In this document: in pieces, positions 1-64,000 of the stretch
How positions within the stretch are numbered: position 1 is the stretch's first letter
Layout of the letters: each line of letters begins with the position of its first letter
Made by a program: the position numbers and the translations under genes
The notes under the pieces: generated by a model
What the model was told of the DNA's origin: nothing
The model's input: the letters and a program-made list of their open reading frames with translations, nothing else
Databases searched by the model: none
Source of the DNA: Tateyamaria sp. syn59
GTDB taxonomy: Bacteria > Pseudomonadota > Alphaproteobacteria > Rhodobacterales > Rhodobacteraceae
DNA: 64,000 nucleotides
Assembly: GCF_007995245.1 (NCBI RefSeq)
Contig: NZ_VCBA01000002.1
Location: 372,001 to 436,000 of the forward strand
Direction of reading: 5' to 3'

Positions 1-1773
1 GTTGTTCTCCAGCTCACGCGTGATCTCCGTGTCCGAGAAGTTGCGGCCTGTTGCCACAGGAATGCTCAGGAGATCCTCAAGCGTTCCCCGCGCGCCGCCC
101 TCTTTCAGCACATCCTGACGGGCCATCACATCAACCTTGTGATAATGCGTAGCGTGCAGCGTCGCAGCGGTCGGCGATGGTACCCAAGCACAAGTGGCGC
201 CGGACTGTGGATGGCCGATCTTGGCCTCCAGCATCTCGGCCATACGGTCAGGCATCGCCCACATCCCCTTGCCGATCTGCGCCTTCCCCTTCAGCCCACA
301 AGCCAGCCCAATGTCCACATTGCGATCCTCGTAGGCGCCGATCCAGGCCGCGCCCTTCATCTCGCCCTTGGGCACCATCGGCCCCGCTTCCATGGATGTG
401 TGGATCTCATCCCCGGTCCGGTCAAGGAAACCAGTGTTGATAAAGGCAACCCGCGCCTTGGCCGCGCGGATGCACTCCTTGAGGTTCGCGCTCGTCCGGC
501 GCTCCTCGTCCATAATACCCAGCTTGACCGTGTTGGCCGGCAGCCCCAACACCTTCTCCACGCGGGTAAACAACTCGTCGGCAAAGGCGACCTCATCCGG
601 CCCGTGCATCTTCGGCTTCACCACATAGACCGAGCCGCAGACCGAGTTGCGCAGCCCCTCAGACTTCTTCAGGTCATGCATCGCGATCAGGGTGGTGATC
701 ATGGCGTCCATCAGCCCCTCGCCCACCTCATTGCCGTCCTTGTCGTGGATGGCGGGATTGGTCATCAGGTGGCCCACGTTCCGGACCAGCATCAGGCTGC
801 GGCCCTTCACGGTCAGGGGCGAGCCATCAGGCGCGGTGTAGCTGCGGTCGCCAGCCATCCGTCGCGTGATGACCTTGCCGCCCTTCTCAAAGCTCTCTTC
901 CAGATCGCCCTTCATCAGGCCTAGCCAATTGCCATAGGCGAGCACCTTGTCCTCGGCATCGACAGCGGCCACGCTATCCTCGCAATCCATGATCGTGGAC
1001 AGCGCGGATTCGAGGTTCACCGCCGCAATGCCTGCCGGATCATCGCCGCCAATCACATCATTGCGGTCGACGACAATCTCGATGGCGAGGTGGTTGTTGC
1101 GGAAAAGATAGGTCTGCGCCTCCTCATCCCCGCCGTAGCCAACAAATTGCGACGCATCCGCCAGCGTTGCCCCCTGCAGCACCAGAGCACCATCAACAAC
1201 GGAAAGCGCCGTTACATTGGCCCAGCTCCCGCCGGACAGCGGCAGAGCGTCGTCCAGGAACGCCTTGGCCCACGCAATCACGCGCGCCCCACGCGCCGGA
1301 TCATACCCGCCCGCCTTCGGCAAATCGCCCAGCGCGTCCGTGCCGTAGAGCGCGTCATACAAGTTGCCCCACCGCGCATTGGCCGCATTCAGGGCAAAGC
1401 GCGCGTTCATGATCGGCACGACAAGCTGCGCGCCGGGGGTCCTGGCAATCTCGGGGTCAACATTGGCCGTCTCAATCTCGAAATCTGGGCCCTCGGGTAC
1501 AAGATAGCCGATCTCTTCCAGAAACGCCCGATAAGCGGCGGGATCATGATCGCTGCTGCGGTTGGCGATGTGCCAGGCGTCAATCTGCGCCTGAATGTCC
1601 GCGCGCTTCTGCAACAACGCGCGGTTCCTCGGCCCCAGATCATGTACCAGCGCAGAAAACCCGGCCCAGAAGTCCGCCGACGGGACGCCTGTGCCCGGCA
1701 GGGCTTCGGTCTCGATGAACTGTGCAAGGCTGTCTGCGACCTTCAGATTGCTGCGGTCTACGTAAGCGGTCAT
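1..1773 (-). CDS. glcB: Malate synthase G, C-terminus cut by window edge
   Basis: Condenses glyoxylate with acetyl-CoA to malate in the cytoplasm, as part of glyoxylate and glycolate assimilation. The reading frame is open from the ATG at 1773 to the window edge (591 codons). The family is about 720 residues, so the last fifth lies outside. The N-terminus ([16 protein letters not shown]) and the stretch containing [26 protein letters not shown] in overlapping pieces are typical of the monomeric G isoform. It is transcribed alone, away from the ABC operon that ends at 1942. A 6-2-6 palindrome (GAAACA-CA-TGTTTC) sits about 20 bases before the start codon. Identification is by remembered family sequence and is secure. 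Confidence 0.93.
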
Positions 1774-1941
1774 TGGGCTCTCCGGGTCTGGGAAACACAT
1801 GTTTCGGCAAGGCTTAGAGAATTTGTTTCCTATCGTAAACATCACTGGTCAAAGAATTTTACCAAAATAGGTGGGCGATCAAAAACAAGCCGGAACATGC
1901 CGCTGATACAGCCCGCAAAAGCAGCAAAGATGCCAGCTTTG

Positions 1942-2997
1942 TCAGGCGGTGCGTTTGCGCGCCAGAAGCCAGATGAACCCGACGCCGCCCACCAGCCCGG
2001 TCACAATGCCAATCGGCATATCCTCGGGCGCCATGACGGTCCGTGCCGCGATGTCGGCCCACAGCAGCAGGATGGCCCCCACCAGCGCGGAGCCGGGCAG
2101 CACACGCCGGTAATCCCCGCCAACGATCATGCGCACCACATGCGGCACCATCAGTCCGACAAATCCAATGATCCCGGAAAAAGCGACCATGACCCCGGTG
2201 ATCAACGCGCCCACCACAAAGACGATCAGGCGAAACCGCGCCACCGGAATCCCCAGGGTCGACGCCGTCTCGTCCCCCACGGTCATGGCGTTCAGCACCG
2301 TCGAACGGGACACAAGCCACGCCCCGCACACAACCAGAATGACCAGCGGATAGATCAGCTGGTCCCATTGCGCGAGCCCAAGCCCACCCAGCATCCAGAA
2401 CACAACCGTGTGGGTGGCGCGCGGATCGCCCAGAAAGATCAGCACATTGGCCGCAGCCATCACGATGAACGACACGGCCACCCCTGCCAGAACCAACCGG
2501 TCCGCGCTTGTCGCATCAGCAAAACGCGACACGGCCAGTACAATTGCCGTCGCACCCAGCGCCCCCGCAAAGGCCAAAAGCGGGACCGTCAGCAGCCCCA
2601 GAAACAGCCCCGTGTGCAACAGCGCCAGAATGGCGCCAAAGGCGCCACCCGACGAGATGCCCAATAGGTGCGGATCAGCCAGCGGATTGCGGGTCACGGC
2701 CTGCAAGCTGGCCCCCACCAGCGCCAGCCCTGCGCCTACCATCATCGCCAGCAGCGCGCGAGGAAAGCGGATGTCCCAGACAATCGCCTCCCGCCCCTGC
2801 GACCAGGTCTGCTCGACAAACCCCAGCGACAGCCGGTTCAGAAACACGCCCCAGACAGTGCCCGCGGGCACCGCAACGGCCCCTACGGAAATCGCAACAG
2901 ACAGCGACGCGAGCAAAAGGGTCATACCGCAAAGGACAAAGGCGACTGTGCCGCCCCTACGCCGCGTCCGAACCGGAGTGCCCACGTCCGCCGTCAT
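1942..2997 (-). CDS. FecCD/BtuC-type ABC transporter permease
   Basis: Membrane subunit of a type II ABC importer for a metal chelate or corrinoid. The 351-residue protein (start MTADVGTPVR) has about nine to ten hydrophobic segments and the typical FecCD stretch GASLQAVTRNPLADPHLLG near residue 95, followed by IGFVGLMVPHVVR near 270, which contacts the ATPase. An upstream in-frame start exists at 3075 but lies inside the binding-protein gene. The chosen ATG leaves a 4-base gap after that gene. It is the last gene of the riboswitch-led operon (DUF1636, ATPase, binding protein, permease). Substrate is inferred from the cobalamin riboswitch: cobalamin, cobinamide or another cobalt compound. An iron-siderophore role cannot be excluded from protein sequence alone. 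Confidence 0.9.
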   Translation of the reverse strand: MTADVGTPVRTRRRGGTVAFVLCGMTLLLASLSVAISVGAVAVPAGTVWGVFLNRLSLGFVEQTWSQGREAIVWDIRFPRALLAMMVGAGLALVGASLQAVTRNPLADPHLLGISSGGAFGAILALLHTGLFLGLLTVPLLAFAGALGATAIVLAVSRFADATSADRLVLAGVAVSFIVMAAANVLIFLGDPRATHTVVFWMLGGLGLAQWDQLIYPLVILVVCGAWLVSRSTVLNAMTVGDETASTLGIPVARFRLIVFVVGALITGVMVAFSGIIGFVGLMVPHVVRMIVGGDYRRVLPGSALVGAILLLWADIAARTVMAPEDMPIGIVTGLVGGVGFIWLLARKRTA

Positions 2998-3001
2998 GGG
3001 C

Positions 3002-3937
3002 TCACTCACCCCAGAAGGCGTCAGCCAGTGTCTTGATGGCCTTAATGTTGCGCGGCCCCGGTGTCGCCTCGACATATTCCAGCGTCACGAACCGGTCGTT
3101 CTTGACCGCATCCAGATCGGCAAAGGCCGGGTTCGACATCATGAAATCGCGCTTCTGCTCCGCCGTCACCTCGCCGTAATTGACGATGACGATCACCTCG
3201 GGGTTGCGTTCCACCACCTCTTCCCACGTCACGGTCGCCCAGCTTTTCTCGAAATCATCCATGATGTTCACACCACCCGCCGCCTCGATCAGCGCCGTGG
3301 GCATCGCATAGCGACCAGCGGTAAAGGGCGTGTCCTCTCCACTGTCATAGACAAAGACGCGCAGCGGCGACCCGGTGCCCAGCTCCTCGGTGAATGCGGC
3401 AAGCTCCGCCCTGTAGCCATCAACCAGCGCAACCGCCCGGTCCTCGACGTCAAAGATTCGGCCAAGGTTCATGAGGTCGGCATACATGTCCTCGATACTG
3501 GCCTTGTCCTTCTCCATGATGTGAATGCAGCTTTCGGTGAGTTCATAGACGTTGATGCCAAAGGGCTCCAACGTCTCCGGCGTCACCTCGCCGCCGACCT
3601 TCATGCCGTAGTTCCACCCGGCAAAGAAGAAATCGGCGTCGGCGCCAACCAGCACTTCCTTCGACGGATACTTCTCGGACAACTCCGGCAATTCCTCGAC
3701 ACCCGCGCGCATCTCTTCATCCAGCGTTTTCCAGCCGGAAATGCCAGTGTAACCCACCATCCGGTCGGCCAGGTCCAGCACCAGCATCATCTCGGTCAGG
3801 TTGACGTCATTGGAAATCGCCCGCTCCGGCGGCGCGTCGAACGTGACGGTTCGGTCGCAGCTTTGCACTGTGGTTTCGGCCGCAGCAACAGACGCCAGGC
3901 AGGCCACGGCGGCGGATGCCAAAAGAACGGTTTTCAT
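3002..3937 (-). CDS. Periplasmic substrate-binding protein of the ABC importer
   Basis: Captures the ligand in the periplasm and delivers it to the FecCD-type permease. The 311-residue protein starts with a clear Sec signal peptide (MKTVLLASAAVACLASVAAAE, cleavage probably after AAA near residue 20) and lacks a lipobox. The mature part has the two-lobed helical-backbone (peripla_BP_2) pattern: CDRTVTFDAPPERAIS near the N-terminus and WEEVVERNPEVIVIV in the C-lobe. It overlaps the ATPase gene upstream by 4 bases and is followed 4 bases later by the permease gene, so translation is probably coupled. Corrinoid or cobalt binding is inferred only from the riboswitch. Confidence 0.88.
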   Translation of the reverse strand: MKTVLLASAAVACLASVAAAETTVQSCDRTVTFDAPPERAISNDVNLTEMMLVLDLADRMVGYTGISGWKTLDEEMRAGVEELPELSEKYPSKEVLVGADADFFFAGWNYGMKVGGEVTPETLEPFGINVYELTESCIHIMEKDKASIEDMYADLMNLGRIFDVEDRAVALVDGYRAELAAFTEELGTGSPLRVFVYDSGEDTPFTAGRYAMPTALIEAAGGVNIMDDFEKSWATVTWEEVVERNPEVIVIVNYGEVTAEQKRDFMMSNPAFADLDAVKNDRFVTLEYVEATPGPRNIKAIKTLADAFWGE

Positions 3938-4737
3938 AGATGGGTTTCCTTGTGTGAGAGGTGAAAGGTCAGATGGTCAGCATTGCTGGGCGCCAGACGC
4001 TCGCGCCGCGCATCCACGCGGAACACGCCGGACAGTGCCGCCTCAGTCAGCACGTCGCTGGGCGGCCCGAAGCCGATGCAGGCCCCGGCGTCCAAAAGCA
4101 GCACATCGTCGCAAACGCCCGCAGCCAGGTTCAGATCATGCAGTGACGTCACAATGGTCAGCGGCAGGGTACGGATCAGGTCCAGCACCTCCAGCTGATG
4201 GCGAATGTCCAGATGGTTCGTCGGCTCATCCAGGATCAACAGCCGCGGCTCCTGCGCCAGTGCACGCGCAACCATGACGCGCTGCCGCTCACCGCCCGAC
4301 AAGGTGCCCAGATGCCGGTGCGCTAAACGGTGCAAATCAAGCTGGGCCAGCGCAGCATGGATGACGTCGCGGTCCCGCGCCCCCGCCGACCCGCCAAACC
4401 CGCGGCGATGCGGCGTCCTGCCCAGCGCGACGATCTCGGCCACGGTCAGGGCAAAATCGCTCGGGTGCTCCTGTAAGACAGCAGCCACCCGCTGCGCAAC
4501 GGCGCGGGCCGACAGGTGCCAAATGTCATCGCCGCCAATCGACACCGTCCCCGTACGCGGCTTGTGAAAGCGGTAGAGCAAGCGCAGCAAGGTCGTCTTG
4601 CCCGCCCCGTTGGGCCCCACGACGCCCAGCACGCGTCCCGCCCGCAATTCAAACGATGTCGGATGCAGCAGCGGCGTGCCGCCACGCGCGGGCGCCCAGG
4701 ACAGATCCCGCACCGACAGGTCCGCTGCCGTGCTCAC
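3934..4737 (-). CDS. ABC transporter ATPase of the riboswitch operon
   Basis: Nucleotide-binding subunit that powers the importer. Walker A is GPNGAGKTT, the signature is LSGGERQRV, Walker B is LLILDEPTNHLD and the switch histidine is in SLHDLN. This order fits FepC/BtuD/HmuV-type proteins. I place the start at the GTG at 4737 (VSTAADLSVRDLSW), giving 267 residues. This GTG overlaps the TGA of the upstream DUF1636 gene as GTGA. A longer reading from 4839 would only add residues encoded antisense to nothing useful inside DUF1636. The gene overlaps the binding-protein gene downstream by 4 bases. Confidence 0.9.
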   Translation of the reverse strand: MSTAADLSVRDLSWAPARGGTPLLHPTSFELRAGRVLGVVGPNGAGKTTLLRLLYRFHKPRTGTVSIGGDDIWHLSARAVAQRVAAVLQEHPSDFALTVAEIVALGRTPHRRGFGGSAGARDRDVIHAALAQLDLHRLAHRHLGTLSGGERQRVMVARALAQEPRLLILDEPTNHLDIRHQLEVLDLIRTLPLTIVTSLHDLNLAAGVCDDVLLLDAGACIGFGPPSDVLTEAALSGVFRVDARRERLAPSNADHLTFHLSHKETHL

Positions 4738-5129
4738 GACGCGCGCACCGCAGTCTCTTCGATGGCCACGATGGCGGCGGGGACACGGGCCAGCGTGGTC
4801 TGGCGCAGCTTTCCGGGCCGATCCACGGACGAACACCACCCGTCCTCTAACACCGCGTACTGCCGGGCAAAGGCCAAAAGATCGTCAATATCCGTCTCGG
4901 GATCAATGTCACCAAACAGATACGTCGCCTTGCGCGTCCCATGATAGGCGACAGTGCACGGCCTATCGCAGCCCGCCATGCAGGCCACGCCGGAAATCTC
5001 GAAATCATCCGCCACCAAATCGCCTGCATCAGCGATCGCGGCGCGCAAGCGTTCGATCAGCTCATATCCGGGCCGACACTGTGTGCCCTTGTGCTTGCAC
5101 GATGTGCAGATTGTAATGCGATGGTCCAT
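4734..5129 (-). CDS. DUF1636 cysteine-rich protein, first gene of the riboswitch operon
   Basis: 131 residues with cysteines arranged as ITICTSCKHKGTQC at the start and VACMAGCDRPC in the middle. The pattern suggests metal or Fe-S binding of a thioredoxin-like ferredoxin type. This is the DUF1636 family, which often sits beside cobalamin genes; its function is not established. It is the first gene after the cobalamin riboswitch. Its ATG follows a strong Shine-Dalgarno GGAGGG (5134-5139 on the minus strand) that can pair with a CCCTCC just upstream. It overlaps the ATPase gene by 4 bases, so it is cotranslated with the transporter. A role in handling cobalt or a corrinoid is an inference from context. 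Confidence 0.85.
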   Translation of the reverse strand: MDHRITICTSCKHKGTQCRPGYELIERLRAAIADAGDLVADDFEISGVACMAGCDRPCTVAYHGTRKATYLFGDIDPETDIDDLLAFARQYAVLEDGWCSSVDRPGKLRQTTLARVPAAIVAIEETAVRAS

Positions 5130-5133
5130 TAGT

Positions 5134-5151
5134 CCCTCCGACTATGGGAGG
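5134..5151 (-). promoter_or_regulatory. Hairpin that could mask the DUF1636 ribosome-binding site
   Basis: On the minus strand CCCTCC (5151-5146) and GGAGGG (5139-5134) form a 6-bp stem with a 6-base loop. The GGAGGG arm is the Shine-Dalgarno of the DUF1636 gene, 4 bases before its ATG. When folded, the site would be closed to ribosomes. This fits an expression platform for the riboswitch upstream, but the switching partner was not worked out. Confidence 0.5.
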
Positions 5152-5257
5152 GGCCGAGGAAACAGAACCATGTCGTGGCGGCAAGAACCGCTGTGCCATC
5201 TTGTGCTCCTGACCAGGCGCCCCGCCTGCATCGAGTTGAGTTGCCGACACACACCAT

Positions 5258-5452
5258 GCGCCGGTGATGGCAGGTCTCCTGACTTGCGGGTCACGGCTTC
5301 CCCGAACCTTCCCGGACGCTGCGGCATCCAGTGGTCCGTGTCGGGGTCGCTCTCCGCTCACAGTTGCGGGGGCAGTCGCGGATTTGGCACCAAAACAGCA
5401 CCGCACCGCGTTCCCTTTTCATCTCGTCCGGCATAAGCCGTCCAAGAACCAT
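5258..5452 (-). promoter_or_regulatory. Cobalamin (B12) riboswitch
   Basis: Read on the minus strand, the conserved cobalamin aptamer blocks appear in order: AAAAGGGAAC then CGGTG (near 5420-5403), CAAATCCGCGACTGCCCCCG and CAACTGTGAG (near 5392-5357), the CCACTGG B12 box (near 5335), GGGAAGG (near 5314-5308), and AAGTCAGGAGACCTGCC (5285-5269). The 5' boundary is approximate. Known behaviour of the family is to lower expression when adenosylcobalamin is plentiful. It stands about 130 bases before the DUF1636 gene and so controls the whole ABC uptake operon. Confidence 0.93.
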
Positions 5453-5498
5453 CTTCTCCACGTGACCCAAATGACATGAGCAGGTCAATGCAAAATCA

Positions 5499-5530
5499 TG
5501 CACCTTGGGCGCAATCACGACCAAGGTGCA
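5499..5530. repeat. Perfect 10-bp inverted repeat between riboswitch and fkbM gene
   Basis: TGCACCTTGG (5499-5508) and CCAAGGTGCA (5521-5530) are perfect complements around a 12-base spacer. It lies in the divergent region between the riboswitch leader (minus) and the FkbM gene (plus), about where the riboswitch promoter should be. An operator or hairpin are both possible. It has no clean T-tract on either strand, so a terminator is unlikely. Confidence 0.5.
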
Positions 5531-5656
5531 CATTTCCCTGCCCTTTTTATTGCGCACCTGTCAGAACCGGGCATTGCATGTCCTGCGGCGCAACGCCTTC
5601 TGGTCACGGCATGAATGGTGTAAGTCCATCTCACACCCAATAGGCCCGCGCCACAC

Positions 5657-6397
5657 ATGACACCGGACATCACCCGCCTCCACAAGCGCCTGCGCCTGGG
5701 CCGCCCCGTCCAGGCCGAAAACGTGCAGCTGACGCACACCCGGTTCCGCGACCGTCGAATCGTCTTCTGCACAGACATGGAAAACGACCCGATCCAGCGC
5801 CATCACCGCAAGGGGGTCTTCTACGAGCTTTCCGAATTGAAAGAGATCGAGGCCGTGTTCCCCGAGGGCGGCACCTTTGTAGACATCGGCGCAAATGTCG
5901 GGAACCATACGCTCTTTGTTGCCGCCTTCCTGGGGGCTGCACGGGTCATCCCGATCGAGCCGAACCCGGCCGCCTATCGCCTGCTGATCCAGAACGTCCT
6001 GCTCAACGGGCTGGATGACATGGTCGACCTGTCGCATCTGGGCATCGGCCTGTCCGACAGCGCGGACAGCGGCTATGCCGTTCAAAAGCGGACCCGGAAC
6101 CTGGGCGCTGCGCGGCTGCAAAAAACCGGTAAAGGCGGACTGACCGTTTTGCCCGCGGACGATGTGCTAAAGAACGAAACACCGGCCTTTGTAAAAATCG
6201 ACGTCGAGGGCATGGAGATGAAAGTGCTCGACGGGTTGCAGGATACCGCCGCGCGCTGCAAGCCGCACTTCATGGTCGAGGTCGATCTCGAAAACGATGA
6301 CGCCTTTCACGCCTGGTGCAAGGCGACGGGCTATGACGTCCTCTCGTGCACGCAACGCTACAAGAAGAACCGGAACTACCTGCTGAAACCGAGCTGA
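5657..6397 (+). CDS. FkbM-family SAM-dependent methyltransferase
   Basis: Predicted O-methyltransferase, 246 residues. The SAM-binding loop is FVDIGANVGNHTL near residue 75, and the family's second motif is FVKIDVEGMEMKVLDG near 180. FkbM proteins methylate hydroxyl groups of sugars or polyketides. Here the converging neighbour (6407-7216) is a rhamnosyl-transferase-like protein, so surface glycan modification is a reasonable guess. The ATG at 5657 is used. The stop is 9 bases from the stop of the opposing gene. Confidence 0.87.
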   Translation: MTPDITRLHKRLRLGRPVQAENVQLTHTRFRDRRIVFCTDMENDPIQRHHRKGVFYELSELKEIEAVFPEGGTFVDIGANVGNHTLFVAAFLGAARVIPIEPNPAAYRLLIQNVLLNGLDDMVDLSHLGIGLSDSADSGYAVQKRTRNLGAARLQKTGKGGLTVLPADDVLKNETPAFVKIDVEGMEMKVLDGLQDTAARCKPHFMVEVDLENDDAFHAWCKATGYDVLSCTQRYKKNRNYLLKPS

Positions 6398-6406
6398 AGC
6401 GCTGGA

Positions 6407-7216
6407 TCACTCAGCCGCAAGGGCGATCGGCGCATGATCCGCCAACAGCGCATTAAGCATCGGAAAGCGCGCGGTCACATCTGCCATCTCGTCGGGCTGC
6501 ACGAGATCATCGCCAAACATGGTCCGGCTGTCGTTCAGATCGTGAACCGCGCGGATGAAATACGGCACCCGGCCATAGATCGCCCGTGCCGGATGGCGCT
6601 GCCCGATCCGCTTGTGTGCCGTAAAGAATGGATTGCGCTGTGTCTGTGTCCGAGCCACCAACATCAGACCCTGCGTATTGAACGGCACGGTGCGGTGCAG
6701 AAGCTTACAGGTGCCGTTGTCAAACACCGCCGACAGACCCTGTGCCTGCGACAGGTAGCAATAGTCGTCTTCGGCCCGGAAGAGCGACGTCATCGCCAGC
6801 GCCTCGCGCCGCATGACATCCACGAAATCGGATGACACCGCATCGTCGTCATCCAGAACGATCTGCGCTGTATAGTCCTCGGTGTTCAGCGTCTCGTGCT
6901 GGTGCTTGCGAAAACATCGCCCGGCCTTTTGCGGCGGGCGGAAGATCACGTGCGTGCGATGCGCGCCAAGCGTGTCGTTACAGATCTCGGTGAGATACGT
7001 CTTGTGCTGTTCCGGCAATCCGGCCGAGGACAGCAAGACCAGTTTGAAATCCTCGTCCTGCTGTGATGCCAGGCTGGCCAGCGCGATCTTTTCAAAGAAG
7101 TAGGCTCGCTTTTTCAGCCGCTCTTCACTGAACAGCCGCGCAGGGTCACGGCTCGCCCGAGAGCGCCAGCCAGACTTGCCGAAATACGAATAGCGCATTT
7201 GGAACACGACCTGCAT
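6407..7216 (-). CDS. Putative rhamnosyl transferase family protein
   Basis: 269 residues, starting MQVVFQMRYSYFGKSGW. The run LDDDDAVSSDFV near residue 120 looks like a nucleotide-sugar-binding DxD motif in a GT-A-like fold. The family is annotated as putative rhamnosyl transferase and is common in Rhodobacterales; activity is not proven here. A perfect TTAA-N7-TTAA site lies 6 bases before the start codon on this strand, suggesting CtrA control. Together with the convergent FkbM methyltransferase it may act on cell-surface or capsule sugar. Confidence 0.78.
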   Translation of the reverse strand: MQVVFQMRYSYFGKSGWRSRASRDPARLFSEERLKKRAYFFEKIALASLASQQDEDFKLVLLSSAGLPEQHKTYLTEICNDTLGAHRTHVIFRPPQKAGRCFRKHQHETLNTEDYTAQIVLDDDDAVSSDFVDVMRREALAMTSLFRAEDDYCYLSQAQGLSAVFDNGTCKLLHRTVPFNTQGLMLVARTQTQRNPFFTAHKRIGQRHPARAIYGRVPYFIRAVHDLNDSRTMFGDDLVQPDEMADVTARFPMLNALLADHAPIALAAE

Positions 7217-7222
7217 GACCCA

Positions 7223-7238
7223 TTAATAAATCATTAAC
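7223..7238. promoter_or_regulatory. CtrA-type binding site (TTAA-N7-TTAAC)
   Basis: TTAA at 7223-7226 and TTAAC at 7234-7238 are separated by exactly 7 bases. This is the full CtrA consensus of alphaproteobacteria. It lies just upstream of the start of the rhamnosyl-transferase-like gene, inside its promoter or 5' leader. At that closeness it might block rather than activate unless the start codon is further in. Confidence 0.55.
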
Positions 7239-7626
7239 CAAAGGTTGAAAATGGCGCAGGGCGTTCTGTGGCTATTTTTGGGAGATACCCTCGACAATCG
7301 GCGGATCTGCGCAACACAAGCGATAACCCTGTCGCGCTGCACGCCTGTCCGTCACACCAATTGGGACGCCTGCGCACAACTGATCCACACAACGCCGCCC
7401 GGCACTGGCAAGATGGATATAGGCACTGTTCAAAGCCTACGCGCGCATCACCGTGCCGACCGCCTGGCTTCGGTCAGCAGCATGTGCGCGCCGTGGTTAA
7501 AATCCGGCAAATACGCCGCGCGCAGGGTCAAAGGCCTGATACGGAACGGCTTTCACAAATGGATAAAAATACCGTGCCCGCACCGAACAGCCTGTCCCCG
7601 CGGGGACAAATCCCGTACTCGCCAAG
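7239..7626. other. Non-coding gap with one perfect palindrome
   Basis: About 390 bases without a convincing gene. Short open frames here have no family resemblance and poor composition. The only structure seen is TGTCCCCG-CGGGGACA at 7593-7608, a perfect 16-bp palindrome about 19 bases beyond the stop of the DUF2256 gene on the minus strand. It may be a 3'-end structure, though no T-tract follows. Confidence 0.6.
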
Positions 7627-7779
7627 TTAGCCGCGTTTTTTCGCTTCTATCCGGCACCGGTCCGAGCAGTATTTGACCTCCTCCCAGACCTTCTCCCACT
7701 TCTTGCGCCAGGTGAACGGACGATCGCAGACCGGACACATCTTCTCTGGCAAGTCTGCCTTTTTCCGCATCCGCCCCAT
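7627..7779 (-). CDS. DUF2256 small cysteine-rich protein
   Basis: 50 residues, read directly from the minus strand: it begins [20 protein letters not shown] and ends with a [13 protein letters not shown] tail. Two pairs of cysteines (CPVC and CSDRC) make a likely zinc knuckle. DUF2256 genes are typically found next to photolyase/cryptochrome genes. Here the start codon overlaps the stop of the photolyase gene by one base (TGATG), so the two are translationally coupled. Function is unknown. Confidence 0.85.
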
Positions 7780-9308
7780 CAGAACTCAAACCCCATCTGG
7801 CGCGTGTCCTTGGCCGCGGATGTTGCCCCTTTCCGCGCCTTGCGCGGATTGCGATCATCCACGAAATGTCCCTGTGGATCCTTGCGGCTGGCGTGTTTGT
7901 GAACAACTCGCTTGGCCTCTTCCCTGAACGCCCCGCCGCGACGCACCGCCCACACTTTCTCCCGCGCCTCCCGCGCGGCCTGCAGCACGTCAATCACCGG
8001 CGCAGGATAGGTCTTGCCCAGCACCGTATCCGCCGCCTCCCACGTCCAAGGTTCCTGCAAAAACGCGTCCGGAACCGCCGCCAGTTCAGGGCACCAGCGG
8101 CGGGTGAAAACGCCCGTTGGATCCTGATCCTTGCCCTGTTTCACCGGGTTATAGATCCGCACGGTGTTCATCCCGGTCGTGCCCGATTGCATTTGGCTCT
8201 GCGGCCAGTGAATGCCAGGCTCGAAATCAGTGAACTGCCGTGCCAGATGCAGCCCCGTCACCCGCCAGTCGAGCCACAGGTGATAGGAGGCCACAGCCAT
8301 CAGCATCGACCGCATGCGAAAGTTCATCCACCCCGTCGCCGCAAGGTAACGCATGCACGCATCGACAAAGGGCAGCCCCGTCTCGCCCTTCTCCCACGCC
8401 GCGAGGCGTTCTGCATCCGCCACCTTCGGGCGCATATCCTCATAAGCGGAATGCAGGCAGCGTTGCTCCAAGGCCGGTTCATCCTCAAGCTTCTGCATAA
8501 AGTGATCGCGCCACGCGAGGCGCGCTTGAAAGGATTTCAGCGACGCGCCCCACCCTTCACGCGTGCCCTTCACCTCGCGCTGGCGCGCTGCGGCGGCCTG
8601 GCTCGCCTCACGGCCCGACAGACAACCGAAAGCGAGGTAGGGAGACAGGCGCGAACACGACCACTCGCCCGTGACCGGAGACGACATGTCCTTGCGGTAG
8701 CTTTGCCCCCGCTCGGTCAGAAACGATCCCAGCAACGACAGCGCCATCTCCCGCCCACCGCGCTGCCGCTCCGGGCAATGATCTTCGGCCACAAGGCGCG
8801 GCACCTGATCCGACGGCAGCGCCGGACCGGTTATCCCCGCGGGGACATCGACTTGGGGCTGGCGCAGAAAAGCGTTGCGCTGTTTGGCCCAGCCGTCCCG
8901 ACCGTTGAGGCGCCGCACCACACCGGACTGCGCCAATTCGGTCCATACGATACCGTTTGCACTGCACCAGGCAGCGACATCAAGATCGCGGGCGTAGGTC
9001 CATGCGTTCCCCGTTTCTTCATGGCTGACCAAGGCGGAAAAACCTGCACTTTCATGCAGATCCGTCAGCACATCCACAACGCGCCCGACCCGCACCACCA
9101 GCGGCACACCCAGTGCCGCCAGTTCATCAGCCAGCGCGGTCACGCTTTCGCACAAAAAGTCGAACTGGCGCCCCGAGACGTCGGGCTGAGCCCAATACTC
9201 GGGCTCGAACACATACAACGGCAGCGCAGCGCCACGCGCGGCGGCCTGCGCCAAGGCGGGATGATCCGTCACCCGCAGATCCCGTTTGAACCACACAACT
9301 GTCGTCAT
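7779..9308 (-). CDS. Cryptochrome / deoxyribodipyrimidine photolyase family flavoprotein
   Basis: 509 residues with an N-terminal photolyase alpha/beta domain ([19 protein letters not shown]) and a C-terminal helical FAD-binding domain containing [21 protein letters not shown] near 210 and [12 protein letters not shown] near 340. The FAD-pocket stretch reads [13 protein letters not shown], not the GTGTDA-type run of classical class I enzymes, so it belongs to a divergent branch. Blue-light DNA repair or signalling are both possible. The stop overlaps the start of the DUF2256 gene, a pairing seen widely in this branch. Confidence 0.85.
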
Positions 9309-9361
9309 GCGCTGGCAGTTAGGTCGTTGGCGCGTGGCGCCAAGATCACAAGGTGCCGCAC

Positions 9362-9742
9362 TCAGTCGGAGTCACGGTCGCGGATATGGCAGAGCGTGCC
9401 ATCGAAGGCGGGCAGCCACGCCTCGCGGCGCTCGGTCCACAATTCATACTGAGGGACAAACTGATCTGGCGCATCAAAGGCACCGAGATGAACTTCAATT
9501 TCGCCCTCACTGCGGGCAAAGACTGAGCTGCCGCAATGGGGGCAAAAGGCGCGGCCCTCATATTCGGAGAACGTTCCGGTGATGTGCACGGCAGTTTCCG
9601 GGAAAATGGCGGCCGCGTAGAACAAGGCGCCGTGATGCTTGCGACAATCGAGGCAATGGCAGATGCCCACCCGGTCCGGTGCGCCAGTGGCGACAAGGCG
9701 CACTTGCCCGCACAGACAGCCGCCGGTGTATCTAAGTTCCAT
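9362..9742 (-). CDS. GFA (glutathione-dependent formaldehyde-activating) family protein
   Basis: 126 residues with the zinc-binding cysteines of the GFA/CENP-V fold: GGCLCGQVR near the start, CHCLDCRKHHG near 29, and FCPHCGSSVF near 67. Members are often called S-(hydroxymethyl)glutathione synthase, but most have no proven activity, so formaldehyde detoxification is only a family-level guess. It stands alone between the photolyase gene (same strand) and pepN (opposite strand). Confidence 0.87.
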   Translation of the reverse strand: MELRYTGGCLCGQVRLVATGAPDRVGICHCLDCRKHHGALFYAAAIFPETAVHITGTFSEYEGRAFCPHCGSSVFARSEGEIEVHLGAFDAPDQFVPQYELWTERREAWLPAFDGTLCHIRDRDSD

Positions 9743-9903
9743 GACCGCGCTCCTATCGCCAACCGAAGCTGTGGCATGGCATGGGCAAGACAGGCGCGCA
9801 ACCGGCCCCGGATCGCCGAAGCCAGCCGCGGGCCGTCAACAGCCATTGAAGTCCCCCGGACCCGGACCTACCGTTGCGACAGACCCCTGATTGAGAGTGC
9901 CCC

Positions 9904-12447
9904 ATGCGCGACGCGTCCCCCCAGACCATCTACCTCAAGGATTACGCACCGTTCGGCTACGTCGTCGAAGAAGTGCACCTGACCTTTGACCTGGCCCCGT
10001 CGGCGACGCGGGTAATGTCCCGCATCCGCTTTGCGCCGAACCCGGACGCCAAGGACACCGCCTTCTTTCTACATGGCGAAAACCTGTCGTTGATCTCAGC
10101 CAAGATCGACGGTGACGCGGTCAAACCAACGCTGACGGACACCGGCCTGACCTGCGACGTTCCGAACGTGCCGTTTACCTGGGAAGCAGAGGTGCAAATC
10201 GACCCGGCGGCCAACACCGCACTTGAGGGGCTGTACCAATCAAACGGCATGTATTGCACACAGTGCGAGGCCGAAGGGTTTCGCAAGATCACGTACTACC
10301 CTGATCGCCCCGACGTGATGTCGGTCTTTACTGTCCGCATCAACGGCCCGCATCCGGTGCTGCTGTCGAACGGGAACCCGGTGGCGTCGGGCGATGGCTG
10401 GGCCGAATGGCACGATCCGTGGCCCAAGCCCGCTTACCTGTTCGCGCTGGTTGCGGGCGAGCTTGTCGCCCATCGCGACAGCTTCACCACAATGGAGGGC
10501 CGCGATGTCGATCTCGCCCTATACGTCCGTCCCGGGGACGAGGGCAAATGCGCCTTTGGCATGCAGGCGCTGAAGGATTCGATGAAATGGGACGAGGACG
10601 TCTATGGCCGCGCCTACGATTTGGACGTGTTCAACATCGTGGCCGTGGACGATTTCAACATGGGCGCGATGGAGAACAAGGGCCTGAACATCTTCAACGC
10701 CTCTGCCGTGCTCGCCTCGCCCGAAACCTCGACAGACAGCAATTTCGAGCGGATCGAGGCGATCATCGCGCATGAGTATTTCCACAACTGGACCGGCAAC
10801 CGGATCACCTGCCGGGACTGGTTCCAACTGTGTTTGAAAGAGGGGCTGACCGTGTTCCGTGACAGCCAGTTCACTGCCGACATGCGGTCGGAACCAGTGA
10901 AGCGGATTTCGGACGTCATCGTGCTGCGCGCGCATCAGTTCCCCGAGGATCAGGGGCCATTGGCCCACCCGGTGCGGCCTGAAAGCTTTCAGGAAATCAA
11001 TAACTTCTACACGGCAACCGTCTATGAAAAGGGCGCAGAAGTCATTCGGATGCTCAAGACGCTTGTGGGCGATGCAGGCTACAAAAAAGCGTTGGACCTG
11101 TATTTTGACCGTCATGACGGCGATGCGGCCACGATCGAGGACTGGCTGCAGGTGTTCGAGGATGCCACGGGACGCGATCTGACCCAGTTCAAGCGCTGGT
11201 ATTCTCAGGCGGGCACGCCGCGTGTCGCTGTCACCGACAGTTTCGAGGATGGCACGTATACTTTGCATTTCGCGCAACACACGCCGCCCTCTGCCGCATC
11301 ACCCAAGCCGCAGGCGCAGGTGATCCCGATTGCCGTGGGCCTGCTTGGTCCAGACGGGGACGAGGTGCTGCCGACACACGTGCTGGAGCTGACCGACGAC
11401 AGCCAGAGCTTCAGCTTTCCCGGGCTTGCAGCAAAGCCGGTGCCGTCGATCCTGCGTGGCTTTTCCGCGCCCGTTGTGCTGGATCACACGCCGGACCACG
11501 CCTTTTTGCTGGCCCACGATACCGATCCGTTCAACCGGTGGGAGGCCGCGCGGAACCTGGCCAAAGCGTCGCTTCTGGGCACGATCATGCAGGGCACGGC
11601 CCCGGATACGGCATGGCTCGATGGGGTTGCGGGGCTTTTGACCGATGATGCGCTCGATCCGGCCTATCGTGGCTATGTCTTTGCGATGCCTGGCCAATCT
11701 CAACTGGCTGCAGACCTGCATGAGGCGGGCACGACACCGGACCCGGATGCAATCTGGGCGTCTGCCGAGGCGCATCGTAAAGCGCTTGCCGGGCATATGG
11801 CAGATGCGTTGCCCGACCTCTACGCCCGCCATCAGGTTGATGCGCCCTATGCCCCTGACGCCGGACAGGCCGGACAGCGCGCGTTGGGTAATACGGTGTT
11901 GTCCCTGCTGACGCTTCTGGATGGTGGTGAGGCCGCGCAAGCGCAGTTCGACAGCGCCACCAACATGACGCAGCAGCTGGCGGCCCTAGCCTGTCTGATC
12001 CGCGCCGGGCGCGGGGACGCTGCGCTGGCACAGTTCGAAGCGCAGTGGAAGCACGACCGGCTGGTCATGGACAAGTGGTTCGGCCTGCAGGTGATCGAAG
12101 CAGACCCTGACGACGCCGCAGACACTGCAAAGGCGCTGACCCAGCACCCGGATTTCAACTGGAAAAACCCCAACCGGTTCCGCGCCACGCTTGGTACGTT
12201 CTCCGCGCACCACGCGGGCTTTCACGCCAAGGACGGATCGGGCTACACCCTGCTCGCCGACTGGCTGATCAAGCTGGATCCCGTGAACCCGCAGACCACG
12301 GCCCGCATGTGTTCGGCCTTCCAGACCTGGCGGCGCTATGATGCGATCCGCCAGTCCATGATCGGCAAGGAGCTGGAACGCATCGCCTCCACCCCGAACC
12401 TCAGCCGGGACACGACCGAAATGATCACGCGCATCCGCGAAGCCTGA
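9904..12447 (+). CDS. pepN: Aminopeptidase N (M1 family)
   Basis: 847 residues, near the length of E. coli PepN (870). It removes N-terminal residues from peptides in the cytoplasm. The exopeptidase motif is GAMENKGLN near residue 258. The zinc site is HEYFHNWTGNR near 293, with the third ligand glutamate in LKEGLTVFRD about 20 residues later. The C-terminal half is the helical DUF3458-type domain. A TTTCTTCTG-type repeat follows immediately after the stop (12450-12497). Confidence 0.96.
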   Translation: MRDASPQTIYLKDYAPFGYVVEEVHLTFDLAPSATRVMSRIRFAPNPDAKDTAFFLHGENLSLISAKIDGDAVKPTLTDTGLTCDVPNVPFTWEAEVQIDPAANTALEGLYQSNGMYCTQCEAEGFRKITYYPDRPDVMSVFTVRINGPHPVLLSNGNPVASGDGWAEWHDPWPKPAYLFALVAGELVAHRDSFTTMEGRDVDLALYVRPGDEGKCAFGMQALKDSMKWDEDVYGRAYDLDVFNIVAVDDFNMGAMENKGLNIFNASAVLASPETSTDSNFERIEAIIAHEYFHNWTGNRITCRDWFQLCLKEGLTVFRDSQFTADMRSEPVKRISDVIVLRAHQFPEDQGPLAHPVRPESFQEINNFYTATVYEKGAEVIRMLKTLVGDAGYKKALDLYFDRHDGDAATIEDWLQVFEDATGRDLTQFKRWYSQAGTPRVAVTDSFEDGTYTLHFAQHTPPSAASPKPQAQVIPIAVGLLGPDGDEVLPTHVLELTDDSQSFSFPGLAAKPVPSILRGFSAPVVLDHTPDHAFLLAHDTDPFNRWEAARNLAKASLLGTIMQGTAPDTAWLDGVAGLLTDDALDPAYRGYVFAMPGQSQLAADLHEAGTTPDPDAIWASAEAHRKALAGHMADALPDLYARHQVDAPYAPDAGQAGQRALGNTVLSLLTLLDGGEAAQAQFDSATNMTQQLAALACLIRAGRGDAALAQFEAQWKHDRLVMDKWFGLQVIEADPDDAADTAKALTQHPDFNWKNPNRFRATLGTFSAHHAGFHAKDGSGYTLLADWLIKLDPVNPQTTARMCSAFQTWRRYDAIRQSMIGKELERIASTPNLSRDTTEMITRIREA

Positions 12448-12449
12448 TG

Positions 12450-12497
12450 TTTCTTCTGACTGAAAATACGACGGGGGTCCGGGGGTAGAACCCCCGG
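12450..12497 (+). repeat. Intergenic TTTCTTCTG element, copy 1
   Basis: The sequence TTTCTTCTGACTGAAAATAC (12450-12469) is followed by a hairpin CCGGGGGT-AGA-ACCCCCGG (12479-12497). Two other copies in this window (15115-15186 on plus; 49263-49308 on minus) share the 20-base head, and each is followed by GC hairpin material. All three lie directly behind a gene stop or between genes. It behaves like a Rhodobacterales intergenic repeat, possibly a 3'-end signal. Confidence 0.7.
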
Positions 12498-12522
12498 TCC
12501 TACCCGTGCCACAAGACCGACC

Positions 12523-13038
12523 ATGGACCTCTACGACGCCACGATCCCGCCTCTCAAACGCCTGACCGACGCTGTGCAACGCCTGCTGGCATGCCTCGAC
12601 GATCCGGCGCAGCTTGAGGCGCGGCTTGCCGCCGACAGCTTTTCCGCAGCCGAGCATTTCTGCGTGGCGCTTGGATATGTCGCCCGCACGGTAATGCCTC
12701 TGACGGGTGACGAGGTGCCGGAGATGCCGATGGACACCGACCCCGGTGCGATCCTCGCCCTTGCCCATGACATGCGCTTTCTGCTCGACCAGCTTGACCG
12801 CACTGCACTCAACGGTGCCGATACTCTCGAGATCACCCACGTGGCAGGAGAAGCCGAACTGACCCAACCGGGCTGCGACTATGCGCTACTCTACGCGCTG
12901 CCGAATGCGCAATTCCACCTGACGCTCGCCTATGCGACGGTGCGCATGGCGGGGGCGAAGGTCGGCAAAGGACACCTCGACGGGTTTCATGTCTACAGCC
13001 CAGGCACATCCTTCGTGTCCGATACGCCCCTGAACTAG
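12523..13038 (+). CDS. DUF1993 family protein
   Basis: 171 residues, beginning MDLYDATIPPLKRLTDAVQRLL. This matches the DUF1993 family, which resembles the DinB-like four-helix fold, but no function is known. It is the first gene of a close-packed run with an SDR, a small membrane protein and a lipoprotein hydrolase. The next gene starts 21 bases after its stop. Confidence 0.82.
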   Translation: MDLYDATIPPLKRLTDAVQRLLACLDDPAQLEARLAADSFSAAEHFCVALGYVARTVMPLTGDEVPEMPMDTDPGAILALAHDMRFLLDQLDRTALNGADTLEITHVAGEAELTQPGCDYALLYALPNAQFHLTLAYATVRMAGAKVGKGHLDGFHVYSPGTSFVSDTPLN

Positions 13039-13059
13039 TTGAAATTGAAAGGCCACTCC

Positions 13060-13803
13060 ATGTCCCAACGCCCCGTTTGCCTGATCACAGGCGCCTCTGC
13101 CGGGATCGGCGCCGCCTGCGCCCGGCTCGGTGCTGCCGACTACGATTTCGTGCTGGCCTACCGCAGTGATGTGGATGGCGCCAATGCGGCCAAGGCCGCC
13201 GTCGAGGCCGAAGGTGCCACAGCCGTCACCGTTCAGGGCGACGTCGCCAATCCGGACGACATCGCGCAGATTTTCAGGGCCGCAGATGACGCCTTTGGCC
13301 GCCTCAACGTGCTGATCAACAACGCGGGGATCGTGGACCAAACAGCCAAGCTGACCGAGATCACCCACGCTCGCCTGACCCGCATGATGAACGTGAACGT
13401 CATCGGCGCTATGCTCGTCGCAAAAGAGGCGGTGATCCGTATGCAGGCCCAAGGCACGGGCGGGGCCATCATCAACATTTCGTCGGCCGCTGCACGCATA
13501 GGCTCTGGCAATCAATACGTGGATTACGCGGCATCCAAGGCCGCCATCGACACCTTTACCAAGGGGCTGTCGGACGAGGTTGCCCCAGACGGCATCCGTG
13601 TCATGTCCGTGCGCCCCGGCCTGATCGATACCGAGCTGCACGCCAAGGGCGGCGAGCCCGGCCGGGCCCAGAAGCTCGCCCATATGGTACCCATGCGGCG
13701 CGAAGGATCGGCGGAGGAAGTGGCCAAGGCGATCCTTTGGCTGGCCTCGGATGATGCAAGCTATGTCACCGGCTCGGCGCTGGAGGTGACAGGCGGTCGA
13801 TGA
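13060..13803 (+). CDS. SDR-family NAD(P)-dependent oxidoreductase
   Basis: Rossmann-fold dehydrogenase of about 247 residues. The cofactor motif is TGASAGIG, the NNAG motif is in LINNAGIVDQ near 87, the catalytic serine is in NISSAA near 140 and the YxxxK pair is in YVDYAASKAA near 155. The C-terminus ASYVTGSALEVTGGR is typical of the 3-oxoacyl-ACP/glucose dehydrogenase-like group. I use the ATG at 13060, preceded by a GAAAGG ribosome site; an in-frame TTG at 13039 abuts the previous stop and is less likely. The stop overlaps the next gene by 4 bases (ATGA). Substrate unknown. Confidence 0.88.
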   Translation: MSQRPVCLITGASAGIGAACARLGAADYDFVLAYRSDVDGANAAKAAVEAEGATAVTVQGDVANPDDIAQIFRAADDAFGRLNVLINNAGIVDQTAKLTEITHARLTRMMNVNVIGAMLVAKEAVIRMQAQGTGGAIINISSAAARIGSGNQYVDYAASKAAIDTFTKGLSDEVAPDGIRVMSVRPGLIDTELHAKGGEPGRAQKLAHMVPMRREGSAEEVAKAILWLASDDASYVTGSALEVTGGR

Positions 13804-14231
13804 CGCCCTACCGGTTCGAAACAACCGGCCGGAACCGCCGGACCCTTGTGGCGTTGATCTTGGTCTGGGCGCTCATCCTCGGGGCCATCGCTCTGCTTGA
13901 TGCCTCGCCCATTCTGATGGGCCTCATTGCCCTTTGCACGGCGCCTGCGCTCTACGACCTGATGTCGGGGCGCATATCGGGGCTGACGCTGGGACCAGAG
14001 GGCCTCGGCTGGTTCGCAGGCCGCCGCACCGGAGAGATCGCGTGGAGCAAGATCGACCATATCCGCCTCGACACACGGCTCGACTTTTCGGTCAGGGCAA
14101 GCGCAGTGCTCGTCTCGGGGCGCAAGGTGCGCCTCCCACTCGAGGCAACACCGCCCGCCGACACGTTCGAAGAGGTGCTGACCAAACGCGGCGTGACGGT
14201 GAAACGGCACCATTTCTCGCTTCTGGGATGA
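13800..14231 (+). CDS. Small membrane protein of unknown function
   Basis: 143 residues with two hydrophobic segments near residues 16-36 and 39-55, then a soluble C-terminal part containing LTLGPEGLGWFAGRRTGEIAW, which resembles the beta-rich PH-like domains that follow membrane hairpins in bacterial proteins. It overlaps the SDR gene by ATGA and the lipoprotein gene by ATGA, so all three are probably translated together. No function can be named. Confidence 0.72.
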   Translation: MTPYRFETTGRNRRTLVALILVWALILGAIALLDASPILMGLIALCTAPALYDLMSGRISGLTLGPEGLGWFAGRRTGEIAWSKIDHIRLDTRLDFSVRASAVLVSGRKVRLPLEATPPADTFEEVLTKRGVTVKRHHFSLLG

Positions 14232-15112
14232 GGTGGCTCTGCGCCCTTGCTGCGGCCCTGTGGCTGGCCGGCTGTGCCGTGCCGGAAGCCAGCGCGCCGA
14301 GCGATCCACTGATCTACGATGCCAAAGCGATGGCGCGTGCCGACAGCGCGGTGCTGGCCATTCCTGGAGCCATGACCTCCATCCGCGTGCTGACCCCGAT
14401 CGAGCGTTTTGCACGACCAAACCGCGCGATTGCCTATTTCCGTCTGCCCGGCTTTGATGGCCGTCCGAGCGCGGAAAGCGTGGATCTTGACCGCGCCGCC
14501 GCGCGCATCGCGCGCCTCGTGCAGACTTACAAGCTGAAGCGCATCGACCTCGTCGGTCATTCCACCGGCGCCGTCATCGCACTGGAAGCGGCAAAGGACA
14601 TTCGCATGCTCAGCCCGGACACGGATGTGCGGGTGAGCGGCATCTCCACCGCCCTGCCCGCACCTCAACCTATCCTCGCGGGCCTGCGAGGCGCGGCAGG
14701 CACGGCCGCGGCAGCGGCCCGGACGCGCAGCCTGAACCCGCGGAAGGTCTGGCTCGAATACTACCGGCGCCTGGCCTACGGTCCGAATGTCGAAGAGGCA
14801 CCAGAGACGGCGCGCGCCGCCGATGCGCTGGTCGCGGCCAACAATGACCGGATCGAACTGCCGGAAAACGGGCTTTACCGCAGGCATACCCGTGATCTGC
14901 GCCGCTGGACAAACCCCGATCCTGAAGCGCTAAGCGGGACGAGGATCATGTTCTATCACGGTGCGGTTGACCCGGTCTTCCCGCCAAAACCGACACAACG
15001 CTTTGTTAACACCTTACCGGGTGCCGGCATCACCTTCATCGACGGGCACGGCCACCTGATCCTGCTGACCTATCCAAAGGTCTGGGATCAGATTGGCGCC
15101 ACGCTGGACTAG
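14228..15112 (+). CDS. Alpha/beta hydrolase lipoprotein
   Basis: 294 residues. The N-terminus MRWLCALAAALWLAGCAV is a lipoprotein signal with lipobox LAGC, so the mature protein should be membrane-anchored outside the cytoplasm. The nucleophile elbow is GHSTG near residue 112; a late histidine in DGHGHLILL near 280 and an acid in GAVDPVFP near 248 complete a plausible triad. An esterase or lipase is likely, with substrate unknown. The ATG overlaps the previous stop; a longer frame to 13934 runs through the upstream gene and is not used. Confidence 0.8.
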   Translation: MRWLCALAAALWLAGCAVPEASAPSDPLIYDAKAMARADSAVLAIPGAMTSIRVLTPIERFARPNRAIAYFRLPGFDGRPSAESVDLDRAAARIARLVQTYKLKRIDLVGHSTGAVIALEAAKDIRMLSPDTDVRVSGISTALPAPQPILAGLRGAAGTAAAAARTRSLNPRKVWLEYYRRLAYGPNVEEAPETARAADALVAANNDRIELPENGLYRRHTRDLRRWTNPDPEALSGTRIMFYHGAVDPVFPPKPTQRFVNTLPGAGITFIDGHGHLILLTYPKVWDQIGATLD

Positions 15113-15114
15113 TT

Positions 15115-15186
15115 TTTCTTCTGGCTGAAAGTACTTCGAAGCGCGAGGCAGCGCCTCGCATCTCCGCATCTGGCGGAGCCAGATGC
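15115..15186 (+). repeat. Intergenic TTTCTTCTG element, copy 2, with two hairpins
   Basis: The head TTTCTTCTGGCTGAAAGTAC lies at 15115-15134, three bases after the hydrolase stop. Two perfect hairpins follow: GCGAGGC-AGC-GCCTCGC (15143-15159) and GCATCTGGC-GGA-GCCAGATGC (15166-15186). They lie between two convergent genes, so they may end transcription from both sides. No strong T-tract follows on either strand. Confidence 0.68.
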
Positions 15187-15222
15187 AAAACATCGTGCGC
15201 GCCCCTCTCGGGGGCGCCCCAT

Positions 15223-15891
15223 TCAGTCGACGGCAGGCAGCGTGGCAGGGCGAGACACGGGGCGGACGTTGTCCAGCGGCGCGCAATAGCGCTGCTGCCT
15301 TAACCAGCCCGCCATATCAGCCCGCTTTAACGCCGACCGCAGCGGGCCCCAGTCGGCGGCCACGCCCTTGCCGCCGCGGCCATAGATCACCCCGTCACGC
15401 GGCACTGTCACCGCCATGATCCGAATCGCACAACTGAGGTTCGCGGCACCATTCTTCAACGCCTCGCCAGTGCCAACGTTGCAGCCATATCCGCGGGCGG
15501 TGGCAGGCAGGATCTGCAGCAGGCCGTACCACTTGCCGCCTCCACCCACAGCGCGCGGCTTATAGGTGCTTTCGTGCTTGGCCAGCGCGGACAGGAACCC
15601 CACCCAGAAGGCGCGGCGCTGTGCGTCGGTCCCATGCGGATACCGCGGGCACCAGTCCGCGATATCGGCAGGCACAAGATCGACAAGTGGTTGCCCATGG
15701 CCCTTGAGCGCCGAAAGGGCCGCCCGGTTCCACAGGATATGGTCGGGTTGATGCGTCCAGCGCGTGCGTGGCACGTCGCCCGAGCGCGCAGGCGGTCGCA
15801 ACCCGTCATACGGGTCCGGCTGATCCTCGGCAGAGACCACGGGCGCGATCAGGCACAAAACGGCGAATAGCAACAAGCGGAAGCCAGACAT
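15223..15891 (-). CDS. Lytic transglycosylase domain protein
   Basis: 222 residues from the ATG at 15891 (MSGFRLLLFAVLCLIAPVVSAED), a Sec signal peptide. An SLT-type catalytic core follows: the catalytic glutamate is in ALAKHESTYKP near residue 105, then GGGGKWYGLLQILPATARGYGC. Lytic transglycosylases cut peptidoglycan to anhydromuropeptides in the periplasm. A longer frame to 15993 gives no signal peptide and is rejected. The protein lacks extra binding domains. Confidence 0.85.
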   Translation of the reverse strand: MSGFRLLLFAVLCLIAPVVSAEDQPDPYDGLRPPARSGDVPRTRWTHQPDHILWNRAALSALKGHGQPLVDLVPADIADWCPRYPHGTDAQRRAFWVGFLSALAKHESTYKPRAVGGGGKWYGLLQILPATARGYGCNVGTGEALKNGAANLSCAIRIMAVTVPRDGVIYGRGGKGVAADWGPLRSALKRADMAGWLRQQRYCAPLDNVRPVSRPATLPAVD

Positions 15892-16125
15892 GAAGCGCAG
15901 TATGCAAATCACAGCACCCCGCTGTCCACCCGAAGGACCGGCGGGATTCCGCAGCGCAACGCCCCTATGTGCGCCTACGTGCACGCAGTGCATGAATCGT
16001 TAAAACCCAAGCGAGAAAAACGGAAAATCATCTGACACTCGGCCCGAACATGTCCCGGCCTTGCCGCTTTTGTGTCCCAATTCCACGCCATTTTAGTCCC
16101 CGTAAACAGTATTGGATTGGTAACG

Positions 16126-17460
16126 ATGGCTTTTGCAGAGCGCTTGATGGCCCCGTTGGTGCAGTTGCGCGGCAGGTTCGCACGACCGCAATTGAAATTG
16201 GCGCAGGATGGCGTTCTGCAGGTGCCGCCCCCGGGGCGCCACCCACATACCTTACATGACACAGACTTCGGCCAAAGCGAGGGGCAGTGCCCCGTGCCGG
16301 CACCACGGCGCGGTCACGTCTCGATCCCCAGCCCGGATCCCACAGCCGAAGACCGGGCCTGCGATACGCACCGCGCCCGTGGCCTCAAACTGGCGCGGCT
16401 GGATGATTGGGCGCGGTTGAGCGCGGAAATCAGCCGCACGAGCCGGGCGCGGCAGAAAACGCTGGGCGGCACGCCGGTGGCTGAGCTTCTGGCCTTTGGC
16501 GCGCGGGCCGATGTGGTGGGTGCCGCAGAACATGCGCTGTTGTCGGGGCGGCCTGATCCCAAGGCGCCGCTTCTCGACGGGATCGAGGCGCTGGAACAGG
16601 TTCTGGTGGAATATCCTGAGGATCCAGTGATAGCGGCAATCGTGGCTCATGCCCACATGGACATCGCCTGGGCCTGGCGCGGCACCGGCTGGGAGGTCGA
16701 GGTTCCGGTGCGCAACCGCGAAGCCTTTGCCGCTCATTTCGACCGGGCTGGTGACATCCTGATGCCGTTTGACGCCAAGGGCACGGATTGCCCCCTGCTG
16801 GCGGCCGCCTTTTGCGCACTGATCACGGGCCGGGGCGGATCCCCGCGCGAGGTCGTGTCGCGATACGAGACATGGATGGAGTTGGACCCCAGAAACCCGC
16901 GCGCGTACCGCGCGATGGGCATGCATCTGCTGCCCCGATGGCACGGCAGCTATGACCGGCTTGAGCTGGAAGCGCGCCGGGCGGCGGGGCGCAGCTATGA
17001 TCTTTGGGGCACGGGTGCCTACACATGGGTCATGTTCGACGCGATTGCGCAGGACAGCGAAGCCTGCGCAAGGCTTGATCTGGACTTCTTCCTCGAGGGT
17101 CTCAGCGACATTCTGAAGCGCACCCATGATCAGCACACCGTCAACCTGCTGGCAGCATATTGCGCGAGCACGATGGGCGCCACACCCACGGGCCATGACG
17201 AGACCGACTATATCCGGATCCAGATTGCTGCGGCCGCCGACGGGATCGTGCGCGACCACCTGAGCGAACTGCACCCGATGTTGTGGGCCCATGCTGCGCG
17301 CGGTTTTGACAACGGATTGCGCGTGCGCTGCCCAGACATGTTTGCCGCATCAGGGCAGGCCGATGCGTTGCGATACATGAACCAGGTGTTTCGGCGCGAG
17401 CTGGCGACCGGCAAGAGCGTGGTGTTCACCGAGGATGGGCCGGAGCTTCAATCCGCCTGA
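16126..17460 (+). CDS. Conserved hypothetical protein, TPR-like
   Basis: About 444 residues, starting MAFAERLMAPLVQLRG. No domain is recognised with certainty. The middle part (LSGRPDPKAPLLDGIEALEQVL, VEYPEDPVIAAIVAHAHMD, WMELDPRNPRAYRAMGMHLL) has the helix-turn-helix rhythm and D-P-N turns of tetratricopeptide-like repeats. There is no signal peptide or membrane segment, so it is probably cytoplasmic. The last 13 bases overlap the end of the opposing gene. A start at 16072 is possible but has no better ribosome site. Confidence 0.72.
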   Translation: MAFAERLMAPLVQLRGRFARPQLKLAQDGVLQVPPPGRHPHTLHDTDFGQSEGQCPVPAPRRGHVSIPSPDPTAEDRACDTHRARGLKLARLDDWARLSAEISRTSRARQKTLGGTPVAELLAFGARADVVGAAEHALLSGRPDPKAPLLDGIEALEQVLVEYPEDPVIAAIVAHAHMDIAWAWRGTGWEVEVPVRNREAFAAHFDRAGDILMPFDAKGTDCPLLAAAFCALITGRGGSPREVVSRYETWMELDPRNPRAYRAMGMHLLPRWHGSYDRLELEARRAAGRSYDLWGTGAYTWVMFDAIAQDSEACARLDLDFFLEGLSDILKRTHDQHTVNLLAAYCASTMGATPTGHDETDYIRIQIAAAADGIVRDHLSELHPMLWAHAARGFDNGLRVRCPDMFAASGQADALRYMNQVFRRELATGKSVVFTEDGPELQSA

Positions 17461-17936
17461 ACCCGCCGCGCGGCACCGGACAAAAGTGCGCGCGAGTAGA
17501 CCTTGTGCGCCGAAAGCAGGCTGTGAAAGACGGGCCCGAGCGTCAACTTGCCCGATTTCGTGCGCTGCGGCACCACGACAGAGCCGAAGCGCAGGTGCTG
17601 TGCATCCACCATCAGCCAGGACATGGTGCGCCCCGACCTGTCGGCCATCAGGAGTTCGTGGTCCGTCCGCCCCGACACCGACCAGACGGCAAACCCGTCG
17701 GTCTGCCCATCCGCAAGCGCCTGCGCCTCTGCATCCGTTGACGGCTGCCGCGCGGCGAGGCGCAGCACCACGCGCTCGGCCTGAAACAGCGGCTGGGTGT
17801 AGAAGGCGTGGATGTAGGCGCACAGGGACACGGGCGCCGATACGGGCGTTTCGAAACAGTCGGTGTAGTGCGCCTCTTTCGCGGCAAAAGGTGCAATGAG
17901 GGTGCCCGGTGGCACGGAAGTTTCGTCGATCTTCAT
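17448..17936 (-). CDS. Conserved hypothetical protein (DUF2867-like?)
   Basis: 162 residues from the ATG at 17936 (MKIDETSVPPGTLIAPFA). The pattern YTDCFETPV near 25, then FAVWSVSGRTDHELLMADRSGRT near 85, resembles DUF2867-type proteins, but the match is from memory and weak. No signal peptide or membrane segment is seen. An upstream TTG at 17969 in frame is less likely. It converges on and slightly overlaps the TPR-like gene. Confidence 0.65.
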   Translation of the reverse strand: MKIDETSVPPGTLIAPFAAKEAHYTDCFETPVSAPVSLCAYIHAFYTQPLFQAERVVLRLAARQPSTDAEAQALADGQTDGFAVWSVSGRTDHELLMADRSGRTMSWLMVDAQHLRFGSVVVPQRTKSGKLTLGPVFHSLLSAHKVYSRALLSGAARRVQAD

Positions 17937-18055
17937 GGGTTCAGTTTGCACGGGCGGCACGTTCGGCAAAGACGCCGGATCGTCGCGCCCTCTTGCGAGC
18001 GAAGCGGTGGCGCATTACACGGCAAAAAGCCCCATGATCCTGATCCGGTGAGACC

Positions 18056-19570
18056 ATGCTTGACCTGACCTACGACCTGCCCACCCCCAAAACCATTGCC
18101 GGTGCCAAGCACGACTGGGAACTGGTGATCGGGATGGAGGTGCACGCACAGGTGTCGTCCAACGCCAAGCTGTTTTCCGGCGCCTCGACCCAATTCGGGG
18201 CAGAGCCGAATTCCAACGTCGCTTTCGTGGACGCGGCCATGCCGGGGATGCTGCCCGTCATCAACGAATACTGCGTCGAACAGGCGGTGCGTACCGGGCT
18301 TGGGCTGAAAGCGGAGATCAATCTGAACTCCGCCTTTGACCGCAAGAACTATTTCTACCCCGACCTGCCGCAGGGCTATCAGATTTCACAGCTCTACCAC
18401 CCCATCGTCGGTGAGGGCGAAGTGCTGGTCGAACTGGGCGACGGCACGGCCCGTCTGGTGCGCATCGAGCGCATCCACATGGAACAGGACGCGGGCAAGT
18501 CGATCCACGACATGGACCCGAACATGTCCTTCGTGGACCTGAACCGCACGGGCGTATGCCTGATGGAGATTGTCTCGCGCCCCGACATTCGTGGGCCGGA
18601 AGAAGCGGCCGCCTATATCGCCAAGCTGCGCCAGATCATGCGCTATCTGGGCACCTGCGACGGCAACATGCAGAACGGCAACCTGCGTGCGGATGTGAAC
18701 GTGTCGATCTGTCGGCCCGGCGACTACGAGAAGTATCAGGAAACGCAGGACTTTTCGCATCTGGGCACGCGTTGCGAGATCAAGAACATGAACTCCATGC
18801 GCTTTATCCAGCAGGCCATCGACGTTGAAGCGCGCCGTCAGATCGCGATCGTCGAAGCGGGTGGATCAGTGGATCAGGAAACACGCCTCTATGATCCCGA
18901 CAAAGGCGAGACCCGGTCGATGCGGTCGAAGGAAGAGGCGCATGACTACCGCTATTTCCCCGATCCCGACCTGCTGCCGCTTGAGATCGAACAGGCGTGG
19001 GTGGATGACATCGCAGCCTCCCTGCCCGAGTTGCCGGACGCCAAGAAGGCGCGCTTTATCGGAGATTTCGGACTGACCGATTATGACGCATCCGTGCTTA
19101 CTGCGGATGTGGATACCGCCGCCTATTTCGAGGCTGTGGCCGATGGCCGTGATGGAAAGCAGGCGGCAAACTGGACGATCAACGAGCTGTTTGGCCGTTT
19201 GAAGCGCGATGACGACAAGGGCATCACCGAAAGCCCTGTGTCCCCCGCACAGCTTGGTGGCATCATCGACCTCATCGGCAAGGGCGACATCTCGGGCAAG
19301 ATCGGCAAGGACCTGTTCGAGATCATCTATACCGAAGGCGGCGATCCGGCCGAGGTGGTCGAATCCCGCGGCATGAAGCAGGTGACGGACACCGGCGCGA
19401 TTGAAAAGGCTGTGGACGAGGTCATTGCGGCCAATCCTGCGCAGGTCGAAAAGGCCAAGGAGAACCCGAAACTCGCGGGTTGGTTTGTCGGTCAGGTGAT
19501 GAAGGCGACGGGTGGGAAAGCAAACCCCAAGGCGGTCAATGAAATCGTGGCCAAGAAGCTGAACGGATGA
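18056..19570 (+). CDS. gatB: Asp-tRNA(Asn)/Glu-tRNA(Gln) amidotransferase subunit B
   Basis: 504 residues. With GatA and GatC it converts Glu-tRNA(Gln), and often Asp-tRNA(Asn), to the amidated form. The GatB catalytic core starts at [13 protein letters not shown] near residue 22, and [19 protein letters not shown] near 90 is the family signature. Metal and kinase-site residues follow through NMNSMRF near 245. The C-terminal tail [22 protein letters not shown] is the tRNA-binding YqeY-like domain. gatA and gatC are not in this window. A long inverted repeat follows right after the stop. Confidence 0.97.
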
Positions 19571-19635
19571 CGTAGGGTGGGCAATCTGCCCACCATTCTT
19601 TGACCTTGTTCGGTGGGCAGATTGCCCGCCCTACG
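19571..19635. repeat. Long inverted repeat (REP-like pair) between convergent genes
   Basis: The left arm (19571-19594, starting CGTAGGGTGGGCAATCTG) and right arm (19612-19635) are complements over 24 bases with one mismatch, around a 16-base spacer. Each arm is itself nearly palindromic (GTGGGCA..TGCCCAC). The gatB stop borders the left arm, and the stop of the opposing methyltransferase (19631-19633) lies inside the right arm. It looks like a REP-type pair that could end transcription from both sides. Confidence 0.75.
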
Positions 19636-20809
19636 CCAGAAGTCGCGAATAGTGCATCATGCCCGCGTTGCAGAATGCGGTTTCGACCTGAGACCAGACC
19701 TGTTGATCGGCGTCTGACGGTGCGATATCACGTAGACGCCGTTTGCCATCAACACGTTCTATCAACGGCGCGGCCCGAGCCGGGATCTCAAAGCTGAAAG
19801 CCTCACCCGCAGTGTCAATCGTGACACCCTTGCCCTTCGCAAGATGGTCTGCCAGCGCTTTGACCTCAACATTGCGCAGGTGGGGAATGGCTTCCGGCTG
19901 GCCCAGCGGCGGAGAGATGACCTGCCCCCTGGGTCGGGCATAGACGACGTGGGTTTTGAATGTGCCGCGCAAATCTTCGGCCAATTGCATGCGCGCGGTC
20001 TGGTCCATAGCTGGTGGGGTGTCGAGAAGCGGTGTTGGATCGTAAAGCATAGCCTCGGGTGACCCGGCATAATCCAGTCCTGCCGCATTCAACGCCCCAA
20101 TCAGTTCAGTGATCGTGAAGGTCCGGTCCTGGCTGTGCAGCAGCAGATCGTAGAACCCCGCATCGCCGTTCTTGTGATCGACCAGCCGCGCGTTGCGCTT
20201 GAACGGGTGGGCATCGGGCACGCGGTCAAAGATGCGCTTGGCCGCCTTGAGTTGCTTGTCCGGTGTCAGGTCACCAAGCAGCGCATTGAACGCGGACTGC
20301 AACGGATAGACCCCTGACCGTCCATGCGGGGCGTAGACCATGAGCCCGATGCCGCCATCCGGTGTCAGTGCGCCAGCCAGCGCATCAAACCCGGCCTGCG
20401 GATCGGGCAGATGGTGCAACACACCGCAACAGTCGATGTAGTCGAACGGACCATACTTACTCGCATGCAAGAGGGATGCGGTAATGAACGTGATGCCAGA
20501 GAGCTTGCGCACCTCGGCGCGCTTTTCCGCAATCCTGCGCGACGCCTCCGACAGATCGAGATAGGTGATGTCGTAAGGGCGCCCAGCATCTGTCAGCTGT
20601 TGTGCCAGCTGGATCAGCGCGTCACCGGTGCCGCCCCCGGCCACAAGCGCCTTCAAAGGTTGCGACCAATCGCGTGCGCCGCCCCACAGCCAATGATCCA
20701 TCTCAACCGGAAGCGAGGGCGATCCGGTGATCATCCGTTTGCGTTCGTCCGTGGGCTTACGCTCGGGGTAGGGAAACGCCTCGTATTGGGCGCGCACGGT
20801 GTCGGTCAT
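19631..20809 (-). CDS. Class I SAM-dependent methyltransferase
   Basis: 392 residues. The SAM-binding motif is KALVAGGGTGDALIQLA near 55, the acidic end of strand 2 is in DITYLDLSEASRR near 83, and the HHLPDPQAGF run near 130 is typical of small-molecule methyltransferases. A C-terminal region of about 150 residues follows that I cannot assign; it ends DQQVWSQVETAFCNAGMMHY. The substrate is unknown. Its stop codon is inside the repeat element shared with gatB. Confidence 0.8.
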   Translation of the reverse strand: MTDTVRAQYEAFPYPERKPTDERKRMITGSPSLPVEMDHWLWGGARDWSQPLKALVAGGGTGDALIQLAQQLTDAGRPYDITYLDLSEASRRIAEKRAEVRKLSGITFITASLLHASKYGPFDYIDCCGVLHHLPDPQAGFDALAGALTPDGGIGLMVYAPHGRSGVYPLQSAFNALLGDLTPDKQLKAAKRIFDRVPDAHPFKRNARLVDHKNGDAGFYDLLLHSQDRTFTITELIGALNAAGLDYAGSPEAMLYDPTPLLDTPPAMDQTARMQLAEDLRGTFKTHVVYARPRGQVISPPLGQPEAIPHLRNVEVKALADHLAKGKGVTIDTAGEAFSFEIPARAAPLIERVDGKRRLRDIAPSDADQQVWSQVETAFCNAGMMHYSRLLA

Positions 20810-20893
20810 ATTCTATCCGTTAAAAGAATGGTTTGACCTTTACCAGCCCTGCCCCCGCATGCAATCGGGGAGGTGACGTAAGAGGAGTGCGGG

Positions 20894-21367
20894 ATGCAGG
20901 CGCCGTTTCAATCGACGGAGATGACCGTCAAGCCGGAGTGGATTGATTTCAACGGTCACCTCAACATGGCCTATTACGGGGTGCTGTTTGATCTCGGTGC
21001 AGACCAGATGTTCGAGCATTTCGGCTTTGGTCCCGATTATCAGGCGCGGACGGGCAACACGACCTATGCTGCCGAATTCCACGTGCGCTATGTGCGGGAA
21101 TTGCACGTGAATGACCCGATTTTCGTGACCTATCACCTGGTGGATCATGACGAGAAACGTCTGCATTCGTTCCAGGAGTTGCGCCACGCAGAAGGATGGC
21201 TGGCCGCGACGGGCGAGACGATGACGTTGCATGTGGACCAGTCCGGGCCGCGCGTTGCTCCGATGCCTGGGGACGTACTGGACCGGGTGGCCGCGGTGGC
21301 GCGGGCCCATTCAGCACTGCCCAAACCCGATGCGGTGCATGCGCGCATCGGTATCCGGCGGCGGTAG
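20894..21367 (+). CDS. Acyl-CoA thioesterase family protein (hot-dog fold)
   Basis: 157 residues. The opening VKPEWIDFNGHLNMAYYGVLFD carries the Asp-x-x-Gly-His-x-Asn motif of 4-hydroxybenzoyl-CoA-type thioesterases, with the aspartate as catalytic residue. Related proteins are found as betainyl-CoA or carnitine-linked thioesterases in this family, but no such genes are nearby. Expected to hydrolyse an acyl-CoA in the cytoplasm. Confidence 0.85.
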   Translation: MQAPFQSTEMTVKPEWIDFNGHLNMAYYGVLFDLGADQMFEHFGFGPDYQARTGNTTYAAEFHVRYVRELHVNDPIFVTYHLVDHDEKRLHSFQELRHAEGWLAATGETMTLHVDQSGPRVAPMPGDVLDRVAAVARAHSALPKPDAVHARIGIRRR

Positions 21368-21433
21368 GAACGGCCCTTTTCTTGGGCCGATGCGGGCGAT
21401 ATACGCGCCAAACGACAGACAAGGGAACGCGAC

Positions 21434-21910
21434 ATGCCGGGTTGGGAATACAAGGTCGTGCCCGCCCCCACCAAGGGGCAGAAGGGCAAGGGCATCAAGG
21501 GGGCCGAGGCCCGCTTTGCTCATGCGCTCGAGACGCTGATGAACGACATGGGCCGCGACGGATGGGAGTTTCAGCGTGCCGAAACGCTGCCGTCGGTTGA
21601 GCGGTCTGGCCTGACCGGCAGCACGACCGAATGGCGCAACATGCTGGTGTTCAGACGATCTGTCAGCGTCCCGCTTGACGATTTCAAGCCGGAGTTGCTG
21701 CCCTCCCCGGATGACACCCCAAACGTCGAAACGGACCCCGGCGCACCCGAGCAGGAGACTGCACCCGCGGACGATGAATTCGTGCCCGGTCCTGGCCCCA
21801 CGCAGATGGCGCAGGACAACGGTGTGGAAGAGACAAGCCCGGTATCCGGAATGACGGCGTCGCTCAAGAAGCTGGCAGACTACCGCAAGGGTGCTGACAC
21901 CAAGGACTAG
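21434..21910 (+). CDS. DUF4177 domain protein
   Basis: 158 residues. The first 75 (MPGWEYKVVPAPTKG ... GWEFQRAETLP ... MLVFRR) are the DUF4177 domain, whose function is not known. The rest is a low-complexity acidic and proline-rich tail rich in D, E and P, ending in a lysine-rich segment (LKKLADYRKG). It stands alone, with the bolA gene converging 6 bases after its stop. Confidence 0.82.
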   Translation: MPGWEYKVVPAPTKGQKGKGIKGAEARFAHALETLMNDMGRDGWEFQRAETLPSVERSGLTGSTTEWRNMLVFRRSVSVPLDDFKPELLPSPDDTPNVETDPGAPEQETAPADDEFVPGPGPTQMAQDNGVEETSPVSGMTASLKKLADYRKGADTKD

Positions 21911-21916
21911 GGCGTC

Positions 21917-22174
21917 TCAAACGTCTAGATCAAGCGCGAGGGCATGGATCCGGCCGATCAGGTCGGGACCCAGGGCAGCGTGTACAGCGCGATGGCGCGC
22001 TATCCGGTTTTTTCCTTCAAATTCAGGACTGCGCAGCATGACGTTGAAGTGACTTTGGCCGGCTGCCGGGGCACCTGCGTGGCCCGCATGGCTGGCGCTG
22101 TCGTCCACCACCTCGATGTCGCGCGCTTGAAACGCTGCGCGCAGCTTGTCTTCGATTTCTTGCCGAACGGTCAT
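21917..22174 (-). CDS. bolA: BolA-family protein
   Basis: About 85 residues, starting MTVRQEIEDKLRAAFQ. The invariant BolA histidine block is SHAGHAGAPAAGQSHFNVML, and the C-terminus RHRAVHAALGPDLIGRIHAL is the conserved helix. BolA proteins pair with monothiol glutaredoxins in iron-sulphur handling and affect cell shape and stress responses. The ATG at 22174 has an AGGTGA ribosome site; an ATG 12 bases upstream (22186) is also possible. The glutaredoxin partner is not in this window. Confidence 0.9.
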   Translation of the reverse strand: MTVRQEIEDKLRAAFQARDIEVVDDSASHAGHAGAPAAGQSHFNVMLRSPEFEGKNRIARHRAVHAALGPDLIGRIHALALDLDV

Positions 22175-22261
22175 TTCACCTGACATTTTTTTCGCCCACC
22201 CTCTTCAATCTCTGGCACCAGACTCTAAACTTGTGGGCCTGAGTCGGAAAGGACCCCTTCC

Positions 22262-22888
22262 ATGCCCAAGCCTGATCCCTTCGGTTTCGATATGTCCGTG
22301 TCGTCGGCCAAGAAGAAAAATCCGCGTGGACGCAGGGGTATGTCGGGGGCGTCGGAGACGTCGACCCGCATCTGCGATCATGAGGGCTGCAACGAGCCGG
22401 GCAAGTTCCGCGCACCCAAGGCACCGGACGTGCTGGACGACTATTACTGGTTCTGCCAGCAGCACGTACGCGAATATAATACCAAGTGGAATTTCTTTGA
22501 CGGCACGACGGAGGCCGAGATCAACGCCCAGCAGTCCAAGGACAAGGTGTGGGAACGCCAGACCAAACCGTTGGGCGACCCCGAAGCGCGCGCCTGGGCT
22601 CGTCTGGGCATCGAGGACCCGCATCAGGTGCTCGGCAAGAACGCGACCCAGAACCCTGGTCGTGGTGGATCAGCGGCAGCACGTCGCCTGCCCCCGACCG
22701 AAAAGCGGGCCATCGAGATTCTTGAGGCCAAGGCGGACGACAGCAAGGCCGATGTGCGCAAGGCTTACAAGAAGCTGATTAAGGTGCTGCACCCCGACAT
22801 GAACGGGGGCGATCGGAGTCAAGAAGAACAGCTGCAAGAGGTCGTCTGGGCCTGGGATCAGATCAAGGACAGCCGGAATTTCAAATAG
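22262..22888 (+). CDS. J-domain protein with N-terminal cysteine motif
   Basis: 208 residues. The C-terminal 60 residues form a J-domain with the HPD motif in LIKVLHPDMNGGDRS, needed to stimulate DnaK. The N-terminal part has CDHEGCNEPGKF and FCQQHVREYN, a C-x4-C ... C-x2-H arrangement that may bind zinc. It is not DnaJ itself: the J-domain is last and there is no Gly/Phe region. It is a conserved alphaproteobacterial type of unknown client. The last 8 bases overlap the opposing membrane-protein gene. Confidence 0.85.
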   Translation: MPKPDPFGFDMSVSSAKKKNPRGRRGMSGASETSTRICDHEGCNEPGKFRAPKAPDVLDDYYWFCQQHVREYNTKWNFFDGTTEAEINAQQSKDKVWERQTKPLGDPEARAWARLGIEDPHQVLGKNATQNPGRGGSAAARRLPPTEKRAIEILEAKADDSKADVRKAYKKLIKVLHPDMNGGDRSQEEQLQEVVWAWDQIKDSRNFK

Positions 22889-23363
22889 ATGCCGCGCTTG
22901 TGGCGCGGCCTCCGTGCCGCACACGCAGCAACCACATCTGCACAGCCGCCATTGATAGCGCCCAGGTGACGGCGACAGGTACGCTGTTGGTCAGCCCATC
23001 CAGGATCGCAACGAAGCCAAAGAGCGGCACTATTTCCAGCGCTTCGATCACTGTTGCATTTGGGACTGTGGCCGCCGCTACAGACAATGCGATGGCAGAG
23101 CCCACCAGCGCGCCCATCACAGTTGCCGCAATCGCGGACACAAGGCCGAGCACCTGCCCCCGCCAGCGCGCCCGGCCGAACCCGTCTGCAAGAAAAACCC
23201 CAGCAAAACCAGCGCCTGCGGCGGCCGAAAGCATAAAAAGCGGCGCTTCAGGCAATTGCCTTGTCAATTCTCCGCCCGCGGTTTTCATGGCACATGCGAC
23301 ACACAGACCAGCCGCCATGACGGCAAAGGTGCAAACGGATCGGGCCGAACGTAAAACTGGCAT
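22881..23363 (-). CDS. Predicted four-helix membrane protein
   Basis: 160 residues from the ATG at 23363 (MPVLRSARSVCTFAVMAAGL). Hydrophobic segments lie near residues 10-27, 42-60, 70-97 and 112-135, followed by an arginine-rich C-terminal tail. No family is recognised. A longer frame to 23693 runs antisense into cobS and is rejected. Its stop region overlaps that of the J-domain gene by 8 bases. Confidence 0.65.
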   Translation of the reverse strand: MPVLRSARSVCTFAVMAAGLCVACAMKTAGGELTRQLPEAPLFMLSAAAGAGFAGVFLADGFGRARWRGQVLGLVSAIAATVMGALVGSAIALSVAAATVPNATVIEALEIVPLFGFVAILDGLTNSVPVAVTWALSMAAVQMWLLRVRHGGRATSAASI

Positions 23364-23512
23364 CACTATTTCCCCGTTTTGGACTGATGCCGATCCTGCA
23401 CTTGCCTGTGTGCAGATGCCGTGCAGCACTTGTCGGGGAATTGCGCAAATAGCCTGCGATTGAAGCTCCCCTTCCCCTTGCCCTTTCCCGCCATATGTTG
23501 CACCACGACCCA

Positions 23513-23536
23513 CGCGCCCATCCGGGGCGCGTTTTC
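23513..23536 (+). terminator. Terminator-like hairpin in the cobS leader
   Basis: CGCGCCC (23513-23519) and GGGCGCG (23525-23531) form a perfect 7-bp stem with a 5-base loop, followed by TTTTC. It lies only about 20 bases before the cobS start codon. No gene upstream on the plus strand needs terminating nearer than the J-domain gene, which ended about 620 bases earlier, so an attenuator in the cobS leader is possible. Confidence 0.5.
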
Positions 23537-23556
23537 TACGTTGAAGGACAGTTGAG

Positions 23557-24543
23557 ATGGCGGACGGCGCGATGGACATCAATGCAAAACCAACCGAGGA
23601 AATCTCGGTCCGTGAGGTGTTTGGCATCGACACCAACATGGTGGTCAAGGGCTTTGCAGACCGTTCGGACCGCGTGCCGGAGCTGGACAGCACCTACAAG
23701 TTCGACCCCGATACAACGCTGGCGATCCTCGCAGGCTTTTCCCACAACCGCCGCGTGATGATCCAAGGCTATCACGGCACGGGCAAATCGACCCACATCG
23801 AACAGGTCGCCGCGCGCCTGAACTGGCCCGCCGTGCGCGTGAACCTCGACAGCCACATTTCCCGGATCGACCTGATCGGCAAGGATGCGATCAAGTTGAA
23901 GGATGGCAAGCAAGTCACTGATTTTCAGGAAGGTATCCTGCCTTGGGCCTTGCGCAACCCCACAGCCATTGTGTTCGACGAATACGACGCGGGCCGGGCA
24001 GACGTGATGTTTGTGATCCAGCGCGTGCTTGAAGTGGATGGCAAGCTGACCCTTCTGGACCAGAACCAGGTGATCAACCCGCACCCCTATTTCCGCATTT
24101 TCGCGACGGCAAACACTGTAGGTTTGGGTGACACGACGGGCCTCTATCACGGGACGCAACAGATCAACCAAGGGCAAATGGACCGCTGGTCGCTCGTGGC
24201 GACACTGAACTACCTGTCGATTGATGCCGAAACGGCGATCGTGCTGGCAAAGAACCCTCATTACAACACGGCGGAGGGTCGCAAGACCGTCAAGCAGATG
24301 GTGACCGTCGCAGACTTGACGCGGACGGCGTTTATGAATGGTGATCTTTCCACCGTGATGTCCCCACGGACGGTGATCGCGTGGGCGCAGAATGCCGAGA
24401 TTTTCCGCAATGTGGGCTATGCCTTCCGCCTGTCCTTTCTGAACAAGTGCGACGAGCTTGAGCGCCAGACGGTGGCGGAGTTCTATCAGCGTCTGTTTGA
24501 CGAAGAGCTGCCGGAAAGTGCCGCCAGTGTGAGCCTGGGATAA
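23557..24543 (+). CDS. cobS: Cobaltochelatase subunit CobS
   Basis: 328 residues. AAA+ ATPase of the CobNST complex that inserts cobalt into hydrogenobyrinic acid a,c-diamide in the aerobic cobalamin pathway. Walker A is GYHGTGKST (71-79), Walker B is IVFDEYDAG near 137, and sensor region [16 protein letters not shown] follows near 185. It is transcribed with a racemase-like gene (16 bases downstream) and cobT. cobN is not in the window. Confidence 0.96.
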
Positions 24544-24558
24544 GCCAAAGGAGGCACG

Positions 24559-25260
24559 ATGCATATCGGCCTGATTGGCGGCATTGGTCCTGCAGCAACG
24601 ATTTCGTACTACAAGCGCCTGACCGATGCGATGCGGTCGCTGGGCGCGCCATTGGAGTTGACCATCGTCAACACCGAGGCGTCCACCCTGCTTGCTAACA
24701 ACAAGGCCGGGAACAAAGAGGCACAGGCGCGGATTTACGCGAACCTTGTTGGCCGGTTGAAGGCGGCAGGCGCCGAGTGCGTCGCCATCACATCGTTGGG
24801 TGGGCACTTTTGCTTTGAGGAGACTGTGCCGCTGTCGTCCCTGCCTTTGGTCAGCGCGGTGAGCCCGCTTGACGCGTTTTTTGTGGCCCAAGGGTTAGAC
24901 ACCGTGGGTTTGCTTGGAACGGGTGTCGTCATGCGGACGCAGCTTTATGGCCAGCTTGAACACACAGCCGCTGTTGTTCCGCAAGACATCGACGGTGTCG
25001 GCACGGCCTACACCGACATGGCGCTCGCAGGCACATGCACTGACGCGCAACGCGCCTTTTTCATCGAAGAAGGGTGCAAGCTGATTGACGCAGGCGCGCA
25101 GGCCGTTGTTTTGGCGGGGACCGATTTGAACCTCGCCTTTGATGGGCGCGACGTGGGCTATGAAGTCATCGACGCGCTTGATATCCATGTGGATGTGCTG
25201 GTTGCCCTGGCGACCGGGCGCGCCACCCTGTCTGACCATTCTGTAGGCGGTTCTGCATGA
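24559..25260 (+). CDS. Aspartate/glutamate racemase-like protein without the usual cysteines
   Basis: 233 residues with the fold signature [21 protein letters not shown]. Classical family members have cysteines in CNT-type and GCTE-type motifs. Here those positions read [10 protein letters not shown] near residue 80 and [10 protein letters not shown] near 187, so neither classical cysteine is present. Some relatives use threonine for the first site, but the second cysteine is still expected. The gene lies between cobS and cobT and overlaps cobT by ATGA, so it is made with the cobaltochelatase. Racemase activity is doubtful. Confidence 0.82.
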
Positions 25261-27134
25261 GCACCCAAAACGACAACCCCGCCGATCCCTTCAAAAAGGC
25301 GCTCGCCGAGGCCACCAAGGTCATGGCGAATGACCCTGAACTGAGCGTATCCTACTCCGTTGACCCGGCGGGTGTGTCAGGCGACTCCATGCGCCTGCCG
25401 CAAGTGTCCCGCCGTATGACACGCGAGGAAGTGCTGCTGGCCCGGGGTACCGCCGACGCGCTGGCTCTGCATCGACGCTATCACAACGGGCAGACCCATG
25501 CGCGCTACTCCCCGCAGGGCGAGATGGCGCGGGATCTCTACGAGGCCATGGAAACGGCCCGTTGCGAGGCGATGGGCGCGCGCGACATGCCGGGCACCGC
25601 AGGCAATATCGACGCCAAGATCGCCAATGAGGCGATGCGCAAGGGTTATGACCAGTGCAAGCAGGCATCGGACGTGCCTTTGGCGGCGGCGGCGGGCTAC
25701 CTGGTGCGCCATTTGGCGACCGGCCGCGATCTGCCCTCCGGGGCCGAGAACGCTATGGAGCTGTGGCGCGGGTTCATTGAGGATCAGGCGGGCGGGACGC
25801 TAGAGAACCTGAGTGACATTCTGGATGACCAGGCGGCCTTCGCCAAGTTCGCGCGGCAGGTGATCACCGATCTGGGCTATGGCGATCAGTTGGGCGATGA
25901 CCCCGATCAGCTTGACGACGACATGGAAGACGAGGCCGAGGAAGGCCAGGAAGAGGATCAGGAGCCCGACAGCACCGGGCAGGACGACCAGGACGAGGAA
26001 AACGCCGAAGGTACGCCCGAAAGTTCGCAGGACGATACGCAGGATTCGTCGGAAGCCCAGGTCTCCATGGACGACATGGCGGATCAGGAGCTGGGCGAAG
26101 AGGCGGAGATGCCGGAGGGTGAGGCGCCGCTTGAACCCCCTGCCCCGCAACCGGTGTCCGAGGCTGATCCGGATTACCAAGTCTATCTGGATGCGCATGA
26201 CGAGGAAATCGGGGCCGAAGATCTGGCCGAGCCGGTCGAGTTGGAACGTTTGCGCGCCTATCTGGATCAGCAGTTGGAGCCGTTGAAGGGGGCTGTTAGC
26301 CGTCTGGCCAACAAGTTGCAGCGCCGCTTGCAAGCGCAGCAGAACCGGTCGTGGGAGTTCGACCGCGAGGAAGGGATGCTGGATGCGGGCCGTTTGGCGC
26401 GTGTGGTGGCGAACCCGACGACGCCTTTGTCGTTCAAGGTCGAGAAGGACACGGAGTTCCGCGATACCGTCGTGACGCTGCTCCTCGACAATTCCGGATC
26501 GATGCGTGGACGTCCGATTTCCATCGCCGCCATCTGTGCCGACGTTCTGGCCCGCACGCTGGAGCGCTGCAATGTGAAGGTCGAAATCCTCGGCTTCACA
26601 ACGCGCGCCTGGAAAGGCGGTCTTGCCCGTGAGGCATGGTTGAACGATGGCCGGCCAAGCCAGCCGGGGCGTTTGAACGATCTGCGCCACATCATCTACA
26701 AGTCTGCTGACGCCCCCTGGCGTCGGACGCGGCCCAATCTGGGGCTGATGATGAAGGAAGGCTTGCTCAAGGAGAACATCGACGGTGAAGCGCTGGAATG
26801 GGCGCATCGCCGCATGATCGCACGCCCCGAGGCCCGCAAGATCCTAATGGTGATCTCTGACGGCGCCCCCGTCGATGACAGCACCTTATCGGTGAACCCA
26901 GCGAACTACCTCGAAAAGCACCTGCGCGACGTGATCGCGATGGTCGAACGCAGGCGCGCTGTTGAGCTGCTGGCCATCGGGATTGGGCATGACGTGACAC
27001 GCTATTACGACCGCGCCGTGACCATCACAGACGTGGAGCAATTGGCGGGCGCCATGACCGAGCAATTGGCGGCGCTGTTTGATAGTGATCCGCGGGCGCG
27101 GGCGCGTGTCATGGGGATGAAGCGCGCGAGTTGA
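25257..27134 (+). CDS. cobT: Cobaltochelatase subunit CobT
   Basis: 625 residues, the usual CobT size. It forms the chaperone-like ring with CobS that drives cobalt insertion by CobN. The middle (about 205-310) is a very acidic D/E/Q-rich linker. The C-terminal von Willebrand A domain has the metal-site motif [10 protein letters not shown] near residue 411 and [11 protein letters not shown] near 540. It overlaps the racemase-like gene by 4 bases. This is the cobaltochelatase subunit, not the nicotinate-nucleotide enzyme also called cobT. Confidence 0.96.
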
Positions 27135-27180
27135 GAGCGGCCCTCCGGGGGCGGTTTATTTGGCGAAATGAAGGTGGATC

Positions 27181-28971
27181 ATGTTCCAGAGCTTTGAGGT
27201 CACTGCACGTCCGGAGCAAGGTCCACCGCGATTGAAGGCGTTGCGCACTGAGCTTAAGGCAGCGGGGTTGGATGGGTTCCTCGTGCCGCGAGCGGATGCG
27301 CATCAGGGTGAGTATGTCTCGGCCCGCGATGAAAGGCTGGCGTGGTTGACCGGGTTTACAGGATCCGCCGGATTCTGTGCGGCTTTGCTGAACGTAGCCG
27401 GAGTGTTCATCGACGGGCGTTACCGCACGCAGGTCAAGGCGCAGGTGGCGTCTGACTATACGCCTGTGCCTTGGCCTGAAACATCGCTGGCCGATTGGTT
27501 GAAAGAGCAGTTGCCGGAGGGGGGCAAGGTTGGCTTTGATCCTTGGCTGCACACGCCCGGCCAGATTGCGCAGGCCGAGGACGGATTGAAGGGCACCGGG
27601 ATCACGCTGGTGCAATGCGAGAACCTCGTGGACCGCGTCTGGGAGGATCAGCCGGGGCCAGCCGCCGAGATGGCCAAGGTCCATCCCTTGGAGTTTGCCG
27701 GGGAAAGCCACGAGGACAAGCGCGCACGTTTGGCGAAGACATTGACCGAGGCCGGGGCGGCGTCCGCCGTGATCACCCTGCCCGACAGCCTGTGCTGGCT
27801 TTTGAACATTCGCGGATCGGACATCCCGCGCAATCCGATCGTGCAGGGCTTTGCCATCCTTCACGCCTCGGACACGGTTGACCTGTTTGTGGACGCGGCC
27901 AAGCTGGTCGAGGTGCGCGATCATCTTGGCGACGATGTGACGTGCTATGCGCCTGACGCCTTCCTTAGCGCGCTTGCTGAACTTGAAGGGCCCGTGCGTC
28001 TCGAAAAGTCTTCAGTCCCGGTGATTGTCGCCGATGCCATCGGAGACCGCGTGCAATGGGGCGATGACCCTTGTGCGCTGCCCAAGGCCTGCAAAAACGA
28101 AGCCGAGATCGCAGGCAGCGCCGAGGCGCATCTGCGCGACGGCGCAGCGGTGGTGGAACTGCTGGCCTGGCTCGATGCGCAAGCCCCCGGCAGCCTGCGC
28201 GAAACGCAAGTTGTCACGCAGCTCGAAACATACCGCCGCCGCGACAACGCTTTGCAGGACATCAGCTTCGAGACCATCGCAGGCACCGGCCCCAACGGTG
28301 CCATCATGCACTACCGCGTGACCGAGGAAACCGACAGCACACTCGAAGACGGGCACCTGATCGTTCTGGACAGCGGTGGTCAGTATCTGGACGGAACAAC
28401 CGACATCACTCGCACGATCCCCATCGGCACGCCGCCCGAGGAAGCGCGCGCTGCATTTACCCTTGTGCTCATGGGCATGATCGGCATGTCACGCCTGATC
28501 TGGCCCAAAGGGCTCGCCGGTCGCGACATCGAAGCCATTGGCCGCGCGCCGCTCTGGTATGCACATCAGGATTTTGACCACGGGCTCGGCCATGGCGTCG
28601 GCGCTTACCTGTCGGTGCATGAAGGACCGCAGCGCCTGAGCCGGGTCAGCACAGTGCCGTTCCAACCCGGCATGATCCTGTCGAATGAACCGGGCTACTA
28701 CCGCGAAGGTGGCTTCGGCATCCGGATCGAGAACCTGATTGTCGTGGAAAAGGCGGAATGCCCACCCGGTGGCGACGCTCACCGCGAGATGCTGTCCTGG
28801 CGCACGCTGACCTTTGCGCCCATCGACCGACGTCTGATTGTGGTGGACATGCTAGATGCGCCTTCGCGCGCGTGGCTGAATGCCTACCATTCTGAAACGC
28901 TTGAGAAAATCGGCCCCCGCGTCTCGGACGACGCGCGCGCTTGGCTAGAGCAGGCCTGCGCCCCACTCTAG
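27181..28971 (+). CDS. Xaa-Pro aminopeptidase (M24B, long form)
   Basis: 596 residues, with two creatinase-like N-terminal domains and a C-terminal pita-bread catalytic domain, the long AMPP form also seen in eukaryotes. The five metal ligands are visible: DSGGQYLDGTTDITRT near 395-410 (two Asp), HGLGHGVGAYLSVHE near 470 (His), SNEPGYY near 500 (Glu) and RIENLIVVE near 515 (Glu). It cleaves N-terminal residues before proline in the cytoplasm. The ribosome site GAAGGTGG precedes the ATG. Confidence 0.93.
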   Translation: MFQSFEVTARPEQGPPRLKALRTELKAAGLDGFLVPRADAHQGEYVSARDERLAWLTGFTGSAGFCAALLNVAGVFIDGRYRTQVKAQVASDYTPVPWPETSLADWLKEQLPEGGKVGFDPWLHTPGQIAQAEDGLKGTGITLVQCENLVDRVWEDQPGPAAEMAKVHPLEFAGESHEDKRARLAKTLTEAGAASAVITLPDSLCWLLNIRGSDIPRNPIVQGFAILHASDTVDLFVDAAKLVEVRDHLGDDVTCYAPDAFLSALAELEGPVRLEKSSVPVIVADAIGDRVQWGDDPCALPKACKNEAEIAGSAEAHLRDGAAVVELLAWLDAQAPGSLRETQVVTQLETYRRRDNALQDISFETIAGTGPNGAIMHYRVTEETDSTLEDGHLIVLDSGGQYLDGTTDITRTIPIGTPPEEARAAFTLVLMGMIGMSRLIWPKGLAGRDIEAIGRAPLWYAHQDFDHGLGHGVGAYLSVHEGPQRLSRVSTVPFQPGMILSNEPGYYREGGFGIRIENLIVVEKAECPPGGDAHREMLSWRTLTFAPIDRRLIVVDMLDAPSRAWLNAYHSETLEKIGPRVSDDARAWLEQACAPL

Positions 28972-29047
28972 CGCTGGCCGGGATGTCATTTCTCTGTTAC
29001 ACCTGCGCTTCATCACGATGGAAATGCAATGAGAAGGAGGCTCGGGC

Positions 29048-29392
29048 ATGGCTGATCACATCAGGATCCGCAAAGCACCCGGCACATGGACTGTGCGCGC
29101 GGGTGGGGCTGTTCTGGGCGAAAGCAGCGATGCGCTCGAGCTGAGCGAGGGCGATTATCCTGCGGTCATCTACTTCCCCCGCGATGACATTGCGATGGCA
29201 TTCCTGGACCGCACCGACAAGACGACGCATTGCCCTCACAAGGGCGATGCCAACTACTATTCGGTGGTCACCAAGTCGCAAACCTTGTCCAATGCCGTCT
29301 GGACCTATGAAGACCCGAAAGAAGACGTGGCCCGGATCAAGGATCACCTCGCCTTTTTCACGTCGAACGGCGTTACGGTCGAAGAGATCTAG
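29048..29392 (+). CDS. DUF427 family protein
   Basis: 114 residues, starting MADHIRIRKAPGTWTVRAGG. The core with YPAVIYFPRDDIAM, KTTHCPHKGDANYYSV and WTYEDP is the DUF427 signature. Function unknown. Its stop codon TAG (29390-29392) overlaps the stop of the opposing ClC gene as a shared CTAG, so the two messages converge with no spacer. Confidence 0.85.
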   Translation: MADHIRIRKAPGTWTVRAGGAVLGESSDALELSEGDYPAVIYFPRDDIAMAFLDRTDKTTHCPHKGDANYYSVVTKSQTLSNAVWTYEDPKEDVARIKDHLAFFTSNGVTVEEI

Positions 29393-31077
29393 CTGTGTTC
29401 TTCGGCTGCCGTGGCAGCCAGTGCGCGGTTGTAGGCTTTTAGCGCATCGACGTGGAACAGCGCGCCCTGCAGTTCGGGCGCGGCGTGTTCACCGGTGAGC
29501 GTCACCACCGGAATGAACCGGACCATGGTGCGGTCAAAGATCGGCATCGCGGCCTCAAGCGTGGCGCCCATATCGACATAAATTCCCTCGCCGATCATCT
29601 CCCAGCAGCGCGCCTCGTCGGCGGCGCGCGGGTCATCGGGTTTGCGCATGACAGAGCCGACGCGGAACATGGCCAGCAGGTAGGCTTGCGGCCCGGCCGC
29701 GAGGTGGACACCGCGCCGCTCAAGCTGCGTGAGAAAGAAGGATCTATCGACAAGGCGCGAGGACAATGCAGTGGACATGGAGACAGCGACCATGACCGCA
29801 AGGCCTGTCTGCCAGTCGCCCGTCAGTTCAAAGACAATCAAGGTGGTCGAAATCGGTGCGCCCAGCACAGCGGCCGCCACGGCCCCCATCCCAGCCAGCG
29901 CGTAGAGCGTGACCGACCCTGAGACATCGGGGAAAATGCCCGTTGCGACCAGCCCGAAGCCTAGCCCCGTCAGCGCCCCGATCATCAGCGAAGGCGAGAA
30001 TACCCCACCGCCCATGCGCCCCGCCATGGTGATGGCGACGGCGGCGGTCTTCATCACGATGAACACCATTACCTCGTTCAGCGCCAACTGCCCTGTTAGG
30101 GCAAGCGATGTCGTTTCGTACCCGACGCCGATGATATGGGGATAGAAGATCGCCATGGCCCCCAGAAGCGCGCCCGCCACCGCAGGGCGCAGCCAGCGCG
30201 GCATGCCCGTACGGGCCTGGAAGGCAGAGCCCATGTCGTCGGTCCAGAAAATGGCCCGCATCAGCACGACAGCGACCAGCCCACAGAGAAGCCCCAGCAG
30301 CAGGAAGGCAGGTAATTCTTGGTAAAACACCAACTCGTTGGTTTCCGGCGCCATGAATTCGGTCACATCGCCAAATTCGAGCCGGTTGATGACTGTCCCT
30401 GCAACACTGGCGATGACGATGGGGGCAAAGGCGTGAACGGCAAAGTGGCGAAGCACGACCTCGAGCGCGAAGAGCGCGCCAGCTATGGGCGCGTTGAAGC
30501 TGGCCGATACGGCGGCGGCCACAGCACAGCCCAGCAGGTCGCGGCCTGTGACGCCATCCGCCTTGATCCAGCGGCAGACCTTGGTCGAGATGACGGCGGC
30601 CATGTGGACCACAGGTCCCTCGCGTCCGGTTGAGCCGCCGGTCGACAATGTGATGAAACTAGCAAAGGCCGAGGCGACGCCAGCGCGCGTGCCCACCTGT
30701 CCATCGCGCAACGCCGCCCCCTCGATCACATCCGCAACACTGCGGGCGACGCCGTCTTTGGTGAAGTTGTGCAGGATCAGACCCGTCACCAACCCGCCGA
30801 CAATGGGGATGACCAGGATCCAATACCACGGCAGGGATGACGCGACGGTGTGCAGATATTGCACATCTTCGGTCCCGTAGAGAAACGCTTGCAGCGCCTC
30901 GATCCCCTTGCGGAAAAACAGTGCGGCAAAGCCCGCCGCGATCCCGATGGCAAGCGCGATGAACCAGAACTGCACCTGACTGGGCCCGCGATGGCGCAGC
31001 ACCTGCCAGCCGCCCTTGCACGCGGTGACCGCGAGGTCGAGTTGCTGGGACAGGATGGATCGGTCGGGGGCGGACAT
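29389..31077 (-). CDS. ClC-type chloride channel/transporter
   Basis: 562 residues with about 10 to 12 membrane helices. The gating-glutamate motif is intact (GGSTGREGP near 150), and the GxFxP motif appears as GGGVFSPSL near 365. The first anion-site motif, normally GSGIPE, is not recognisable: the equivalent stretch reads KDGVARSVADVIEGA near 112. A soluble C-terminal part of about 120 residues follows, in the place of CBS domains but not clearly one. Anion specificity is open. Confidence 0.88.
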   Translation of the reverse strand: MSAPDRSILSQQLDLAVTACKGGWQVLRHRGPSQVQFWFIALAIGIAAGFAALFFRKGIEALQAFLYGTEDVQYLHTVASSLPWYWILVIPIVGGLVTGLILHNFTKDGVARSVADVIEGAALRDGQVGTRAGVASAFASFITLSTGGSTGREGPVVHMAAVISTKVCRWIKADGVTGRDLLGCAVAAAVSASFNAPIAGALFALEVVLRHFAVHAFAPIVIASVAGTVINRLEFGDVTEFMAPETNELVFYQELPAFLLLGLLCGLVAVVLMRAIFWTDDMGSAFQARTGMPRWLRPAVAGALLGAMAIFYPHIIGVGYETTSLALTGQLALNEVMVFIVMKTAAVAITMAGRMGGGVFSPSLMIGALTGLGFGLVATGIFPDVSGSVTLYALAGMGAVAAAVLGAPISTTLIVFELTGDWQTGLAVMVAVSMSTALSSRLVDRSFFLTQLERRGVHLAAGPQAYLLAMFRVGSVMRKPDDPRAADEARCWEMIGEGIYVDMGATLEAAMPIFDRTMVRFIPVVTLTGEHAAPELQGALFHVDALKAYNRALAATAAEEHS

Positions 31078-31174
31078 GGGGACCGGGCTGCAAAAAACTG
31101 TGGCTGTCCAAGGGTTACGCCGATTGCCGCGGTCGCGAAAGCCCCCGTGGTGTCACAGAGCCGCGATTGTGGCC

Positions 31175-32824
31175 CTAACCGCTCAAAAGCGCGCGTGCAG
31201 CGCCGCGCGCCTCATCAGTGATGGTATCACCGGCCAGCATCCGCGCGATTTCATCGACGCGGTCAGGGTCGGCCAGTGGCACGACTTGCGAAGTGGTCAT
31301 TCCTTTCGTCACTTTCTTTTCTACCCGCCAATGGTGCGCGCCAAGGGCGGCCACCTGGGGCGAGTGCGTGACGACCAGAACCTGCCCGGACGCGGCGATC
31401 TGGCTGAGGCGACGGCCAACTGCGTCAGCCGTGGCCCCACCAACACCTCTGTCGATCTCGTCAAAGATCATGGTCAGGCCCGTCTGTTCCCGCGTCAGGC
31501 ACACCTTCAGGGCCAGCAAAAAGCGGCTGAGTTCGCCTCCGGAGGCGATCTTGTTCAACTGGCCCGCCGGCGCGCCGGGGTTCGTGGCGACCGTGAAGGC
31601 AACCGCATCACGGCCATCTGGGCCAGGGTCGTCATCGGTGATCTGGGTCTCGAACACCGCCCGCTCCATCTTGAGCGGGGCCAGTTCGGCCATCACGGCC
31701 TTGTCGAGCGTCTTGGCCGATTTACGCCGCGCCGCACTCAGCTTGTCGGCAGCGGTGTCATATGCGCTTTGGGCTGCTTTCAACTCCGACCGCAAGCGCC
31801 CGAGGTCGGCGTCGCCTGCGTCAAGCGCCGAAAGTTTGCTTCGCAGATCCTCAGCAAAGGCGGCCAATTCGTCAGGGGCAACATCATGCTTGCGGGCAAG
31901 GCCGCGAATGGCAAACAGCCGTTCTTCGGTATCCTCAAGTTCCGACGGGTTGAAGGTCAGGGTCTCGAGTGCCGAAACGATGCCATCAGTCGCCTCGTCC
32001 AACTCGACCATCGCGCGGGACAAGGCAGCCAACGGTGCGTCAAGCTGGCCCTCGGCGCTGTCAGCCACGCCGTCCAACCAGCGGATCGCATCACTTACCG
32101 CCCCTTCGGCACCGTCGTGACCAAGCACCTGGTGGGCGCGCTGCACATCCTCGCGGATCCGCTCCGCCCCCTGCATCAGACGGCGCTTGGTATCGAGCTC
32201 CGCGTCCTCACCCGGCTGGGGATCCAAAGCGTCGAGCTCAGCCACCGCGTGGCGCAGAAATTCTTCCTCTTCGCGAATGGCCGCCATCGCAGCTTCTGCT
32301 GCGGCCAATGCCTTTTTAGCCTGCCCAACGGCGCGCCATGTCTTGCGCGTCTTGTCACGGGCAGCGTCAAGTCCGGCAAAATCGTCAAGGATCGCGCGGT
32401 GCCCGCGCGGGTTCAATAGACCCCGGTCATCGTGCTGGCCGTGCAATTCGATCAGCGTATCGGACAGCGCACGCAGCACCTCGCCCGAACAGCGACGGTC
32501 ATTCACCCAAGCCGTCTTGCGTCCATCGGCGGTGTTCACGCGGCGCAGGATCAGCTCGTCATCTGCAGGCAGGCCCGCCGCATCCAACACGGCACGCGCT
32601 GGATGGTCATCGGTGAGGTCGAACCACGCCGTCACCTCGCCCTGTGCCGCGCCCTGCCGCACCAGATCGGCCCGCCCGCGCCAACCAAGAACAAAGCCCA
32701 GACTGTCCAGAAGGATCGACTTGCCCGCACCCGTTTCGCCGGTCAGCACGTGGAGACCAGGCTGGAATTGAAGCTCCAACCGGTCGATGATCAGCATGTC
32801 GGATATGTCCAACCCGCGCAGCAT
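31175..32824 (-). CDS. recN: DNA repair protein RecN
   Basis: 549 residues, an SMC-like ATPase for double-strand break repair. The N-terminal head starts MLRGLDISDMLIIDRLEL with Walker A in LTGETGAGKSILLDSLGF near 35. A coiled-coil middle follows, and the C-terminal head has KIASGGELSRFLLALK (signature) and IFDEIDRGVGG (Walker B). bamD lies 40 bases upstream on the same strand, so they may be cotranscribed behind lpxC. Confidence 0.96.
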   Translation of the reverse strand: MLRGLDISDMLIIDRLELQFQPGLHVLTGETGAGKSILLDSLGFVLGWRGRADLVRQGAAQGEVTAWFDLTDDHPARAVLDAAGLPADDELILRRVNTADGRKTAWVNDRRCSGEVLRALSDTLIELHGQHDDRGLLNPRGHRAILDDFAGLDAARDKTRKTWRAVGQAKKALAAAEAAMAAIREEEEFLRHAVAELDALDPQPGEDAELDTKRRLMQGAERIREDVQRAHQVLGHDGAEGAVSDAIRWLDGVADSAEGQLDAPLAALSRAMVELDEATDGIVSALETLTFNPSELEDTEERLFAIRGLARKHDVAPDELAAFAEDLRSKLSALDAGDADLGRLRSELKAAQSAYDTAADKLSAARRKSAKTLDKAVMAELAPLKMERAVFETQITDDDPGPDGRDAVAFTVATNPGAPAGQLNKIASGGELSRFLLALKVCLTREQTGLTMIFDEIDRGVGGATADAVGRRLSQIAASGQVLVVTHSPQVAALGAHHWRVEKKVTKGMTTSQVVPLADPDRVDEIARMLAGDTITDEARGAARALLSG

Positions 32825-32864
32825 CAGCAGACCCCAGTGGCGCGCGGCGGACCGCGCCGGTTGA

Positions 32865-33734
32865 TCAGAGCCACCGGCCCCGGATCATCTGACGGTAAAT
32901 CTCGGACAGCCAGTTGTTGCCGCGTGGGTTGGGTTCAAGCCCCTGTCCGGTCAGCAGATTGAAGCTGTCCTGATACCACTCCGTCGACTGGTAGTTATAC
33001 CCCAGAATGGCACCAGCGGTCTGCGCCTCGTCGGTCAGGCCAAGCGACAGGTAGGATTCGACCAAACGGTGCAGCGCCTCGGGTGTGTGCGTGGTGGTCT
33101 GGAAATCCTCGACCACGACCCGGAACCGGTTGATCGCAGCGGCGAAGTTGTCGCGACGCAGGTAAAAGCGCCCGATCTCCATTTCCTTGCCAGCGAGGTG
33201 ATCGAAGGCGAGGTCAAACTTCAGAATGGAGGACTTGGCGTATTCGCTGTCGGGATAGCGCTCGATCACCTCGCGCAGGGATTGCAGCGCCTGAAAGGTC
33301 AGGCCCTGGTCGCGGCCAACCTCGTCGATCTGATCATAGTAGCTGAGCGCAAGCAGGTACTGAGCGTAGGCGGCATCGTCATCATCGGGGTAAAAGTCGA
33401 TAAACCGTTGCGCCGAAGACCGGCTGTTGGGGTAGTCCCGATCCCGGTGATAGGCAAAGGCCTGCATGATCAATGCACGGCGGGCCCAGTCGGAATAGGG
33501 ATAAAGCCGCTCAATCTCTCCAAAATAAAAGGCGGCGTCGGTCAGGTCGCCCTGCTCTAGCTCGAACTCACCACGCTCAAAGATCTGTTCGGCAGAAAAC
33601 GTCTCAAGCGGGACGTCCTGGCGGTTAAAGAAGCCGCCTGTGGTTGGACGCCCGTCATTGCCGCCGCACGCCGCCAAAAACGCCGTTGTGGTTATCACTG
33701 CTGCAAGACGCGCGATGGAGTTTCCGCGGATCAT
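32865..33734 (-). CDS. bamD: Outer-membrane assembly lipoprotein BamD
   Basis: 289 residues, essential partner of BamA in folding outer-membrane proteins. The lipoprotein signal ends in LAAC (MIRGNSIARLAAVITTTAFLAAC). Tetratricopeptide-like repeats follow: FERGEFELEQGDLTDAAFYFGEIERLYPYSDW near 50 in pieces, and DSEYAKSSILKFDLAFDHLAGKE near 160. Located between lpxC and recN on the same strand. Start ATG at 33734. Confidence 0.94.
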   Translation of the reverse strand: MIRGNSIARLAAVITTTAFLAACGGNDGRPTTGGFFNRQDVPLETFSAEQIFERGEFELEQGDLTDAAFYFGEIERLYPYSDWARRALIMQAFAYHRDRDYPNSRSSAQRFIDFYPDDDDAAYAQYLLALSYYDQIDEVGRDQGLTFQALQSLREVIERYPDSEYAKSSILKFDLAFDHLAGKEMEIGRFYLRRDNFAAAINRFRVVVEDFQTTTHTPEALHRLVESYLSLGLTDEAQTAGAILGYNYQSTEWYQDSFNLLTGQGLEPNPRGNNWLSEIYRQMIRGRWL

Positions 33735-33841
33735 CCCTTGCCACCCCTAAATGCTTTGGCACCGCCCATTTCGGGCTGTTTGCTCGTCTCTAGCACAAAG
33801 TTTTCGTGGGGTGAAATGACGATTTACCGCTCAGGCGCCGT

Positions 33842-34765
33842 TCAGGCGACTTCGGGAATTTCGTCCCAGACCAGGCCCGCGCCAGGCAGGCGCGCCGTCA
33901 TCTCGGGATCGCATGTGACCATGCGAACCGCATCAGGCGTGGCGAAAAGTTCGCGCAGCAACTGGTTGGTCATGGTGTGGCCTGCACGGATGCCGGTGTA
34001 GTGCCCGATCAGGGGCGCACCGGCGAGCGCCAGATCGCCCAAGGCATCAAGCATCTTGTGGCGCACAGGCTCGTCCGCGTGACGCAAGCCGCCAGGGCTG
34101 GACACGCGGTCGCCATCAAACACAACGGCGTTCACGCCGGGTGCGCCGCCCAAAGCCAGGCCGTTGGCCTGCATGTTTTTGACATCGTCCTTGCGGCAGA
34201 ATGTCCGGCTGTCGCTCAACTCACGCGCAAAGCTGCCGTTTGCCATGTTCAGCGACTTCGACTGGCGCCCGATAGCCGGGTCAGCAAAGTCGATGTGGAA
34301 GTCGATACGCATCTCTTTCGCAGGTGCGATGCTGGCAGACGCATCATCTTGTGTAACAGTCACCGTCTTGAGCACCTCAAGCGCGCGCACACGGGCTGGC
34401 AAACGGCGCAAGCCGCGCTGCATGATACCCCGCACGAATGGCAGGGCAGACCCGTCGACAATCGGAACCTCCGGGCCGTCGATCTCGATCAGCGCGTTGT
34501 GCACGCCGCAGCCCGCGATGGCTGCCATGATATGTTCAACGGTGCCCACAGACACGCCAGCGTCGTTGACAAGCGTCGTGCACAGTGGCGACTGATGGAC
34601 GGCATCGTAGCGCGCCGGGATCAGCGCATCGCGATCAGTGATGTCAGTGCGGCGGAACCAGATGCCATGTTCGGCCATGGCGGGGCGGATCGTCAGACGC
34701 GCAGACTTGCCGGAATGCAGTCCGCATCCGGTAAACACCACAGATCCTTTGACAGTTGTTTGCAC
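33842..34765 (-). CDS. lpxC: UDP-3-O-acyl-N-acetylglucosamine deacetylase
   Basis: Zinc enzyme of the first committed step of lipid A synthesis, in the cytoplasm. The zinc ligands are in TVEHIMAAIAGCG and in HKMLDALGDLALAG with a following HYTG. I choose the GTG at 34765, giving VQTTVKGSVVFTGCGLHSGK, because LpxC proteins of this order start with MQTT; this yields 307 residues, the usual length. An ATG at 34855 would add 30 residues without homology. A terminator after ftsZ (34905-34938) separates it from the division operon, so it should have its own promoter just before. Confidence 0.93.
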   Translation of the reverse strand: MQTTVKGSVVFTGCGLHSGKSARLTIRPAMAEHGIWFRRTDITDRDALIPARYDAVHQSPLCTTLVNDAGVSVGTVEHIMAAIAGCGVHNALIEIDGPEVPIVDGSALPFVRGIMQRGLRRLPARVRALEVLKTVTVTQDDASASIAPAKEMRIDFHIDFADPAIGRQSKSLNMANGSFARELSDSRTFCRKDDVKNMQANGLALGGAPGVNAVVFDGDRVSSPGGLRHADEPVRHKMLDALGDLALAGAPLIGHYTGIRAGHTMTNQLLRELFATPDAVRMVTCDPEMTARLPGAGLVWDEIPEVA

Positions 34766-34904
34766 GGGCCCCACCCATATTGTTGTTGTGTCATCACAGC
34801 TAAGGGTGCGCAGGGCAACACACAACTCACTCTTTGCAACGGTCTGAAACATCATTGTAACAGATGCGCAGCAAGACGCTCGACCGCCCGTAAGCCTCTG
34901 TTAT

Positions 34905-34938
34905 ATAGAAATAAAAGAGGCCGCTCAAAGGCGGCCTC
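34905..34938 (-). terminator. Intrinsic terminator after ftsZ
   Basis: On the minus strand GAGGCCGC (34938-34931), loop CTTTGA, then GCGGCCTC (34924-34917), an 8-bp perfect stem, followed at once by TTTTATTTCT. It begins about 20 bases after the ftsZ stop. This is a textbook rho-independent terminator and ends the division operon. Confidence 0.9.
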
Positions 34939-34960
34939 CGCGCTGGTTTGTGACCAGAAT

Positions 34961-36592
34961 TCAGTTCGCTTGACGTCTCAGGAAGGCTGGGATTTCAATC
35001 CGCTCCTGATCGGGGTCGGCCACGTCCGCCGGACGCGGGGCCGGTGCGGGCGCTGGTGCGGCACCACGGGTCTGGACTGGAGGTTGCTGACGCGCGGGGC
35101 GTTCGGCAGCAGGCGCACCTTCGTTGGTGCCGGTCATCCGATTGATCAGCGAGTTGATGCCAAAGCGCGGCTTCTCGGCGGACGCTGCCGGTGCGGCCTG
35201 CTGCGGTGCAGGTGCTGCGGCAGGCGCGGCCTTTTGTGTCGCGGCGCGAAGACGGGCCAACGCCTCGGGCGATGGTGTCCCTGGTGCAGGTGCACGCGGC
35301 GCAACGAACTCTTCTGCGGCGGGCAATTCCGGCTCCGGGCGCGGCTCAAACGCGGCCACTTGCGGCTGGTAAGCGGGCGGCGGCAGGTCATCGTCTGCAA
35401 CGGCGGGCGCCTCATCGGCAAACATATCATCCGAGGTATCATGCGTCGCGGCGGGTGCTTCCATCTCCTGGAAAAGCGACGGCTCTTCTGCGGCGGCAGC
35501 GACCGGCGCAGGTGCTGGTTCCGGCATGGGCTCAGGCGCAGCGGTGGCAGGTGCCTCAGTCGCAGTGCTTTGCGGCAGCGGCGCGGCCATGGAGCGGCGC
35601 GGCACCGGAATGTCGGTCTGCACGTCCGTGGCGTCGATCCCGGTGGCAACGACGCTCACGCGCATCATGCCTTCCATCGCGGTATCCAAGGTCGATCCGA
35701 CGATGATGTTTGCATCCGGGTCAACCTCCTCGCGGATGCGGTTGGCGGCCTCGTCCAGTTCGAACAGGGTCAGGTCGTGCGCGCCTGTGATGTTGATCAG
35801 CACACCCTTGGCGCCGCGCAGGGAAATCTCGTCCAGCAGCGGGTTGGCAATGGCCTTCTCGGCCGCCTGGATCGCGCGATCTTCACCGTCCGCCTCGCCC
35901 GTGCCCATCATGGCCTTGCCCATCTCATCCATCACGGCACGCACGTCCGCAAAGTCGAGGTTGATCAGACCCGGGCGGACCATCAGGTCGGTGACGCCTT
36001 TGACGCCCTGATACAGCACGTCGTCGGCCATCGAGAACGCCTCGGTAAAGGTCGTCTTTTCGTTGGCAAGGCGGAACAGGTTCTGGTTCGGGATGATGAT
36101 CAGCGTATCGACCATCTTTTGTAGGCTGTCGACACCGTCTTCGGCCTGACGCATCCGCTTGGCGCCTTCGAACTGGAAGGGCTTGGTTACAACACCAACG
36201 GTCAGAACCCCCAACTCACGCGCGGCTTGTGCGATAATTGGCGCAGCGCCTGTGCCAGTGCCGCCGCCCATACCGGCGGTGATGAAGCACATGTGAGCAC
36301 CAGCAAGGTGGTCCACGATCTGTTCGATTGATTCTTCGGCTGCAGCGGCACCGACACTGGCCCGTGCACCGGCGCCAAGTCCTTCGGTCACCTTGATGCC
36401 CAACTGGACCCGGTTCGTCGCAGCGGACTGTTGCAGCGCCTGAGCATCCGTGTTGGCGACGACGAAATCGACGCCATCCAGTTGTTTTTCAATCATGTTA
36501 TTGACGGCATTGCCCCCTGCGCCACCAACACCAAACACGGTGATGCGCGGTTTCAGCTCGTCATGTCCGGGCATGGAGAGGTTCAAGGTCAT
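34961..36592 (-). CDS. ftsZ: Cell division protein FtsZ
   Basis: 543 residues from the ATG at 36592 ([21 protein letters not shown]). Tubulin-like GTPase that forms the division ring. The GTP signature is GGGTGTG (109-115). The linker after about residue 320 is long and rich in Ala and Pro, as in many alphaproteobacteria. The conserved C-terminal peptide, which binds FtsA and others, is near the end ([10 protein letters not shown]). A 27-residue longer frame to 36673 is not supported. The gene is last in the division run and followed by a terminator. Confidence 0.96.
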
Positions 36593-36764
36593 AGTCAGGT
36601 CCGCCTGTCTGTTGCCGCATTCGCGGGTGTTTTTGTGCCTAAATTTTTCCAACCGTAGCGTTTCAGGGGTCAAACGTCACCCATTAATCGCAAAAACACC
36701 GCAAAATATGGGCGAATTCTCGCTGTTTTTTACCGGATGTCCGCATCGACACCAGATGTCGCTA

Positions 36765-38099
36765 CTACCAGTTGTCGCGGAACCATTTGACCGCGCGGCG
36801 CAGGCTGCGTGCTGGATACCGGTCCATCGGAATGTCGAAATCCCACCATTCGTCCTGCGGATGCGCTGCAAACAAGGCGAGGCCTACGGCAGAGGCAAAA
36901 CCAGGACCCGTCGCCGCCTGCGGCAAGCCATGCACGCGCAGCGGACGGCCCAAACGCACCTGTTGGCCAAGGATCTTGGACGCCAGCCCATCAAGGCCCG
37001 GGATCTGGCTGCCCCCGCCCGTCAGCACAATCTGCTGGCTCGGCAGGTGATCAAAGCCCGCCGCATCCAGACGGGCGCGTACTTCTTCCAAGATCTCTTC
37101 CACACGTGGGCGCATGATGCCGATCAGTTCGGCCCGACTTGCTGTGCGGCGATCATGCTCGTAATCGCCCGTATCGCCGCCGATCTCGATCATCTCGCGG
37201 TCATCCATGCCGGTGGCATGTACCCCGCCATAGAACGTCTTGATCCGCTCGGCATTGGTCATGGGCACCTGCAAACCCATGGAGATGTCGCTGGTCACGT
37301 GATCGCCGCCCATGCGCACCGCATCGCCGTAAATCATATGTTTTTTTATAAAGATCGACACGCCGGTCGATCCACCGCCCAGATCAATACAGGCCGCGCC
37401 CAGCTCCTGCTCGTCCTCGACCAACGCCGCAATCCCCGAAGCATAGGCAGAGGACGCAATGCCCGCCAGCTCCAGATCGCACCGTTTGATGCAATGGGCC
37501 AGATGCTGCACGGCCTGCGCATCAACGGTCAGCATATGCAGATCCACCGCCAACGCGTTGCCAATCTGACCGCGCGGGTCCGACAGACCCGACCGATGGT
37601 CAAGGGCAAAGTTTACCGGCTGGGCATGTAGCACTTCGCGCCCCTGCCCGTAGTCGGGCACATCGCAGCGGGACAATACACGCGCAACATCCTGTTCGGT
37701 GACAACGTCATTTTCCAGATCAATCCGCGCGTCCAGCCCATAGCTGCGCGGTTCGGCCCCGGCAAAGCAGGCAATCACATGATCGACGCGAATGCCCGCC
37801 ATCTTCTGGGCCGCCTGCAAAGCCGTACGTATCGCGCGCTCGGTTTCCTGCATGGCGCAAATCTCGCCAAAGCGGACCCCGCGCGAGCGTGTAGTCGCTG
37901 CTCCGATGACACGGAAACCCGACTGCCCGGCAAGTGAGCCGATCTCGCCCTCCTCGCCCAGCGTGGTCGTTCCGTCAAACCGCAATACGAGGCAAGCGAT
38001 CTTGGAACTGCCCACGTCGAGAATAGCCACCACACCCCGCTGCATCGCGATCTTGCGCATGTTCCGCATGCTGCGTTGGCTGGCGTATAGGTCGGTCAT
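36765..38099 (-). CDS. ftsA: Cell division protein FtsA
   Basis: Actin-like protein that anchors FtsZ to the membrane. 444 residues from the ATG at 38099 (MTDLYASQRSMRNMRKIAMQRG). The nucleotide-binding phosphate-1 loop is AILDVGSSKIACLVLR near 25, and phosphate-2 is CIDLGGGSTGVSIF. The C-terminal end FDIPMDRYPARSLRRAVKWFRDNW is the amphipathic membrane helix. ftsQ ends 5 bases upstream. A 172-base gap with no gene separates it from ftsZ. Confidence 0.95.
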   Translation of the reverse strand: MTDLYASQRSMRNMRKIAMQRGVVAILDVGSSKIACLVLRFDGTTTLGEEGEIGSLAGQSGFRVIGAATTRSRGVRFGEICAMQETERAIRTALQAAQKMAGIRVDHVIACFAGAEPRSYGLDARIDLENDVVTEQDVARVLSRCDVPDYGQGREVLHAQPVNFALDHRSGLSDPRGQIGNALAVDLHMLTVDAQAVQHLAHCIKRCDLELAGIASSAYASGIAALVEDEQELGAACIDLGGGSTGVSIFIKKHMIYGDAVRMGGDHVTSDISMGLQVPMTNAERIKTFYGGVHATGMDDREMIEIGGDTGDYEHDRRTASRAELIGIMRPRVEEILEEVRARLDAAGFDHLPSQQIVLTGGGSQIPGLDGLASKILGQQVRLGRPLRVHGLPQAATGPGFASAVGLALFAAHPQDEWWDFDIPMDRYPARSLRRAVKWFRDNW

Positions 38100-38104
38100 C
38101 ACTG

Positions 38105-38992
38105 TCACTCGGTCCCGGAATTCAACTGTCGGATGCGCCACCATTCTTCGGTGGAGTAGTCTGTCATGCGCACGGTGGGGCGGTCGGTCAGGCGCAGGTC
38201 AATGCGGGCAATGTCCCGTTTGAGAACCTCGTCAACACCGTCAAGGGCGATCACACGTTCCAGCGCCTGTACGGCGCCTTCAGTCGGGAGCATGATGCGT
38301 TGATTGCGGTCCAAGACCACGTCCCAACGCCGGTCGCCCAAACGGACCAGACCGCGCAAACGGTCGCCAAGCGGTGCTCCCGCAGCGATCAGCTTCATGG
38401 CCTCGCCCACGTGAGATGCAGCGCCCTCACCCGCGATCACAGGCAGGTCGGGGCGGATGTTTCTGCGCGGGATCGGGCGCACATGTGCCCCGCTGGCATC
38501 AATCAGGGTCAGTCCCTCGGGTCTGCGCCAGATTGCGACCGGCACCCGGGGCGTCACATCGACCTGCAGCACGCCGCCCGGACGGATACGTACGGACGCC
38601 TCCTTGACCGGTGACATCTCAAGCACCGTCTCGCGGATGGCCGCGGGGTCGATGTCGAATGACGACATCGGGAAATCGAGCGGCACAGCCACCCGGATCG
38701 CCTCGGCCAGTTCGGTGTCGGCCCCGTCGATGGCCATCAGGTTCACCCGGAACTCCGGCCGCTCCTCGATGCTGGCGCGTGCCTCGGCCACGGTGGCCTG
38801 AATGGCGGCCTGCGTGTCGGGGTCCGACAACCACCAGCTGGCGCCGCCAAAGCACACGGCAAAGGGAATGCCCGCCCGCAAGAGCAACCGCACGCCCGGT
38901 GTCAGCATCAGGCGCTGCATGCGCCAGGACCAGCGCGACGGGGCGGGATCGGGGCGCTTCACCTGTTGCACGAGGCGTCCTCCACCATCCAT
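38105..38992 (-). CDS. ftsQ: Cell division protein FtsQ
   Basis: About 295 residues. A single membrane segment lies near residues 35-57 ([20 protein letters not shown]), followed by a periplasmic POTRA-type region ([38 protein letters not shown] in fragments near 105-145). It bridges early and late division proteins. The ATG at 38992 is used; a GTG two codons upstream is also in frame. The start overlaps the end of ddl by 34 bases. Confidence 0.9.
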
Positions 38993-39879
38993 GCGCACAG
39001 CTCGCCAAAACTCATGCCCGCCGCCTGCGCCTGTTCCGGCGTCAGCGATGTGGGCGTCATGCCGGGTTGGGTGTTGGTCTCCAGCAGGATCAGGCCCGCA
39101 GCGCCCTTGCTCTCATCCCAGCGAAAATCCGTGCGGCTCACACCACGGCAACCAAGCGCCTCATGAGCGCGCAGCGCATACTCAAGGCAGAGGTCGGAAA
39201 TCTCCTTCGGCACATTGGCCGGGATCTCGTGCCGCGATCCACCGGGCTTGTACTTGGCATCGTAATCGTACCAACCATCGGTGATGATGTCGGTCACGCC
39301 AAGGGCACGATCCCCCATCACGGTCGTGGTCAATTCGCGACCATGGGCGAACGCCTCAACCATAACATGATCGGGCATCTGGTCATCCAGCTTCGGTGGA
39401 CCGTTCGCGCCATCGTGGACGAGGTAGACACCCACGCTCGACCCTTCATTGTTGGGTTTGACCACATAGGGCGGCGCCATCACATGGTTCGCCGTCACAT
39501 CGGCCTTGGGACAAATCACGCTGTCCACAACCGGCAGGCCAACCGTGCGATACACGTCCTTGCTGCGCTGCTTGTCCATGGCAAGGGCCGAGGCCAAAAC
39601 ACCGGAATGCGAATAGGGAATGCCCAGCCATTCAAGGATGCCCTGCACGCAGCCATCCTCGCCCCAACGGCCATGCAGGCAGTTGAGAACGGCATCGGGC
39701 GCAACGTCCTGCAAAACCGACGGAAGGTCGAGGCCTGCATCGACCTCGACCACTTCATAACCCATGTCCCTCAGCGCGGCTGCGCAGGCCTGTCCCGTTG
39801 ACAACGACACCTCGCGCTCAGCCGAGGGGCCACCCAATAACACCGCCACTTTGGAACGTCTGCTCGACTGCCCCGCCAT
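38959..39879 (-). CDS. ddl: D-alanine--D-alanine ligase
   Basis: 306 residues. ATP-grasp enzyme that makes the D-Ala-D-Ala dipeptide for peptidoglycan. Family marks are [21 protein letters not shown] at the start, [28 protein letters not shown] in fragments near 65-90, the ATP-grasp run [17 protein letters not shown] near 140 and [15 protein letters not shown] near 270 (metal site). It overlaps ftsQ by 34 bases, and murB lies 76 bases upstream. Confidence 0.96.
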
Positions 39880-39955
39880 GTGCCTCTAAGTCCCGGGGTC
39901 CTTTTGCGGACCCTCGATTTTTCGCCGATTTTCGGCCTGCCGTGCGCCCGCGATC

Positions 39956-40879
39956 CTAAGCCGGATCACCGATGCGCATAATTTCCCATTCTAGCGTGAT
40001 GCCGCTGGAATCGTAAACCTTTTTTCGCACGTCTTCGCCCAATCCTTCGAGATCGGCGGCGGTTGCCTGCCCGGTATTGATCAGGAAGTTCGAGTGCTTC
40101 GCGCTCATCTGCGCCCCACCCCGACGCGCGCCGCGCATGCCTGCATCATCTATGACCTTCCAGGCCTTCAGATCATGGACATCATCGTCCCGCCCGGTCG
40201 AGGAAAAGCCCGCCGGATTGCGAAAGGTCGACCCCGCGCTGCGGTCCTTGGTCGGCTGGGTCGCGTCGCGTTTATCGAGTTGGTCCGCCATGCGCGCGTG
40301 CAGCGCATCCGGCTCCGCATTTGACCCGCGCAGGGTCACATGGGTCAGGACGGCGCCCTCGGGCAAGTCACTCTGGCGATATTGAAAGTTCAGATCCTCA
40401 GCGTGCAGCGTCGTCACGGTGCCATCCCGCAGCACCGCCTGCGCCTCGACAAACACGTCCGCCGTATAGCTGCCATAACACCCGGCATTCATGCGCACCG
40501 CCCCGCCGATGGCACCTGGAATCGTGCGCAAGAAGGTCAGGTCAATGCCCGCATCCGCCGCCTTGCGGGCCACATGGGCATCCAGCGCCGCCGCACCGAC
40601 CGTCACCGTGTCCTCGCCTACCTCAATCCCGTTAAAGCCGCGCCCCAACCGGATCACAACAGCGCGCAGCCCACCGTCCCGTACAATCAGATTGCTGCCA
40701 ACGCCCATGGGAAAGACCTGCACCGACGGATCAAGGGCCGCCAGAAAATCGCTCAGATCCTCGACATCGGCGGGCTGAAACAGCCAATCCGCGGGCCCGC
40801 CCACACGCAACCACGTCAGGCCGGACAAGTCCTTGTTCGGGGTCAGAGTGCCGCGCACAGGCGGAAGATCATAGGTCAT
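39956..40879 (-). CDS. murB: UDP-N-acetylenolpyruvoylglucosamine reductase
   Basis: FAD enzyme that makes UDP-N-acetylmuramic acid. 307 residues from the ATG at 40879 ([12 protein letters not shown]). FAD-binding stretches are [16 protein letters not shown] near 65 and [21 protein letters not shown] near 120. The catalytic serine is in [11 protein letters not shown] near 225, and the glutamate is near the end (GITLEWEI). A longer frame to 41131 enters the upstream small gene and is not used. Confidence 0.95.
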
Positions 40880-40911
40880 GACGCTGGCAATGCCGCCGTG
40901 GGCCACCAAGG

Positions 40912-41184
40912 TCAAGACGCTGCACGGCTCCTGCGGAACAACCACGACATGATCGCGCCACCAACCATGCCAGCCGCCATGGGCAAGCCCACGAGATATG
41001 TCGCCACAACCACAGCAAACCCATCGCCGGGCAAGCTGTCGGGCGACATGCCCACCCACACAACAGCGGCCACCAGCAAAAGGAACACGCGAACCATGCG
41101 CCGCAGCACAAAGCGTGACGCCATGCTCCAACCAGCGGCAATGCCCAGCCCCAGCGCTGCAAATGAAATGACATACATCGTCAT
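40912..41184 (-). CDS. Small membrane protein between murC and murB (fourth of quartet)
   Basis: 90 residues, starting [20 protein letters not shown], with three hydrophobic segments near 3-20, 28-45 and 55-78, and a basic C-terminus (LFRRSRAAS). Its ATG overlaps the stop of the DUF2484 gene upstream as ATGA. It is the last of four overlapping small membrane genes inside the mur operon. No family is recognised. Confidence 0.7.
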
Positions 41185-41429
41185 CGGATCAGCCTCCCCT
41201 TGATCCAGCGGCTCAGATAGATAACGGGCCAGCGCAAGATGCTCATGCCCGCCACCATCACCGCAATTCCGACCCACGGCCCGTGCTGCCAGGTGACATA
41301 TCCGATGATCGGAATGCCCACAGTGATCAGGCCATAGGCGTTGGTCCAGTGATTGTCCCGGCTCGGCATCATCGCCATCACGTTGGCGGCAACAGCCCAA
41401 AGGCAGGCAAGGATCAGAGACACACTCAT
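41181..41429 (-). CDS. DUF2484 membrane protein, second copy
   Basis: 82 residues. [21 protein letters not shown] opens with a membrane helix; [19 protein letters not shown] and a second hydrophobic pair follow, ending in [14 protein letters not shown]. This matches the Rhodobacterales DUF2484 family, of unknown function. It overlaps its neighbours on both sides by ATGA, so all are translationally coupled. It is only distantly similar to the adjacent copy (41426-41686). Confidence 0.8.
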
Positions 41430-41686
41430 GAACGCAACTCCGGCGGAAGTTGGAGGTTTTGACCACGGGCCTTGGCCCAGAAATAGCGGAGCGGATTGCG
41501 GAACATCGAAACGAACGCGGCAACGGCCAGCAGACCCGCCCACCAGGCCACAGCCACGCTGATCCACACGATCAGGACGGGTGCCGCGATGAGCAAAGCA
41601 ACACCCGGCACATATTGCCGCCGCATCGGAAGCATCGCGACGCACGTTGCCGCGAGCACCCACCCGATACACAGCCACAAGAGCAT
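41426..41686 (-). CDS. DUF2484-like membrane protein, first copy
   Basis: 86 residues, starting [20 protein letters not shown]. It shares with the next gene the pattern W-x4-A-A-x-x-x-A-M-x-P, a central helix pair and a C-terminal R-P/N-L-x-Y-x-W block, suggesting an old tandem duplication. The tail [12 protein letters not shown] is soluble. Start overlaps the upstream gene stop by one base; stop overlaps the next start (ATGA). Confidence 0.72.
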   Translation of the reverse strand: MLLWLCIGWVLAATCVAMLPMRRQYVPGVALLIAAPVLIVWISVAVAWWAGLLAVAAFVSMFRNPLRYFWAKARGQNLQLPPELRS

Positions 41687-41916
41687 CACCCGCGCCCCCC
41701 GATCCGACCGCCAACGGTCCAGCCCAGCATCAACGCCAGCGCCGCAGGTCCTGCAAAAAACAGAGGCGATCCCGGCCCACCGGCAAACAGGTGATACAGG
41801 CTCAGAACCACGCACAGAATGACAAGCACGCCCAACACTTTCACCAAGTTACGCATACGCAGCAGGATGCCGATCGGCAGCATCAACAGCGCGAATATGA
41901 TGGCGAGGGTGGTCAC
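41686..41916 (-). CDS. Small membrane protein after murC (first of quartet)
   Basis: 76 residues from the GTG at 41916 ([20 protein letters not shown]). Three hydrophobic segments: 1-18, 26-42 and 50-68; basic end GRIGGRG. The GTG overlaps the murC stop as GTGA, and its own stop overlaps the next start by one base. No family is recognised. The coupling to murC is the main reason to believe it. Confidence 0.68.
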
Positions 41917-43319
41917 GCAGCCCCCTTGTGCAACCGCGCGGGCAACCCGTTGGCCCAGGCGCTGATCGACCCGGCCCCAAGGCACACAACCATATCACCG
42001 GGGCGGGCCTGCTCGCGCACCAGACGCTCCAGATCGTTCTCGTCCACGACCGCACGGGCGTGACGATGACCGTGGCGGATCAGGCCAGCAACCAGATCAT
42101 CGCGGCTTGCGCCCTCAATCGGGTCTTCACCAGCGGCAAATACATCGCCAATCCCCACGACATCCGCATCATTGAAGCAGGAGCAAAACTCCTCAAAATG
42201 GTGATGCAGCCGCGTGTAGCGGTGCGGCTGATGGACCGCGATCACGCGGCCTGTCGTGGCTTGGCGCGCAGCTTTCAACACGGCGGCAATCTCGGTTGGG
42301 TGGTGGCCGTAATCGTCGATGATCGTGATACCCTCAACCTCGCCCACACGGGTAAAGCGCCGGTTAACGCCCCCGAAATTGGCCAGGGCCGTCCGAATTT
42401 CATCGCCCTTCATGCCCAGATGCCGGGCCACAGCCACCGCACTCAAAGCGTTCGACACGTTGTGATCCCCCGGCATCGGCAGGCTGCACCCCTCGATCAC
42501 CACGTCCTCCGCCTGCAACGCAATATCAAAATGCGCCACACCATTCTCATAGGTCAGGTTCATCGCCCGCACATCGGCCTGCGCGTTGAAGCCATAGGTC
42601 ACAACCCGACGATCCGTGATCTTGCCGACAAGGCTCTGCACATCCGAATCATCGGTGCAGCACACCGCCAGCCCATAGAACGGAATGTTCGACACAAACT
42701 CGTAAAAGCCCTTGTGCAGCGCCTCTTCCGTCCCCCAATGCTCCATATGCTCAGGGTCGATATTGGTCACGATGGCAATGGTCGCGGGCAAGCGGTTGAA
42801 GGTGCCGTCGCTCTCGTCGGCCTCGACCACCATCCACTCGCCGTCACCCTTGCGCGCGTTCGAGCCATAGGCGTGGATGATCCCGCCATTTACGACAGTC
42901 GGATCAAACTTGCCCTCATCCAGCAACGCCGCAACCATGGTCGTCGTCGTCGTCTTCCCATGCGTACCCGCAACGGCAATGTTCGACCGCAACCGCATAA
43001 GTTCCGCCAGCATCTCGGCCCGCCGCACGATGGGCAGGCCGCGCGCCCGCGCCGCGTCCAGCTCCGCATTGCCCGGCTTAATGGCGGACGAGATGACCAC
43101 AACCTCCGCCTCTTCGATATTCTTCGCGTTCTGGCCCACGAACACCCGCGCGCCCAGTTCTTCCAACCGCTCGGTTATGGCCGTGCGCTTCAGGTCAGAA
43201 CCCTGCACCACGTAACCATGGTTCAACAGCACCTCGGCAATGCCTGACATGCCAATCCCGCCGATGCCGACGAAATGAATGGGACCCACGTCTCCGGGCA
43301 ATTTGGTGGCTGCATTCAT
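41913..43319 (-). CDS. murC: UDP-N-acetylmuramate--L-alanine ligase
   Basis: 468 residues. First amino-acid ligase of the muropeptide pathway. N-terminal Rossmann part [24 protein letters not shown] loop [11 protein letters not shown] near 117, and [17 protein letters not shown] at the end. It overlaps murG upstream by 4 bases and the small GTG-started gene downstream by 4 bases. Confidence 0.97.
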
Positions 43320-44419
43320 TGGGCATTCCCTTTCTGGCTGAGGGTTTCGACCATGTGTACAAGGTTTTCGGTGGCGTCAGGCTTGCCTGCAGTCAGCGCT
43401 GCGAGGGCCATCTGCAACGCACCGTCGGGATTGTCCAGCACCGCGTTGATCTGTTCGGCCACACTCTCGACACTCAGCTGACTTTCGGGGATCAGAATGG
43501 CGGCACCGACGTCGACCAATCCGCGCGCATTTGCGGTCTGGTGATCGGACGCGGCCGCAGCATAAGGGATCAGGATCGACGGACGCCCCACAACCGAAAT
43601 GTCGGCCACCGACGACGCGCCCGACCGCGAGATGATCAACTGCGCCTCAGACATCCGGCGCGGCACGTCGTGGAAGAACGGCTGTACATCCGCGTTGATC
43701 CCGTTTTCAGCATAGAAGGCGCGCACACGCTCTTCATCCTCGCCTCGGGCCTGATGGCTTACACGCAGATTGCGCAGGCGGTCCATGGACAGGCTGGCAA
43801 TGGCGGGCGGGATGACATCGGACAGGATCCGCGCACCCTGGCTGCCGCCGATCACCAGTATCTCCATCGGGTAGTCGCCAGGCGCGATATAGCCAGCCCC
43901 TGCCCGCTCCAACACGGCATGGCGCACCGGATTCCCGACATAGGTGCCCTCAACCCCCTCGGGCAATTCCGTGGGCCATGTCCCGCAGGCGACCGCATCA
44001 ACACGCTTGGCAAACAGCTGGTTCACGCGGCCCAGAACACCGTTCTGTTCGTGTATCATGCGCGGCACGCGCAGAATGGTCGCCGCAGCTAACGCCGGTA
44101 TAGTGGGATAGCCACCAAAGCCCACCACGGCGGCAGGCCGATCCCGCAACATCTTGATCTTTGCCGCAGCAATGCCGCCCGCGATGCGCAAGGGCACCAT
44201 CGCCTTGGCCAGCGGCCCGCCGCGCGCGAAAGTGGCGGACGACACCTGCTCAATCTCGGTCGTATGCGGAAAGCCGCCGGTATAGAGCGCACCGCGCGCA
44301 TCCGTGCTCAACTTCACCCGCCAGCCGCGCGCCAACATCGCCTCGGCCAGCGCCTGAGCGGGGAACATATGCCCGCCCGTGCCACCCGCAGCCATGAGGA
44401 GAAGCGGCTGTTTCGTCAT
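43316..44419 (-). CDS. murG: Undecaprenyl-PP-MurNAc-pentapeptide GlcNAc transferase
   Basis: 367 residues. Makes lipid II from lipid I at the inner face of the membrane. The glycine-rich loop is [21 protein letters not shown] near the start. [11 protein letters not shown] near 125 and [13 protein letters not shown] near 190 are family motifs. It overlaps ftsW and murC by 4 bases each. Confidence 0.97.
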
Positions 44420-45579
44420 CGGCGACGCCCCAAAAGATCAGAAATCTCGCCCTGCGGACGGCTCCGGGTAAAGGCCAGAAGCATACCCACGGCGATACCC
44501 GACGCAATCACCGACGACCCGCCATAGCTGACAAAGGGCAAGGTCATGCCTTTGGCAGGCAGCAGTCGCACGGCAACGCCCATGTTGATCATCGCCTGCA
44601 CGCCGAACATGCAGGCAAGCCCGGTACCAGCGAGCCGAATGAACGGATCCCGCTCGCGCATCAGACGCAGCAGCGACCGCACGACGATCCCCGTGTAAAG
44701 CGCAATGATGCACAGAACGAGGATCAGGCCATATTCCTCCGCCGCCACGGCGATAATGAAGTCCGTATGCGCATCCGGCAGCGACCATTTCACCTGCCCC
44801 TCGCCGACACCCACGCCGAACAGACCACCCTCTTGGATGGCGTTGGTGGCATAGCCCAACTGCGTGCGCGGATCGACATCGGGGCTCAGGAACCCGTCAA
44901 TCCGGCGGGCAAAGTGCTCCGAATTCGAATAGGCAATCGTACCGCCAAAGACGACCAGCCCAGCCATGCCCACCAGCAGGATCATCGGCGCACCCGCCAC
45001 GAAATACATCACGCCCCAGCCAAACAGGACAAGGCAGGCTTGGCCAAAGTCAGGCTGCAGCGCCAGCATCAGCACGATGGAGATACACAAGGCAAAGGAC
45101 CACGTCCGCCCCGGCGGGCCATTCAAATCCTGGCTCGCCGCCAGCATCCACGCGGCAGCGACAACAAAACCGGGCTTCAGAAATTCCGATGGCTGGATCG
45201 CGGCAAAGCCAAGCGAATACCACCGCACGGCGCCCTTACCGAAATCAGTGCCAAAGAAGGGCAGCATCGCAAGCGCCACGAAAGACACAAGGAACCCTAG
45301 CACAGCCAAACGCCGCACCACAATCGGCGACATCATCGACGTGACAATCATCACCATCAACGCCAACACGCCAAACAGCGCCTGCCGCGTCACATAGTGA
45401 AAGGGAGGAAATCCGTTCTTCTCCGCCAGCGGCACCGACGCTGCGAGCCCCAGAAGCAGGCCAATCGCAAAGAGGAACAGCACACAACTCAACGACCACT
45501 TGTCGACCGTGCGCCACCACTTGGGAAGAATGGGTTCGCCGTCCCGCACGGGGACCGCGCCATAGACCATCTCAGTCAT
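44416..45579 (-). CDS. ftsW: Peptidoglycan glycosyltransferase FtsW
   Basis: 387 residues from the ATG at 45579 ([18 protein letters not shown]). SEDS-family membrane enzyme that polymerises septal peptidoglycan with FtsI. About ten membrane helices are seen. Marker sequences are [13 protein letters not shown] near 140, [11 protein letters not shown]-like [16 protein letters not shown] near 180 with the catalytic-region aspartate, and the C-terminal [23 protein letters not shown] longer frame to 45612 is possible but less typical. Confidence 0.96.
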
Positions 45580-45659
45580 GATCTGCCGCCTTGCTGCCTG
45601 TCTCTGCCTCACGCCGCGGGTTGATCCCGCGTACGTTAGCGTCGATCATAGCGGCAAAA

Positions 45660-45693
45660 GAACGCGCGGGCCAGCCTTAGTTTACTGGCCCGC
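45660..45693 (-). terminator. Likely terminator after the peroxiredoxin gene
   Basis: On the minus strand GCGGGCCAG (45693-45685) and CTGGCCCGC (45674-45666) form a 9-bp stem with a 10-base loop, followed by GCGTTCTTTT. It lies 9 bases after the peroxiredoxin stop and about 90 bases before ftsW starts, so the peroxiredoxin and the ftsW operon are probably separate messages. Confidence 0.68.
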
Positions 45694-45701
45694 AGGCAAG
45701 G

Positions 45702-46229
45702 TTACGCCGCCTTATGCGTGCCCCGGATCGGATAGTCATTGGCGCGGATGAACTTGATGCCGTTCAGCACCGCTTGCAGATCGGGACGCAGGAAGGGCGC
45801 ATTCGACACATCGACCATCCGGATCGCCCCGTCCCCGTTCACGACAAACAGACCGGGTTCCGGAAACGGACGATCCGTCTCCTGCGGGCTGCGCGGATCG
45901 GACACGTACACACCCAGCTCCACCATCTGCGCAACGCTCAGACCATAGCCCATCGCCAGCGACAGCTCTTTTTCATCCACCATCGCTTGCGCCTTGTCTT
46001 CGGGATCGCCAGAGACGGCAACAACATCGACACCTTCAGCATTGAACGCGCTTTCCAACTCCTGCAACTGCGCCAGATACTTCTTGCACAGCGGGCAATG
46101 CAGCCCGCGATAAACGACGACGAGCTGCCAGTCGTGGTCCCCACGCGGCGCACCCAGCGTCAATGTCCCGCCGCCCAACTGCGCGACGTCAAGTTTCGGA
46201 AAGTCAGAGCCAGCGGCCAAAGCAGTCAT
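45702..46229 (-). CDS. Peroxiredoxin-like / redoxin family protein
   Basis: About 175 residues from the ATG at 46229 (MTALAAGSDFPKLDVAQL). Thioredoxin-fold with VVVYRGLHCPLCKKYLAQL near 45: the peroxidatic cysteine is in CPLC, a CxxC arrangement seen in AhpC/TSA-like proteins. VVAVSGDPEDKAQAM near 75 is typical of peroxiredoxin-like proteins. A role in peroxide reduction is likely. It is located between ftsW and the divergent flavoprotein gene, inside the dcw region. Confidence 0.85.
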   Translation of the reverse strand: MTALAAGSDFPKLDVAQLGGGTLTLGAPRGDHDWQLVVVYRGLHCPLCKKYLAQLQELESAFNAEGVDVVAVSGDPEDKAQAMVDEKELSLAMGYGLSVAQMVELGVYVSDPRSPQETDRPFPEPGLFVVNGDGAIRMVDVSNAPFLRPDLQAVLNGIKFIRANDYPIRGTHKAA

Positions 46230-46335
46230 ATGCGGTATCCCGTAAAATGTTTCACTCCCTGTCAGGTAAGCGAGCGACATTTGCGCACAACCCCGCCTGC
46301 TTGACCCTTTCTGTGCAATGCTGCACGGGGACGTC

Positions 46336-47508
46336 ATGGATTTTGATACGCTGATCATCGGCGCCGGAGCGGCGGGCATGATGTGCGCGGCCCACGCAGG
46401 CGGGCGCGTGCTGCTGGTCGATCATGCCAAGGCGCCCGGGGAAAAGATCCGCATCTCCGGCGGCGGGCGCTGCAACTTCACGAACCTCTACTGCGGTCCG
46501 CAGGCCTTCATCAGCGAGAACCCCCACTTCGCCAAATCCGCCCTCGCCCGCTACTCCCAATGGGATTTCATCGACCTCGTCGACCGGCATGGCATCGCCT
46601 GGCACGAGAAAACCCTGGGCCAGCTTTTCTGTGACAATTCGGCCAAGGACATCATCGCCATGCTGCGCGGCCTCATGCAATCCGCCGGGGTCGAGCTGCA
46701 TTTGCAAACCGAGGTCACGGAATTTGCAAAGAGTAACGAAGGGTTCACCTTCACCCTCAACGGCACCCGCACGCTCACGGCCCGCAACGGCGTCATCGCC
46801 ACGGGCGGCAAATCCATACCAAAAATGGGCGCCACCGGCTTCGCCTACGACATCGCCCGCCAATTCGGCCACCGGGTCACCACCACCGAACCGGCCCTTG
46901 TCCCCTTCACCTTCCCCGACCGCCGCTTCGCCGACATCTCCGGCGTCTCCTGCCCCGCGCGCGTCACGGCAAACGGCACCAGCTTTGACGAAGGGATGCT
47001 CTTCACCCACCGCGGCATGTCGGGCCCCGCAATCCTGCAAGCCTCCAGCTACTGGGATGCAGGCGACGCGATCACCATCCACCTCGCCCCCGAAACCAAC
47101 CTCGCCGCCAGCTTACGCGACAAACGCACCAGCGACGGCAAGAAGGCCCTGACAACGGAACTCTCCCGCCACTTGCCAGCCCGCCTCGTGGACCACCTCA
47201 GCACCCAAATGGACCTCTCAGGCCGCCTAGGAGACCTCTCCGACGCGCGCATCGACGCACTTACCCACGACCTGACCCAATGGCAGCTCACCCCTGGCGG
47301 CACCGAAGGCTACCGCACGGCCGAAGTGACACGCGGCGGCGTCGCCACCGACCAGATCAGCTCCAAAACCATGGAATCCCAAACCACCCCGGGTCTCTAT
47401 TTCATCGGCGAAGCGCTCGATGTGACCGGCTGGCTGGGTGGCTACAATTTCCAATGGGCCTGGTCCTCGGCCGTGGCCACGGCGCGGCATCTGTCGGAAC
47501 AGGTTTGA
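46336..47508 (+). CDS. NAD(P)/FAD-dependent oxidoreductase, BaiN/HI0933 family
   Basis: 390 residues from the ATG at 46336 (MDFDTLIIGAGAAGMMCAAH), with the FAD-binding GxGxxG at the N-terminus. Family signature ISGGGRCNFTNLY near 45, an ATGGKSIPKMGATGFAYDIA run near 155, and the C-terminal FIGEALDVTGWLGGYNFQWAWSSG-like end (YNFQWAWSSAVA). The physiological substrate of this family is not settled. It is the only plus-strand gene within the dcw cluster. An in-frame ATG at 46318 is a second start choice. Confidence 0.88.
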   Translation: MDFDTLIIGAGAAGMMCAAHAGGRVLLVDHAKAPGEKIRISGGGRCNFTNLYCGPQAFISENPHFAKSALARYSQWDFIDLVDRHGIAWHEKTLGQLFCDNSAKDIIAMLRGLMQSAGVELHLQTEVTEFAKSNEGFTFTLNGTRTLTARNGVIATGGKSIPKMGATGFAYDIARQFGHRVTTTEPALVPFTFPDRRFADISGVSCPARVTANGTSFDEGMLFTHRGMSGPAILQASSYWDAGDAITIHLAPETNLAASLRDKRTSDGKKALTTELSRHLPARLVDHLSTQMDLSGRLGDLSDARIDALTHDLTQWQLTPGGTEGYRTAEVTRGGVATDQISSKTMESQTTPGLYFIGEALDVTGWLGGYNFQWAWSSAVATARHLSEQV

Positions 47509-47854
47509 ACTCGGCCAAGAGTTGCCGGCACCCAGTTTCTCCACGGGGTGGCCGACAGCTTTTGCAAGCAAATGCTGTCCTTGCCACTGATTGCGCCTGC
47601 CTTCGCAGTCGCAATCTCTTTGTTTGGGAGCCGCCCTCGCTTGATCTTCGAGAGACGGGGCCGACGGGCTTTGACAAGCAAAATCGCCGAGGGGCCCCGC
47701 CCAGCGGGGATACGGCTATTTTGTTTGGGAAAGGCGGTCGGGGCTGTCACGCCAAAGATCATGCGTAGGGCGGATCAGAGACAAAGACTTCGTTTTGGTG
47801 GGTCCGAAGCCGGAACCAAAAAATGTCGTGCGCGTGCACGAGCGCTCCGCTGGA
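47509..47854. other. Non-coding gap with diverged direct repeats
   Basis: About 345 bases between convergent baiN-like and murD genes. A pattern occurs twice: GGCCGAC-x-CTTTxxCAAGCAAA followed about 60 bases later by TTTGTTTGGGA (first at about 47550-47630, second at about 47660-47731). This suggests an old duplication of about 110 bases. No convincing gene or strong terminator was found. Confidence 0.5.
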
Positions 47855-49249
47855 TCACAAGCGCTTGTTCACTTCCGCCACGAAATCCTCACCGCGCCGC
47901 TCGAAACTGTCATACTGATCGAAACTCGCCGCCGCGGGCGCAAGCAGAACAACATCACCCTCTTCCGCCTCAGCCATCGCGGCCTCAACGGCAGTCTCCA
48001 TCGTCCCGCACACCTGCGCATCCACGTCAATCTGCATGGCAAACTGCACCGCCTCGCGCCCGATGACATAGGCTTTCTTAACCTTGCCCAAGGATGATGC
48101 GAGGCCCTCCAGCCCGCCCTCTTTCTGCAAACCGCCGCAAATCCACCGGATGTTGTCAAAGGCGGCCAACGCCTTGGCCGCGCTGTCGACATTGGTGGCC
48201 TTGCTGTCGTTGACATAGCGCACGCCAGCAGCTTCTGCGATGGTCTGGCTGCGATGCGGCAGACCGGCAAAGCTGTGAAACGCCTGTTCGATCACCTTGG
48301 GTGCCACACCAACCGCACGCGCCGCAGCATAGGCAGCACAGGCGTTTTGATGGTTATGCGCGCCCGGCAGACCGGCCACGCTGCGCAAGTCAACGGACGC
48401 CACCTGCCGCCCCTTCCGGTACTCCGACAGAAACCCTTTCTTCGCAAAGACCTGCCAACCGGGGCCGGTTAGCTTCTCAGCAACGGACACCCGGATCACC
48501 CGGTCATCCGTCGGCCCTTCGGACAGCTGCCCCGCCAGAAAACGGCCCTCATCCTCGTCCACGCCGATCACGGCCCGGTCCGGCCCGCCCTCGGCAAAGA
48601 GCCGACGCTTGGCCGCGAAATAGCCACCCATGCCCGCGTGACGGTCGAGGTGATCGGGTGAAAGGTTGGTGAACACCGCCACATCCGGCGTCAGGCTGCG
48701 CGCCAGATCGGTCTGATAGCTGGAGAGCTCCAAGACCACAACCTCGCCATCATGGGGCGGGTCGATGTCCAGCACGCCGCGCCCGATATTGCCAGCCAAT
48801 TGGCTGGGCCACCCAGCCACCTCCATGATATGGTGAAGCAGCGCGCAGGTCGTGGACTTGCCGTTGGATCCAGTAACGGCAATGACGCGCGGCGCGGTAT
48901 CAAAACGATGCCAGTCCGAGGTGGCAAAGGATTGGAAGAACAGTCCAATGTCATTGTCCACCGGCACACCGGCCGCCAAGGCCGCCGCAATGACAGGGTT
49001 CGGCGACGGGTAAAGATGCGGAATACCCGGGCTGACAATCAGCCGCGCAATGTCATCGAACGCACCGTGTTTTTTGAGGTTGAGGCAAGTGAACCCCTCC
49101 GCCTCGGCCCGTGCCTGCGCCTCCGGGTTGTCGTCCCAGCACACCGGCGTTGCACCTCCGGCAGCCAGCGCACGGGCCGCCGACAGGCCAGACCGGCCCA
49201 GGCCAAGCACCGCGACGCGCGCGCCGGTCAGACCTTGCACCGGTATCAT
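47855..49249 (-). CDS. murD: UDP-N-acetylmuramoylalanine--D-glutamate ligase
   Basis: 464 residues from the ATG at 49249 ([18 protein letters not shown]). ATP loop [16 protein letters not shown] near 120; [22 protein letters not shown] and [15 protein letters not shown] follow in the usual order. It adds D-glutamate to UDP-MurNAc-L-Ala. It is separated from mraY by an SDR gene and a repeat element, and from ftsW by two unrelated genes. Confidence 0.96.
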
Positions 49250-49262
49250 AGCGTGGCGCCCT

Positions 49263-49308
49263 GGGGGCTCTGCCCCCAAACCCCAGAAGTATTTCCAGAC
49301 AGAAGAAA
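49263..49308 (-). repeat. Intergenic TTTCTTCTG element, copy 3
   Basis: On the minus strand TTTCTTCTGTCTGGAAATAC (49308-49289) is followed by a hairpin TGGGGGC-AGA-GCCCCCA (49278-49262). It sits right after the SDR stop and before murD. The order of head then hairpin is the same as in the copy at 12450-12497, and even the AGA loop is the same. Confidence 0.72.
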
Positions 49309-49313
49309 GATCA

Positions 49314-49970
49314 TCACCACGCCTTTTCCTCTCGGTCGCGAAAGAACTTGCCTGTCAGATATGGGGGTGCATCGAGCGCCAGCCAGATGGCCGTGTCGGA
49401 CCCTTCCTCCGGCGTGCGCGGCGCGGCCTGACCGCCCATGCGCGTATGCACCCAGCCGGGGCACATCGCGTTGATGCTGACGCCTTTCGGCAGATCCCGC
49501 GGAAGGGCATTGGACAGCGCGTTCAGCGCGGCCTTGGCGACGCCATAGCCCCCGGGGCCTTCCAACCCTTCGTCAAAGGCACCCCAGCCGGAGCTGACAT
49601 TGATGATCCGCCCCTGCCCGGCTTTCGCCATATGCGGCAGGCACAGTAGGATCAGTTCAAAGGGCGCATGGAACATGACCTGCATCGACCGGCGTAACCC
49701 GTCGGGATGCGTGATCATGCTGTCTTCGATCAGGATGCCCGCATTGTTGATCAGGATGTCGATTTCGCCTACGTCCGCGATGGCCGGGACAAAACTCTCG
49801 GGCGCCTCAAGATCCAGATGCACCCAATCGCACCCAATGGCGGCGGCTGCCGCAGCGCCTGCCTGTGCATCCCGCACCCCGATGACCACGTCCACGCCTC
49901 GCGCGCACAGCCCCTCGGCCATCGCATACCCGATGCCGCGATTGCCGCCCGTGACCAGCGCGCGCGGCAC
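49314..49970 (-). CDS. SDR-family oxidoreductase inserted between mraY and murD
   Basis: 218 residues, GTG start at 49970 ([20 protein letters not shown]). Cofactor motif [12 protein letters not shown] near 80 ([11 protein letters not shown]); serine in NVSSGWG near 130; YxxxK in YGVAKAAL near 150. C-terminal part is typical of classical SDRs. The GTG overlaps the mraY stop (TAGTG), so it is translated with mraY, though it is not a known dcw gene. Substrate unknown. Confidence 0.86.
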
Positions 49971-51052
49971 TAGCGCACCTTGAGCGTGGCAAGGCCAATC
50001 ATCGCCAGGATCAGCGAGATGATCCAGAACCGGATCACGATCTGCGGCTCGGCCCAGCCCTTCTTTTCATAGTGGTGGTGAATGGGCGCCATCAGAAACA
50101 CCCGCTTGCCCGTGCGCTTAAAATAGAGGACCTGCACGATCACAGACAGCGCCTCAACCACGAAAAGACCGCCCACGATAGCCAGCACCAATTCGTGTTT
50201 GGTCGCGACGGCAATAGCCCCCAAGGCACCGCCCAGGGCCAACGACCCGGTATCGCCCATAAACACTGCCGCCGGCGGCGCATTGTACCACAAAAACCCG
50301 AGCCCGCCGCCAAACAGGCCCGCAGCAAAGATCAACAGCTCACCCGTGCCGGGCACATAGTGCACGTCGAGATACTCGGTGAAGTCGACCCGACCCACGG
50401 CATAGGCAATGATGCCCAGCGTTCCGCCTGCAATCATCACCGGCATGATGGCCAGCCCATCCAGCCCATCGGTCAGGTTCACCGCGTTGGCCGAGCCCAC
50501 AATCACGATGATCGAGAACGGGATGAACAGAAAGCCCATGTTGATCAGCAGATCCTTGAACACCGGCACCGCCAGCTGGTTCTGCAGCAATTCAGGGTGG
50601 TTAAGCGTCGCAAAAAACGCCGCGACGCCCGCAATGAGAAAGCCCAACAGCAGGCGCACCTTGCCCGGCACACCCGCGGTCGTCTGCTTGGACACCTTGG
50701 CGTAGTCATCGGCAAAACCGATCAACGCAAAGGAGAGCGTAACCCCGAGCACAATCCACATAAACGGATTGTCCCACCGCGCCCACAACAAGGTCGAGGT
50801 CGCGAGCGCGCCCACAATCAGCAAACCTCCCATCGTCGGCGTGCCCGCCTTGGCGAAATGCCCCTCGGGCCCGTCGTCGCGAATGGGCTGCCCCTTGCCC
50901 TGCTTCTTGCGCAGCACCGCAATCAGTGGCCTCCCAAACAGAAACCCGAACACGAGCGCCGTCATGAACGCTCCACCCGCGCGGAAAGTGATGTAGCGGA
51001 ACAGGTTGAAAAAGTCCCCGCCATCCGAAAGTGCCGTCAACCAATAGAGCAT
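49970..51052 (-). CDS. mraY: Phospho-N-acetylmuramoyl-pentapeptide transferase
   Basis: 360 residues, about ten membrane helices. Makes lipid I at the inner membrane. Signatures are [12 protein letters not shown] near 70, the Asp-Asp motif [12 protein letters not shown] near 115, [14 protein letters not shown] near 195, and [24 protein letters not shown] near 325 in two parts (HHH motif). It is followed by a coupled SDR gene, with murF 33 bases upstream. Confidence 0.97.
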
Positions 51053-51084
51053 ACCTGCCTGTCCCTAGTTATTACTTTTGGGCC

Positions 51085-52527
51085 TTATCTTTGTGGGTCT
51101 TCGCCCTTGGCTACCGGATGGCCCATTTTGCGGATCGCGTCAACGACGCGGGCCAGTTTCATGCTGAGGGATCCCTTGACCAAGACCACGTCGCCACTGT
51201 CCAACCGACGGGCGACCTGTGCCGCCATCTCTTCGGACGTCTCGGTCCAAAGTCCCTTTTTCTCGACCGGAAGCGTGTCGTGCAAGTGCTTCATCAAAGG
51301 GCCGATGCAATGCAGCGTGTCGATGGGCAGTATGGCCTTCAGCTGCGCCAAATTGGCATGCATGGCCGGGCCGTCCGGGCCCAACTCCTTCATGTCGCCC
51401 AGAAAAGCGATCCGCCGCCCCTTGCTGACGCGCCCGATGTCGTGTGTGACTTCCGCTGCGGCCAAAACGGTCAGAGCCGCGGCCATCGAAGTCGGGTTCG
51501 CATTGTAGCTGTCGTCGATAAGCTCCAGTGTCATCTCGGTCTCAATGGCATCAAGTGCGATGACTTCACGCGCGCCCCGGCCCTCGTAAGGCGACCAGCG
51601 TCCGAGCGACTGCGCCGCCAAAGCGAGGTCAGCGCCCAACGCCTCTGCCGCCGCGAGGGCACCCAGCCCGTTCATGGCATAGTGCTGGCCTGCGGCACCG
51701 ATCTTGAACAGCAGTGGTGCCTCGTGCGCTTCGGCCTGCACGATCGTCGCGTCGCGTTGCAAGTCCACCGATTTCAGTTTGAAATCAAAGCCATGTTCGC
51801 CAAAGCCAATGTCGCGACGCTTCATGTCAAGGGCCTTGGCCTGCAGGATGGCAGCTGTCGAACAGTCGTTGTTCAGGACTGCCGCGCCGCCGTGTTCCAG
51901 CCCTTCGAGGATTGATGCCTTTTCAACCGCGATCCCCTCGATGCTTTCGAAGGCTTCGAGATGGGCCGCCGCGACGGTCGTGATCATCGCCACATGCGGG
52001 CGGGCCATCTTGGCAAGCGGCGCAATCTCACCGGGGTTGCTCATCCCGATTTCGATCACGGCATATTCGGTGTCCGCAGGCATCCGCGCCAGCGTCAGGG
52101 GCACACCCCAATGGTTGTTATAGCTGGCGACGCTGGCATGTGTACGGCCCTGATCGGACAGCACCGCGCGCAACATTTCCTTGGTCGAGGTCTTGCCGAC
52201 CGACCCGGTGATCGCCACCACTCGGGCCTTTGTACGGGCACGGGCTGCGATGCCAAGCGCCTCCAACCCCTCCAGGACATCCGTCACAATCAACAGCGGC
52301 GCATCCTCTGCCACGCCTTCGGGCACATGGGATACCAGCGCTGCTGCCGCCCCCTTCTCCAACGCTTGCGCAACGAATTCATGCCCATCGCGCGCCGCCT
52401 TCAAGGCAACAAATAAGTCCCCCGGCTTAAGTGTCCGCGTGTCAATCGACACACCCGTTGCCGCCCAATCACAGGTCGCGCGGCCACCCGTGGCCGCCGC
52501 AGCCTCGGCTGATGTCCAAAGCGTCAT
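51085..52527 (-). CDS. murF: UDP-MurNAc-tripeptide--D-Ala-D-Ala ligase
   Basis: 480 residues. Adds the D-Ala-D-Ala dipeptide. ATP loop ITGSVGKTSTKEMLRAVL near 115; IEIGMSNPGEIAPLAKMARP near 160; DDSYNANPTSMAAAL near 340. It overlaps murE by 4 bases. Start ATG at 52527. Confidence 0.96.
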   Translation of the reverse strand: MTLWTSAEAAAATGGRATCDWAATGVSIDTRTLKPGDLFVALKAARDGHEFVAQALEKGAAAALVSHVPEGVAEDAPLLIVTDVLEGLEALGIAARARTKARVVAITGSVGKTSTKEMLRAVLSDQGRTHASVASYNNHWGVPLTLARMPADTEYAVIEIGMSNPGEIAPLAKMARPHVAMITTVAAAHLEAFESIEGIAVEKASILEGLEHGGAAVLNNDCSTAAILQAKALDMKRRDIGFGEHGFDFKLKSVDLQRDATIVQAEAHEAPLLFKIGAAGQHYAMNGLGALAAAEALGADLALAAQSLGRWSPYEGRGAREVIALDAIETEMTLELIDDSYNANPTSMAAALTVLAAAEVTHDIGRVSKGRRIAFLGDMKELGPDGPAMHANLAQLKAILPIDTLHCIGPLMKHLHDTLPVEKKGLWTETSEEMAAQVARRLDSGDVVLVKGSLSMKLARVVDAIRKMGHPVAKGEDPQR

Positions 52528-54017
52528 GTCAACCGTCCTTCCAGCGCCGCCACGGCCACGCTCGCCTGCTCGGCATCATCAAAGGGCAGCACATCATCGC
52601 CCACGATCTGCCCCGTCTCATGACCCTTGCCCGCAATCAGCAGCGCATCGCCGGGGCCAAGCGCATCGACCCCGCGCAGGATCGCTTCGGCACGGTCGCC
52701 CACGTCGGTCACGCTGGCGGACCCGCCAACACCCAGCGCACCTTCCATAACTGCGGCCCGGATCAGGGCCGGGTCTTCGCTGCGCGGATTGTCATCGGTG
52801 ATAAAGACAATATCGGCATTCTCCGCCGCCGCCTGCCCCATCAGGGGCCGCTTACCCACATCGCGGTCGCCACCCGCGCCCACAACCGTGATCAATCTGC
52901 CCATCACGTGCGGTCGCATCGCCTTAAGCGCGGTGGCCACCGCATCTGGCGTGTGGGAGTAATCTACAAACACTGCCGCCCCGTTCTCGCGCGTTGCCGC
53001 CAATTGCATACGCCCCCGCACAGTGCCCAGATGGGGCAACGTTTCAAACACACGCGCAGGCTCGGCGCCGCAGGCGATGACCAGACCACAGGCCAACATC
53101 ACGTTGTCCGCCTGAAATCCGCCAATCAGCGGCAGACGGGCCGTGTAAGCCTTGCCGTCGTACTCGAACCGCACATCCTGTCCGGTTGCATCAAAGCGCT
53201 GCGCGGTCAGACGTAAATCACCGCCATCCCGGCCCACGGCCAGCACAGTCTGACCCCGCGCCCGCGCGATTGCAGCCATGTCAACGCCACGGGCATCATC
53301 AAGATTGATGACCGCAATGCCGTCCTCGGGCAGTACGCGGGAAAAGAGCCCTGCCTTGGCGTCGAAATAGGCTTCGAATGTCTTGTGATAATCCAGGTGA
53401 TCTTGGCTGAAGTTGGTAAATCCGGCAGCCTTGAGCGTTACGCCGTCCAAGCGGCGCTGGTCGAGCCCATGGGATGACGCCTCCATGGCCGCATGGGTGA
53501 TGCCGTTGCCCTGAGCTTCGGCAAGGGTGCGGTGCAGCGTGATCGGCTCCGGCGTGGTGTGCGCAAGCGGCGCGGTCCATGCGCCCTCGACCCCGGTCGT
53601 GCCCAGATTGACAGCCGGCACCTCCATCTCGATCCAGATCTGGCGGACGAACGTGCTGACGGATGTTTTGCCGTTTGTGCCAGTCACGGCGACCATCACT
53701 TCGGGCTGTCCGCCAAACCACAGGGCTGCGGTTCTGCTCAACACCTCTCGCGGGGCATCTGTCACGACGACGGCGACATCGCGCAGCCAGTCTGCGGCGA
53801 TCTCGACGCCTTCTGCATCTGTCAGAACAGCCGAAGCGCCCATGCGCACCGCATATTGAATGAACTCCGCCCCATGCACCCGGCTGCCGGGCATGGCCGC
53901 GAACAGGAACCCGCCCTTTACCTCGCGGCTGTCTACGGCGATGCCTGTGATATCGGGATTGGCTCCACCCTGGGCCGTCAGGCCCAGCGATGAGAGTGAT
54001 CGTGCCTGCGCGCCCAT
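52524..54017 (-). CDS. murE: UDP-MurNAc-L-Ala-D-Glu--meso-DAP ligase
   Basis: 497 residues. Adds the third residue of the stem peptide. ATP loop GTNGKTS (113-119), and the DDNPRSEDP motif near 408 shows specificity for meso-diaminopimelate. VDYSHTPDAVATAL near 352 is also family-typical. ftsI lies 35 bases upstream; the stop overlaps the murF start by 4 bases. Confidence 0.97.
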   Translation of the reverse strand: MGAQARSLSSLGLTAQGGANPDITGIAVDSREVKGGFLFAAMPGSRVHGAEFIQYAVRMGASAVLTDAEGVEIAADWLRDVAVVVTDAPREVLSRTAALWFGGQPEVMVAVTGTNGKTSVSTFVRQIWIEMEVPAVNLGTTGVEGAWTAPLAHTTPEPITLHRTLAEAQGNGITHAAMEASSHGLDQRRLDGVTLKAAGFTNFSQDHLDYHKTFEAYFDAKAGLFSRVLPEDGIAVINLDDARGVDMAAIARARGQTVLAVGRDGGDLRLTAQRFDATGQDVRFEYDGKAYTARLPLIGGFQADNVMLACGLVIACGAEPARVFETLPHLGTVRGRMQLAATRENGAAVFVDYSHTPDAVATALKAMRPHVMGRLITVVGAGGDRDVGKRPLMGQAAAENADIVFITDDNPRSEDPALIRAAVMEGALGVGGSASVTDVGDRAEAILRGVDALGPGDALLIAGKGHETGQIVGDDVLPFDDAEQASVAVAALEGRLT

Positions 54018-54052
54018 GTTGTCGGCCCTATGGTTCTGCTGCGATGCGCAGC

Positions 54053-55840
54053 TCAGTTGCTGCTGGTCAGCGTTATATCAGCGAGCGAGACAGGTTCAAC
54101 GCTTGGCCGCAGGCCCAACAGCGGCGCGACACGGCCAATGATTTCGGCAGCCACGGGCACCGCCGTCCAACCAGCCGTCCGGCGCGGCTTATCCCCGCTT
54201 GTTTCAACCGGTTCATCCAACGTGACCACGAGCACGTATTTCGGATCATGCGCCGGAAACATCGTGGCAAAGGTCGCGATGACCTTGTCATCATAGTAAC
54301 CGCCGCGCGGCTTGGGCTTGTCGGCCGTGCCGGTCTTGCCGCCCACGGAATAACCCGGCACCTCGGCCATGCTGGCCGTCCCATCGGTCACGACCTTGCG
54401 TAGCATCTCGCGCGCTGCCCGTGCCGCACCCTCGCTCATCACCCGTTCGCCCAAGCGCGGGCCGTCCTGCTTGAGGATCGTAGGCTTTACGACGCGCCCG
54501 CCATTGGCGATGGCGGCGTAGCCTGCCGCAAGGTGCATGGGCGACGACGACAACCCATGACCATAGCTCACCGTCACCGCGCTGAGGTCGGTCCAGCGCC
54601 GCGGCAACAGCGGCTTGCCGGTGCGCGCCTCCACAATTTCGAAATCGGTCGCTTCAAAGAAGCCAAGCGACTTGAGGAACTCCTGCTGCCGCTCCTTCCC
54701 GATCTGCAGAACCAGCCGCCCGGTGCCCCGGTTTGACGAATGCACTATAATGTCCGCGACACTGATCTTGCCGTAGTTCTTGTTGCGGAATTCTCCGATG
54801 CGGAAACCGCCCACACGCATCGGCCCAGCCGTGTTGATGATGGTCGAGGGCGTCACAATGCCCAGATCAACCGCCTGCGCGGCCGTGAAGATTTTGAAGG
54901 CCGAGCCCAGTTCATAAACACCCTGCACCGACCGGTTGAACAGCGGGCTGTCACTTTGGTCGCCAGTCGTGGCGGGGCGCGGGCGGTTGTTCGGATCAAA
55001 ATGCGGCAGGGACACGACCGAGATCACCTCGCCCGTTTGCACATCCATCAGCACCGACGTCGCGCCTTTGGCGTTCATCAGGCGCATGCCACCGTACAGC
55101 ACACGTTCAGCCGCGGCCTGCACGGTCAGGTCCAAAGATAATTGTAGGGGCTTTTGCCCGTTGGCGGGATCGCGCAGATACTCATCGAACTGTTTTTCGA
55201 CGCCCGCCACACCGATCACCTCGGCGGCACTCACGCCCTCTTTACCAAAACTGGCCCCGCCCAACACATGTGCCGCCAGAGACCCATTGGGATAAAGGCG
55301 CATGTCGCGCGGCCCAAACAGAAGACCGGGATCGCCGATCTCATGCACCGCCTGCATCTGTTCCGGGCTGATCTTGCGCCGGACCCACAAGAATTTCCGC
55401 TTGCCGGTAAAGTCCTTGAGCAGCTTCTTCTCATCCAGATCCGGGAAAATCTCCGCCAGCTTCCTGGCCGACGCCTCAGGATCAATCATATGCGGCGGCT
55501 GCGCATAGAGCGCATGCGTCTCAAAGTTCGTGGCCAAGAGCCGCCCATGCCGGTCCACAATATCCGCGCGGGCCGCAGAAATAACGGCTCCCTGCGCACT
55601 GGCACGCGGCTCCACCGGCTCGGACGTCGCCAGCATCCCCATGCGGACACCCACGGTCGCAAAAGCGCAGAAAAAGAAGAGGCCCAGCACCAGCAACCGC
55701 CCCTCGGCGCGCTGGCGCGCACGATCGCGCATCTCCTCATGGCGGTTGCGCAGGTTCTCGCGCTCAATCGCCTCGGTGCTTTCACCGGCGGCACGGGCGG
55801 GCAGGATACGGGCCAGCGGGCGCAGCGGGGTACGGGTCAT
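54053..55840 (-). CDS. ftsI: Peptidoglycan transpeptidase FtsI (PBP3)
   Basis: 595 residues. Septal cross-linking enzyme, with one membrane anchor near residues 49-70 and the rest periplasmic. Catalytic motifs: SxxK at Ser313-Lys316 (GSAFKIF), SxN at 368-370 (SSN) and KTG at 502-504 (GGKTGTAD). The N-terminal cytoplasmic part is long (about 48 residues) and rich in charge. It overlaps ftsL by 4 bases. Confidence 0.97.
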   Translation of the reverse strand: MTRTPLRPLARILPARAAGESTEAIERENLRNRHEEMRDRARQRAEGRLLVLGLFFFCAFATVGVRMGMLATSEPVEPRASAQGAVISAARADIVDRHGRLLATNFETHALYAQPPHMIDPEASARKLAEIFPDLDEKKLLKDFTGKRKFLWVRRKISPEQMQAVHEIGDPGLLFGPRDMRLYPNGSLAAHVLGGASFGKEGVSAAEVIGVAGVEKQFDEYLRDPANGQKPLQLSLDLTVQAAAERVLYGGMRLMNAKGATSVLMDVQTGEVISVVSLPHFDPNNRPRPATTGDQSDSPLFNRSVQGVYELGSAFKIFTAAQAVDLGIVTPSTIINTAGPMRVGGFRIGEFRNKNYGKISVADIIVHSSNRGTGRLVLQIGKERQQEFLKSLGFFEATDFEIVEARTGKPLLPRRWTDLSAVTVSYGHGLSSSPMHLAAGYAAIANGGRVVKPTILKQDGPRLGERVMSEGAARAAREMLRKVVTDGTASMAEVPGYSVGGKTGTADKPKPRGGYYDDKVIATFATMFPAHDPKYVLVVTLDEPVETSGDKPRRTAGWTAVPVAAEIIGRVAPLLGLRPSVEPVSLADITLTSSN

Positions 55841-56184
55841 GGCTGCTGCTCCAACTCGCCGGACACTTCAACGGCATTGTCGATCACAAGGGTCCGCTGC
55901 GCCGGATAGGCCACCTCATCCACGTGCCCGAACTGATCGGGGCGAAACGGCAACAGGCCCAGACTGTCGAAATTGATGTCGGCCAGATCGCGCAACCGGT
56001 CGGGCCGGTTCAGATAGGCCCACTCCGCCTTCAACACCGCCAGCCGCGCATGCGCCTCGCGAATGTCGCGGTGCAGGCGGTCCGTCTTGGCCAGCGCATC
56101 CTGCGTTGCGTAATTCTCGCGATACGCCCAGAAGGCGAGGCCAATCACAGCCATCGTCGTCAAAATATACAAAACCGTGCGCAT
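55837..56184 (-). CDS. ftsL: Cell division protein FtsL
   Basis: 115 residues. Small bitopic protein of the FtsQLB group. One membrane segment at residues 3-20 (TVLYILTTMAVIGLAFWAY), then a coiled-coil-like periplasmic part (DRLHRDIREAHARLAVLKAEW) and RPDRLRDLADI near 65. Placement between rsmH and ftsI settles the call; sequence alone is weakly conserved. Overlaps rsmH by one base and ftsI by 4. Confidence 0.88.
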   Translation of the reverse strand: MRTVLYILTTMAVIGLAFWAYRENYATQDALAKTDRLHRDIREAHARLAVLKAEWAYLNRPDRLRDLADINFDSLGLLPFRPDQFGHVDEVAYPAQRTLVIDNAVEVSGELEQQP

Positions 56185-57146
56185 CAGATGGCCCCCCTGA
56201 CCTGCGGCATCCCAATACTCTTTGCGTCAATCTCACCGGCGGACGCGTCAGTGCGCACCGCCACCCGCAGCTTGGCCGACCGGCTGCGCGGGTTCATCTC
56301 CAACTCGCCCCTATCCGGGCCAATCGCCTTGCGGGTCCGCAACTCGAACTGCGCGGGGGCAGCCTCCACCTCCGGCGCATAGCGGCTCGGATTGGACTGC
56401 CGTCCGCCACGAGCGGTCATGAAGCGCTTCACCATCCGGTCCTCGACCGAATGAAAGGTCACAACGGCCAGCTGCCCACCGGGTTTCAACGCGCGCTCAG
56501 CCGCCATAAGCCCCTGATACAGCTCATCATATTCATTGTTCACCGCAATCCGCAGCGCCTGAAAGCTGCGGGTCGCGGGATGCGACTGACCGGGCTTCGG
56601 ACGGGGCAAGCACTTCTCAATGACCCCCACCAATTCCAGCGTCGTGGTGATCGGCCGCGCCGTGATGATCGCGCGGGCAATGCGACGCGACGCCCGCTCT
56701 TCCCCGTACTGAAACAGAATGTCCGCCAGCACGCCCTCGTCAGCCTCATTCACGATGTCAGCGGCAGAGGGCCCATCCTGCGACATGCGCATATCCAGCG
56801 GCCCGTCTTGCATGAAGGAGAACCCGCGCTCCGCCCGGTCCAGCTGCATCGACGACACGCCCAGATCTAGCACAACGCCATCAAGGCCCGCGCCATATTC
56901 ATCCAGCTTCGAAAACACACCCGGCTGCATCACGATCCGGTCGCCATACGCCGCGGCCCATTCCCCAGCCAATTCAAAAGCCAACGGATCACGATCCACC
57001 GCAATCACGGTCTCAGCCCCGGCCTCCAGCAAAGCGCGGGTATACCCACCCGCACCAAAGGTGCCATCCAACCATGTGCCGTGAACAGGTGCGCATTCCC
57101 GCAGGATTGCGTCGATCAGAACCGGAATATGAGGCCCCCCAGCCAT
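56184..57146 (-). CDS. rsmH: 16S rRNA (cytosine-1402-N4)-methyltransferase RsmH
   Basis: 320 residues. Methylates C1402 of 16S rRNA in the P site. [38 protein letters not shown] in pieces spans residues 5-42, with the SAM site in [30 protein letters not shown] near 110 and [15 protein letters not shown] near 250 are diagnostic. mraZ ends 3 bases upstream. Confidence 0.96.
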
Positions 57147-57149
57147 TCC

Positions 57150-57641
57150 CTACTCTATGTCCCCATCAAGGTAAGCTGATGGGTCCAGATCAGGATCGAA
57201 CCCATCATCATCCAGAGCGGCGATACTCTCGTCATAAGCGTCAGGCTGCCAAATCTCGAACGTGTCACCCGAGGACACGAACCGCGCCATGCCATCCAGA
57301 CCGATCTTCTCGCGCAGCTTCGCGGGCAATACGATACGGCCCGTGTCATCCACAACCGTCTCGATGGATTGCGCACTATACAGCCGCTCCATCGCCTTCC
57401 GCTTGGCCGAGCCACGCGGGAATTTGGAAATCTTCTCGTCCACCTCGTCCATGGCCTCGACCGTGAAGCCCTCGAGGTAGTCGCGGGTAGCACCCCCATA
57501 GACGATGATGATGCGGGGCGGCAGGCCCTCGGTCCAATCGGGGTCGCAGGCTTCGATCACACGACGAAACGAGGCCGGGATAGACACCCGCCCCTTTGCG
57601 TCCACCTTGTGGTCGCTTTCGCCTCTGAACCTGCGTGCCAC
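57150..57641 (-). CDS. mraZ: Transcriptional regulator MraZ
   Basis: 163 residues, GTG start at 57641 (VARRFRGESDHKVDAKGRVS). Two AbrB-like SpoVT domains; the first opens with the DAKGRVSIPASFR motif, the second with DDTGRIVLPAKLREKIG near 100. MraZ binds TGGGN repeats spaced 10 bp in the dcw promoter and represses the operon. It is the first recognised gene of the cluster, and such repeats occur upstream. No better ATG was found. Confidence 0.95.
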   Translation of the reverse strand: MARRFRGESDHKVDAKGRVSIPASFRRVIEACDPDWTEGLPPRIIIVYGGATRDYLEGFTVEAMDEVDEKISKFPRGSAKRKAMERLYSAQSIETVVDDTGRIVLPAKLREKIGLDGMARFVSSGDTFEIWQPDAYDESIAALDDDGFDPDLDPSAYLDGDIE

Positions 57642-57656
57642 CGTTTTGGCCCGTCC

Positions 57657-57683
57657 CTATGTCTTTTCCGCGCCCCCGCGCAT
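57657..57683 (-). CDS. Possible eight-residue leader peptide before mraZ
   Basis: On the minus strand an ATG (57683-57681) opens an eight-codon frame (MRGGAEKT) ending in TAG at 57657, 15 bases before the mraZ GTG. A purine-rich GGGGAAAGAGAA lies just before it. It could be a leader that affects mraZ translation, or chance. No other evidence supports it. Confidence 0.25.
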   Translation of the reverse strand: MRGGAEKT

Positions 57684-57731
57684 TTCTCTTTCCCCAGTCA
57701 GTTGCCCTCTTGGCGGGGCTTGAAATGGAAA

Positions 57732-57767
57732 CGGCGGGTTGATCTGCTGCCACTGATCAACCCGCCG
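57732..57767 (-). repeat. 13-bp perfect inverted repeat in the mraZ leader region
   Basis: CGGCGGGTTGATC (57732-57744) and GATCAACCCGCCG (57755-57767) are perfect complements around a 10-base spacer. Read on the minus strand the hairpin is followed by TTTCCATTT. It is a strong structure about 90 bases before the mraZ start, and could be an attenuator, a terminator of an unrecognised small transcript, or a leader fold. Confidence 0.72.
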
Positions 57768-58361
57768 CCCTCGTCCCGCCTCGCGGGATGTCCAGCTGCG
57801 CGCGCCACCTGGGGGGATGTCTGCTCGCTCGCGCGCCGGATCTCTGGTCTGATGAAAGCGAGGTGCCTGTATGAAACCTGCTAGAGTTTTGTTGTTTGCT
57901 TGGGGTCGTTTTGTGCCCCGTGCTCGTTCTCATCTGATGTCATTAGGTATGACGTGGGAAAACATGGGACGCAATGGTTTTTTGAGGGCGCGACACACTA
58001 TAGCTTGTCTTTGCAGGCGCTGAAAAACAACATATTGTGGCAAAATCAGCCACTCAAGCGGATTATGATGTTACATACGCGGACATATGCACAATATATT
58101 GTGCCACCACTTCAAGCCGCATCGTATCCCACAAATTCCCAAGAAATGCGCAAACATCTGCACATGGGCAGAAATGTTCTGCCTATGTTCCACACACATC
58201 ATGTCAAAATGCAAGAAATTGATTCGAATCACATCTGTTTTCGGCATGTTTGCCCATGATTTCCCATGGCTGATCCCATATCGGACCATCCGTCCCATGA
58301 AATCCCTTGCGCACCCGGCGCAGACGCGGCAACAGCACGGCAAGACCAGACAGGAGCCGAC
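57768..58361. promoter_or_regulatory. dcw upstream region with TGGGA boxes and palindromes
   Basis: No convincing gene lies here, and the stretch from about 57860 to 58260 is clearly AT-richer than its surroundings. TGGGA occurs twice 10 bp apart on the plus strand (57955 and 57965). On the minus strand TGGGA occurs twice 10 bp apart (58141-58137, 58131-58127), and TGGGA/TGGGC 10 bp apart (58266-58262, 58256-58252), with further copies at 58278-58274 and 58297-58293. These fit the MraZ spacing. Palindromes GCACAATA-TATTGTGC (58089-58104) and TGATTC-GAATCA (58220-58231) are also present; the latter holds two GANTC sites. Confidence 0.55.
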
Positions 58362-59135
58362 ATGTCCTACGCCGTCCGCATCTTCACCCATGCCGTCTCC
58401 ATGGTGTTCCGCGACTTCTCCGCCACCGTGCGGGCCACATGGGCTGGCCTGGCCGTACTCGCCATCGGATCGGCGATCCTCTTCGTGGTCGAACCCGGCC
58501 TCGCCACCGGCATGACAACTCTGGAAGACCCCTTTACAGATTCAAGCATCGAGGTGAGGGATATAAACTTCGGGCTCCTCTTCCCCGCCGCCCTCATGCT
58601 GATCGTCGGCTACATCATGATGATCGCCGCCTGGCACCGCTTCGTCCTGCTGCCACCCGACCGGCGGCACGAGGGGTTCACGCCAAGCGCAGGCATCGTG
58701 CTGGGCTATCTGGGCCGCAGCCTTCTTCTGGGCATTGTCATCATGCTGCTCGCCATCCCGATCTTCATCCCGGTCGGCCTTGCTGCAGCAGGTGCAGGCG
58801 ACGTGATCGCCAGCCTCGTGGCCATACCCGCCTTTGCCGTGCTGGGCTGGATTTTCTTCCGGTGGAGCCTGATCCTCCCCGCCTGCACCATCGGGCACAA
58901 GATGAGCTTCAGCGACAGCTGGCAAGCCACCAAGCCACTCGCCGCCACGATCTTCGGGATCATGATCATATTGGCCGTGGTCGATTTCCTTCTGAACCTC
59001 GCAGGCGACGCCATCCTGACGGACAACATCGTCAGCGGGCTCATCTCGGTCATTGTGTCCCTGCTCTACGCGCTCATCAGCGCGAGCATCCTGACAACAC
59101 TCTACGGCATCGCGGTCGAGGGGCGCGCGGTCTAG
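58362..59135 (+). CDS. Membrane protein of unknown function
   Basis: 257 residues from the ATG at 58362 (MSYAVRIFTHAVSMVFRDF), preceded by a GGAG ribosome site. Six hydrophobic segments lie near 27-47, 75-92, 115-138, 141-165, 198-215 and 222-245. The pattern FSDSWQATK near 190 resembles membrane proteins with repeated four-helix units, but no family is sure. The stop (TAG 59133-59135) shares CTAG with the stop of the opposing mrp gene. An upstream ATG at 58266 lacks a ribosome site. Confidence 0.7.
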   Translation: MSYAVRIFTHAVSMVFRDFSATVRATWAGLAVLAIGSAILFVVEPGLATGMTTLEDPFTDSSIEVRDINFGLLFPAALMLIVGYIMMIAAWHRFVLLPPDRRHEGFTPSAGIVLGYLGRSLLLGIVIMLLAIPIFIPVGLAAAGAGDVIASLVAIPAFAVLGWIFFRWSLILPACTIGHKMSFSDSWQATKPLAATIFGIMIILAVVDFLLNLAGDAILTDNIVSGLISVIVSLLYALISASILTTLYGIAVEGRAV

Positions 59136-60208
59136 GCCATCCCACCCTTGATCAAACCCTCGGCAATACGCGCATAGGCCTGCGCCATCGCCCCATCGCC
59201 AACAGCAACAGGCGTGCCGCCATCGCCCGCCAGCCGGGTCTCAAGATCAATCGGCAAGGCCCCGAGCAGCGGCACACCCAGCTTGTCAGCCTCAGCCGCC
59301 ACACCACCCTGACCAAAGATCTGATGCTCCGACCCGCAGTCGGGGCAAACAAACAGCGACATATTCTCGATCAACCCCAGCACCGGCGTCTTCAACGTCG
59401 CAAACATGTCCAGCGCCTTGCGCGCATCGATCAACGCCACGTCCTGCGGCGTCGACACCACGATGGCTCCCGACAGCTCTGACTTCGTACACAGGGTCAG
59501 CTGCACATCCCCCGTCCCCGGTGGCAGATCGACCAGCAGCACATCCAGCTCGCCCCACTCCACCTGCCCCAGCATCTGCTGCAACGCGCCCATCAGCATC
59601 GGCCCACGCCAGACCACGGCCTTCCCCTCCTCCAGCATGAAACCGATGGACATCAGGGTCACACCATGAGCGTGCAGGGGAATGATGGTCTTGCCATCAG
59701 GTGACGCGGGGCGCTTGTTCACGCCCATCATGCGGGGCTGGGAGGGACCGTATATATCTGCATCCAGCAACCCGACCTTCCGGCCCTGCTTGGCCAGCGC
59801 TACGGCCAGGTTCGACGACACGGTCGACTTGCCCACACCACCCTTGCCCGATCCAATCGCCAGAATGCGCTGCACGCCCACAGGCTTCGTCGGACCCTCC
59901 TGAGGTTTCGGATGTCCCCCGATCTTCAGGCTGGGGGCCGGCGGCTTCTTGGCCGGACCATGGGCAGTCAGCGCCACACGCACGTCCCCCACACCCGCCA
60001 GCCCGCGCACGGCAGCCTCGGCGGCTGCGCGCACAGGTTCCATCTTTGCCGCCAACTCCGGCGTCGGTGCCTCGATCACAAACTGAACCGCATCCCCCTG
60101 AATCTGCACGGCACGAATCAAGTCGCGACTGATCAGGTCTCCGCCATCCGGCATGCCGATCCGGGCCAGCGCTTCCATGACGTGATCCTTGGGTATCGAC
60201 ATGCTCAT
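59132..60208 (-). CDS. apbC: Iron-sulphur cluster carrier Mrp/ApbC
   Basis: About 358 residues (start MSMSIPKDHVMEALARIG). An N-terminal MIP18-like domain is followed by a P-loop ATPase with deviant Walker A GSGKGGVGKST near 125. The CxxC that binds the cluster is in LFVCPDCGSEHQIFG near 285. It loads Fe-S clusters on target proteins. The ATG at 60208 has a GGAGAG ribosome site; a second ATG lies two codons in. Confidence 0.94.
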   Translation of the reverse strand: MSMSIPKDHVMEALARIGMPDGGDLISRDLIRAVQIQGDAVQFVIEAPTPELAAKMEPVRAAAEAAVRGLAGVGDVRVALTAHGPAKKPPAPSLKIGGHPKPQEGPTKPVGVQRILAIGSGKGGVGKSTVSSNLAVALAKQGRKVGLLDADIYGPSQPRMMGVNKRPASPDGKTIIPLHAHGVTLMSIGFMLEEGKAVVWRGPMLMGALQQMLGQVEWGELDVLLVDLPPGTGDVQLTLCTKSELSGAIVVSTPQDVALIDARKALDMFATLKTPVLGLIENMSLFVCPDCGSEHQIFGQGGVAAEADKLGVPLLGALPIDLETRLAGDGGTPVAVGDGAMAQAYARIAEGLIKGGMA

Positions 60209-60365
60209 TCTCTCCGCTTTGTGATGCAAGAGATGGCAGTTATTTCACCAGTGGCAAGGGGCCGCCGATCAAACCCAGGCAAACGCCGCATTGGTGTGCG
60301 CACTGCCGCTCAATTCAACTTCAGGTCTATGCAATTGCTGCATGGCAGCATTGATCTGGTATGTA

Positions 60366-60393
60366 TTGTGCAGATGCAGCATGGGCCTATATA
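60366..60393 (+). promoter_or_regulatory. Candidate promoter of the DUF1127-small RNA unit
   Basis: TTGTGC (60366-60371) and TATATA (60388-60393) are 16 bases apart, 33 bases before the DUF1127 ATG. In Rhodobacter the matching unit is driven by the heat-shock sigma factors RpoHI and RpoHII; this site is compatible but not diagnostic. Confidence 0.4.
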
Positions 60394-60425
60394 ACCGTCA
60401 ACGAAACGAGCAAGAGGCAAAAAAC

Positions 60426-60656
60426 ATGGCCTATTACAATGACGTAGCGCAGCGCAGCGATCTGGTCGAACGTATGTTCGGCACCGCTGCACGTGTCTTT
60501 GAAGCTGCTGCAGAGCGCCGCGCAAAACAGCGCGTGTACCGCACAACGCTGAACGAATTGAACGCCCTTTCGAACCGTGAACTGGCAGATCTTGGCCTGC
60601 ACCGGTCCGAACTCAAACGGGTGGCTTGGGAATCTGCGCAAGACGCGGCAGCCTGA
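60426..60656 (+). CDS. DUF1127 small protein, CcaF1-like
   Basis: 76 residues. The C-terminal half RRAKQRVYRTTLNELNALSNRELADLGLHRSELKRVAW in pieces is the DUF1127 domain (YjiS-like), with its L-x-x-L-S-x-R-x-L-x-D-L-G-L core. In R. sphaeroides the gene in this position (RSP_6037, CcaF1) makes an RNA-binding protein and its transcript yields the CcsR small RNAs. Here, too, a hairpin array with CCUCC loops follows 18 bases after the stop. Ribosome site AGAGGC, ATG at 60426. The orthology is inferred from this layout. Confidence 0.88.
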   Translation: MAYYNDVAQRSDLVERMFGTAARVFEAAAERRAKQRVYRTTLNELNALSNRELADLGLHRSELKRVAWESAQDAAA

Positions 60657-60673
60657 GACTGAACACACGAGAT

Positions 60674-60747
60674 CAGATCGCCCTCTCCTCCTCCCTGAGG
60701 GCATCTGAAATTGGCGGCGGCGCCCTCCTCCTCCCTGGCGCCGCCGC
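60674..60747 (+). ncRNA. CcsR-like small RNA, unit 1 (two CCUCC-loop hairpins)
   Basis: Hairpin 1: CAGAT(c)GCCCT (60674-60684) with AGGGCATCTG (60698-60707), loop CTCCTCCTCCCTG. Hairpin 2: GCGGCGGCGCC (60714-60724) with GGCGCCGCCGC (60737-60747), 11 bp, loop CTCCTCCTCCCT. The stems differ but the loop is constant, as in the CcsR ('cuckoo') RNA family known downstream of DUF1127 genes. The loop can pair with GGAGG of ribosome-binding sites. Confidence 0.85.
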
Positions 60748-60766
60748 ACTTTGAACAAGAGCGATA

Positions 60767-60848
60767 CATCGCACCCCGGTCCTCCTCCTCCCTGACCGAC
60801 GCGATGTTGCAAGAGCGGCGGCATTCACCTCCTCCCGGATGTCGCCGC
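60767..60848 (+). ncRNA. CcsR-like small RNA, unit 2
   Basis: Hairpin 3: inner stem CGGTC (60777-60781) with GACCG (60794-60798), loop CTCCTCCTCCCT, plus outer stem CATCGC (60767-60772) with GCGATG (60801-60806). Hairpin 4: GCGGCGGCATTC (60815-60826) with GGATGTCGCCGC (60837-60848), including two G-U pairs, loop ACCTCCTCCC. The second loop is one triplet shorter than the others. A plain hairpin without CCUCC (60858-60871) separates this unit from the next. Confidence 0.82.
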
Positions 60849-60887
60849 ACGAATACGGCACCAAGTGGTGCACCAGATGTGTCCGAT

Positions 60888-60970
60888 CCGGTCCTCCTCC
60901 TCCCTGACCGGCGGGCATCAAGACGGCGGCGATCCCCTCCTCCTCCCTGGGATCGCCGCTTTTTCTTTTT
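60888..60970 (+). ncRNA. CcsR-like small RNA, unit 3, ending in a terminator
   Basis: Hairpin 5: CCGGTC (60888-60893) with GACCGG (60906-60911), loop CTCCTCCTCCCT. Hairpin 6: GCGGCGATCCC (60926-60936) with GGGATCGCCGC (60949-60959), loop CTCCTCCTCCCT, followed by TTTTTCTTTTT (60960-60970). The last hairpin thus doubles as the intrinsic terminator of the whole DUF1127 transcript. Confidence 0.86.
60926..60970 (+). terminator. Intrinsic terminator of the DUF1127/small RNA transcript
   Basis: An 11-bp GC-rich perfect stem followed by eleven pyrimidines, ten of them T. It overlaps hairpin 6 of the RNA array, so termination and the functional CCUCC loop share one structure. Confidence 0.9.
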
Positions 60971-60996
60971 CGGCCCCCAAAAATTGTTGCCCGTGA

Positions 60997-61023
60997 TGTC
61001 ACATCCACGGGCCGCGCTGCGTC
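60997..61023 (+). promoter_or_regulatory. ECF41-type promoter
   Basis: TGTCACA (60997-61003), then exactly 16 bases, then CGTC (61020-61023). As remembered from studies of this sigma-factor group, the ECF41 target promoter is TGTCACA-N16-CGTC. It lies about 125 bases before the AhpD-like gene that is overlapped by the ECF41 sigma gene, so the module should be self-activated. A 7-bp inverted repeat GCCCGTG/CACGGGC (60989-61012) overlaps the -35 box. Confidence 0.78.
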
Positions 61024-61149
61024 ACAGGTTCCAACAGCAACAGGAATCAGGACTGGCCACATGCCGCACATCTCCCCCCGACACACCCCGCCTCCGGTCT
61101 GGACAAGCCGTACCTTCGCCCCCTCAATGGACCCCAAGGAGCAGACCCA

Positions 61150-61698
61150 ATGATCCGCGCATTTCTCCATGCCAGTACCCGCCGCTTTGCCCGCGCGTTC
61201 AACTACAACGCCCAATACCAGCACGACATGATCGACACGGACCCGCGCGCCGGTGTCCGCCTCGCACTGTTCCAGATGGTCAGCAACTACGCAGGCCCCG
61301 CCAGCGCACATCATGTCCGCATGGGGGCGATGGTCGGCTCAGCCTTCGAAGGCGACTGCGGGCCCTGCGCCCAACTCACCGTCGATATGGCGCTAGCCTT
61401 CGGCGCAAGGGCGGCAGACATTCAGGCCTGCCTCAACGGCCAAGCCAACGCGGCAGGCGATTTCGGCCTCGGCTACCAGTTCGCATGGGCCGCCATCCGC
61501 GGTGACGACAATCTCGACGCCCTGCGCGCACAGATCGAAGGCGCCCATGGCCCCCGCGCCATCATCGCCGCCTCCTTCGCCGCCGCCTTCACCCGCACCT
61601 ACCCCGTGCTCAAACGCGGCATGGGCCACGGCAAGCTCTGCCAACGGCTCGACGTCGGCGGCACGCCCGTCACCCTTACGGACCCGACACCCGCATGA
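61150..61698 (+). CDS. AhpD-like / carboxymuconolactone-decarboxylase-fold protein
   Basis: 182 residues. The redox pair Cys70-x-x-Cys73 (GDCGPCAQL) is the AhpD-type active site; AFNYNAQYQHDMI near 17 and LVQ-free flanks show it is not a full AhpD. Genes of this fold are typical partners of ECF41 sigma factors. It overlaps the sigma gene by ATGA, and a matching ECF41 promoter lies upstream. Probable thiol-disulphide chemistry; target unknown. Confidence 0.82.
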   Translation: MIRAFLHASTRRFARAFNYNAQYQHDMIDTDPRAGVRLALFQMVSNYAGPASAHHVRMGAMVGSAFEGDCGPCAQLTVDMALAFGARAADIQACLNGQANAAGDFGLGYQFAWAAIRGDDNLDALRAQIEGAHGPRAIIAASFAAAFTRTYPVLKRGMGHGKLCQRLDVGGTPVTLTDPTPA

Positions 61699-62630
61699 AC
61701 TGGACCCAACAGTTCGAAGCACAGCGGCCCATGCTCACGGCCCTGTGCTACCGGATGCTGGGCGAACGCGCACTGGCCGAGGATGCGGTGCAGGACACAT
61801 GGCTCAAATGGTCCACCGCCGATCACGCCGCCATCCTCACCCCCGCCGCATGGCTGCGCACCGCCGCCACCCGCGTCGCCATCGACAGCCTGCGCCGGGC
61901 CAAGGCGCGGCGCGAGAGCTATGTCGGCCCGTGGCTGCCCGAACCGCTGCTCGTGGATGACAACACCGCCGAAGACAGCTTTGCCTTGGCGCAAGACTGC
62001 GAACTGGCACTACTGTGGATGATGGACACACTGCCAAGCAGCGAACGTGCCGCTTTTGTCCTGCGCGAAGCCTTCGATGCCTCCTATGCCGACATCGCCG
62101 AAACCCTCGGCAAATCCGAAGCCGCCTGCCGCCAACTCGTCAGCCGCGCCCACCGCCGCGTGGCACAATCCGCCCCGGACCTCAGCCAACCGGTCGGCAA
62201 ACGCGCCGCTCAGATCAGCGGCTTTCTGGCCGCCATCGCCACCGGCGACGTCGATGCGGCCAAGGCGTACCTGTCAGACGACGCAATCTCAATCTCCGAC
62301 GGCGGGGCCAAGGCGCGCGCTGCACGCCGCCCGCTCATCGGCCCGGACGACATCGTGCTGGTCTCGCACGCGGTCACACTGAAACACGCAAGCGGCCTGA
62401 CGCCCGTCCCGGTCACCGCCAATGGCCATCCCGCCCTGTTGATGGCGGAAAACGGCGTGGCGCATACGCTTTTCACCGCAGCCCTCAACGCGCAAGGTCA
62501 AATCTGCTGGATGTACACCTTGCGCAACCCGGACAAGCTTTGGCCCGCGCTCGCACACCGGGTCGGCGGGCGGGCGCCTTTGCGTCAGCAAACAGAGCCG
62601 CCCGGCGGCCAAACCCTTCAAAACAGTTAA
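61695..62630 (+). CDS. ECF41-group RNA polymerase sigma factor (SigJ-like)
   Basis: 311 residues. Sigma-2 domain (ALCYRMLGERALAEDAVQDTWLKW) and sigma-4 domain (ERAAFVLREAFDASYADIAETLGKSEAACRQLVSRA in pieces) make up the first 160 residues. A SnoaL-like C-terminal extension follows, carrying the three ECF41 marks: WLPEPL (80-85) in the linker, DGGAK (202-206; DGGGK in most) and NPDKL (278-282). In this group the extension takes the place of an anti-sigma factor and tunes activity. No separate anti-sigma gene is seen. Confidence 0.92.
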   Translation: MNWTQQFEAQRPMLTALCYRMLGERALAEDAVQDTWLKWSTADHAAILTPAAWLRTAATRVAIDSLRRAKARRESYVGPWLPEPLLVDDNTAEDSFALAQDCELALLWMMDTLPSSERAAFVLREAFDASYADIAETLGKSEAACRQLVSRAHRRVAQSAPDLSQPVGKRAAQISGFLAAIATGDVDAAKAYLSDDAISISDGGAKARAARRPLIGPDDIVLVSHAVTLKHASGLTPVPVTANGHPALLMAENGVAHTLFTAALNAQGQICWMYTLRNPDKLWPALAHRVGGRAPLRQQTEPPGGQTLQNS

Positions 62631-62712
62631 GCTCGAAACGCAAACGTTAACCGGAGGCCATCCGTAACCGATCCGTTAACGTCAAAGCGCCGTGCACAGC
62701 CCTGCAAAACAC

Positions 62713-62816
62713 GCAGTTTCAGCCCCAAAATATGCAGTTTCGCCAAATCACCCGAAAAACATCCCGTCTCACGGGGTCGCAAAATACGCAGTTTCCAGAT
62801 GAAAATGTGCAGTTTC
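62713..62816. repeat. Four-copy GCAGTTTC direct repeat
   Basis: GCAGTTTC occurs at 62713, 62734, 62788 and 62809. The pairs are 21 bp apart within each half, and the two halves are 75 bp apart. Around them the context AAAATA(C/T)GCAGTTTCGCCA is shared. It lies between convergent genes. No gene fits here, and the function is unknown. TTAAC/GTTAA motifs also crowd 62627-62680. Confidence 0.75.
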
Positions 62817-62864
62817 GCCAGAACCGGCCACCGCACGCCCCGTTAACCAACCGGTCCGCAGGCC

Positions 62865-64000
62865 TCAAAACGGAATGTCATCCGTCCCCGACACAAAGCG
62901 CGAGACAACCTTCTTCAGCCCCGCCTTTTCAAAGTCGACCTCCAGCTTGTCGCCCTCGATCCCGACAATCGCACCATAGCCGAACTTCTGATGAAACACC
63001 CGCTCGCCCACGGTAAAGGCCGACACAGCATTGAGATCAATCACCGTATTCCGGCTCTCCTGCGGCTGGCTCAACGGCCGCTCGCCAGCCCGCGCCTGCA
63101 GCCGTTTCCAGCCTGGCGAATTGTAGACATTCGCCTCCGCCGCCGCCTGATGCAGCCGCGATTCTGCCCCCATATTTGGTGCAGCCGCCCCAAAACCACC
63201 CCCATATAGGCCCGGTGGCGTCAGAACATCCACATGATCCTCAGGCAGCTCATCGACAAAGCGCGACGGCATCGACGACTGCCATTGCCCGAAGACCCGC
63301 CGGTTCGAGGCAAAGGAAATCGTGCACACCTCCTCCGCCCGTGTGATGCCGACATAGGCCAGCCGCCGCTCCTCTTCGAGCCCCTTGACCCCGCTCTCAT
63401 CCATCGACCGCTGCGACGGAAACAGCCCGTCCTCCCACCCCGGCAAAAAGACTTGCGGAAACTCCAACCCCTTCGCCGCATGCAGCGTCATGATCGAAAC
63501 CTTCGCCTCATCATCCTCTGATGCGTTGTCCATCACCAGCGAAACGTGCTCAAGAAATCCTTGCAAATTCTCAAAGGATTCAAGGGCTTTCACCAGCTCC
63601 TTCAAGTTCTCCAACCGCCCCGGCGCTTCCGGAGTTTTGTCGTTCTGCCAATGCGCCGTGTAGCCGGACTCATCCAGAATGATCTCCGCCAACTCAATAT
63701 GACCCACCGGCGGCGGCCCATACTCAACCCGCAGCGGCCCTTCGCCATCATCCAGAACGCTGTCGTCCTCAGCCACCTCGATCCGCGGCCCGCGCAGCTT
63801 CGAATGCCACCGCGCAATCCCATCAACAAGGGCGCGTAGCTCATTGCCGCCCTTGCCTTTTATCAATCCCTGCTCAACCGCCAGCCGCGCCCCTTCGACC
63901 AGCGGCAACCCATTCGCCCGCGCAGTGATCTGAATGGTCTGCTGTGCCTTGTCACCCAGCCCCCGCTTCGGCGTGTTCACAATCCGCTCAAACGCCAGAT
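62865..64000 (-). CDS. uvrD: UvrD/PcrA-type DNA helicase, C-terminal part (cut by window edge)
   Basis: The visible 378 codons are the C-terminal half of a superfamily 1 helicase; the N-terminus lies past the window end. Motif V/VI regions are clear: SIMTLHAAKGLEFPQVFLPG and RRLAYVGITRAEE. IVNTPKRGLGDKAQQ at the very edge is also UvrD-typical. The C-terminal tail NAVSAFTVGERVFHQKFGYGAIVGIEGDKLEVDF in pieces is the Tudor-like RNA polymerase-binding domain. A choice between UvrD and PcrA names cannot be made from this part. Confidence 0.94.
   Translation of the reverse strand, partial: LAFERIVNTPKRGLGDKAQQTIQITARANGLPLVEGARLAVEQGLIKGKGGNELRALVDGIARWHSKLRGPRIEVAEDDSVLDDGEGPLRVEYGPPPVGHIELAEIILDESGYTAHWQNDKTPEAPGRLENLKELVKALESFENLQGFLEHVSLVMDNASEDDEAKVSIMTLHAAKGLEFPQVFLPGWEDGLFPSQRSMDESGVKGLEEERRLAYVGITRAEEVCTISFASNRRVFGQWQSSMPSRFVDELPEDHVDVLTPPGLYGGGFGAAAPNMGAESRLHQAAAEANVYNSPGWKRLQARAGERPLSQPQESRNTVIDLNAVSAFTVGERVFHQKFGYGAIVGIEGDKLEVDFEKAGLKKVVSRFVSGTDDIPF

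Follow-up and report, generated by a model that had tools for sequence, protein, structure and literature searches.

Several small RNAs of the Alphaproteobacteria are built of adjacent hairpins that present one loop motif on unrelated stems. In the cuckoo RNA family, encoded at CIN1 loci, such hairpins are accompanied by short DUF1127 proteins (PMC10253847, in part). In Rhodobacter sphaeroides, CcsR1-4 (RF02791) are Hfq-dependent RNase E products of the 3′ UTR of ccaF1 (PMC8625941; PMC7866481; PMC10253847), the gene and its RNAs being transcribed from an RpoHI/RpoHII promoter (PMC10253847). CcaF1 (RSP_6037) is itself an RNA-binding protein that affects CcsR levels (PMC10253847), and the CcsR RNAs modulate C1 metabolism and pyruvate dehydrogenase (PMC10253847 and PMC8625941, citing Billenkamp 2015). 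The related ar14 or NfeR1 RNA of rhizobia (RF02344) likewise bears several CCUCCUCCC-loop hairpins on variable stems, but has three hairpins and, in NfeR1, its own sigma-70-type promoter (PMC10746234). The loop of such rhizobial relatives was recognized as an anti-Shine-Dalgarno (anti-SD) sequence on variable stems (PMC3927594), and pairing has been suggested or predicted as the mode of action of the relatives (PMC3927594; PMC10746234).

The published accounts that we found treat this RNA family as part of the stress response, under RpoH control. A second, metabolic regulator is relevant here, i.e., PhaR, a repressor that senses stored polyhydroxybutyrate, whose binding sequence in R. sphaeroides is CTGCNNNGCAG (PMC12542648) and which has two sites, one on either side of the -35 element, at phaP1 of B. 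diazoefficiens (PMC6201568). An alphaproteobacterial small RNA already linked to PhaR is MmgR of S. meliloti, which is overproduced when phaR (aniA) is depleted; it is a different RNA, which fine-tunes polyhydroxybutyrate accumulation, likely via phasin expression (PMC12542648).

A CcsR-like locus with three two-hairpin units

The window, i.e., the whole stretch of 64,000 nucleotides from Tateyamaria sp. syn59 analyzed here (assembly GCF_007995245.1, contig NZ_VCBA01000002.1, positions 372,001 to 436,000), holds an array of six hairpins with CCUCC-type pyrimidine loops, preceded by a DUF1127 gene and closed by a probable terminator. Structures below are from folding:

60426..60656, plus strand: gene for a CcaF1-like DUF1127 protein of 76 codons (PF06568, E 2.9e-12)
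60673..60708, plus strand: hairpin 1, unit 1; interrupted stem (6+6), loop TCCTCCTCCCT
60714..60747, plus strand: hairpin 2, unit 1; 11-bp stem, loop CTCCTCCTCCCT
60766..60807, plus strand: hairpin 3, unit 2; stem of 7+5 around an internal loop, loop CTCCTCCTCCCT
60815..60848, plus strand: hairpin 4, unit 2; 12-bp stem, loop ACCTCCTCCC
60858..60871, plus strand: plain inter-unit hairpin GCACC-AAGT-GGTGC, a separator between units
60880..60917, plus strand: hairpin 5, unit 3; interrupted stem (6+6), loop CTCCTCCTCCCT
60925..60970, plus strand: hairpin 6, unit 3 (fold 60925-60960), an anti-SD-loop hairpin, with its U-tract

Upstream of the DUF1127 gene, which is one of four DUF1127 matches in this genome, is a divergently oriented Mrp/NUBPL-type ATPase gene (59132-60208, minus strand). 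The hairpins stand in three adjacent pairs, all with CCUCC-type loops and with the DUF1127 gene directly 5′, which is the anatomy of a CIN1 locus. The initial annotation, made from the letters of this stretch, had described six CCUCC-loop hairpins behind a DUF1127 gene, and these are indeed present. Chance is no explanation for the array, since our hairpin detector, run on 1000 dinucleotide-preserving shuffles of 60657-60980, found no hairpin in 984 and a single one in the other 16. Over the rest of the window, on both strands, it returned one extra hairpin, at 63325-63345 on the plus strand, within a minus-strand open reading frame. The plain hairpin had been placed exactly. As for loop lengths, the annotation is right on the four loops that read CTCCTCCTCCCT and on the ten-base ACCTCCTCCC, but the first loop, taken to be one base longer than the common form, has 11 bases in the minimum-energy fold and reaches 13 only with its closing C-G pair opened. 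The division into three two-hairpin units also stands, whereas the pairing of a short with a long stem does not: in the odd-numbered hairpins the supposedly short stems reach about 12 bp with an interruption (6+6, 7+5 and 6+6), and in the even-numbered ones the long stems run for 11-12 bp without a break. Hairpin 6, followed by the U-tract TTTTTCTTTTT, probably doubles as the intrinsic terminator; the terminator rule of our scan (loop of 3-8 bases) is blind to a terminator with a 12-base loop.

All three units align with the Rfam CcsR1 model over its full length (1-83 of 83), at 60669-60752 (55.9 bits), 60766-60853 (28.2 bits) and 60879-60964 (44.0 bits), with E values of 6.8e-13, 2.2e-9 and 1e-4 among them, in support of the CcsR/cuckoo assignment first proposed. 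The search with this model thus recovers every unit, but each below the RF02791 gathering cut-off of 65.3 bits; the array's matches to ar14 (46.2 and 42.3 bits) are likewise under the RF02344 cut-off of 58.8 bits. At the gathering threshold the sole Rfam match in the whole window is a cobalamin riboswitch (RF00174, 5252-5468, minus strand, 127.9 bits), and CcsR1 emerges only by E-value. The CcsR1 gathering score is a narrow cut-off: of 296 genomes from the window's GTDB family, only 10 reach it, vs. 248 that match at E 0.001. A few of these 248 array genomes may be chance matches, since E 0.001 is also reached by Thermus composti, one of the 14 genomes used as controls. Falling below a score that so few family members pass, the array is classed as CcsR-like by its anatomy and outside RF02791. 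At E 0.01, the model matches 19 of 20 same-genus genomes, the window's own included, and a DUF1127-like open reading frame (by regular expression) precedes the array in all 19 same-genus loci. The one relative without a CcsR1 match, as opposed to the other 18, has the smallest genome of the genus sample (3.1 Mb) and carries phaR.

By its anatomy, the locus is a CcsR-like/cuckoo (CIN1) locus, a kind already known, and probably works in the manner of its relatives. It has in common with that of R. sphaeroides the two-hairpin units, the CCUCCUCCC loops, the upstream DUF1127 gene and the end terminator, and differs in having three units instead of four and a sub-threshold Rfam score. The cuckoo family as defined by Reinkensmeier and Giegerich in 2015 reportedly comprises RNAs of 2 to 4 hairpins; six are found here but, counted by unit, no structure outside the family was seen. 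Hyphomicrobiales loci (L053, L054 and L100 are examples) hold 2-5 hairpins; by regular expression, a DUF1127 open reading frame was found upstream in 7 of 33 and none nearby in the other 26, and 30 of the 33 have no PhaR-type site.

A conserved promoter with PhaR-type sites

The most informative part of the locus is its conserved promoter and operator region, on which the initial annotation was silent:

60336..60350, plus strand: site 1, TGCTGC-ATG-GCAGCA, a candidate PhaR operator that matches the R. sphaeroides PhaR site CTGCNNNGCAG
60366..60381, plus strand: TTGTGC (-35-like) overlapping site 2, TGC-AGAT-GCAGCA, in the promoter spacer (from alignment)
60386..60394, plus strand: -10-like CCTATATAA of a candidate RpoH-type promoter (from alignment of relatives)

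By analogy with R. sphaeroides the promoter is probably of the RpoH type. A scan for sigma-70 promoters gave no match. When the upstream regions of 17 same-genus loci were aligned (all of the 19 but G009 and G014), ATGCAATTGCTGCATRGCAGCATTG proved nearly invariant, followed by ATTGTGCANNYGCAGCA and then by CYTATATT-like letters, the starts of sites 1 and 2 being about 31 bases apart; the -10-like element of relatives is often CCYATNTT-like. The R. sphaeroides-like genome G110, with eight anti-SD hairpins, has the TTGTGCAGATGCAGCA element in common with the window, but its site 1 is degenerate (CCGCATGGCAG), one base off the exact palindrome found here.

The full palindrome TGCTGCN3GCAGCA occurs once in the window against 0.02 expected, and includes the CTGCNNNGCAG match near the promoter at 60338-60348. 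The shorter CTGCN3GCAG is uninformative by itself (three in the window vs. 2.6 expected). Within 650 bases 5′ of the array, it was found in 17 same-genus loci out of 19 (G009 and G014 read CTGCATAGCGG), in 16 of 28 other-genus loci of the family (32 examined, four of them without two clustered hairpins), in 10 of 15 loci titled as Rhodobacterales (18 picked, three without clustered hairpins; one is titled “bacterium”, and the upstream sequence of two is limited to 320 and 248 bases), and in 3 of 33 Hyphomicrobiales loci (34 picked, one without clustered hairpins; one is titled Alphaproteobacteria and one has 2 upstream bases). The reversed motif was found in none, two, none and none of the loci of these sets, respectively. 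Site 2 (TGC-N4-GCAGCA) precedes the array in 56 of 62 Rhodobacterales loci. Its pattern ATTGTGCANNYGCAGCA is present in 205 of the 296 family genomes, i.e., in 196 of 248 array genomes vs. 9 of 48 array-less ones (p 2e-15). Among the matches listed, hand-pairing of the pattern with a CcsR1 match on one contig and strand was possible in 47 genomes, where the pattern lies 52-840 bases before that match, at 270-390 in 30 of them.

Three sets of observations bear on a link between these sites and PhaR. First, the genome encodes phaR (TIGR01848, E 1.4e-43), and TGCTGC-N3-GCAGCA recurs as two copies 27 bases apart in the interval from phaC to the likely ATG of its Phasin_2 gene, while AGCTGC-N3-GCAGCA, with one outer base changed, stands about 40 bases 5′ of the likely GTG start of phaR; the inner palindrome of site 1 is thus identical to that of a phasin gene in the same genome. 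Second, the two candidate sites flank the -35 element as those of B. diazoefficiens phaP1 do, in keeping with phasin and phaR promoters, where two copies of CTGCNNNGCAG occur and one overlaps the promoter; what sets the locus apart from that regulon is that the would-be target is an RNA-regulator operon and that the second copy has one weak half and a spacer of 4 bases, vs. 3 in the published PhaR motif. Third, among array genomes the site-2 pattern is present in 195 of 244 with phaR vs. one of four without it (p 0.03, a fuller count that supersedes a subset count of co-loss made without G170, one-sided 0.0044). phaR was found in 289 of the 296 family genomes, and four of the seven others carry arrays. 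In three of these (G022, G198 and G338, near-closed at 1, 3 and 6 contigs), both sites are gone and decayed remnants are left; G338 has an array before which no DUF1127 open reading frame was seen. The fourth, G170, retains site 2 and a one-mismatch site 1, and a clean co-loss of phaR and sites is accordingly not borne out, unless phaR was missed in this fragmented draft (590 contigs, 92% complete). A site-2 match in a further phaR-less genome (G187) is treated as chance, since no array adjoins it and it falls in a coding stretch that reads as secY-like.

The sites could instead serve another regulator, or be part of the promoter proper, at an otherwise CcsR-like locus in which PhaR has no part. 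We consider this the less likely reading, albeit one that carries real weight. G170 keeps the sites with no phaR detected, site 2 overlaps the -35 element and the spacer, and in 12 of the 28 other-genus loci the strict CTGCN3GCAG is absent even though their genomes carry PhaR. Moreover, an outer ATGC...GCAT dyad is kept in phaR-less genomes where the inner CTGC/GCAG has decayed, so a second factor may bind at site 1. This dyad was seen overlapping site 1 at 60329-60343 in the window and in three relatives (L389, L391 and L392). Against this reading speak the identity with the phasin-gene palindrome, the lack of both sites in the three near-closed phaR-less genomes with arrays, and a spacer conserved to a degree that is not usual for promoters. 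Judged from the DNA, control of the array promoter by PhaR is a good hypothesis, one to which we give slightly better than even chances.

As far as the literature was searched, a PhaR-type operator at a CcsR-like promoter would be new: by title and abstract, in a coverage that excludes most subscription papers, no report linking PhaR to a DUF1127/CcsR operon was found. The one paper found to contain the strings PhaR and CcaF1 together is a review on epitranscriptome readers (PMC10371769). At the remaining three DUF1127 loci in this genome (about 3 kb each), there are no such TGC/GCA sites. The sole further exact TGCTGCATNGCAGCA site found in the genome (G000:C10:68451-68465; L304:3452) lies about 80 bases 5′ of a gene for an NMT1-like binding protein, which is a possible further PhaR target.

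Constant loops on changing stems

Selection on the loop, proposed in the initial annotation on the grounds of unrelated stems with a constant loop, is borne out by comparison. Across the three-unit arrays of ten same-genus species that could be aligned, mean pairwise difference rises from loops (0.032) through stems (0.090) to linkers (0.279), and 60 of 67 loop columns, 111 of 148 stem columns and 23 of 68 linker columns are invariant. The loops, therefore, do not diverge faster than the stems, and even the ten-base ACCTCCTCCC of hairpin 4 is unchanged in 10 of 10 species. Nine of the 19 same-genus loci are outside this alignment, six with two units (G008, G013, G014, G016, G017 and G018) and three with diverged linkers (G006, G009 and G011). 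The stems change in a compensatory manner: standard pairs fill 95.6% of 727 pair cells, and five pairs, all in hairpins 5 and 6, are altered on both sides, a number reached in none of 500 shuffles. Another covariation measure, over further pair types, was equalled by 44 of 500 shuffles. On a wider scale, 44 loci (the window, 28 from other genera of the family and the 15 titled loci, which may repeat a genus) yield 146 different apical stem ends, vs. CCTCCTCCC in 266 of 273 loops. Loops there span 9-14 bases, 14 being the detector limit, with core flanks of differing length, and arrays hold 2-13 detected hairpins.

The plain hairpin is a mirror image of the anti-SD hairpins, in that its stem is kept and its loop varies. 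A GCRYC...GRYGC-type stem with a changing loop is found in 22 of 24 inter-unit linkers of at least 30 bases from the 19 same-genus loci, and the GCACC/GGTGC separator, by which the locus differs from R. sphaeroides CcsR, is typical of the window's genus. In the ten-species alignment this hairpin pairs in 75-76% of cells, a low figure partly because its loop and neighbors misalign. The GCACC/GGTGC stem as a family-wide feature was rejected, with 4 of 81 linkers in 30 other-genus loci vs. 7 shuffled linkers; separators of other types, with at least five Watson-Crick pairs, do occur in 40 of 59 other-genus linkers (shuffled mean 9.4, maximum 15). We would guess that the separator parts the units or halts an exonuclease once RNase E has cut. 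The annotation had singled out the number of units and the plain hairpin as differing at this locus, which is right in part: unit number is variable in the family as in the genus, and a separator with a varying loop is general among the same-genus loci.

A CCUCC loop mimics the anti-Shine-Dalgarno sequence and should therefore pair with the Shine-Dalgarno (SD) sequences of mRNAs. A protein could be selecting the loop instead: as a binding site for CcaF1, Hfq or some other factor, a constant loop on variable stems would fit equally well, and CcsR RNAs do depend on Hfq (PMC7866481), while CcaF1 binds RNA and affects CcsR (PMC10253847). We regard this as unlikely given the complementarity of the loop to SD sequences and the pairing suggested for relatives (PMC3927594; PMC10746234), and given, as a weak argument, core flanks of varying length, which suit pairing over a fixed protein pocket. 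Somewhat less probable still is a bulk decoy, in which the multitude of loops would soak up SD sequences in general, and so slow translation under stress, without particular mRNA targets. Generic, near-identical loops, at up to 13 detected hairpins per locus, are what a decoy calls for; loci with just two to four detected hairpins are not, nor are the effects on C1 metabolism and pyruvate dehydrogenase in R. sphaeroides (PMC10253847; PMC8625941, citing Billenkamp 2015). That the hairpins merely stabilize or terminate the DUF1127 mRNA is very improbable, for the U-tract behind the last hairpin, which would suit a terminator, is absent at the other five, and terminators have no need of a constant 9-base loop.

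A possible link between carbon storage and anti-SD RNAs

Our preferred reading, which we hold to be probable on the strength of comparative sequence analysis, is that of a CcsR-like operon with an RpoH-type promoter, repressed by PhaR and encoding three SD-pairing RNAs. We infer its expression, processing, target pairing and PhaR binding as follows. A single transcript, from the probable RpoH-type promoter, would encode the CcaF1-like DUF1127 protein and carry the three two-hairpin RNAs in its 3′ UTR, and RNase E, judging from R. sphaeroides, would cut it between the units. Each mature RNA would then show two CCUCC-rich loops to GGAGG-type ribosome-binding sites, pairing with which would repress or destabilize the mRNAs; the stems would serve as interchangeable scaffolds, and the conserved plain hairpin would keep the units apart. 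PhaR, bound to the two TGC/GCA sites, would repress the operon until polyhydroxybutyrate granules titrate it away, such that the RNAs would be made both under stress and during carbon storage.

If a PhaR-type operator does extend over most array-bearing genera of the family, it would add a metabolic input to the stress control. Polyhydroxybutyrate is made from acetyl-CoA, a pool that pyruvate dehydrogenase feeds. The PhaR input, if real, could thus account for the effects of the RNAs on pyruvate dehydrogenase and C1 metabolism. We give an even chance to a broader proposal, in which the CcsR/cuckoo operon would be a direct PhaR target throughout Rhodobacterales, stored carbon would free anti-SD RNAs that retune carbon-flux mRNAs and thereby close a loop between storage and translation, and alphaproteobacterial viruses with similar arrays may exploit SD pairing. 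In practice, the promoter element may double as an extra marker of CIN1 loci.

Anti-SD arrays in viral contigs

A pattern scan of IMG/VR returned at least 120 loci, of which at least 29 have two or more clustered anti-SD hairpins, many being near-copies; by eye, one group of near-copies comprises five contigs including L189 and another eleven including L201, and L205 is doubtful. No array was found in named phages, in eight regions around genes matching three of the viral contigs, and the array DNA of two contigs gave no match to the phage collection, in a search whose low-complexity filter may hide such sequence. No literature joining CCUCCUCCC with phage was found either, in a coverage that excludes most subscription papers. 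In the following IMG/VR contigs, the array has phage genes for replication, a repressor, packaging or the capsid nearby:

L201:1784-1897: viral anti-SD array
L189:177-289: viral anti-SD array
L248:4369-4440: viral anti-SD array
L233:1729-1802: viral anti-SD array
L162:1510-1609: viral anti-SD array

Viral units that adjoin U-rich stretches could simply be terminators with such loops. One further locus, L237, matches a Sinorhizobium locus at 91% identity over 269 bases and may derive from flanking host DNA. The arrays of L201 and L189 are each convergent with a helicase gene; genes for a Cas4-type exonuclease and a beta-clamp belong to the same block, to which L201 adds an exonuclease and a Sak4-like protein, and L189 a CI-like repressor and an integrase. 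The array of L248 stands between a methyltransferase gene and a large terminase gene, the latter about 3.7 kb away, and that of L233 directly 3′ of the major head gene; in L255, a protease-like gene lies on one side of the array and the major head gene on the other.
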